32,812 nt of DNA. Origin: Streptosporangiaceae bacterium (GTDB lineage Bacteria > Actinomycetota > Actinomycetes > Streptosporangiales > Streptosporangiaceae). The position numbers were made by a program, and so were the translations under genes. Where the stretch lies: assembly GCA_030038495.1 (NCBI GenBank), contig JASHOV010000035.1, positions 1 through 32,812 on the forward strand. The letters run 5' to 3'. Shown here piece after piece: positions 1 through 32,812 of this stretch. The notes beneath the pieces are model-generated. The model saw only the letters and a list, made by a program, of their open reading frames with translations, was not told where the DNA came from and did not search any database. The first letter of the stretch is position 1; every line of letters starts with the position of its first letter.

Positions 1-911
1 TCGATCTCGCTATCGCGCAGCGTGCAGTCCGGGCCCACCGACGTAAACGGGCCGATATAGGAGCCGCTGACCTGGCTTCCCGAGCCGATTATGGCAGGAC
101 CCACGATGCGGGACCCGGTGACCGATGCGCCCTCCTCGATCACGACGCGGCCGATCAGCTCGCTCGCGTCGTCGACCTCGCCGCGGCGGGCCGGCTCCGC
201 GCTTTCCAGCACCATCCGGTTGACCTCGAGCATGTCGGTGACGTTGCCTGTGTCCTTCCAGTACCCGGTGATCAGGCTCGAATCCACCCGCTGGCCGGAG
301 TCGATGAGCCACTGGATCGCCTCGGTGATCTCAAGTTCGCCTCGCCAGGAGGGCTTGAGGTGGGCGATCGCCTCGTGCACCGCGGCGGTGAACATGTACA
401 CGCCGACGAGCGCGAGGTCGCTCTTGGGCTGCCTCGGCTTTTCCTCCAGGCCCACCACTCGCCCGTCGGCGTCCAGCTCGGCGACGCCGAACTCGCGCGG
501 GTTGGGGACCTTGGTGAGCATGATCTGGGCGGCAGGCCGCGCGGCCCCGAAGGCGTCCACCAGGCCGGCGATGCCGCCGACGATGAAGTTGTCCCCCAGG
601 TACATCACGAAGTCATCGTCGGCAAGGAAGTCCGCGGCGACCTGCACCGCGTGCGCCAGGCCGAGCGGTGCGGACTGCGGTATATAGGTGGTCTTGATGC
701 CGAACTGGGAGCCGTCGCCTACCGCCGACTCGATCTCGGCCGCGGTGTCGCCGACCACGAGCCCGACGTCGGTGACGCCGACGTCGGCGATGGCCTCCAG
801 CCCGTAGAACAGCACCGGCTTGTTGGCGACAGGGACCAGCTGCTTGGCCGAGGTGTAGGTGATCGGCCGGAGCCTTGTGCCTGCTCCTCCGGCCAGGATC
901 AGTGCTTTCAT
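1..911 (-). CDS. Glucose-1-phosphate thymidylyltransferase, long (LbH) type, partial
   Basis: This enzyme makes an NDP-sugar (typically dTDP-glucose) from glucose 1-phosphate for surface or secondary-metabolite glycans. The ATG is at 911 and the frame stays open to the left edge, so about 303 codons are visible and the C-terminus is missing. The N-terminus reads MKALILAGGAGTRLRPIT, the nucleotide-binding loop of the family, followed by KQLVPVANKPV and a YLGDN metal/nucleotide site near residue 110. The last 60 residues (VIEEGASVTGSRIVGPAII and on) are hexapeptide repeats of a left-handed beta-helix. That marks the long RmlA subfamily (about 355 residues) rather than short RmlA. It lies 55 bases downstream of a sugar-1-phosphate transferase on the same strand, which fits envelope polysaccharide synthesis. 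The exact nucleotide and sugar cannot be read from sequence. Confidence 0.9.
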   Translation of the reverse strand, partial: MKALILAGGAGTRLRPITYTSAKQLVPVANKPVLFYGLEAIADVGVTDVGLVVGDTAAEIESAVGDGSQFGIKTTYIPQSAPLGLAHAVQVAADFLADDDFVMYLGDNFIVGGIAGLVDAFGAARPAAQIMLTKVPNPREFGVAELDADGRVVGLEEKPRQPKSDLALVGVYMFTAAVHEAIAHLKPSWRGELEITEAIQWLIDSGQRVDSSLITGYWKDTGNVTDMLEVNRMVLESAEPARRGEVDDASELIGRVVIEEGASVTGSRIVGPAIIGSGSQVSGSYIGPFTSVGPDCTLRDSEI

Positions 912-923
912 CGCTCCACCCTA
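912..923 (-). promoter_or_regulatory. Probable -10 element for a leaderless transcript
   Basis: On the minus strand TAGGGT (923-918) lies 6 bases before the ATG at 911. TANNNT at this distance would start the transcript at or within a base or two of the ATG. No convincing -35 is seen 16-19 bases further up. This is inferred from spacing only. Confidence 0.4.
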
Positions 924-966
924 CGTTTAGCCGGAGGGCGACCCGGCCAGCCGCCGACCCCACAGG

Positions 967-2517
967 CTAGTAGGCGCCCGAGCCGCCCGAGATAGCGGAC
1001 CAGGTCTTCCACAGGATCTGCAGGTCGAGCATCAGCGACCAGTTCTCGACGTAGCGGACGTCCAGCCGGACGGCCTCGTCCCAGGGCAGGTCCGACCGGC
1101 CGCTCACCTGCCACAGGCCGGTAATGCCCGGCTTAACGGCGAGCCGCCGGCGCATGTGGTGGTGGTAGCGATCGGTCTCCTCGGGTAGTGCGGGCCGCGG
1201 GCCGACGAGCGACATGTCGCCCACCACCACATTGAATAGCTGCGGCAGCTCGTCCAGCGACCAGCGCCGGAGCCAGCCGCCGACCGCGGTAATCCGCGGA
1301 TCCACCCGGATCTTGAACAGCACCCCGGCGGCCTCGTTCTGCCCGGCGAGCCGCTCCTTCTGCGCCTCCGCGTCGGCGGTCATCGTGCGGAACTTGTAGA
1401 TGCGGAACGTGCGCCCGTCCGCACCCACTCGAACCTGGCTGAACAGCACGGGTCCGTTGTCGTGAAGCTTGATCATGATCGCGATCGCCGCCATCAGCGG
1501 GCTAAGCAATGCCAGCGCCGTGACCGCGACCGTCTTGTCGAAGACGACCTTGACCAGGCGCGGGATGCCGGTGAAGTCGGGGTGCTCCATGTGCAGCAGC
1601 GGCAGGCCGGCGGCCGACATTATGCAGGTGCGCGGGCCTGCGATGTCCAGGATCGCCGGGGCCACGCACAGGCTTGTGTCGGTCTTCTCCAGCTCCCACG
1701 CCAGCTCGCGCAGCCGCATGCCGCTGAACTCGGGGCAGGACAGCACGGCGACCGTGTCCGCCCCGAAGTCGCGCGCGACAGCGGCGACCCGGTCCAGCCC
1801 GTTCACCACGGGGATGCCGCAGATCTCTTCGTCCTCGGTCGGCGCCGCCAGGCAGGCGGCAACCACCGCCAGCCCGTGGTGCGGCTCCCGGCGCAACTGC
1901 GTGACCATGTCGGACACGGTGTCCGGATAACCGGCCACGACCACCTTCTGCATGTACGCACCGAGGCCCCGCAGCCGGTGCAGCCGCTTGCGCAGCGCGT
2001 ACCGCGCGGCCAGGTCGAGAACCGTCAGTACCGGGAACGCCACGACCACGTAGCCGCGGGCAAGATCCACCTTCGCCGCGTACGACACGATCGCGACTCC
2101 CGCGGTCAGGACGAGACCCGCGTTCAGCACGCGGCGGAACTCATCGGACCCAACGCCGATGAACCGGCGGTCGTAGCCGTCCAGCAGCGCGACCACCCCC
2201 AGCCAGACCAGCGGGAGCAGGCAGCTCGCGGCCAGGTACAGCCCGGCCGAGCTGAAGTCTCCGAAGCGGACGAAGTAAGCAATCAGGCCCGCCAGCAGCG
2301 CGCACAGGCCGTCGATTGTCATTGCCTTGCGCCGGTAGATAACGGTCCATTCCGAGTGGCTTTGCCCTATTAGCCGGGCCGGAATGGCCCCCGCCCATCG
2401 CCGTGAAACTGCCGAGCCACTGGCCAACGGACGCTCCCCTCCGTCCCCGGCTACCGCACTGGCGTCTCCCCAACGCCCGGGCCGAAACCGGGTCTGCCTA
2501 TGCCTGCACGCCCACAT
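967..2517 (-). CDS. Exopolysaccharide polyprenyl glycosylphosphotransferase (sugar transferase)
   Basis: This membrane enzyme transfers a sugar 1-phosphate from an NDP-sugar to polyprenyl phosphate, the first step of lipid-linked glycan assembly. The 516-residue frame has an N-terminal membrane domain (about residues 60-165), a Rossmann-like CoA-binding-type middle region (about 165-290) and the C-terminal bacterial sugar transferase domain (about 320-516). Visible motifs are VLFSQVRVGADGRTFRIYKFRTM, which carries the conserved KFRTM, then LDELPQLFNV, MSLVGPRP, and KPGITGLWQVSGR. The start is uncertain: ATG 2517 gives 516 residues. ATG 2322 would cut into the conserved W-x-YRR segment before the first helix, so an upstream start is preferred. 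It precedes the nucleotidylyltransferase on the same strand. Confidence 0.92.
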   Translation of the reverse strand: MWACRHRQTRFRPGRWGDASAVAGDGGERPLASGSAVSRRWAGAIPARLIGQSHSEWTVIYRRKAMTIDGLCALLAGLIAYFVRFGDFSSAGLYLAASCLLPLVWLGVVALLDGYDRRFIGVGSDEFRRVLNAGLVLTAGVAIVSYAAKVDLARGYVVVAFPVLTVLDLAARYALRKRLHRLRGLGAYMQKVVVAGYPDTVSDMVTQLRREPHHGLAVVAACLAAPTEDEEICGIPVVNGLDRVAAVARDFGADTVAVLSCPEFSGMRLRELAWELEKTDTSLCVAPAILDIAGPRTCIMSAAGLPLLHMEHPDFTGIPRLVKVVFDKTVAVTALALLSPLMAAIAIMIKLHDNGPVLFSQVRVGADGRTFRIYKFRTMTADAEAQKERLAGQNEAAGVLFKIRVDPRITAVGGWLRRWSLDELPQLFNVVVGDMSLVGPRPALPEETDRYHHHMRRRLAVKPGITGLWQVSGRSDLPWDEAVRLDVRYVENWSLMLDLQILWKTWSAISGGSGAY

Positions 2518-2690
2518 CAGACAAAGGAAAGACGCCCAGCTAAATCGGCAGGTTGACCGTCAATTGCATTCGCGGCGATCAAAGCCCGCACGCATGCGCG
2601 AGTCCGCTCAAAGATGACGGAGCGTAATCGCGAGGTCGCGCTAGCTCGGGCGGCGCAGCCGACGGCGAGACCGGCCAGCCGGGACGACTG

Positions 2691-2714
2691 ACGGCGGGAC
2701 GGCGGGACGGCGGG
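2691..2714. repeat. Three tandem copies of an 8-mer
   Basis: The unit ACGGCGGG occurs three times in perfect tandem, ending 3 bases before the cysN stop codon on the plus-strand map. It therefore sits just downstream of cysN. It is probably a simple replication-slippage repeat with no visible function. Confidence 0.6.
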
Positions 2715-2717
2715 CAG

Positions 2718-4034
2718 CTAGTTGTCGGTGATCATCCCGGCGCCCACGGTGGCGCTCGTGGCCTCGTCGATGAGGATGAGCCCGCCCGTCAGCCGGTTCC
2801 GGCTGTACGGATCGCTGAACAACGGCTGAGTCACCCGCAGCGAGACCCGGCCGATCTCGTTCAGGCCCAGGTGCGTGGCCGCCTCGTCACGGTGCAGCGT
2901 GTTGACGTCCAGGCGATAGTGCAGATCGCGCACGATGGCCTTGGCGGTGCGGGTGGTGTGCTTGACCAGCAGGCGGCTGCCGGGGCTCAGCGGCCTGCCG
3001 TCGACCATCCAGCACACCATCGCCTCGATGTCCTGCGTGCACGACGGCCGGTTGTGCGGCCGGCAGAACATGTCGCCGCGCGAGACATCCAGGTCATCCT
3101 CGAGCAGCAGGGTGACCGACATCGGCGGGAAGGCCTGGGATACCGGGCCCCTGGCCGTGTCGATCCGCCGGATCGTCGTGGTGAGCCCCGAGGGCAGGTG
3201 CATGATCTCGTCGCCCGGCTTCAGCACACCGCCAGCCACCTGCCCGGCGTAGCCGCGATAGTCGTGCAGCTCCGGATCGGTCGCCTGGTGCGGCCGGATG
3301 ACGTACTGGACGGGGAACCTGACGTCGATGAGGTTCCGGTCCGAGGCGATGTGCACGTGCTCGAGGTGGTGCAGCAGAGAGGGTCCGTCGTACCACGGCG
3401 TGTTGACCGAGCGCTGCACCACGTTGTCGCCGTGCAGCGCGGAGATCGGGATGAAGGTCAGGTCGCTGATCTCCAGCTTGGCCGCGAACGCGGTGAACTC
3501 CTCGGCGATCTGGTCGAAGACCTCGGAGTTGTAGTCGACCAGGTCCATCTTGTTGATGGCCAGGACCAGGTGCGGTACGCGCAGCAGCGTCGTGAGGAAG
3601 GCATGCCGGCGGCTTTGCTCGGTCAGCCCGTTGCGCGCGTCCACCAGGACGATCGCCAGATCGGCCGTAGAGGCGCCGGTGACCATGTTGCGGGTGTACT
3701 GAATGTGGCCGGGGGTGTCGGCGATGATGAACTTGCGGCGGGGGGTCGCGAAGTACCGGTACGCCACGTCGATCGTGATGCCCTGCTCCCGCTCGGCCCG
3801 CAGCCCGTCGGTGAGGAGCGCCAGGTTGGTGAACTCCTCGCCTCGTTCCCTGCTGGTGCGCTCGACCGCGGCCAGCTGATCCTCGAAGATCGCCTTGGAG
3901 TCGAACAGCAGCCTGCCGATCAGGGTGCTCTTGCCGTCGTCGACGGACCCGGCAGTGGCCAGGCGCAGGATGTCCATGTGCCTGTTACCGTCCCCAACAT
4001 CGGCCGGCGGCACCTCGGGCTGGTCTGCCGTCAT
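2718..4034 (-). CDS. cysN: Sulfate adenylyltransferase subunit 1 (GTPase)
   Basis: This is the GTPase subunit of ATP sulfurylase. With CysD it converts sulfate and ATP to adenylyl sulfate (APS), using GTP hydrolysis to drive the reaction. It has 438 residues, the usual length for stand-alone CysN. The GTPase motifs are in order: GSVDDGKSTLIGRLL (P-loop, near residues 30-45), REQGITIDVAYRYF (switch I region), ADTPGH (G3) and NKMDLVD (G4). EF-Tu-like beta-barrel domains follow from about residue 245. The protein ends without an APS-kinase (CysC) fusion, and no separate cysC follows. Its ATG overlaps the cysD TGA by one base (TGATG), so translation of the two subunits is probably coupled. Confidence 0.96.
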   Translation of the reverse strand: MTADQPEVPPADVGDGNRHMDILRLATAGSVDDGKSTLIGRLLFDSKAIFEDQLAAVERTSRERGEEFTNLALLTDGLRAEREQGITIDVAYRYFATPRRKFIIADTPGHIQYTRNMVTGASTADLAIVLVDARNGLTEQSRRHAFLTTLLRVPHLVLAINKMDLVDYNSEVFDQIAEEFTAFAAKLEISDLTFIPISALHGDNVVQRSVNTPWYDGPSLLHHLEHVHIASDRNLIDVRFPVQYVIRPHQATDPELHDYRGYAGQVAGGVLKPGDEIMHLPSGLTTTIRRIDTARGPVSQAFPPMSVTLLLEDDLDVSRGDMFCRPHNRPSCTQDIEAMVCWMVDGRPLSPGSRLLVKHTTRTAKAIVRDLHYRLDVNTLHRDEAATHLGLNEIGRVSLRVTQPLFSDPYSRNRLTGGLILIDEATSATVGAGMITDN

Positions 4035-4954
4035 CAGAAGTAGCCTTCCCGCTTGCGATCTTCCATCGCTGCCTCGCTGGCCCGGTCATCGGCGCGCGTC
4101 TGGCCACGCTCGGTGACCCGGGTCACGGAGATCTCGTCGATGACCTCTGCCACGGTAGCTGCCGTCGATTCGACCGCTCCGGTGCACGTCATGTCGCCGA
4201 CAGTCCGGTACCGGACTTTCGCCTCGAAGACCGGCTCGTCCTCGCCCCTGGTCACGAACTCGCTGTCGGCCAGCAGGATGCCGTCCCGCTCGAAAACCGC
4301 CCGCTGGTGGGAGAAGTAGATCGAGGGTATCTCCAGCTGCTCCCTGTCGATGTAATGCCAGACGTCAAGCTCGGTCCAGTTGGACAGCGGGAAGACGCGG
4401 ATGTGCTCACCGCGCCGGATCCTGGTGTTGTACACGTTCCACAGCTCCGGCCGCTGGTTCTTCGGGTCCCACTGGCCGAACTCGTCGCGGAAGGAGAAAA
4501 CTCGCTCCTTGGCCCGCGCCTTCTCCTCGTCCCGGCGCGCGCCGCCGAACACCGCGTCGAACCGGTGGTCGGCGATCGCATCGAGCAGCGTCGTGGTCTG
4601 CAGCCGGTTCCGGCTTGCGAACCTGCCGGTCTCCTCGACCACCCGGCCTGCGTCTATCGATTCCTGCACGGAAGCAACGACCAGCCGGGCTCCGACCTCG
4701 TCCACCCGCCGGTCCCTGAACTCCAGCACCTCGGCGAAGTTGTGTCCGGTGTCCACGTGCATCACGGGGAACGGGATACGGGCCGGGTAGAAGGCCCGTT
4801 CCGCGAGCGCCAGCATCACGATCGAGTCCTTGCCGCCGGAGAACAGCAGCACCGGCCGCTCGAACTCGGCGGCTACCTCGCGCATGATGTGAATCGCTTC
4901 CGCTTCCAGCACGTCTAGCTGTGACAGCAAGTAGTCATTGCGGGACAGGGCCAT
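4034..4954 (-). CDS. cysD: Sulfate adenylyltransferase subunit 2
   Basis: This is the catalytic ATP-pyrophosphatase-type subunit of ATP sulfurylase and partner of CysN. The start is ATG 4954 (MALSRNDYLLSQLDVLEAEA), giving 306 residues, the normal family length. The longer open frame to 5188 runs into cysQ and is not needed. Motifs: LLFSGGKDSIVML (PP-loop SGGKDS near residue 38), HVDTGHNFAEVLEFRD, VFGGARRDEEKARAKERVFSF, and WTELDVWHYI. The ATG shares its A with the cysQ TGA (TGATG). The stop overlaps the cysN ATG in the same way, so the three genes form one translationally coupled operon. Confidence 0.97.
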   Translation of the reverse strand: MALSRNDYLLSQLDVLEAEAIHIMREVAAEFERPVLLFSGGKDSIVMLALAERAFYPARIPFPVMHVDTGHNFAEVLEFRDRRVDEVGARLVVASVQESIDAGRVVEETGRFASRNRLQTTTLLDAIADHRFDAVFGGARRDEEKARAKERVFSFRDEFGQWDPKNQRPELWNVYNTRIRRGEHIRVFPLSNWTELDVWHYIDREQLEIPSIYFSHQRAVFERDGILLADSEFVTRGEDEPVFEAKVRYRTVGDMTCTGAVESTAATVAEVIDEISVTRVTERGQTRADDRASEAAMEDRKREGYF

Positions 4955-5823
4955 CAGAGCTCCGAGTCGGTGGGCAGCGGACTTCCAGCCTGCGCTGGCC
5001 GGCCTGCGCCGGTCGCCGCCCGCACGCCGGCGATCGCAGCGAGCAGGACGGGCGCCAACCCGGCCGGGCTGATCAGGATATCCGGTACTGAGGGGTCGGA
5101 CTGGTTGTAGCGCAGCGGTGAGCCGTCGATGCGCGAGGCGTGCAGGCCGGCTGCCCTGGCCACGGCCACGGGCGCAGCCGAGTCCCATTCGTACTGGCCG
5201 CCGCTGTGGACATAGGCGTCGGCCTCCCCGGTGATCACCGCGGCGGCCTTCGCCCCGGCCGAGCCCATGGGCACGAGCTCCGCGCCCAGGTGCTCGGCCA
5301 GGCGATGCACGAACTCCGGCGGGCGAGACCTGCTGACCAGCAGCCGAATGGTGCGGCCATCGATTCCGGCGGCCCAGTCGCCGGTCCTGGTCGTCTCGCG
5401 AGCCTGCCGCGGCGCCGCGGTGCTGAGCACCTTGCCCTGAGCCGGGAGGGCCACCGCGCCGGCCGTCAGCTCACCGCGCTGCCAGAGCGCCACATGGACG
5501 GCCCAGTCGGCCCGCCCGTGCTCGCCGAATTCCCTGGTGCCGTCGAGCGGATCCACGATCCAGACCCGGTCGGCCGCAAGCCGGGCCGGGTCGTCCGCGC
5601 CCTCTTCGGACAGGACCGCGTCGGCCGGACGCAACCGCTGCAGCTCGGCGACGAGGAACTCGTGTGACTGGCGGTCCCCCGCGTGCCTCAGCTCGGCGGG
5701 GTCGCCCGAGCCGGCCGACCAGCCCGCCCGCAGCGCCAGCAGTCGCTCACCCGCGGCCGCGGCGAGATCACGGGCCACGGTGTCGTCAGATACCGGGTCG
5801 TCTGACGCGGAGTGGTCCGCCAC
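4954..5823 (-). CDS. cysQ: 3'(2'),5'-bisphosphate nucleotidase, CysQ family
   Basis: This is a member of the inositol-monophosphatase superfamily that removes the 3'-phosphate from PAP or PAPS and so relieves product build-up during sulfate assimilation. From GTG 5823 it is 289 residues. The metal-binding motif WIVDPLDGTREF lies near residue 90 and is preceded by LSEEGADD. The C-terminal metal motif is YEWDSAAPVAVARAAG near residue 213. No ATG lies between the GTG and the upstream in-frame stop, which supports the GTG start. It is the first gene of the cysQ-cysD-cysN operon. Closely related phosphatases act on inositol phosphate or fructose 1,6-bisphosphate; the operon makes PAP(S) the likely substrate. 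Confidence 0.9.
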   Translation of the reverse strand: MADHSASDDPVSDDTVARDLAAAAGERLLALRAGWSAGSGDPAELRHAGDRQSHEFLVAELQRLRPADAVLSEEGADDPARLAADRVWIVDPLDGTREFGEHGRADWAVHVALWQRGELTAGAVALPAQGKVLSTAAPRQARETTRTGDWAAGIDGRTIRLLVSRSRPPEFVHRLAEHLGAELVPMGSAGAKAAAVITGEADAYVHSGGQYEWDSAAPVAVARAAGLHASRIDGSPLRYNQSDPSVPDILISPAGLAPVLLAAIAGVRAATGAGRPAQAGSPLPTDSEL

Positions 5824-5927
5824 GGTGCCGCGGCCGGACCCGAGGCCGTCTGATGCGGGGCCGCCCGTTCCCGGACTATCGGACGCAGTACTCAGCGGTG
5901 GCTCCCCAGATCAGTTACGGCCAAGCC

Positions 5928-5961
5928 TATTATCTTGGTCATAATACTATCTATTAGTCAA
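5928..5961. promoter_or_regulatory. AT-rich inverted repeat upstream of cysQ, candidate operator/promoter
   Basis: An AT-rich patch stands out in GC-rich DNA about 105 bases before the cysQ GTG. TATTAT (5928-5933) and ATAATA (5941-5946) form an inverted repeat with a 7-base spacer. A minus-strand TTGACT lies at 5961-5956. No -35/-10 pair with normal spacing can be fixed, so an operator is about as likely as a core promoter. It could be the control site of the sulfate operon. Confidence 0.4.
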
Positions 5962-6022
5962 AGCGCCCATTCCGCAGTTGCACACCCGGCCATCAGGCCT
6001 CCTTGTCCGGCACCGACCGCGG

Positions 6023-6592
6023 TCAGTGAAAGTCATTCTGCGCCGCGGCCAGGCCGCGGCTGAGCAGCGCCTCCAGTGCATCGGCGGACCGGCCGAGCAG
6101 TTCGGGCAGCTCGGCCCGTTCGGCCGCCGTGAAGTCGCGGAGTACGTAGTCGGCGGGATCCATCCGGCCCGGCGGCCGGCCGATGCCGATTCGCACCCGG
6201 TAATAGTCCCTGGTCCGGAGCGCGGACGTGATCGACCGCAGGCCGTTGTGGCCGTTGTCACCGCCCCCCAGCTTGAGCCTGACGGTGCCGAACGGCAGGT
6301 CAAGCTCGTCATGGATGACCACGATCCGGTCGACAGGGATCTTGTAGAACGCGCGCAGTGCCGCGACCGGGCCGCCGGAGGCATTCATGAAGCTCAGCGG
6401 CTTGGCCACGATGACGCGCACGCCGGCGAACGTGCCCGCGCCAGCCATCGCTCGCGACCGGTCCCGCTTGAGGTTCGTGCCGATGGCTGCGGCCAGCGCG
6501 TCGCAGCTCATGTACCCGATGTTGTGGCGATTCCCGGCGTACTGCGGACCCGGGTTTCCCAGGCCTATTACCAGCCACCGCTCGTCGGGCAT
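6023..6592 (-). CDS. pth: Peptidyl-tRNA hydrolase
   Basis: Pth releases tRNA from prematurely dropped peptidyl-tRNA. The start ATG 6592 (MPDERWLVIGLGNPGPQY) gives 189 residues, typical for the family; a frame extension to 6667 adds unconserved sequence. Active-site motifs are present: GLGNPGPQYAGNRHNIGY (with the catalytic His of RHNIG), FMNASGGPV, HDELDLPFG, and GGGDNGHNGLRSI. The last is usually GGGHNGHNG, so one His is Asp here. It is the last gene of the glmU-prs-rplY-pth run and lies about 107 bases after rplY. Confidence 0.96.
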   Translation of the reverse strand: MPDERWLVIGLGNPGPQYAGNRHNIGYMSCDALAAAIGTNLKRDRSRAMAGAGTFAGVRVIVAKPLSFMNASGGPVAALRAFYKIPVDRIVVIHDELDLPFGTVRLKLGGGDNGHNGLRSITSALRTRDYYRVRIGIGRPPGRMDPADYVLRDFTAAERAELPELLGRSADALEALLSRGLAAAQNDFH

Positions 6593-6699
6593 CGTCGGCT
6601 CATCCCGTGCTTGCCTGGCCGGGACCGTGCCACGGTGCCCGGCCAGCCGGCGCCAGCCAGCCAGCATCGGAAGATCCGGAGCCGGCCAGGCTCGCTAGA

Positions 6700-7380
6700 T
6701 CAGGCCGATCCCTCGGCCGGGGCCGCTGCCTCCGCCGGGGCACGCTCGCCCGCTTCCTCGGCTACGGCAGCAGGCGCGCCTTCCGCGGCGGCCTCGGCCG
6801 CGGGGGCCTCCTCGCCCAGCTCGGCCTCGAACTGCTCGGCGGTCGGCGCCGCGATCACGTGCAGCACGAGAGCTTCGGGCTCCTCCGCGAGCGTCACGCC
6901 GGCCGGCAGCTGCAGGTCGCCGGCGTGCACGGCCGCGCCGACCTCCATGCCCTCGATGCTGACCTCGATCGACGGCGGAATATTGGTCGCCTCGGCCTCG
7001 ACGGAGAGCTGCACCAGCTGCTGGTCGAGCAGGCCATCGGGAGCGATCTCGCCGGTGAGGGCGATCGGCACGTCGACCGTGACCTTCTCGCCGCGCCGGA
7101 CCACAAGCAGGTCCACGTGCTCGACCCAGCCCTTGATCGGGTGGCGCTGCACTGCCTTCGGCAGGGCCAGCTGCACGCCGCCGGGCAGACCGTCCAGCCT
7201 GATCAGCACGTTCGCGGTGCGCATGGCCATCAGCACCTCGTGGCCGGGGAGCGTCAGGTGCGTGGGCTCGCTGTGGTGCCCGTACAGCACGGCGGGAACC
7301 TTGCCCGCCTGCCTGATCCGGCGGGATGGTCCCTTTCCGAACTCGGTGCGCGGCTCGGCGGCAATACGTACCTCGGGCAC
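6700..7380 (-). CDS. rplY: 50S ribosomal protein L25/general stress protein Ctc
   Basis: This 5S-rRNA-binding ribosomal protein is of the long CTC type. From GTG 7380 it has 226 residues. The L25 domain (about residues 1-93) begins MPEVRIAAEPRTEFGKGPSR and contains GKVPAVLYGH. The TL5-type beta domain follows (about 94-185). The last 40 residues are an acidic Ala/Glu/Pro-rich tail, as is usual in actinobacterial L25. The start is fixed by a strong AAGGAG ribosome-binding site (7393-7388) 7 bases before the GTG. It lies between prs and pth on the same strand, a conserved actinobacterial order. Confidence 0.96.
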   Translation of the reverse strand: MPEVRIAAEPRTEFGKGPSRRIRQAGKVPAVLYGHHSEPTHLTLPGHEVLMAMRTANVLIRLDGLPGGVQLALPKAVQRHPIKGWVEHVDLLVVRRGEKVTVDVPIALTGEIAPDGLLDQQLVQLSVEAEATNIPPSIEVSIEGMEVGAAVHAGDLQLPAGVTLAEEPEALVLHVIAAPTAEQFEAELGEEAPAAEAAAEGAPAAVAEEAGERAPAEAAAPAEGSA

Positions 7381-7387
7381 TGTGGGG

Positions 7388-7393
7388 CTCCTT
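7388..7393 (-). promoter_or_regulatory. Ribosome-binding site of rplY
   Basis: AAGGAG on the minus strand, 7 bases before GTG 7380, decides the non-ATG start of rplY. Confidence 0.75.
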
Positions 7394-7525
7394 GCGATGA
7401 CAGAAATTCCTGCGCAGTCTACCCGCCCTGGCTGCCTGGCCGGATATCAGGCGCCAGTATTGGCCCAGGCGGACGACCCCGGCGAGACGACCCCCCACCC
7501 TCCGCAGCTTGATCTTGAACTGGTG

Positions 7526-8548
7526 TCAGATCTTCCTGGCGAGTTCCTCGGCCGGGACGCGGGCGGTGCCACCCGCGGGCGAGTCGAACAGGCTGGTGAC
7601 CGACCCGTCGCTGAACACCTCGCTGATCGCACGGGCGATCAGCGGCGCGATGGACAAGACCGTCAGCTTGTCGAACCGCTTCTCGTTCGAGATCGGCAGG
7701 GTGTTGGTCACGATGACCTCGCTGACCCGCGAGTTCTTCAGCAGGTCGACCGCCGGGCCGGAAAGCACCGCGTGGGTCGCGGTCACGATCACCTGCGCCG
7801 CGCCCTGCTCGAAGAGCGTTTCCGCCGCCTTCACGATGGTCTGGCCGGTGTCGATCATGTCGTCGACCACGATGCAGGTGCGACCCGCGACCTGACCGAC
7901 GACCTCGAGCACCCTCGCCTGGTTGGCGATGTCGGGATCGCGGCGCTTGTGGATGATCGCCAGCGGGCAGCCCAGCCTGTCCGTCCAGCGCTCGCAGATA
8001 CGGACCCGGCCCGCGTCGGGCGCGACGACGGTCACGGTCGACAGGTCGAGCTTGTTCTCCAGGTACGCCGCCAGGATGGGCTCGGCCAGCAGATGGTCGA
8101 CCGGGCCGTCGAAGAAGCCCTGGATCTGCGCCGTGTGCAGGTCGACGGCCATCAGCCGGTCCGCGCCTGCGGTCAGGAACAGGTCGGCCATCAGCCGGGC
8201 CGAGATGGGCTCTCGGCCGCGGCTCTTCTTGTCCTGCCTGGCGTAGCCGAAGAACGGCGCCACCACGGTGATCCGCTTGGCCGACGCGCGCTTGAGCGCG
8301 TCCACCATGATCAGCTGCTCCATGATCCACTGGTTGATCGGCGCGGTGTGGCTCTGGAGCACGAATGCGTCCGACCCGCGCACCGACTCAAGGAACCGCA
8401 CGAAGATCTCGCCGTTCGCGAAGTCGTACGCCCTGGTCGGCGTCGGCTCGATGCCGAGGCACCCCGCGATTTCCTGGCCAAGCTCGGGGTAGCCGCGGCC
8501 AGAAAAGAGCATCAGCTTCTTCTCCGACGGGCCGGTCATGCCGCTCAC
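7526..8548 (-). CDS. prs: Ribose-phosphate pyrophosphokinase (PRPP synthetase)
   Basis: This enzyme makes PRPP from ribose 5-phosphate and ATP for nucleotide, His and Trp synthesis. It is 340 residues from GTG 8548; an ATG three codons in is the alternative. GAGGAG upstream (about 8563-8558) favours the GTG. Family motifs are clear: RAYDFANGEIFVR, GYARQDKKSRGREPISARL (ATP/flexible loop), DLHTAQIQGFF, and the PRPP-binding loop VVDDMIDTGQT. Class I PRPP synthetase is the best call. The start lies 3 bases after the glmU stop (TGAACAGTG), so its ribosome-binding site is inside the last codons of glmU. Confidence 0.97.
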   Translation of the reverse strand: MSGMTGPSEKKLMLFSGRGYPELGQEIAGCLGIEPTPTRAYDFANGEIFVRFLESVRGSDAFVLQSHTAPINQWIMEQLIMVDALKRASAKRITVVAPFFGYARQDKKSRGREPISARLMADLFLTAGADRLMAVDLHTAQIQGFFDGPVDHLLAEPILAAYLENKLDLSTVTVVAPDAGRVRICERWTDRLGCPLAIIHKRRDPDIANQARVLEVVGQVAGRTCIVVDDMIDTGQTIVKAAETLFEQGAAQVIVTATHAVLSGPAVDLLKNSRVSEVIVTNTLPISNEKRFDKLTVLSIAPLIARAISEVFSDGSVTSLFDSPAGGTARVPAEELARKI

Positions 8549-8551
8549 TGT

Positions 8552-9640
8552 TCAGCTCTCCTCGTCCTGCTGTCCTCGCTCGCGCGCCCCCGGGTCCCGC
8601 GTCGAAGCGTTCTGTCCCGTTATGTGGGCGAATGGTCCCACCGTGGCTCCGGCCTCGATGACACTTGCCTCACATACCGATTTCAGCACGGTTGCGCCCG
8701 GCCCTACAGTCGCAGCCCGCAGCAGGCAGCCAGGACCGATGCTGGCGCCGGCGCCGACGAACGTGCTGCCTTCGAGCTGCGTGCCCGGCCCGATCCGCAC
8801 GCCCGGCTCCAGCCTCACGTCAACGTCGATCCAGGTACTGGCCGGATCCATGATCGTGACCCCGGCGGCCATCCAGCGCGCGAGCAGCCGCTCGTTCAGC
8901 ACCCGCCGGGCCCTGGCCAGCTGAGCCTGGTCGTTCACGCCCTGAACCTCGTCGAAGTCCGCGCACAGGGCGGAGCCGATCTTGTGACCGTCGACGTACA
9001 GGATCGCGGGGACGTCGGTGAGGTACTCCTCGCCTGCCGCGTTCGCGGTGGGCAGGCGCTTGATCGCGTCCGCGAGCAGGTCGCCGTCGAAGGCGAACAT
9101 GCCCGAGCTGACCTCCGTGATCCGGCGCTGCTCGGCGGACGCGTCGGCCTCCTCGATGATCCCGGTCACCTGGCCGGCCTCGTCCCTGATGATGCGGCCG
9201 TATCCGGTGGGGTCAGGCGCCTGCGCGGTCAGGACCGTGACGGCCGCGCCCGATCCCTCGTGCCGGGCCGCGAGCATGGCCAGCGTCTCGCCGCGCAGCA
9301 TGGGTGTGTCGGAAAACACCACGATGACGGAGCCGTGAAAGGCACCGAGAGTCTCGACCACGGTCCGGACGGCGTGCCCCGTTCCCCACGATCCGTTGCG
9401 CTCCTGCACGACAACCGCCGCCTGCGGGCAGTGCTCGCCGGCGTACCTGGCGACCTGGCCCTTCGCGTCACCAACGACGATCACCGTGCGCTGCGGGCGG
9501 AGGTCGGCCGCGGCCGCCATGACATGGCCGAGCATCGTCCGGCCGCAGACCTCGTTGAGCATCTTCGGGAGGGCTGCCCGCATTCTGGTGCCCTCGCCCG
9601 CCGCCAGGATGATGACGGCGGCCGGACCGCTCGAACTCAC
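8552..9640 (-). CDS. glmU: GlmU-type UDP-GlcNAc pyrophosphorylase lacking the acetyltransferase half
   Basis: The N-terminal half is a GlmU uridylyltransferase, which makes UDP-GlcNAc from GlcNAc 1-phosphate and UTP. It has IILAAGEGTRMRAALPKML, GTGHAV, SDTPML, TGYGRIIRD, GEEYLTDVPAI and EVQGVND in the expected order. The left-handed beta-helix begins near residue 265 and stops at AGATVGPFA (about residue 335), where normal GlmU continues with RLRPG. A 25-residue polar tail then ends the protein at 362 residues, against about 450-490 normally. The GNFVEVK region with the catalytic His, and the acetyl-CoA-binding coils, are therefore absent. The loop before GTGHAV (QERNGSW) is also two residues longer than usual. 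The next base stretch is prs with its own RBS, so there is no room for a frameshifted remainder. The GTG 9640 start has GAGGAG 9 bases upstream. Uridylyltransferase activity is likely; acetyltransferase activity is not. Confidence 0.85.
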   Translation of the reverse strand: MSSSGPAAVIILAAGEGTRMRAALPKMLNEVCGRTMLGHVMAAAADLRPQRTVIVVGDAKGQVARYAGEHCPQAAVVVQERNGSWGTGHAVRTVVETLGAFHGSVIVVFSDTPMLRGETLAMLAARHEGSGAAVTVLTAQAPDPTGYGRIIRDEAGQVTGIIEEADASAEQRRITEVSSGMFAFDGDLLADAIKRLPTANAAGEEYLTDVPAILYVDGHKIGSALCADFDEVQGVNDQAQLARARRVLNERLLARWMAAGVTIMDPASTWIDVDVRLEPGVRIGPGTQLEGSTFVGAGASIGPGCLLRAATVGPGATVLKSVCEASVIEAGATVGPFAHITGQNASTRDPGARERGQQDEES

Positions 9641-9733
9641 TCGACTCGGCTCCTCGACTATCGCTCAGGCATCGGACAGGGCCGCCAGCACGCCGCTCCC
9701 AACCTGCGCAGAATACCGCCCGGTCGCCGGCGT

Positions 9734-9752
9734 TCGCCCGGCATGCGGGCGA
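9734..9752. other. Hairpin in the glmU upstream region
   Basis: TCGCCCG (9734-9740) and CGGGCGA (9746-9752) are perfect 7-bp arms around a 5-base loop, about 95-110 bases upstream of the glmU GTG. It could be a 5'-leader structure or an operator. No regulator is known to me. Confidence 0.4.
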
Positions 9753-9807
9753 GTATGCCCCCAATGCCCTGACTAGCCGCTATCGCGCGATGTGCTGACA
9801 TGTGTTA

Positions 9808-9838
9808 CCAGGCCCGATACGAGCAAGCTCGGGCCCGG
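9808..9838. other. Stem-loop between two divergent genes
   Basis: ACC-A-GGCCCGA pairs with TCGGGCC-C-GGT across an 11-base loop: 7 bp, one A/C mismatch, then 3 bp. An inner alternative pairing is CGAGC/GCTCG. No annotated gene ends here, so it is not an obvious terminator for a known transcript. Confidence 0.4.
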
Positions 9839-10115
9839 TCAGGAAGCACGTTCGCAGGCACGCGCCTAATCGGTGCACGGCCATCGTTACCCCGTCCGGC
9901 GAGCGTCGAACCGCGCCGCAAATCTCGCGATACCGGGAACGAGGCCCCCGGGCCGTCCCCTGCCCCGCCCGTCTAGCCCTACCCCCAGATCGCTCTGCCG
10001 AGCCGTGCCGCGCCGCGGCTGCGACCGGCCGCCGCCAGACCGGGAGCCTATTGCGACGGCCCAGTGGCGTCTGAGCACTGGCAAAAGCCGCTCTGCCGAC
10101 AGCCTCGGTGCCCGG

Positions 10116-10121
10116 TAGGCT
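10116..10121 (+). promoter_or_regulatory. Candidate -10 element of the tRNA-Gln promoter
   Basis: TAGGCT lies 19 bases before the mature 5' end of the tRNA, matching TANNNT. The hexamer 17 bases upstream (CTGCCG, 10093-10098) is a poor -35. Confidence 0.4.
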
Positions 10122-10140
10122 ATGGGCCGAACTGAGACCT

Positions 10141-10212
10141 TCCCGGGTCGTCTAATCGGCAGGACGGAGTCTTTTGGTGTCTCTAACCGAGGTTCGAATC
10201 CTCGCCCGGGAG
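10141..10212 (+). tRNA. tRNA-Gln (anticodon TTG)
   Basis: This 72-base cloverleaf has acceptor arms TCCCGGG/CCCGGGA with G73, the typical Gln discriminator. The D stem is GTCT/GGAC. The anticodon stem-loop is 10167-10183 with loop TTTTGGT, giving anticodon TTG (reads CAA). The variable loop is TAAC, and the T arm is CGAGG-TTCGAAT-CCTCG. CCA is not encoded. The anticodon stem has a T/T mismatch at its fourth pair (10170/10180); the other stems pair fully. Position next to glmU matches other Actinomycetota. Confidence 0.93.
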
Positions 10213-10250
10213 CTACTTGAGCAGCGCGTTAAGCGAAGTGGTGTCAAGGC

Positions 10251-11102
10251 TTAGAACTGGTCCGGCACTGTCATCGCGGCCGCAGCCCAGCCCTCTATCT
10301 TGCGGTACAAATCGGCGCTCCGCAGAACGTCGATGATCAGGCACCCGTGGTAGCTCTCGCCAGTGTTCTTGCGTACTGTCTTCGGGTTATGCCGCTTGAG
10401 AGTTGGCCTGCGGAACTGCTCGGGCTTGAGTCCAGTGACGTCAAGCCAGAACTGCTGGGAGCGCCCGACATCCGCCGTCTCGTGGATATGCACACGGCAG
10501 GCGAGCCGGTCGGGCTCGACTCCGGCAACATGGAGGAACCGGAGAAAGAAGAGGATCAGCCTCGGGTCGCTATTGACGAACTGGACGCGATCATATGGCC
10601 GGTGGGGCTTCCTCTTGGATCCTTCACACCAGTAGGCAATCGCCCCAGCTATCAGGATCTCGTGGTCATTCAGCTCGCCGATCTGAGCGGCGGCGGCGGC
10701 GACATCCTCGCGCCGCTCGGCCTCCTTGATCACGCGCCGCTCCCGGAAATATGCGGCAGTGCCTTCGGCGCTCCGGCGGCGTGACTCCTCGTAGCTCAGC
10801 CGGCCCGGTCGAGGCAGATCGCGCACCCAGAGCGAGATCGACCCTTTCGACACGCCAAGCTCCGCGGCTATCTCGTTGTATGTGAGTCCTTGGGCCCGGA
10901 GCTCGCGAGCTTTGGCATGGCGCTCGTCCTTCGCGCGAGGGCGCCGAGTCCACTCGGGCGGAGGTACGCCGCGTAAGGCCTTGCCCAGCGTCTCATTGCT
11001 GCCGATGCCGAGGATGTCCTTGATCTCGCGCCGGGACTTGCCGGCCCGGCGGAGGGCGATTGCTTGCTCTCTGAGCTGCGAGTAATCCAGTTTAGCGGTC
11101 AT
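10251..11102 (-). CDS. Helix-turn-helix protein with possible LAGLIDADG-like C-terminal domain
   Basis: This 283-residue protein has no function I can name. Residues about 8-45 look like one helix-turn-helix (ALRRAGKSRREIKDILGIGS). Residues about 62-95 form a clearer second one (ARELRAQGLTYNEIAAELGVSKGSISLWV), of the kind seen in resolvases and Mor/terminase-like proteins. The C-terminal half (about 150-275) contains AGAIAYWCEGSKR, VQFVNSDPRLILFFLRFL and RVHIHETAD, and ends near LYRKIEGW. This pattern resembles diverged LAGLIDADG homing-endonuclease domains, but the acidic motif spacing is not canonical. It ends 38 bases after the 3' end of tRNA-Gln and points toward it. Its DNA is poorer in GC than its neighbours: two 60-base stretches I counted are 58% and 60%, against 72% for one in the desaturase. 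Acquisition by transfer is plausible. Alternatives are a DNA-binding regulator or a remnant of a mobile element. Confidence 0.6.
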   Translation of the reverse strand: MTAKLDYSQLREQAIALRRAGKSRREIKDILGIGSNETLGKALRGVPPPEWTRRPRAKDERHAKARELRAQGLTYNEIAAELGVSKGSISLWVRDLPRPGRLSYEESRRRSAEGTAAYFRERRVIKEAERREDVAAAAAQIGELNDHEILIAGAIAYWCEGSKRKPHRPYDRVQFVNSDPRLILFFLRFLHVAGVEPDRLACRVHIHETADVGRSQQFWLDVTGLKPEQFRRPTLKRHNPKTVRKNTGESYHGCLIIDVLRSADLYRKIEGWAAAAMTVPDQF

Positions 11103-11114
11103 ATTCGAATTTTA
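11103..11114 (-). promoter_or_regulatory. Probable -10 element of the HTH gene (leaderless)
   Basis: On the minus strand TAAAAT (11114-11109) is 6 bases before ATG 11102, close to the best -10 consensus. No Shine-Dalgarno sequence is seen, so a leaderless mRNA is likely. Confidence 0.5.
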
Positions 11115-11262
11115 GTGCGAGGTACCGACATTCTCGGCGGACCCGCATAGACTGCGCGGGCCGGGGTAGGGCTTTGCGACAGCCGTCATCTAGCGAGCAG
11201 TAGGGCGTCGGCCCTCGGTCACGACGAGTTTGACGTGCAGCCAGGAAAAGTTAGCCGGCCTG

Positions 11263-11303
11263 TTGCGCAACCTACGGTCTCGTAGGTTACGGTTACGTAA
11301 GCG
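11263..11303. promoter_or_regulatory. Cluster of three palindromes upstream of the desaturase, candidate TetR operator
   Basis: Three palindromes lie in 41 bases. TTGCGCAA is at 11263-11270. The 20-base AACCTACGGTCTCGTAGGTT, with 8-bp perfect arms, is at 11269-11288. A 14-base near-palindrome centred on TTACGTAA is at 11290-11303. A TATTCT -10-like hexamer follows at 11304. The desaturase starts 84 bases on and a TetR regulator is downstream in the same direction. The 20-base site is a likely target of that regulator by analogy with TetR control of fatty-acid desaturation. This is inferred. Confidence 0.5.
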
Positions 11304-11386
11304 TATTCTGCATCAGCCCTTGCCCACGGTATGTGCGGAGCGTCATCTCACCAGCAACCCGGTCATGAGTACCAGGCGAGGATCCG

Positions 11387-12418
11387 ATGAGCACAGCCAC
11401 AGAGAGCCGCAACGACACAGCGGCGACACCGCCGGCCGGGACCCGCACCCCGGTCGGCGACCTGAGAGCAGAACCGAAGGGGAACGGCGAGAAGGTGCTC
11501 GTCGGCGTCTTCGTCGCCATCCCGATGCTGGCCTTGCTGGCCGCGATCCCGCTGGCCTGGGGCTGGGGGCTGGGCTGGCACGACGTCATCATCGCGATCG
11601 CGTTCTATTACTTCACCGGCCTCGGCATCAGCGTCGGCTTCCACCGCTACTTCACCCACGGTTCCTTCAAGGCCAGGCAGCCGCTCCGGACCCTGCTCGC
11701 GATCGCGGGGTCGATGGCCATCGAGGGCCCCGTCCTCACCTGGGTCGCCGACCACCGCCGGCACCACAAGTACAGCGACAGGGAAGGCGACCCGCATTCG
11801 CCGTGGCGGTTCGGCGATGACTGGAAGGCCCTCGCCAAGGGACTGGCCTGGGCCCACATCGGCTGGCTGTTCGATGACAATCACACGTCGCAGGAGAAGT
11901 TCTGCCCGGACCTGCTGGCCGACCGCAGGATCGCCAGGGTCTCCCGTTGGTTCCCGGCCCTGGTAGCGGTGTCGCTGCTGGCGCCCGCCCTGATCGGCGG
12001 CCTGTGGTCCTGGTCGTGGCAGGGCGCGGTGACCGCGTTCTTCTGGGCGAGCCTGGTCCGTGTAGCGTTCCTGCACCACGTGACCTGGTCGATCAACTCG
12101 ATCTGCCACACCTTCGGCAAGGAGGAGTTCGAGGTCAGGGACAAGTCGAGGAACGTGAACTGGCTGGCGATCCTGTCGTTCGGCGAGTCCTGGCACAACC
12201 TGCACCACTCCGACCCGACCTGCGCCAGGCATGGCGCCCTGCGCGGCCAGATCGACACCGCGGCCCGCCTGATCTGGCTGTTCGAGAAGGCCGGCTGGGT
12301 CTACGACGTGCGCTGGCCGGACGAGACCCGGCTCAGCCCGCGGCAGACCAGCGAGCGGCGACTGGGCGCGATGACCCGGCGTGCGGCAACGCAGCCAATT
12401 CGCGAGCCGCAGGCATGA
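11387..12418 (+). CDS. Fatty acid (acyl-CoA) desaturase
   Basis: This is an integral-membrane di-iron desaturase, probably introducing a delta-9 double bond into acyl-CoA or lipid acyl chains. It is 343 residues and carries the three histidine boxes: HRYFTH (86-91), HRRHH (123-127) and HNLHH (270-274). Hydrophobic segments lie around residues 38-60, 65-85, 100-120 and 185-225. GDPHSPW and FLHHVTWSINS are also typical. There is no fused cytochrome b5 or ferredoxin domain, so an external reductase is needed, as with mycobacterial DesA3. AGGAT lies 3-7 bases before the ATG. The TetR gene follows after 16 bases, so the two are probably co-transcribed. Confidence 0.93.
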   Translation: MSTATESRNDTAATPPAGTRTPVGDLRAEPKGNGEKVLVGVFVAIPMLALLAAIPLAWGWGLGWHDVIIAIAFYYFTGLGISVGFHRYFTHGSFKARQPLRTLLAIAGSMAIEGPVLTWVADHRRHHKYSDREGDPHSPWRFGDDWKALAKGLAWAHIGWLFDDNHTSQEKFCPDLLADRRIARVSRWFPALVAVSLLAPALIGGLWSWSWQGAVTAFFWASLVRVAFLHHVTWSINSICHTFGKEEFEVRDKSRNVNWLAILSFGESWHNLHHSDPTCARHGALRGQIDTAARLIWLFEKAGWVYDVRWPDETRLSPRQTSERRLGAMTRRAATQPIREPQA

Positions 12419-12434
12419 CCGACATTATGGGGTC

Positions 12435-13094
12435 GTGAGCACCCAGTCGTCAGCTTCCGGTCGCAGGAGAATGACCGGTAAGGAACGCCGGGCCCAGCTG
12501 CTCGACATTGGCCGGCGCCTTTTCGCCGAGCGCGGCCTGGACGGCACCTCCATCGAGGAGATCGCCGCCCAGGCCGGCGTCTCGAAGCCCGTGGTCTACG
12601 AGCACTTCGGCGGCAAGGAAGGGCTGTACGCCGTCGTCGTCGACCGCGAGGTCGAGCGGTTCCTGACCATGGCGACCGCCCTCCTTGAGGGCGAGGACAC
12701 CATGGCCAAGTTCGAGATGGCCGCGGTCGAGTTGCTGCGCTACATCCAGAGCAACTCCGACGGGTTCCGTATCCTCGTGCGCGACTCCAACCCGACCTCG
12801 GGCTCGGGGACCTTCGCCAGCCTGATGGGCGACATCGCCAGCCAGGTCGAGCATCTGCTCGGCGATGTGCTGAAGAAGCGCGGGTACGACCCGCGGCTCG
12901 CGCCGATCTACGCCCAGATGCTCGTCGGCATGGTCGCCTCCGCCGGCCAGTGGTGGCTTGATGAGCGCAAGCCCAAGCTGGAGGAAATGGCCGCGCACCT
13001 GGTGAATCTGGCCTGGAACGGCCTGGCTGCCCTGGACCCGAAGCCCCGGCTGTCGGCCGAGGCCCTCGAGCGGGTCCGCCAGACCAGCAAGTAG
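12435..13094 (+). CDS. TetR/AcrR family transcriptional regulator
   Basis: A one-component repressor-type regulator. The N-terminal DNA-binding domain reads RRAQLLDIGRRLFAERGLDG, then TSIEEIAAQAGVSKPVVYEHF, the canonical TetR helix-turn-helix. The C-terminal ligand/dimer domain is all-helical. GTG 12435 gives 219 residues; ATG 12471 (MTGKERRAQ) is an alternative start that removes a poorly conserved 12-residue head. It lies 16 bases after the desaturase in the same direction. The likely role is control of that operon through the palindromes at 11263-11303. The ligand is unknown; a fatty acid or acyl-CoA is the obvious guess. Confidence 0.9.
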   Translation: MSTQSSASGRRRMTGKERRAQLLDIGRRLFAERGLDGTSIEEIAAQAGVSKPVVYEHFGGKEGLYAVVVDREVERFLTMATALLEGEDTMAKFEMAAVELLRYIQSNSDGFRILVRDSNPTSGSGTFASLMGDIASQVEHLLGDVLKKRGYDPRLAPIYAQMLVGMVASAGQWWLDERKPKLEEMAAHLVNLAWNGLAALDPKPRLSAEALERVRQTSK

Positions 13095-13113
13095 CGGGCC
13101 GGCAGGCAGCTGG

Positions 13114-13899
13114 TCAGGGCTTGCGCGCGACCACGAACACGCGGCGGAACGGCAGCACCGTGCCGTAGCTGGCGGCCGGGTAGGCAGCCCGGACGCCCGC
13201 GCCATACTCGGCCAGGAACTCGGCCGCATCCTCGGGCCGCAGAGCGCTCAGTACCGGCCGCAGCCCGGTGCCCTTGTACCACTCGGTCACCGGATCGGGG
13301 CCGGTCAGGACGTGCAGGTACGTGGTCTCCCAGGCATCGACCGACAGGCCAAGCCCGGCCAGCAGATCCAGGTAGTCCCCCGGCTCGCCGGCCTGCCGGT
13401 TCAGCCGCGCGCCGGGCAGCTTGGCCCGCCACCGCGCGGAGCCTGCGAGCTCCCTGAGTATTGCGTGGCTCGGCTGGTCGAAATTGCCGGGCAGCTGAAA
13501 GGCGATCCAGCCGCCGTCGGCCAGATAGGAGACCCAGCGCGGCAGCAGCTCGATATGCCCGGGCACCCACTGCAGCAAGGCGTTGGAAACGACGACGTCG
13601 ACCGGGCCGTCTGGCTTCCAGTCGGTCACGTCGCCGACGCGGAACGACAGCCCTGGTGCCCCCGGCGGGGCCAGTTCGGCGAGCATCTCACCGGCAGCGG
13701 CAATCATCTCGGGCGAGGAGTCGATCCCCTGCACACGGGCGCCGGGCCACCTGGTTGCCAGCGCGGCGGTCAGATTGCCCGGCCCGCAGCCGAGATCCAC
13801 CACCCGGGCCGGGGCAGCGGCTCCGATGCGGCCGACCAGGTCGAAGAACGGCCGCGAGCGCTCGTCGGCGAAGGTCAGGTACTGGGCGGGGTCCCACAT
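13114..13899 (-). CDS. tam: Trans-aconitate 2-methyltransferase
   Basis: This SAM-dependent enzyme methylates trans-aconitate, an inhibitor of aconitase that forms from cis-aconitate. Starting at ATG 13899 it has 261 residues; a GTG one codon upstream is possible. The start MWDPAQYLTFADERSRPF is the Tam signature. VVDLGCGPGNLTA (SAM motif I, near residue 35) and GIDSSPEMI follow. VVVSNALLQWVPGH and TEWYKGTGLRPVL are also typical. It is divergent from a MarR regulator, the arrangement known for tam and tamR in Streptomyces coelicolor. It converges on tetR with a 19-base gap. Confidence 0.93.
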   Translation of the reverse strand: MWDPAQYLTFADERSRPFFDLVGRIGAAAPARVVDLGCGPGNLTAALATRWPGARVQGIDSSPEMIAAAGEMLAELAPPGAPGLSFRVGDVTDWKPDGPVDVVVSNALLQWVPGHIELLPRWVSYLADGGWIAFQLPGNFDQPSHAILRELAGSARWRAKLPGARLNRQAGEPGDYLDLLAGLGLSVDAWETTYLHVLTGPDPVTEWYKGTGLRPVLSALRPEDAAEFLAEYGAGVRAAYPAASYGTVLPFRRVFVVARKP

Positions 13900-13912
13900 C
13901 ACTCGCTCACTT

Positions 13913-13930
13913 CTCTCGACATCAAGATAT
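13913..13930. promoter_or_regulatory. Candidate TamR operator, tam-proximal
   Basis: The core CTCGA-CA-TCAAG (13915-13926) is an imperfect inverted repeat lying 14 bases before the tam start. The same core, CTCGA-NN-TCAAG, recurs at 13961-13972. Binding by the divergent MarR protein is inferred. Confidence 0.6.
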
Positions 13931-13958
13931 ATTCAAAGTCCTGTATAGCTGCTATGAA

Positions 13959-13976
13959 ATCTCGATGTCAAGAGAT
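13959..13976. promoter_or_regulatory. Candidate TamR operator, marR-proximal
   Basis: ATCTCGATGTCAAGAGAT is an 18-base imperfect palindrome ending 1 base before the first possible marR ATG (13978). The offset from the other site is 46 bases, so both divergent promoters could be covered. Autoregulation is inferred. Confidence 0.6.
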
Positions 13977-13977
13977 T

Positions 13978-14556
13978 ATGCTCAGTCTCATGTCACGCCA
14001 GAGCCGGCCTGCGGACCCGGCCGCGACCCCGGCCGTGAGCGACGAGGTCGACGACATTGTCGCGCGCTGGCGCGCGGAGCGGCCCGACCTGGACGTGGCG
14101 CCGCTGGAGGTGCTGAGCCGGGTGTCGAGGCTGGCCAGGCACCTGGACCGGGCCAGGAAGGCGGCCTTTTCCGCGCACGGCCTGGAGACGTGGGAATTCG
14201 ACGTCCTGTCGGCGCTGCGCAGGCAGGGCCCGCCCTATCAGCTCAGTCCCGGCGCGCTGCTGCGGTCCACGCTCGTCACCTCCGGCACGATGACCAACAG
14301 GATCGACCGGCTGGAGCAGGCCGGACTGGTGGCCCGGCACAAGGACCCGATGGACAAGCGCGGCGTCCTGGTCGAGCTGACCGATCGCGGCCGGGCCACG
14401 GTGGACGCGGCCATGTCGGCATTGCTGAGCCGGGAGCGGGACCTGCTGACGGGGCTGGATGACGTACAGCAGACGGAACTGGCCAGCCTGCTCAGGGTCC
14501 TGCTCGCACCGTTCGACGCCGCCACGGCCGCCGAGTCGGCGCAGGTCAACGAGTAA
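13978..14556 (+). CDS. tamR: MarR family regulator, TamR-like
   Basis: A winged-helix dimeric regulator. From ATG 13978 it has 192 residues; ATG 13990 is an alternative that leaves the operator clear of the coding sequence. The MarR fold is seen in APLEVLSRVSRLARHLDRAR (dimer helix), then LSPGALLRSTLVTSGTMTNR (recognition helix), then RHKDPMDKRGVLVELTDRGR (wing). In S. coelicolor the MarR protein TamR is divergent from tam and responds to trans-aconitate and citrate-type ligands. The same gene pairing and the two matching palindromes between the genes point to that function here. Confidence 0.85.
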   Translation: MLSLMSRQSRPADPAATPAVSDEVDDIVARWRAERPDLDVAPLEVLSRVSRLARHLDRARKAAFSAHGLETWEFDVLSALRRQGPPYQLSPGALLRSTLVTSGTMTNRIDRLEQAGLVARHKDPMDKRGVLVELTDRGRATVDAAMSALLSRERDLLTGLDDVQQTELASLLRVLLAPFDAATAAESAQVNE

Positions 14557-14632
14557 CGGGCGGGCCGGCGACTCGCCCGGCGGGGCGCTGGCAGCGTCCG
14601 GGGCACTCAGGTTCGTGGGGCATCCTGGCTGC

Positions 14633-15583
14633 ATGCGGTGCCGCCCTGGCGCGCCTCCGGGACGACGGAGCCTGCGCACACTGATCAGTGTCGCGCTCGC
14701 GAGCGCAGTGCTGGCGAGCACGGCGGCGCTGGTAGCCGGCTGCAGCAGCGCGGTGCGGCACCCGGCGGCCAGGCAAGCCGTCCGGCTGCCGCCGAGTCCC
14801 CGGTACTACGTCTCGCTCGGTGACTCGCTCTCCCAGGGCGTTCAGCCGACCGCGTTCGGCCAGAGCGTGCCGACCTCCGACGGCTATGCCAACAAGCTCT
14901 ACTCGGTGCTGCGGACCCGGCAGCCGGGCTGGCACCTGGTCAAGCTCGGCTGCTCGGGTGAGACGACGGCGACCATGATCCACGGGGGAATCTGCACGTA
15001 CGGCGCGGGCTCGCAGCTTGCGGAGGCCGAGCGGTTCCTGCGCGAGCACCGCGGCCACATTGGCCTGATCACGATCGACATCGGCGCCAATGACCCGAAC
15101 TCGTGCGTGATCGGCGCCGTCCAGGCCAGCAAGATCGTGAGCTGCGTGGACGGCAGCGTCGGCAAGACGACGGCCGACCTGCACACGATCATGGGCGGGC
15201 TTCGCGCGGCGGCAGGACGCACCGTCCCCATCATCGCGATGAACTACTACGTGCCGGAGCTGGCCGGCTGGCTGGACGGCTTTACCGGTCAGGAGATCGC
15301 GGCGCTGATCGAACGCCTCGTCGTCGGCTATAACAAGATTCTCGATGGCATCTACGCGCAGTACGGGGCGCGCGTGGCCAATGTCTTCGGCGCGTTCCAC
15401 AGCTCGGACTTCGCCGACAAGGTGAACCTGCCCGGCTACGGCGTCTTGCCCAGGAACGTGGCCACTGTCTGCGAGTGGACCTGGGCCTGTGCCCGGTGGC
15501 CGCAGGGACCCAATGAGCACGCCAACAACCTCGGCTACGGCGTCATGGCGCTGGCATTCCTGCTCGCCGACCCGCAGCTGTAA
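14633..15583 (+). CDS. SGNH/GDSL hydrolase, predicted lipoprotein
   Basis: A secreted esterase/lipase-type enzyme of 316 residues from ATG 14633. The signal peptide has basic residues RRSLRTL, a hydrophobic stretch to about residue 36, and the lipobox LVAGC, so the mature protein is probably lipid-anchored outside the membrane. Block I is YYVSLGDSLSQGV (nucleophile Ser in GDSLS), block III is IDIGANDP, and the C-terminal NEHANNLGY supplies the catalytic His in place of the usual DxxH. Substrate is unknown. The gene begins 76 bases after marR and converges on the ABC-F gene with a 4-base gap. An upstream frame extension to 14459 overlaps marR and is unlikely. Confidence 0.88.
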   Translation: MRCRPGAPPGRRSLRTLISVALASAVLASTAALVAGCSSAVRHPAARQAVRLPPSPRYYVSLGDSLSQGVQPTAFGQSVPTSDGYANKLYSVLRTRQPGWHLVKLGCSGETTATMIHGGICTYGAGSQLAEAERFLREHRGHIGLITIDIGANDPNSCVIGAVQASKIVSCVDGSVGKTTADLHTIMGGLRAAAGRTVPIIAMNYYVPELAGWLDGFTGQEIAALIERLVVGYNKILDGIYAQYGARVANVFGAFHSSDFADKVNLPGYGVLPRNVATVCEWTWACARWPQGPNEHANNLGYGVMALAFLLADPQL

Positions 15584-15587
15584 CCGG

Positions 15588-17365
<1,778 letters not shown>

Positions 17366-17369
<4 letters not shown>

Positions 17370-18349
17370 GATGCCGAGTCCTGCCGGACAAGCGCGGCTC
17401 CGGGCACGGGTCCGCTGGCCCTGGCCACGGCCCGGCACACGCCCGCTCCGGTCAGCGCCACCGCGATCTCGCGGGCGTGGGCCGAGCTCTTGGCGAGGAA
17501 CGCGCAGGTGGGCCCCGAGCCGGACACGATCGCGCCGAGCGCGCCGTACTCGCGGCCGGCCGCGAGCGTCCGGCGCAGCGCGGGCTGCAGGGACAGGGCG
17601 GCCGGCTGGAGGTCGTTGCTGAGAAACTGCCCAACGGCCGCGGGATCACCGGACCGCAGCGCGCTCATGAGCTCGTGGCTGAGCGCCGGCGCAGGCTCGG
17701 CGCGCGACCCGTCGGCCGGCGGTACGGGCCCGGACTGGGACCTGGCGGCCCGGAGCCGATCGCAGGTCGCGTAGACCTCGGCGGTTGAGAGGCCCGCGGG
17801 CGCGAACGCCAGGGCCCAGTGGTACGTGCCCGACGCCAGCGCCCTGGTCAGCTCCTCGCCCCGGCCGCGCCCGACCGCAGTGCCGCCGAGTAGCGCGAAC
17901 GGCACGTCGCTGCCCAGATCGCCGCCGATCTGGCGAAGCTCGGCGGCAGAAAGCCCGGCCTGCCACAGCTCATTGCACGCGACCAGGGCGGCGGCGGCGT
18001 CGGCACTGCCGCCGGCCAGGCCAGCGGCCACAGGGATGCGCTTGCGTATCTCGATCCGGACGGCCGCGGCGCGCGCCTTGCGGCCGGCCGCCGCGGCGAT
18101 CGCCGCGGCCGCACGCCAGGCGAGGTTCGTCTTGTCGGCAGGCACCGCGGCGGCGTTCTCCCCGGTCACCGTGATCGAGGTGCGCTCGGCCTGCCAGACC
18201 GTGACCTCGTCAAAGAGGGACACGGCGTGAAACACGGTGACCAGCGGGTGATAGCCGTCCGGGCGGGCGGGGCCGACGGCAAGCTGCAGGTTAACCTTTG
18301 CCGGGACGCGGGCAGTGACGGCCGCTGCCGACTCGGTTGCTGAGCTCAC
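17366..18349 (-). CDS. ispE: 4-diphosphocytidyl-2-C-methyl-D-erythritol kinase
   Basis: A GHMP-family kinase of the MEP isoprenoid pathway that phosphorylates CDP-methylerythritol at C2. From GTG 18349 it has 327 residues. Motifs: VPAKVNLQLAVG, PDGYHPLVTVFHAVSL, the ATP loop IPVAAGLAGGSADAAAAL, and the C-terminal SGSGPTCAFLA. A TTG at 18430 with GGAG 8 bases upstream would add 27 unconserved residues, so the true start is not certain. It follows rsmA, as in M. tuberculosis, and its TGA overlaps the ABC-F GTG. Confidence 0.94.
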
Positions 18350-18445
18350 GATCTGATCATCGTACGCGGCGCCATCGGCTGGCGAAGAGCCCCTCTGCTG
18401 ACAGCGCGGATACTTTCCGTTCTGGGACAACGGAAGCTCTCCGCG

Positions 18446-19348
18446 CTAACTGGGTTGCCGGTGCGCGGCGGCTATCCGGGCGAACTCACCGACGCCAAGC
18501 GCCTCGCCGCGCAGGCCCGGATCGACGCCTGCGGCGCGCAGCGCTTCCTCGGCCGCGGCCGAGGAGCCAGCCCATGCCGCCAGCGCTGACCGGAGCGTCT
18601 TGCGCCGCTGCGAGAACGCGGCGTCGATGACCGCGAACACCGATTCTCGGTCGGCTGCGTCACCCGGATCAGGCGCGCCGCCGGCCGGTTGCTGGTGCCG
18701 GGTCAGCTCGACCAGCCCCGAGTCCACCCGCGGCACCGGCCAGAAGACGCTTCGCGGCACCGACCCCGCCTTCCGCGCGGTGGCGAACCAGGCCAGCTTC
18801 GCCGACGGCACGCCGTAGGTGCGGCTGCCCGGCGGCGCGCACATCCGGTCTGCTACCTCAGCCTGCACCATCACCAGCCCGCGCCGCAGCGACGGCACGG
18901 TCTCCAGCAGATGCAGCACGACCGGCACCGCGGCGTTATAGGGCAGGTTGGCGACCAGGGCAGTCGGCGGCGGGCCGGGCAGGCCGGTAACCCGGGCCGC
19001 ATCGGCCGTCAGCACCGACAGCCGGCCGGCCAGCGACGGCGCCCGCTCGGCGACTGTCAGCGGCAGTTGCGCCGCGAGCGCGCGGTCCACCTCCACGGCC
19101 AGGACCCGGCCGGCCGCATCCAGCAGCGGCAGCGTCAGCGAGCCGAAGCCGGGACCGACCTCGACGACCACGTCGCGGCGGCCCACCGCGGCCAGCGCGG
19201 TGATGCGGGTGACGGTGCCGGCGTCGACGACGAAGTTCTGCCCGAGCCGCTTCGACGGCTGGATGTGCAGGCGCGCGGCGAGCTCCCTGATCTCGGTCGG
19301 CCCGAGCAGCTGAGCCGCGGTTAGCCTGACCACGGGCAGCCGGTCCAC
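18446..19348 (-). CDS. rsmA: 16S rRNA (adenine(1518)-N6/adenine(1519)-N6)-dimethyltransferase
   Basis: KsgA, which dimethylates two adenosines near the 3' end of 16S rRNA during 30S maturation. It is 300 residues from GTG 19348. Motifs: [34 protein letters not shown] (SAM motif I), AVEVDRALA, and the catalytic NLPYN. C-terminal [12 protein letters not shown] is also typical. It starts 13 bases after tatD. In mycobacteria an rpfB gene usually lies between these two; here it is missing. Confidence 0.96.
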
Positions 19349-19361
19349 GGCCCGAGGAGCC

Positions 19362-20249
19362 TCACCGGGAGTCAGACCCGAAGCCGAACAGGCGCTCGCC
19401 GTTCGCCTCGATCACGGCGCACAGCTTCGCGACGTCCATCTGGCGGGCCGCGGCCAGCGCGCGGACTGTGTTCGCCACCTGGGCCGGCGCGTTGGACCTG
19501 CCGCGGTTCGGTGCCGGCGTCAGGAACGGCGCGTCGGTCTCGGCCAGCATCAGCTCGGCCGGGATGACGGCGGCGGCCGCCCGCAGCCCGGCCGCGTTGC
19601 CGAAGGTGACCGTCCCGGCGAAGCTGAGCACGTAGCCGGCCGCCGCGCACCGGGCAGCCAGTTCCGCGTCGCCAGAAAAGCAATGGAAGATGACCTGATC
19701 GGGGGCCCCGTCGGCGGCCAGGATCGCCAGCACGTCCGCGTGCGCGTCCCGGTCGTGGATCATCAGCGGCTTGCTCGTCTGCTTGGCGATCTCGATGTGC
19801 GCGCGGAACCAGTCCCGCTGCACATCGGGCGCGGCGCTGTCGCGGTAGTAATCGAGGCCGGTCTCGCCCACCGCCCGGACCTGCGGCAGCGCGGCGAGCC
19901 CGGCTATCTCCGCGAGCACCGCGTCCCGCTCGGCGGCCGTACCCGCGGCCCTGGCGGTCTCGTTCGGGTGGATCGCCACCGCGGCGTACACGTCGCCGAA
20001 CGCCGCCGCGCAGTCCGCGGCCCAGCGCGCCGACGGCACGTCACAACCGACCGTCACCACCCTCGTGATTCCGGCCGCGCGGGCCTGCGCCAGGGTCTCG
20101 GCCACCGGCAGGTCGATCATGTCCAGGTGGCAGTGGCTGTCGAGCGCGGTGCCGGGCAGCGGTTCGGGCGCGGGAGCCTGCGGCTTCCCGATGCCCGCGC
20201 CCGGACCGAAACCGGGGACGGGTACCTGCCGGCCCGTTCCCTCCGTCAC
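19362..20249 (-). CDS. tatD: TatD family metal-dependent hydrolase (DNase)
   Basis: A TIM-barrel amidohydrolase-superfamily nuclease, 295 residues from GTG 20249. The start is fixed by the GTGA overlap with the metG stop; the longer frame to 20360 would lie inside metG. Metal ligands are in order: HxH in DSHCHLD, Glu in [11 protein letters not shown], His in MIHDRDAH, His in FHCFSGD, and Asp in ETDAPFL. The 30 Pro/Gly-rich residues before the barrel are not conserved. Members act as 3'-5' exonucleases or D-aminoacyl-tRNA-related hydrolases; the sequence does not separate these. Confidence 0.94.
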
Positions 20250-22039
20250 GCGCCCGCCAGCCGGGCCAGTTCCTCGTCCACCACCGAAGGATCGAGCTTG
20301 GCGAACAGCGGCGCGGGAGCGGCTAGCGGCGTACCCGGCCGGATCGGCGCCGATTCCCACCTGGCCGCGGCCGAGCGGTAGTCACCGGTGATGACGGGGT
20401 AGGCCGGCCCGCCGTCCTCGTCCACCTCGTCGATCCTGGGCATGCCCGACCAGATGCCGTTCCCGCCGAGCATCTCGAAGACCTGCTGCGAGGACCTGGG
20501 CAGGAACGGGGTGAGCAGCGTCTTGCCGTCGTCGACAAGCTGCAGCGCGACGTGGGAGATCGTGCGCATCCGCGCGGGGTCAGACTCGCGCAGCTTCCAC
20601 GGAGCCTCGTCGGAAAGGTACTTGTTCGCCTCGGCCAGCGTGCGCATGACCTCGGTGCTTGCCGCCTTGAACCGGCAGCGCCCGAGCGACTCGCCGACCG
20701 TGGCGAACGCGGCGCTGGATCGCTCAAGCAGCGCCCGGTCGCCGTCGGTCAGGTCACCGGCGGCCGGGATCTCGCCGATGTTGCGGGCCGCGAAGGACAC
20801 GGTCCTGTTCACCAGGTTGCCCCAGTTCGCGACCAGCTCGTCGTTGGTGCGGCGGACGAATTCGCTCCAGGTGAAGTCGGTGTCCTGGCTCTCCGGGCCG
20901 GCCACGGCGACGTAGTAGCGCAGCGCGTCCACGTCGTAGCGCTCGAGGAAGTCGCGCACGTAGATGACGACCTGCCGGGACGAGGAGAACTTCCTGCCCT
21001 CCATCTTGAGGAACTCGCTGGAGACCACCTCGGCGGGCAGGTCGAGCGCGCCCAGCGACCCCGGCGTGCCGCCGCGCGCGCCCTTGCCGTTGTAGCCGAG
21101 CAGCATCGCCGGCCAGATCTCGGCGTGGAAGACGATGTTGTCCTTGCCCATGAAGTAGTAGGACTCCGCCTCCGGCGTCTGCCACCAGGCCCGCCAGGCG
21201 TCGGGGTCGCCGGAGCGCCGGGCCCACTCGATCGAGGCCGACAGGTACCCGATGACCGCGTCGAACCACACGTAGATCCGCTTGTCCGGCAGGTCGCGCC
21301 AGTCGTCGAGCGGGATCGGCACGCCCCAGTCCAGGTCCCTGGTGATCGCCCGCGGCTGCAGGTCGGCGAGCAGGTTCAGGGAGAACTTGAGCACGTTGGG
21401 CCGCCACTGGCCGCTCTTGCTCTGCAGCCAGGTGCCGAGCGCGTCGGCGAACGCGGGCAAATCCAGGAAGAACTGCTCGGTCTCCACGAAGGCCGGGGTT
21501 TCACCGTTGATCTTCGAGCGCGGGTTGATGAGGTCAATCGGGTCGAGCTGGTTGCCGCAGTTGTCGCACTGGTCGCCGCGCGCGCCGTCGAACCCGCAGA
21601 TCGGGCAGGTGCCCTCGATGTAGCGGTCGGGCAGCGTCCGCCCGGTGGACGGCGAGACGGCCCCGAGCGACTTGCGCGCGAAGATGTAGCCGTTGGCGTA
21701 CAGCCCCAGGAACAGGTCCTGCACGACCGCGTAGTGGTTGCGGGTGGTGGTGCGGGTGAACAGGTCGTAGGACATGTCCAGGCCGTGCAGATCCTGCGCG
21801 ATCACCCGGTTGTAGCGGTCGGCCAGCTCGCGCGCGGTCACGCCCTCGGCGTCGGCCTGCACCTGGATGGGCGTGCCGTGCTCGTCGGTGCCGCTCACCA
21901 TCAGGACCGGGTTCCCGCACATGCGCTGGTATCTGGCGAACATGTCGCAGGGCAGCCCGAAGCCGGAGACGTGGCCGATGTGGCGTGGACCGTTGGCATA
22001 CGGCCAGGCGGCGCAGGCGAGGATGGGACGGCTGGTCAT
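20246..22039 (-). CDS. metG: Methionyl-tRNA synthetase
   Basis: A class I synthetase that charges tRNA-Met, 597 residues. The HIGH motif is [16 protein letters not shown] (near residue 20). The zinc knuckle [18 protein letters not shown] (near residue 145) has four Cys, so this is the zinc-binding MetRS type. The KMSKS loop is KFSSSR within [14 protein letters not shown]. The anticodon-binding helical domain follows, with [12 protein letters not shown]. There is no C-terminal EMAP/Trbp111 domain. The gene begins 42 bases after rsmI and its stop overlaps tatD. Confidence 0.97.
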
Positions 22040-22081
22040 ACAGGCCAGCCTAGGGGAACGCCGCAGCCCCCGACCGCGAGG

Positions 22082-22990
22082 TCAGTCGGTACCCGAGGCC
22101 GGCCTGCTGACTACCGCGTTGTACAGCTCGCGTCTGGACAGGCCCAGACCGGCCGCGACGGCCGCGATCGCGTCCCGCCTGGGCTCACCGTTCCCCACCC
22201 TGACGGTCACCTGGCGGATCGCCTCGTCGAGGGGAACGGGGGCATTGGGGGCGCTGGCCCCGGCGACGACCAGGGTTATCTCGCCGAGGGTGCCCGCCGC
22301 CGCGGCCTCGGCCAGCTCGGCGAGCGGGCCGCGGATCACCTCCTCGTGCGTCTTGGTCAGCTCGCGGCAGATGGCGGCCCGGCGGTCAGGACCGAACGCG
22401 GCGGCCAGGTCGGCCAGCGTCGTGGCCAGCCGCCGCGGCGACTCGAAGAAGACCAGCGTCCGTGGCTCCGAGGCGAGCTCGGCAAAGCGCCGGGAACGCT
22501 CGCCCGCACGCCGCGGCGGGAAGCCCTCGAACACGAACCGGTCGGTCGGCAATCCGGAGATGACCAGGGCAGTGGTGACCGCGGAGGGCCCGGGCAGGAC
22601 CCGGACGGGCAGTCCGGCCTCGGCCGCGGCGGCGACGAGCCGGTAGCCGGGGTCGCTCACTCCCGGCATGCCCGCGTCGGTGACGAGCAGCACGTCCCGG
22701 CCGGACTGCAGCTCGGCGAGCAGCGCGGGCACCCGCCGCGCCTCCACGTCGTCGTAGTACGACACCAGCCGGCCTGCCAGCCCCACCCCGAGGGCCGCGG
22801 CAAGGCGGCGGACCCGGCGGGTGTCCTCGGCCGCGATCAGCTCCGCGCTGCCGAGCGTCTCGCGCAGCCGGGCCGACGCATCCTGGGGCTGGCCGATCGG
22901 AACCGCGGCGACCGTCAACGTCCCCCGCCCGGCCGGGACCGCCCCGGTAATAGCAGGATATGCAGGGCGTTCGCCGCGGTGAGGTTCCAT
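22082..22990 (-). CDS. rsmI: 16S rRNA (cytidine(1402)-2'-O)-methyltransferase
   Basis: A SAM-dependent tetrapyrrole-methylase-fold enzyme modifying C1402 in the ribosomal decoding centre. It is 302 residues from ATG 22990. Motifs: AAEDTRRVRRL, LLVTDAGMPGVSDPGYRLV, VLPGPSAVTTAL, SGLPTDRF, FESPRRL and CRELTKTHEE. The N-terminal loop reads VPIGQPQD where most members have TPIGNLxD, so the conserved Asn is Gln. The first 20 residues are not conserved; an internal start is possible. It is divergent from pmt across 44 bases. Confidence 0.94.
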   Translation of the reverse strand: MEPHRGERPAYPAITGAVPAGRGTLTVAAVPIGQPQDASARLRETLGSAELIAAEDTRRVRRLAAALGVGLAGRLVSYYDDVEARRVPALLAELQSGRDVLLVTDAGMPGVSDPGYRLVAAAAEAGLPVRVLPGPSAVTTALVISGLPTDRFVFEGFPPRRAGERSRRFAELASEPRTLVFFESPRRLATTLADLAAAFGPDRRAAICRELTKTHEEVIRGPLAELAEAAAAGTLGEITLVVAGASAPNAPVPLDEAIRQVTVRVGNGEPRRDAIAAVAAGLGLSRRELYNAVVSRPASGTD

Positions 22991-23020
22991 TTCCAGGCCC
23001 AGGCTAGCGGCCCGCCCGCC

Positions 23021-23026
23021 TACGAT
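23021..23026 (+). promoter_or_regulatory. Probable -10 element of pmt (leaderless)
   Basis: TACGAT lies 8 bases before the pmt ATG at 23035 and no Shine-Dalgarno sequence is present, so transcription probably starts at or next to the ATG. On the other strand TAGCCT (23006-23001) is placed 10 bases before the rsmI ATG, so the two promoters would sit back to back in 44 bases. Confidence 0.45.
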
Positions 23027-23034
23027 GGCACTCG

Positions 23035-24669
23035 ATGAACGCTTACGAGAGCGGCCCGTCCACGGGGCTGGCCGAGACCGAGCCCAGAGCCGTCGTCGAG
23101 ACGGCGCGCCGGACCGCGTCCGGCCTGGTCGGCGCGTCGATAAATCTTGGCAGCACGTTCTGGGGCTGGGCCGGGCCGACGCTGATCATGCTGTTCGGAG
23201 GCTTTATCCGGTTCTACCGGCTGAGCCGGCCCGATGCCGTCGTGTTCGACGAGACGTACTACGTGCCGGACGCCAACTCGATCCTGCGGCACGGGGTAGA
23301 GCTCAACCACATCCCCGCTCCCAAGATCAACGAGTACCTGGTCGCCGGCAACCCCAACTTCCTGCTGAAGACCGGCGAGGTCGTGGCCCACCCGCCGCTG
23401 GGCAAGATCATGATGGCGGTCGGCCAGTGGACGTTCGGCCTGACCCCGTTCGGATGGCGGTTCTCGGTCTGCCTCATCGGCACGGTATCGATCCTCATGG
23501 TCGCGCGGATCGCCCGCCGGATGACCGGCTCCACCATGCTCGGCTGCGTGGCCGGCCTGCTGCTGGCCCTGGACGGCCTCGAGATCGTGCTCAGCCGGAC
23601 CGCGATCCTGGACATATTCGTCATGTTCTGGGTGCTGGCCGCGTTCGGCCTGCTGGTGATCGACAAGGACCGCACTAAAGCCCGGCTGCTGGCCGCGGCC
23701 GCCGACGGCGAGTCGTCCGGCGGGGGCGGGCCGCACCTGGGCATCCGCTGGCTGCGGGTGTGCGCCGGACTGTGCATCGGCGCTGCCTGCGCGTCGAAGT
23801 GGAACGGCGTCTGGTACCTCCTCGCGTTTGCCGGGCTGGCCCTGGCCTGGGACCTCGGCGCCCGGCGCGCCGCCGGATACGAGCGCTGGCTGCCCGACGG
23901 CTTGCGCAGCGACGGCAAGTGGCTGCCGCTCTGGTTCGGGCTGGCGCCGCTGGCGGTCTACGTGGCGTCCTGGACGGGCTGGTTCTTCAACACCAGCGGT
24001 TACGACAGGAACTGGGCGCCGCTGCACGGCAACCACACCCCGATCTGGTCGACGATCGACTCCTGGTACCAGTACAACCACTGGATGCTGCAGTTCGGGC
24101 TCGGGCTGGACGCCGGCCAGAGCTACCGGTCGAACCCGGTCGGCTGGATGGTGCTGGCCCGGCCCATCTCGTTTTACTGGGCCCAGCCTGCGTGCTCGGT
24201 CAAGGGCGGCTGCGCCGCCGAGGTGCTGGCCATCGGCACGCCCCTTATCTGGTGGGGCGGCACCCTGGCGCTGGTGTTCTGCCTGACCTGGTGGACCATC
24301 GGCCTGATCGGCGACCTGGCATTCCACCGCAAGCCCAAGCGCGACTGGCGGGCCGGAGCGGTACTGCTCGGGGTCTGCGCGGGCTGGCTGCCCTGGATCT
24401 GGTTCGCCTGGCACGACAACAGGACCGAGTTCTACTACTACGCCGTCGTCTTCGATCCATTCATGGTGATCGCGATCACGCTCTGCCTGGGCCTGATGAT
24501 CGGGCCATCCCGTGCAGCGCCCGGCCGGCGGGCTGTCGGCGCCGTCGCCGCGGGCGGCTACCTGGTGGCCGTTCTGCTGAACCTGGCCTACCTGTACCCG
24601 ATCCTCACCGCCGAGGTCATCCCGTACTCGGCCTGGCTGTCCCGGATGTGGTTCCACCGCTGGATCTAG
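23035..24669 (+). CDS. pmt: Dolichyl/polyprenyl-phosphate-mannose-protein mannosyltransferase
   Basis: An integral-membrane GT39 enzyme that O-mannosylates exported proteins from polyprenyl-phosphate mannose. It is 544 residues. After a cytoplasmic head the first helix is near residues 40-58. The loop VVFDETYYVPDANSIL carries the catalytic DE pair (near residue 70), followed by HPPLGK near residue 122. Many further membrane segments follow, e.g. LGCVAGLLLALDGLEIVLSR and the C-terminal YAVVFDPFMVIAITLCLGLM. The WSTIDSWYQYNHWMLQFG region and the C-terminal four-helix part match actinobacterial PMT (Rv1002c type). It is divergent from rsmI, as in M. tuberculosis. Confidence 0.94.
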   Translation: MNAYESGPSTGLAETEPRAVVETARRTASGLVGASINLGSTFWGWAGPTLIMLFGGFIRFYRLSRPDAVVFDETYYVPDANSILRHGVELNHIPAPKINEYLVAGNPNFLLKTGEVVAHPPLGKIMMAVGQWTFGLTPFGWRFSVCLIGTVSILMVARIARRMTGSTMLGCVAGLLLALDGLEIVLSRTAILDIFVMFWVLAAFGLLVIDKDRTKARLLAAAADGESSGGGGPHLGIRWLRVCAGLCIGAACASKWNGVWYLLAFAGLALAWDLGARRAAGYERWLPDGLRSDGKWLPLWFGLAPLAVYVASWTGWFFNTSGYDRNWAPLHGNHTPIWSTIDSWYQYNHWMLQFGLGLDAGQSYRSNPVGWMVLARPISFYWAQPACSVKGGCAAEVLAIGTPLIWWGGTLALVFCLTWWTIGLIGDLAFHRKPKRDWRAGAVLLGVCAGWLPWIWFAWHDNRTEFYYYAVVFDPFMVIAITLCLGLMIGPSRAAPGRRAVGAVAAGGYLVAVLLNLAYLYPILTAEVIPYSAWLSRMWFHRWI

Positions 24670-24709
24670 CCGCCCCGCTGAACCTGGCCACCAGAACGAT
24701 ACTAGCCCA

Positions 24710-24735
24710 CCGGGGTTGACCAGGGCTGACCCCGG
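24710..24735 (+). terminator. Candidate pmt terminator hairpin
   Basis: CCGGGGT (24710-24716) and ACCCCGG (24729-24735) form a perfect 7-bp stem with a 12-base loop, 40 bases after the pmt stop. No T-tract follows, which is common for terminators in this phylum. Confidence 0.45.
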
Positions 24736-24829
24736 CCAGCGGTCTGCGCGTGATGCGCGTGACCCCGTCCGCGCCACCCCAGCGCTGACCTGGGCGCACT
24801 GCCCAGCTCAAATTTCTGCAATCCATTGG

Positions 24830-24844
24830 CCCGAATTATTCGGG
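24830..24844. promoter_or_regulatory. Palindrome in the sigma-factor upstream region
   Basis: CCCGAATTATTCGGG is a perfect inverted repeat (7-bp arms about one central T) in an AT-rich stretch, 110 bases before the sigma-factor ATG. TTGACT follows at 24857-24862, with only a poor -10 (TGTTAC) 17 bases on. It could be an operator, or with its short loop a weak terminator. No SigR-type GGAAT/GTT promoter is seen. Confidence 0.4.
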
Positions 24845-24954
24845 TATATCATTACTTTGACTACCCTAAGTAGCCACGCTGTTACCCAGATCACGCATCG
24901 GGTTACCGGCAAGTTGCGTCATAGCTGTGACGATCACCGAGGGGAGCGGAGCAG

Positions 24955-25539
24955 ATGCTAAAGCGGATAGAAGTGATGCCGGACCGTGACGAGCGATTCG
25001 AGCGGGACGTGATTCCCTTCATGGGCCAGCTTTACCCTGCCGCCCTCCGGATGACGCGGAACCACAGCGACGCCGAGGACCTGGTGCAGGAGACGTTCGC
25101 CAAGGCGTACGCGGGCTTCCACCAGTTCCAGCAGGGCACGAACCTGCGGGCCTGGCTGCACCGGATCCTGTCCAACACGTTCATCAACAGCTACAGGAAG
25201 AAGCGCAGGGAGCCCATTCAAGACCTCGGTGCCGAGTTCTCCGAGGACTGGCAGACCGGCAACGACCCGCTGACGCCGCCGGTCAGGTCGGCCGAGACGG
25301 AGGCGCTGGAGCGGCTCGCCGACTCCGACATCCTGCGGGCCCTGCGGGAATTGCCTGAGGAGTTCCGGGTCGCGATCTACCTGGCCGACATCGAGGGCTA
25401 CCCGTACAAGCAGATCGCCGAGATGATGGGCACCCCCATCGGCACGGTGATGTCCCGGCTGCACCGCGGCCGGGCCAAGCTGCGCATCAAGCTCGCGGCC
25501 TACGAGCCCCGTCGCGCGCTGGCCACGACCTCGCACTAG
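24955..25539 (+). CDS. ECF RNA polymerase sigma factor, SigR/SigH-like
   Basis: An alternative sigma factor of 194 residues. Region 2 spans about residues 18-85: [20 protein letters not shown], then [19 protein letters not shown], then [21 protein letters not shown]. Region 4 spans about 130-180: [20 protein letters not shown], then [20 protein letters not shown]. These sequences are strikingly like S. coelicolor SigR, the thiol-oxidative-stress sigma factor (ECF12 group). SigR-type genes are normally followed by the zinc anti-sigma RsrA; here the next 250 bases hold no HxxxCxxC protein. GGGGAG lies upstream of ATG 24955; ATG 24976 is a second possible start. Confidence 0.92.
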
Positions 25540-25631
25540 CCACCGCCAAGACCATCCTCAGATGGCGCGCACGCGGGTCAGGCATACCCCCCGCCACCAA
25601 GGCCAGCGTCGCCGCGCCAGCGCAGCCAGGC

Positions 25632-25712
25632 GCCCGCCTCCCCCCGGCGGGCACCGAGGGTGCGCCCGCGAAGCCCCGCGCCTGCCTCCCCCCGGCAGGT
25701 AGCGGGGCTTCG
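25632..25712. terminator. Cluster of hairpins sharing a TCCCCCC loop, likely terminator region
   Basis: Three stem-loops are packed in 81 bases. GCCCGCC-TCCCCCC-GGCGGGC is at 25632-25652, and GCACC-GAG-GGTGC at 25651-25663. The third is a long one at 25669-25712: an outer 11-bp perfect stem CGAAGCCCCGC/GCGGGGCTTCG encloses an inner stem CCTGCC-TCCCCCC-GGCAGG. The identical loops suggest a duplicated element. They lie between the sigma factor and the hydrolase, where a plus-strand terminator is expected. Confidence 0.55.
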
Positions 25713-25777
25713 TGGCGTCCGAACCCGAGCCGCGCTCGACACGGCCGGCATTCCCGCTGGTGAGCGATGCGATGCGC

Positions 25778-25783
25778 TACGAT
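25778..25783 (+). promoter_or_regulatory. Probable -10 element of the hydrolase gene (leaderless)
   Basis: TACGAT is 7 bases before GTG 25791, the same hexamer and near-identical spacing as at pmt. It supports GTG 25791 over ATG 25767, which lies upstream of it. Confidence 0.45.
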
Positions 25784-25790
25784 CCGGCAC

Positions 25791-27230
25791 GTGCAGACAG
25801 CCCGGCGGAGTTTCTTAGTCGGCAGCGCCCTGATTGCGGGCGGTACCGTCGCCAGCGGCGTCGCCGAGCCCGCGATGGCCTCCGCCGCGACTCACCACAG
25901 GCCGTCCCCGGACTCGGTCACCGTCCCCAGGGCGGTGTCGCCGTTCAATGCCGGGACGTTCAATGACGAGGGCCTGTTCGTTCTCGGGGCAGCGGGATGC
26001 GGCACCGCAGATGTCGGTGAGGTCCTGACCGCCTTCGACGCGATCAACGCCAGGACCGGCAATCCGCCGAGACTGGTCCGCGCCGACTTCGATGCATACG
26101 TGGAAGTGTTTCTGGCAACCGCCGCGCGGCTGGCGGCGCTGGCGCAGTCGTCGCGTCTCGCCGGGCAGACCGTCACGGCCAGGTACCAGCACCTGCGCGC
26201 GAGCAATTACTACACTCAGGCACTGTTCTTCGTGCTGGGCACCAGGCACCCCGCCCGCGAGGAGGCGTTCTTCGACCTGGTCAACCAGCAGTTCCACGCG
26301 GCGCTTGCCGCCTGGACGCCGACCCCGGTGCAGTTCACGGTCCAGGCGGGCCCCTACGCTCTCCCGGTTTACTTCTTCCGCCCGGACCAGTCCGGTGCGC
26401 GGCGGCCGACGCTGCTCATCAGCAGCGGCAGCGACGGGCAGAACGTCGAGTCGATGCAGTTCGGCGTGGTGTCCGGCCTGCAGCGCGGCTATAACGTCGC
26501 GCTGTTCGAGGGCCCCGGCCAGATGTCCCTGCTGTTCCGGCACAAGATCCCGTTCACTCCGCACTGGGACCAGGTCATCAGTCCCATCGTCAGCGTGCTC
26601 GGGGCCCGGCCGGACGTGCGCGGCGACCGCATCGCCCTGATCGGCCTCAGCTTCGCCGGCATGCTGTGCGCCCGGGCGGCGGCCCGCAGCCCCGGCCTCC
26701 GGGCGGTAGTCCTCGAGCCCGCTGCTTTCGACATGCCCAGGATCTGGGCTGACCCGAAGGATATCGCCGTCGTCCGGAAGGCTCAGCAGGCTCCCCCGGC
26801 CGTGCGCGCCAGAGTCCGGCGGGAAGTGAACGCGGGCTTTACCGGGGCCTGGCGGTACATCCCGCCCGAGGCGCAGTTCGTCATCCACAAGCGGAGCGAG
26901 ATCTTCCAGACCCGGGCCCTGGAGGACGCCAGGGCCGGGCGGCCTCCGTCGGATTACTTCGGCCTGCTGGAGGCCATACTTGGCTTCGAGTTCGCGGCGG
27001 ACTACCGGTCGATCACGATCCCCACGCTGCTGACCGCCAATGTCGGCGACACCTTCTTCGGCCAGCAGCCCGAAGAGGGGTTCGACCTGCTGAGCAAGGT
27101 ACCGGCCGCGGACAAGAAGCTGATCGTTTTCACGTCCGCCGAGGGAGCGCAGGGACACGACCAGCCGATGGCGCCGCAGTTCGCCCAGGAGACGATCTTC
27201 GACTGGCTGGCCCGCTACATGCTGGATTAA
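25791..27230 (+). CDS. Tat-exported alpha/beta hydrolase, FrsA/DHPON-hydrolase-like
   Basis: A predicted secreted esterase-type hydrolase of 479 residues from GTG 25791. The N-terminus TARRSFLVGSALIAGG is a twin-arginine signal, with likely cleavage after AMASAA, so it would be exported folded. A helical cap-like region (about residues 60-180) precedes the alpha/beta hydrolase domain. This is the layout of FrsA-like and 2,6-dihydropseudooxynicotine hydrolases. Triad candidates are Ser287 in GLSFAG, Asp420 in NVGDTFFG and His456 in GAQGHDQ. PTLLISSGSDGQ and LFEGPGQ also fit that group. Substrate is unknown. It stands alone between the hairpin cluster and a convergent gene. Confidence 0.85.
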   Translation: MQTARRSFLVGSALIAGGTVASGVAEPAMASAATHHRPSPDSVTVPRAVSPFNAGTFNDEGLFVLGAAGCGTADVGEVLTAFDAINARTGNPPRLVRADFDAYVEVFLATAARLAALAQSSRLAGQTVTARYQHLRASNYYTQALFFVLGTRHPAREEAFFDLVNQQFHAALAAWTPTPVQFTVQAGPYALPVYFFRPDQSGARRPTLLISSGSDGQNVESMQFGVVSGLQRGYNVALFEGPGQMSLLFRHKIPFTPHWDQVISPIVSVLGARPDVRGDRIALIGLSFAGMLCARAAARSPGLRAVVLEPAAFDMPRIWADPKDIAVVRKAQQAPPAVRARVRREVNAGFTGAWRYIPPEAQFVIHKRSEIFQTRALEDARAGRPPSDYFGLLEAILGFEFAADYRSITIPTLLTANVGDTFFGQQPEEGFDLLSKVPAADKKLIVFTSAEGAQGHDQPMAPQFAQETIFDWLARYMLD

Positions 27231-27309
27231 GCAACGGGCCGTGCCCCAGCCGGACGTGCCACCTCGGTCAGGCCGCTCCGCGTCATGAAGTTGCCGCCCT
27301 GCGGGCTCG

Positions 27310-27335
27310 CGGGCTAGCTGCCCGGGCTAGCTGCC
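27310..27335. repeat. Tandem 13-base duplication at the end of the TagF-like gene
   Basis: CGGGCTAGCTGCC occurs twice back to back (27310-27322, 27323-27335). The second copy contains the stop codon (minus strand, 27329-27327) and the first lies just beyond it. A small duplication at the gene end with no effect on the protein. Confidence 0.6.
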
Positions 27336-30300
27336 GAAAATGCGGTCGCACGCGCGGGCGCCCGCCTTGCCGTCGTCCAGCGGGCAGAACCTGGTAACGA
27401 ACGCCTCGTACTTAGCCCGGTATCGCTCGGCCACCGCGTCCAGGTCGCCGACAGCCGCGACGACCTCGGCCGACGTCGCCAGCAGCGGGCCCGGCACCTC
27501 CGCCTCGAAGTCCAGGTTGAAGCCGCGCAGGTTGTCCCTGTAGTCCTCGAGGTCGTAGGTGTAGAACACCATCGGCTTCCCGGTGGGGGCGAAGTCGCAC
27601 ATCATCGACGAGTAGTCGGTGACCAGCGCGTCGGTAACCAGGAACAGCTCGGACAGGTCCGGGTAGGCGGTCACGTTCAGCATGAAGCCGGGCCGGATGT
27701 CGTCGGGCACGTCGTCGGCCATCTGGTGGTGGCCGCGGACGAGGAAGACAAAATCGTCGCCGAGCCGGCGGTAGGCCTCCTGCAGGTCCAGCCGGAAGTC
27801 GAAGCGGTACCGGCCCGACGCGTAGTACTGGTTGTCCCGCCAGGTCGGCGCGTACATGACGACCTTCTTGCCGCCCGGCAGGCCAAGCCGCGCCCGGACG
27901 GTCGCCGCGAGCGCCGCGGTGTCGCCGCTGCACAGCACGTCGTTCCGCGGATAGCCGGACTCGAGTATCTCCCCGTCGTAGCGGAACGCACGGCGCATGT
28001 GCGGCGTGCTGAACGGGTTCGGCGAAAGCGCCAGGTCCCACTTCGCCACGTCCCTGGCCAGGTGCTCGTTGTACTTGGTTCCGCTGATGAACTGCGGGTT
28101 CTCCACGTCGAAGCCGATGCGCTTGAGGAGCGTGCCGTGCCAGGTCTGCACGTACATCTGGCCCGGCCGCTTCTCGAACCTGGCGGGCATATCGTCGTTG
28201 GAGATGACGTAGCGGGAGCGGGCCAGTACGTCCCAGTAGGCCTCGGTGTTCGCCAGCACCGGCTTGGCTCCGTCGGGGACCGGCACCGACCAGTCGTTGA
28301 CCACCCAGATGTGCTCGCGATCGTCGCCGCGCCGGCGCAGTTCCTGCGCGATGCCAAGCGGGTTGTCATTGCAGGACTTGCCCTTGAAGCTGATGAACAC
28401 CACGCTGTCGCGCAGCTGCCTGCGCTGCTGCAGCGGGTAGTACATGTCGCGCAACACCTTCCGCTGGATCCGGCCCTGCTCGGCCAGCCCCAGCACCGGC
28501 GCGACGACGAGCACCGGCCGGTCGTACTCCGTGGTGCTGAACACGTACGTCTTGCGCCCGAACTGCAGCTTGGTGTCGGTGACCTCGGCCAGCCGACAGT
28601 GATCGTAGATCGGCACCAGGGGCTCGGGCCCGTGCTGCCCCGCCGCCCGCATCCCGACCGTCCAGACGCCGTCCCGCAGCGGCTGGGGCGTGCCGAAGAC
28701 GGGCATGCCCGCCGCCGGAATCACGATGGTGAACCGGTCCCCGTCACGCTGGACCTGGAGCACCTGCACCTCGGTGGCCCGCTGCCGGTACAGCATCGCC
28801 TCAAGGTCCACGCCGGGCAGATCGGCGTAACTGCCGCGCAGGGTGAGGGTCCCGTCGTCGGACCACGTGTGCTGGTCGACCACGGGCCGCGGCGCCCGGC
28901 GGACGATCATCACGTTGCCGTACCTGGTCTGCTCCACGGCGATTTCGTCCCGGCCGAAGGCAAAGCGCGACTCGGCGCCGCCCGAGCTGAACGCCACCCG
29001 GATCCGCTCGCCACCCGCCGGGACCGCGAATAGGTCCCACTCCGCCGCCGCATCGCCTTCCGGACCGGTGACTTCCGCGAGGGGAACGAGGCCGCGCAGG
29101 CGCAGGCCGCTCCCGTTCGGCAGCGGCTCCGTGGTGGTGGCAACCGGGCGGGTCGCTGCGCCCTTGGGGGCAGCGAGCATCAGCCCCGCCGCGGACGGAG
29201 CCTCGCCCGTGCAGCGCAGGTCGACGTCGAGCACGAGTTTCCCGTCCTCGAGGCGGCAGCCGCCCAGCTCGGCCGGGGTCCTGGCCAGCTGAACATGCAG
29301 CCGCAGGCCCATCCACCGCGCGCCCAGCCGGATGCCCGGCGCCACCTGGCGGGCTACCGGCCGCTCGGCCGAGCCGGGCAGCGGCGAGTGCAGCCGCGCC
29401 GCACGCCACACGCCGCGCGCCCGCACCAGGACGAACGAGTCCCACTCGCCCGGCTGCCAGGACCCGGTCGGACGGAACCACCGCGGGTTGATGACCGCGC
29501 GGAAGCCGGCCCAGTCATAGCTGTAGCGGTGCTGGTCGGCGTAGGTCTTCGCGTCACCGTGCTGGAACGATCGGGCCACCGCGACGACCGGCAGCCGTCC
29601 CCTGGTCAGCGGCCGCAGCACGACGATCTTCGAGGTCTGGCGGCGCTTGCGGATGTCGACCGAGGGCACGTAGGCGAAGCCGGAGATGACCAGTTTGCCG
29701 TCCTCCCAGCCGAGGCCGTCGACCCGCACGACAGGATCGAGCTCGCGCATCCGCGTGGCGTAGACGCTGGCCGGGATGCCCAGATCACGTCGCTTGCGGA
29801 ACGGCAGGTCGGCGCGGATGCGGCCACGCTCGCGCACCACCTGGACGGTCTTGACCGTCTGGGCGCTGAGGTAGCCCACGTACTCGAGCAGTTCGGGGAG
29901 CATCCGCCGGCCGATCAGGTGGTAGGCCAGCTTGTGCGTGGACGGCAGCTTGCGCAGCACGCCCTTCTCGACCTGGGCCAGGTACTTGCCGGTCAGCTCC
30001 ATGAACTCGGCCTGGTACTCGCCGCTCGTCCGGCCGAGATCGGGCACGTACAGCCACAGGTCGTTGAGCAGCGACTTGTACTGGTGCTCGGCAACAAGCC
30101 GGGCCGGCTGGTGCTGACGGAGGAACTCGTCGATGTTGAGCAGGGCGGCGATGCGGTCACGGAAATTCCGGATGCTGGTCCGCGACTGGGTGATCGACAG
30201 CTCGCCCTTGCCGCGCTCCCGCCAGTAGTAGATCGGCTCCGGGATGATGTCCACGGCACGCGCCAGCACGTGCGCCTTGGTGATGAGCTGCAGGTCCTCC

Positions 30301-30848
30301 CAGACCACGCCCTCGGGGAACTCAAGGTGGCTCGCGTCCCAGAATGACCGCCGGTACATCTTGTTCCAGACCGACACGTCGAAGAACAGGTCCGCGTTCC
30401 GGCTGATGTGCGTGCCGATCTGGCGGGTCTTGATCGCCTTGGCGTGCATCACCGAGGGCGTGATGCCCATGGGCCCGGTCCGCAGCACCCCGCCGGTTAC
30501 GAAATCGGAGCCGGACTTCTCGAGCGTGTTCACCATTTGCTCGAGCGCGTGCGGCGGCAGCGTGTCGTCCGCGTCCACGAACGACAGGTACTCCCCGGCG
30601 GCGCGCTTGACGCCCTGATTGCGCGTGTAGCCGGGGCTGCCGCCGCGGCGCACCTGCACCAGCGTGAATCGCGGGTCGGCGGCGGCCTGGGCGGCGGCAA
30701 CCCGGGCACTGCCGTCCGTCGACCCGTCGTCGACCATGATCACTTCAAAGTCGCCGATCGACTGAGCCGCGATCGACTTCAGGCAGTCACCAAGCAGATC
30801 CTCGTTGTTATAGAACGGGACAACAACGCTGATCCGGGGCACCGGCAT
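27327..30848 (-). CDS. Bifunctional GT2 glycosyltransferase / CDP-glycerol glycerophosphotransferase (TagF-like)
   Basis: A large cytoplasmic-face enzyme of wall teichoic-acid-like polymer synthesis. ATG 30848 (MPVPRISVVVPFYNNEDLL) gives 1173 residues; an ATG 14 codons upstream is unconserved. Residues 1-110 form a GT2 domain with VMVDDGSTDGS-type sequence and the metal site FVDADDT. Residues about 400-780 are a poorly conserved, beta-rich linker. The C-terminal 370 residues are a glyphos_transf domain, with VFISFKGKSCNDNP, WHGTLLKRIG, MYAPTWRDN, LVRGHHQM, VTDYSSMMCDFA and RGFNLDF. Such fusions are common in Actinomycetota. The polymer may be poly(glycerol phosphate) or a glycosylated relative; the sequence does not decide. 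It lies 145 bases after the enoyl-CoA hydratase on the same strand, an unrelated function. Confidence 0.9.
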   Translation of the reverse strand: MPVPRISVVVPFYNNEDLLGDCLKSIAAQSIGDFEVIMVDDGSTDGSARVAAAQAAADPRFTLVQVRRGGSPGYTRNQGVKRAAGEYLSFVDADDTLPPHALEQMVNTLEKSGSDFVTGGVLRTGPMGITPSVMHAKAIKTRQIGTHISRNADLFFDVSVWNKMYRRSFWDASHLEFPEGVVWEDLQLITKAHVLARAVDIIPEPIYYWRERGKGELSITQSRTSIRNFRDRIAALLNIDEFLRQHQPARLVAEHQYKSLLNDLWLYVPDLGRTSGEYQAEFMELTGKYLAQVEKGVLRKLPSTHKLAYHLIGRRMLPELLEYVGYLSAQTVKTVQVVRERGRIRADLPFRKRRDLGIPASVYATRMRELDPVVRVDGLGWEDGKLVISGFAYVPSVDIRKRRQTSKIVVLRPLTRGRLPVVAVARSFQHGDAKTYADQHRYSYDWAGFRAVINPRWFRPTGSWQPGEWDSFVLVRARGVWRAARLHSPLPGSAERPVARQVAPGIRLGARWMGLRLHVQLARTPAELGGCRLEDGKLVLDVDLRCTGEAPSAAGLMLAAPKGAATRPVATTTEPLPNGSGLRLRGLVPLAEVTGPEGDAAAEWDLFAVPAGGERIRVAFSSGGAESRFAFGRDEIAVEQTRYGNVMIVRRAPRPVVDQHTWSDDGTLTLRGSYADLPGVDLEAMLYRQRATEVQVLQVQRDGDRFTIVIPAAGMPVFGTPQPLRDGVWTVGMRAAGQHGPEPLVPIYDHCRLAEVTDTKLQFGRKTYVFSTTEYDRPVLVVAPVLGLAEQGRIQRKVLRDMYYPLQQRRQLRDSVVFISFKGKSCNDNPLGIAQELRRRGDDREHIWVVNDWSVPVPDGAKPVLANTEAYWDVLARSRYVISNDDMPARFEKRPGQMYVQTWHGTLLKRIGFDVENPQFISGTKYNEHLARDVAKWDLALSPNPFSTPHMRRAFRYDGEILESGYPRNDVLCSGDTAALAATVRARLGLPGGKKVVMYAPTWRDNQYYASGRYRFDFRLDLQEAYRRLGDDFVFLVRGHHQMADDVPDDIRPGFMLNVTAYPDLSELFLVTDALVTDYSSMMCDFAPTGKPMVFYTYDLEDYRDNLRGFNLDFEAEVPGPLLATSAEVVAAVGDLDAVAERYRAKYEAFVTRFCPLDDGKAGARACDRIFGS

Positions 30849-30993
30849 CCCTGTTTCTTCTCTCCAGTCGCTTGCGGCCATCCGCGGCATTACCCACGCG
30901 GCCGGCTCGGGGGCCCAGGGGCGCTTGCCAGCCTGACGTGACGCCCAGGTTACCCCGGCCAGATCCGCGACCTGCCCGTCCTCGCTCGAGCCG

Positions 30994-31758
30994 CTACTCG
31001 CCGCGCCAGTTGGGCGTGCGCTTCTCGGCGAAGGCAGCCGCGCCCTCGATGGCGTCCTTCGAGCCGAACACCGGGACGATGATCTTGCTCTGCCGGTCGA
31101 AGGCGCTGGCGCTGTCCCAGTCGGCCGACTCCACGATGACCCGCTTGGTCGCGGCCAGCGCCAGCGGGGCGTTCTGGGCGATCCGCGCGGCCAGTCGTTT
31201 CGCCTCGGCGAGCGCCTCCCCGGCCGGCACCTCCAGGTTGACCAGGCCCGCCTCGCGCAGGTGGGCAGTCGTGAAGTGGTCGCCGGTAAGCGCGATCTCC
31301 ATGGCCAGGTGATAGGGAATCCGGGACGGGAGCCGGAGCAGGCCGCCAGCGCCGGCCACCAAGCCGCGCTTCACCTCGGGCAGCCCGAAATTGGCCTCCT
31401 CGCTGGCCACGACCAGATCGCAGGCCAGCACGAGCTCGAATCCTCCGGCGAGCGCGTAGCCCTCGACCGCGGCGATGATCGGCTTGGCCGGCGGCCGCTG
31501 CACGATGCCGCCGAACCCCCGGCCCGGTGCCGTCGGGGCGTCGCCGGACAGGAAACCCTTGAGATCCATGCCCGCGCTGAAGGTGCCGCCCGCTCCGGTC
31601 AGGACCAGGACACGGACGTCACCGCGGGCGTCCAGATCGTCTATCGCGGCGGCCATGCCACGGGCGACGGCGCCGTTCACGGCGTTGCGGGCCTCGGGCC
31701 GGTTGATGGTGATGACGGCAATGCCGTCGCTGACCTCGGTCAGGACTGGCTCAGACAT
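30994..31758 (-). CDS. Enoyl-CoA hydratase/isomerase (crotonase) family protein
   Basis: A crotonase-fold enzyme of 254 residues from ATG 31758 (MSEPVLTEVSDGIAVITINRP). The oxyanion-hole segments are GTFSAGMDLKGF and VEGYALAGGFELVLACD. Both catalytic Glu positions of enoyl-CoA hydratase are kept: FELVLA and LPEVKRGLVAGAGGLLRLP. It therefore probably hydrates 2-enoyl-CoA in fatty-acid or amino-acid breakdown. MDLKGF is commoner in members with broader substrates, so the exact acyl-CoA is open. AAGGA lies 11 bases upstream of the ATG. It is separated from the upstream secreted gene by a strong hairpin. Confidence 0.9.
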   Translation of the reverse strand: MSEPVLTEVSDGIAVITINRPEARNAVNGAVARGMAAAIDDLDARGDVRVLVLTGAGGTFSAGMDLKGFLSGDAPTAPGRGFGGIVQRPPAKPIIAAVEGYALAGGFELVLACDLVVASEEANFGLPEVKRGLVAGAGGLLRLPSRIPYHLAMEIALTGDHFTTAHLREAGLVNLEVPAGEALAEAKRLAARIAQNAPLALAATKRVIVESADWDSASAFDRQSKIIVPVFGSKDAIEGAAAFAEKRTPNWRGE

Positions 31759-31901
31759 CGGCGTGAACGTCCTTAACTGGGATGGCAGGGGCAGACTGGA
31801 TGGCAGGGACGCTGTGCCGGAAAGGCTATCGGGCCGATTCCGGCGAGGGCATCCTGGCCCGCCAGCTTCACGGCGCCGACGGCGGTTCACGTCCGTTCAC
31901 G

Positions 31902-31938
31902 GCGCTGGCCCGGGACCTGCTAGGTCCCGGGCCAGCGC
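31902..31938 (-). terminator. Strong hairpin terminator of the secreted repeat gene
   Basis: Arms GCGCTGGCCCGGGACCT (31902-31918) and its exact complement (31922-31938) make a 17-bp perfect stem with a 3-base loop. On the minus strand it begins 9 bases after the stop codon at 31948. No T-run follows; T-less hairpin terminators are usual in high-GC actinobacteria. Confidence 0.75.
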
Positions 31939-31947
31939 GCTCGGCCG

Positions 31948-32812
31948 CTAGAGCGTTACTAGTTCGAAAACGCCGCCGGCACGCTTGATGCCGTTCCCGT
32001 TCCCGGTAGCGAAATAGCCCTTCGCGGTGTGGACGATGCCCTCGTGGCTGTAGAGGTACAGGGGATGCCCGTCGTAGGACACCTGGCGGACGCCGCCCTT
32101 CCGTATGATCGTGGACACGTCGCTGGAGTTCACGCCCTTGGTCACCGTCGGCCGGGACGAGGTGAGCAACGGCGGCCATGCGTGGGCGCAGAAGCCGTAG
32201 CAGGTGCTGCTTGTCGGGCTGTCGTTGCTGTAGCTGTATACGGGGAAGTCCTTGTACCCGATGGCCGTCTGCATCCTGGCCGCCAGCACGGTGCGCTTCC
32301 CGATCCGAGTTGTGGTCAGCTGGCCCGCCCACGGCTGAAACTGGCCGGACGGAGACACCACCCACCAGACGCCGTGCCAGGGCGGCAGGCTGGGCTCGTC
32401 CCAGCCCTCGCCGGTGACAACGCCGGGCTTGGGATCGAACAGGTACAGCGGGTGCCCGGCATAGGTGACCTGGTGGCCGACGTGCGTGCGGTAAACCGAG
32501 CCGAGCAGGCGGCCGTCGATCCCGCTGCCTGCGACCGGCTGGCCGTTCGTGGTGATGGCCGGCCATTCGGCGCTGGGGTCGTTGGACGGGCCCGTGCAAG
32601 TCCCGTGGTGGCCGAGAACCGTGACGACGACCGTGGTGCAGCCGTAGTGTCCGAGCCGGTCACTAGTGATCGCGTACAGGGTGAAGCCCATGTACCGGCC
32701 AGAGCCGACGACCAGCATCTGGCCATAGGGCCCGTTCGCCTCGCTGATGACGGTTCCGGTCCAGGCCGGAGCCGCATGAGCTGGCGCGGCTGGACCCACG
32801 CAGACTGCGAGA
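31948..32812 (-). CDS. Secreted protein with Lipoprotein_15-type repeats, partial
   Basis: The frame is open to the right edge. The first visible residues LAVCVGPAAPAHA-APAW look like the end of a signal peptide with AHA cleavage, so the true start lies beyond the window. About 280 mature residues contain repeats of the secreted repeat family of unknown function (PF03640). One unit is GHPLYLFDPKPGVVTGEG. The second has FPVYSYSNDSP, HAWPPLLTS and GHPLYLYSHEGIVH. A first, less regular copy has FTLYAITSDRLG and SAEWPAITTNG. Four Cys in two pairs (GCTTVV/GTCTG and STCYGFC) could form disulfides outside the cell. Function is unknown. LAVC is not a canonical lipobox. Confidence 0.85.
   Translation of the reverse strand, partial: LAVCVGPAAPAHAAPAWTGTVISEANGPYGQMLVVGSGRYMGFTLYAITSDRLGHYGCTTVVVTVLGHHGTCTGPSNDPSAEWPAITTNGQPVAGSGIDGRLLGSVYRTHVGHQVTYAGHPLYLFDPKPGVVTGEGWDEPSLPPWHGVWWVVSPSGQFQPWAGQLTTTRIGKRTVLAARMQTAIGYKDFPVYSYSNDSPTSSTCYGFCAHAWPPLLTSSRPTVTKGVNSSDVSTIIRKGGVRQVSYDGHPLYLYSHEGIVHTAKGYFATGNGNGIKRAGGVFELVTL

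Follow-up and report, generated by a model that had tools for sequence, protein, structure and literature searches.

The gene on the minus strand at positions 10,251 to 11,102 probably encodes a free-standing (intronless) LAGLIDADG homing endonuclease that would cut foreign alleles of a tRNA gene and spread together with a functional tRNA allele of its own which withstands it; both the cutting and this self-resistance we infer. This reading draws on the conservation of catalytic-type residues in the protein, on the patchiness, decay and exchange of the gene, on a signal centred on the tRNA, and on the diversity of the tRNA where the gene lives.

The gene, its place and its product

The window, i.e. 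the whole stretch of 32,812 nt which was analysed, holds these features around the gene:

10251..11102, minus strand: gene of an HTH-HTH-LAGLIDADG protein, 283 aa, ATG start, probable free-standing homing endonuclease (ORF list, Pfam, AlphaFold2, VIA-align, profile search)
10977..11084, minus strand: first helix-turn-helix (HTH) segment, residues 7-42 (AlphaFold2 helices 7-19, 24-31, 36-42; HTH_7 in two stretches)
10824..10928, minus strand: second helix-turn-helix, residues 59-93 (Pfam HTH_23, residues 67-95; model helices 59-70, 75-82, 86-93)
10680..10793, minus strand: long linker helix, residues 104-141 (AlphaFold2 model)
10272..10667, minus strand: predicted LAGLIDADG-type domain, residues 146-277, with the single motif AGAIAYWCEGSK (VIA-align, profile of relatives)
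10614..10625, minus strand: catalytic-type residues E160 (codon 10625-10623) and K163 (codon 10616-10614) (alignment to I-DmoI E117/K120; invariance in 91 loci)
10141..10213, plus strand: tRNA-Gln(TTG), the linked allele and second half of the cassette, inverted here with respect to glmU (tRNA call)
10214..10250: 37-bp spacer between the tRNA 3' end and the stop of the gene (sequence)
8552..9640, minus strand: flanking glmU, C-terminal part missing (NCBIfam GlmU, profile 2-341 of 488)
11387..12418, plus strand: flanking fatty acid desaturase gene (Pfam FA_desaturase)

Gene and tRNA-Gln(TTG) lie tail to tail. The outer base of the stop codon is 38 positions beyond the 3' end of the tRNA (10,251 versus 10,213), exactly as a preceding sequence-only reading had it. 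That reading had also called the gene poorer in GC than its neighbours, which is true of the gene as a whole: it has 63.7% GC, compared to 68.4% for the desaturase gene, 70.2% for glmU, 67.6% for prs and 69.5% for the window, and a GC3 of 0.775 versus 0.92, 0.87 and 0.94 for desaturase, glmU and prs, respectively. The two 60-base stretches quoted at the time are weak alone, with overlapping ranges for windows of this size (0.52–0.77 in the gene, 0.57–0.80 in the desaturase gene). Among the neighbours identified, glmU and prs lie to one side, the desaturase and a TetR/FasR-type regulator gene to the other. GlmU of the window lacks the acetyltransferase end; similarly short glmU open frames of 369–385 aa occur in three congeneric genomes (G006, G007, G008), and others are longer. 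On another contig of the same assembly (G000:C443:4572-7217), 18 tRNA matches form a dense array which resembles phage-borne tRNA arrays.

In the window protein, Pfam gave a match to HTH_23 over residues 67–95 (31 bits, cut-off 24.6) and one to HTH_7 in two stretches (24.6 bits). An AlphaFold2 model (22 sequences, pLDDT 89.5) is laid out as HTH 7–42, HTH 59–93, a long helix 104–141 and an alpha/beta domain 146–277; matches and model helices thus bear out the two HTH segments recognized before. By structure comparison the second HTH is like the HTH of SIRV1 ORF55, of IstA and of a serine recombinase. The motifs WCEGSK (residues 158–163) and FVNSDP (175–180), which had been assigned to one domain, indeed both lie inside the C-terminal domain.

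For this domain a LAGLIDADG-like character had been suggested. In VIA-align, I-DmoI filled the top 12 rows (best Z 7.5, rmsd 2.4, 85 aligned, 21% identity), with model residue 143 corresponding to residue 100 of I-DmoI, so that E160 falls on E117 and K163 on K120; these two residues of I-DmoI we take to be catalytic. The modelled domain has an extra helix (212–223) between its third and last strand. I-DmoI again came first (Z 7.6) for a second model, made from a member of a group of relatives linked to tRNA-Asn (pLDDT 88.8); the window model matched the second domain of I-DmoI and the tRNA-Asn-group model the first. VIA Z values below 8, as all of these are, are weak alone, but the sequence profile agrees: a profile of distant relatives found I-DmoI among PDB sequences at E 0.0036, with YwaEGaK aligned to YVAEGDK, and the mutant entries of I-DmoI scored worse in this search (E 0.19 for E117A, E 0.45 for K120M). 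Furthermore, E160, K163, N177, D179 and H207 are invariant in 91 loci (92 alignment rows, the window being present twice). The distant relative L398 has a D at the position of E160.

Among the families listed for the window protein, and among the best 25 of 58 for 19 relatives, there is no Pfam LAGLIDADG model; Pfam, NCBIfam and PHROGs (best 25 of 48) returned essentially HTH families for the window protein, with no nuclease domain over residues 146–277, and neither the WhiA model nor a GIY-YIG family is among its listed Pfam matches. Foldseek alone yielded no match at E < 0.001 for the window model; its first rows, OmpA/MotB-like domains, had E > 0.01 and were rejected as misleading. The comparison with LAGLIDADG families by structure and HMM, which the sequence-only reading had proposed, turned out positive for the fold and for the profile of relatives. 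Model and profile support a predicted LAGLIDADG-type, I-DmoI-like C-terminal domain. As there is one LAGLIDADG motif per protomer, the protein would be expected to act as a homodimer.

Occurrence, tRNA linkage and decay

Homologues are found patchily across the Actinomycetota. A first scan had them in 17 of 60 genomes, the window's own included. The raw count was 19, and the matches in G023 and G026 (E about 1e-4) were removed; these are HTH-only and have no tRNA, hence 17 is the fairer number. Homologues were present in 61 of 394 genomes in a scan of the class, and any match at all was seen in 111 of 199 genomes of one genus, g48, which is probably Streptomyces. In a scan of the phylum 56 of 396 genomes matched at E<=1e-5, 18 of them with a best E above 1e-8 and mostly in the HTH only. 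It yielded at least 30 loci, among them 21 new ones, and all 21 adjoin tRNA genes: four are at tRNA-Gln with glmU, ten at tRNA-Asn(GTT), five at tRNA-Lys(CTT) and two at tRNA-Glu(TTC). The relatives at tRNA-Asn, tRNA-Lys and tRNA-Glu are tied to those tRNAs without glmU.

From all scans 163 distinct gene loci were fetched (matches with at least 60 bits, whether intact or decayed). A tRNA lies within 400 bp in 159 of these (median distance 46 bp), therefore the adjacency of gene and tRNA is not due to chance. The nearest tRNA is Gln(TTG) in 138 cases, Asn in 11, Lys in four, Glu in three, and Val, Leu and Pro in one each; in the Pro case (L410) a tRNA-Lys is located on the 3' side at nearly equal distance. 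It is the 3' end of the gene that faces the nearest tRNA in 154 of the 159 loci. Of the four loci that break the 400-bp rule, two lie at contig ends (L017, L091); in L133 the gene is split, with the end of its larger piece slightly more than 400 bp away from the tRNA, and in L045 a second gene copy sits between the first copy and the tRNA. Two gene copies in one open frame, the second adjoining the tRNA, were observed both in L040 and in L045 (Actinomadura parmotrematis and Allonocardiopsis opalescens).

Three IMG/VR contigs classed as viral (L378, L379, L380) hold distant relatives beside tRNA-Leu, tRNA-Val and tRNA-Glu, and a phage reservoir is one possible meaning of them. No relative of the window protein was found in the viral collection, in phage records or in plasmid records, and two distant relatives had no match in phage records. 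In phylogenetic trees, which took in 91 of 100 gene/GlmU pairs, the gene forms family clades, and identities of gene and GlmU between families correlate with r 0.83. Since the gene thus largely follows descent between families, spread over long range must be rare or old, and frequent transfer between families was dropped as an explanation.

Presence and absence of the gene at the tRNA in related strains had been named as a point to check, and full and empty sites indeed exist in close species. The gene is located outside any intron or intein. In the full/empty pairs L298/L281, L291/L240 and L307/L268 the glmU side is 96% or 87% identical, the gene is absent from one member, and the tRNAs differ by 0.24–0.37. 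In the first scan, the usual order without an intact gene was desaturase, about 300 bp, tRNA-Gln, about 150 bp, glmU, and the tRNA was co-directional with glmU in 33 of 34 genomes in which both were seen (one of the 34 holds a relic). L155 (G021) was the sole gene-less genome seen with an inverted tRNA-Gln; there, 3 kb separate tRNA and glmU. Among full sites the prevailing arrangement is gene(+), tRNA(+), glmU(+), with 91 of 119 loci (one genome, L030/L119, being counted twice). Of 109 loci that bear the gene and have a known orientation, 11 have the tRNA opposed to glmU. The tRNA alone is inverted in seven loci of the window's type (one genome twice); in eleven loci from other Streptosporangiales-like genomes the gene is inverted with its tRNA-side place, and the tRNA lies either way. 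Both tRNA orientations occur also among the tRNA-Asn relatives (L398 and L400 versus the rest). A head-to-head duplication of gene and tRNA in L266 (G541) was discarded, as it is a palindrome in the stretch read and probably an assembly artefact.

The idea of a foreign gene beside a tRNA holds with regard to adjacency. As a framing it overlooks what matters most: the tRNA itself appears to be part of what moves, and the location is conserved throughout the class. A place conserved across the order combined with normal codon use had been stated as an outcome which would speak against the earlier reading; the codon use is not normal, judged by the GC3 given above, and a conserved place is no refutation of a homing element, which by its nature keeps one site.

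Within g48, the gene exists intact, decaying, or down to about its last 36 bp. About 26 of the 111 genomes with a match have it split, short or with an internal stop; among the 88 genomes without a match, 80 were searched for glmU, which was found in 77, and 49 places were read. A 36-bp block matching the last codons of the gene, which was spotted by eye in the output of a promoter scan, i.e. chosen post hoc, and then counted, is kept in 27 of 29 genomes without the gene and in 16 of 16 relics. It is located about 50 bp from the tRNA and contains two boxes of strong conservation; no shuffled sequence came close to it. Because 27 of 29 absent genomes keep this block, the gene was probably once there. 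Judged from this conservation, the 3' end of the gene is probably held by selection, most simply as carrier of the tRNA promoter. A sigma-70 consensus scan for such a promoter gave nothing at the threshold used. Endonuclease genes of phage T4 with embedded host promoters are said to be retained for that reason (PMC2988022). Intact copies are under purifying selection, with a median dN/dS of 0.27 (604 g48 pairs) versus 0.20 for glmU and 0.095 for prs. Recoding of amber codons was considered for a few copies with TAG and dropped, as TGA, TAA and frameshifts occur too.

Exchange of gene and tRNA between close species

Third-position distances among 40 g48 genomes correlate with r 0.63 between glmU and prs, but only with r 0.32 between the gene and glmU and r 0.39 between the gene and prs, although glmU is the nearest neighbour, about 200 bp away. 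The weak correlation of the gene is explained by replaced blocks, as in the pairs L295/L311 and L302/L313. In both pairs glmU is 92–100% identical and the upstream side mostly > 90% (100-bp windows; for L302/L313 the upstream alignment covers the last 1.7 kb only, so that its outer boundary is partly seen), and windows around the tRNA are 53–83% identical. Identity within the gene goes down to 48–83% in L295/L311; in L302/L313 it is 99% at the gene start and 74–91% further on. Two other families give similar pairs. In f21 (L083/L084) the flanks are mostly 94–100% identical, the gene goes down to 0.70 and the tRNA window to 0.85. In f16 (L077/L094) glmU is at 0.84–0.95, the tRNA window at 0.51 and the gene at 0.45–0.80; nothing aligns upstream, and the outer boundary is unseen. 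The replaced block in close species is about 1 kb long, holds gene and tRNA, and ends before glmU; differences of up to 44% are seen between the tRNA alleles of these pairs. In L084/L086 the tRNA is nearly the same (0.98) and the gene is at 0.54–0.85, hence the two are not always transferred jointly.

When the gene is divided into windows of 40 codons, the correlation with the tRNA is 0.05 at the gene start, 0.01–0.26 in between and 0.54 at the gene end; with the first glmU codons it is 0.01. The signal of exchange has its centre at the tRNA and the 3' gene end, a pattern like co-conversion of flanking markers that falls with distance, seen here in natural sequences and not in a cross.

The tRNA-Gln(TTG) gene itself is strongly diverse in g48. 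Between the same 40 genomes it differs by 0.30 on average and by up to 0.49, and its distances follow neither glmU (r 0.07) nor prs (r 0.06; both not significant). With the gene they do correlate, modestly (Mantel r 0.27, p 0.0005, the permutation ignoring relatedness). Among 114 g48 genomes, 12 tRNA clusters resulted at the chosen cut, three of which consist of one row. Genomes with an intact gene are spread across many clusters, 20 of 29 absent genomes fall into one, and gene status is associated with cluster (permutation p 0.0005, n 85, relatedness again ignored). We also compared close pairs, defined by a glmU third-position distance below 0.2 and non-independent of each other, and scored their tRNAs as different above 0.15. 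This was the case in 28 of 28 intact/absent and 5 of 5 intact/decayed pairs. For the remaining kinds of pair the figures are 2 of 6 (intact/intact), 9 of 12 (absent/decayed), 4 of 5 (decayed/decayed) and 5 of 14 (absent/absent).

Two controls were included. For tRNA-Gln(CTG), the best match is 86–100% identical in 39 of the 40 genomes above, with no match in G521; in g48 this tRNA comes in two classes, about 95–100% and about 86% identical to the query. In genus g34, probably Mycobacterium, tRNA-Gln(TTG) is 94–100% identical in 76 of 78 genomes, 61 being identical to the query, and of the two outliers (incomplete assemblies, 72% and 84%) one has a partial 82% match and one has none. The three scans included a few g34 members and did not find the gene in them; two of these members gave weak HTH-type matches (E about 1e-6). 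Twelve divergent alleles (ten g48 clusters, the window's and that of L032) share the anticodon, the T-arm core and U1-A72, presumably an identity element of Gln tRNA. Double compensatory changes are present in 15 of 22 predicted tRNA pairs among them; nine of the 22 pairs are each disrupted in one to five alleles, chiefly in the anticodon stem, a gapped part of the alignment. In the complete genome G057 the typed tRNAs include no second tRNA-Gln(TTG); three class-I-sized and ten longer matches are untyped there.

Interpretation and comparison with known systems

From these results the following cycle can be proposed. A protein with two N-terminal HTH DNA-binding segments, presumably acting as a homodimer, would recognise and cut a tRNA-Gln(TTG) allele of the recipient that is unlike its own. 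Repair from the donor would then copy the donor tRNA allele together with more or less of the nuclease gene, which is the exchange pattern observed, and gene and tRNA would travel as one cassette. The donor tRNA would be spared by its differing sequence, with the essentials of a Gln tRNA kept. Once nothing is left to invade, copies may decay; the 3' end remains, as observed in g48, and this leftover probably holds the tRNA promoter. In the lineage of the window the tRNA or the whole unit has become inverted, probably via error-prone repair of breaks. Relatives may act likewise at tRNA-Asn, tRNA-Lys and tRNA-Glu, where adjacency is observed; the evidence for exchange comes from the tRNA-Gln loci.

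On a wider scale, it is an even question whether this is one phylum-wide family of chromosomal homing endonucleases, each subfamily tied to one tRNA (Gln, Asn, Lys, Glu and, on contigs classed as viral, Leu, Val and Glu), with the tRNA allele as immunity factor. Repeated invasion would then keep sharply different alleles of a core tRNA in circulation across species, comparable to an incompatibility locus, and a tRNA promoter embedded in the gene would account, in one genus, for the 3' relic. Core tRNA genes are usually regarded as slowly evolving and vertically inherited. Here, a selfish nuclease cassette appears to have replaced the tRNA-Gln(TTG) gene repeatedly, in a tract of some 1 kb, so that core translation genes are apparently swappable between species by a tiny selfish element. 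This would give a translation gene the allele pattern of an arms race and possibly explains the strongly divergent tRNA alleles of sister species. With full, decayed, relic and empty states in a single genus, probably Streptomyces, the homing cycle becomes directly testable.

Alternatively, the protein could act on RNA, cleaving or blocking tRNA-Gln of other types, with the linked tRNA as resistant antidote; such a toxin-antidote pair would spread because its loss, or the lack of the right tRNA, is harmful. Linkage, allele diversity and compensatory changes are accounted for as well as by homing. We nevertheless consider it unlikely, in view of HTH segments that bind DNA, a LAGLIDADG fold with residues of the DNA-cutting type, an exchange signal that fades along the gene with distance from the tRNA, the pattern expected of break repair, and the loss of the gene in many species.

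A regulator had been the second option of the sequence-only reading, next to a free-standing homing-type nuclease. A domesticated, WhiA-like regulator of the tRNA or of glmU, kept beside its target, would fit the HTH segments, the purifying selection (dN/dS 0.27), the stable place and the appearance of WhiA in one fold list (Z 5.9, for the tRNA-Asn-group model). Invariant residues of active-site type would hardly be expected of it, nor would matches in only 111 of 199 g48 genomes with about 26 damaged, tRNA alleles that are swapped along with the gene, and relatives at other tRNAs without glmU; it appears quite improbable. About as improbable is passive linkage, in which the gene is a bystander at an ordinary recombination hot spot or a spot for accessory genes. 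tRNA genes are common recombination and integration sites, g48 recombines, with r(glmU, prs) only 0.63, and the tRNA differs also in the 5 of 14 close pairs in which both lack the gene. However, one protein family sits at each of several tRNA types, the strong tRNA diversity is missing in g34, where the gene was not found, and weaker in tRNA-Gln(CTG) of the same genomes, and the exchanged tract stops before glmU. The homing-type nuclease is the option favoured by the I-DmoI-like domain, the invariant residues, the patchy presence and the exchange between close species.

We found no report of such a tRNA-linked cassette in openly accessible full texts, among which most subscription papers are missing. 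In behaviour, though not in family, SegB of phage T4 comes closest, a GIY-YIG free-standing homing endonuclease encoded between tRNA-Arg and tRNA-Ile. SegB is reportedly required for the preferred inheritance of the T4 tRNA region. It belongs to a phage genome and phage tRNAs, whereas the window system combines LAGLIDADG with HTH on a bacterial chromosome, involves a core tRNA for which no second copy was found, and has different subfamilies at different tRNAs; with its modelled LAGLIDADG catalytic domain, the window protein is not of the SegB type. SegB is described in a review as free-standing among tRNA genes, its target being listed as a tRNA intergenic region (PMC2988022).

With I-DmoI, an archaeal LAGLIDADG homing endonuclease, the window protein has the domain fold and the catalytic-type E/K in common. 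I-DmoI carries two LAGLIDADG domains in one chain and is intron-encoded, whereas the window protein has one motif, HTH segments and no intron. WhiA is a domesticated LAGLIDADG protein, with the LAGLIDADG domain first, the HTH last and no known nuclease activity. In the window protein this order is reversed (HTH 7–93, LAGLIDADG 146–277) and the catalytic-type residues are kept. Like the window protein, WhiA/DUF199 joins a LAGLIDADG-related domain to an HTH in Actinomycetota (PMC3781837, PMC11701221). For Mycobacterium, HNH endonuclease genes inside horizontally acquired tRNA clusters are described (PMC6582537). As in the window, a homing-type gene is found there among tRNAs in Actinomycetota; yet those genes are of the HNH type and lie in extra tRNA arrays thought to be phage-derived, whereas here a core tRNA appears to be replaced in place.
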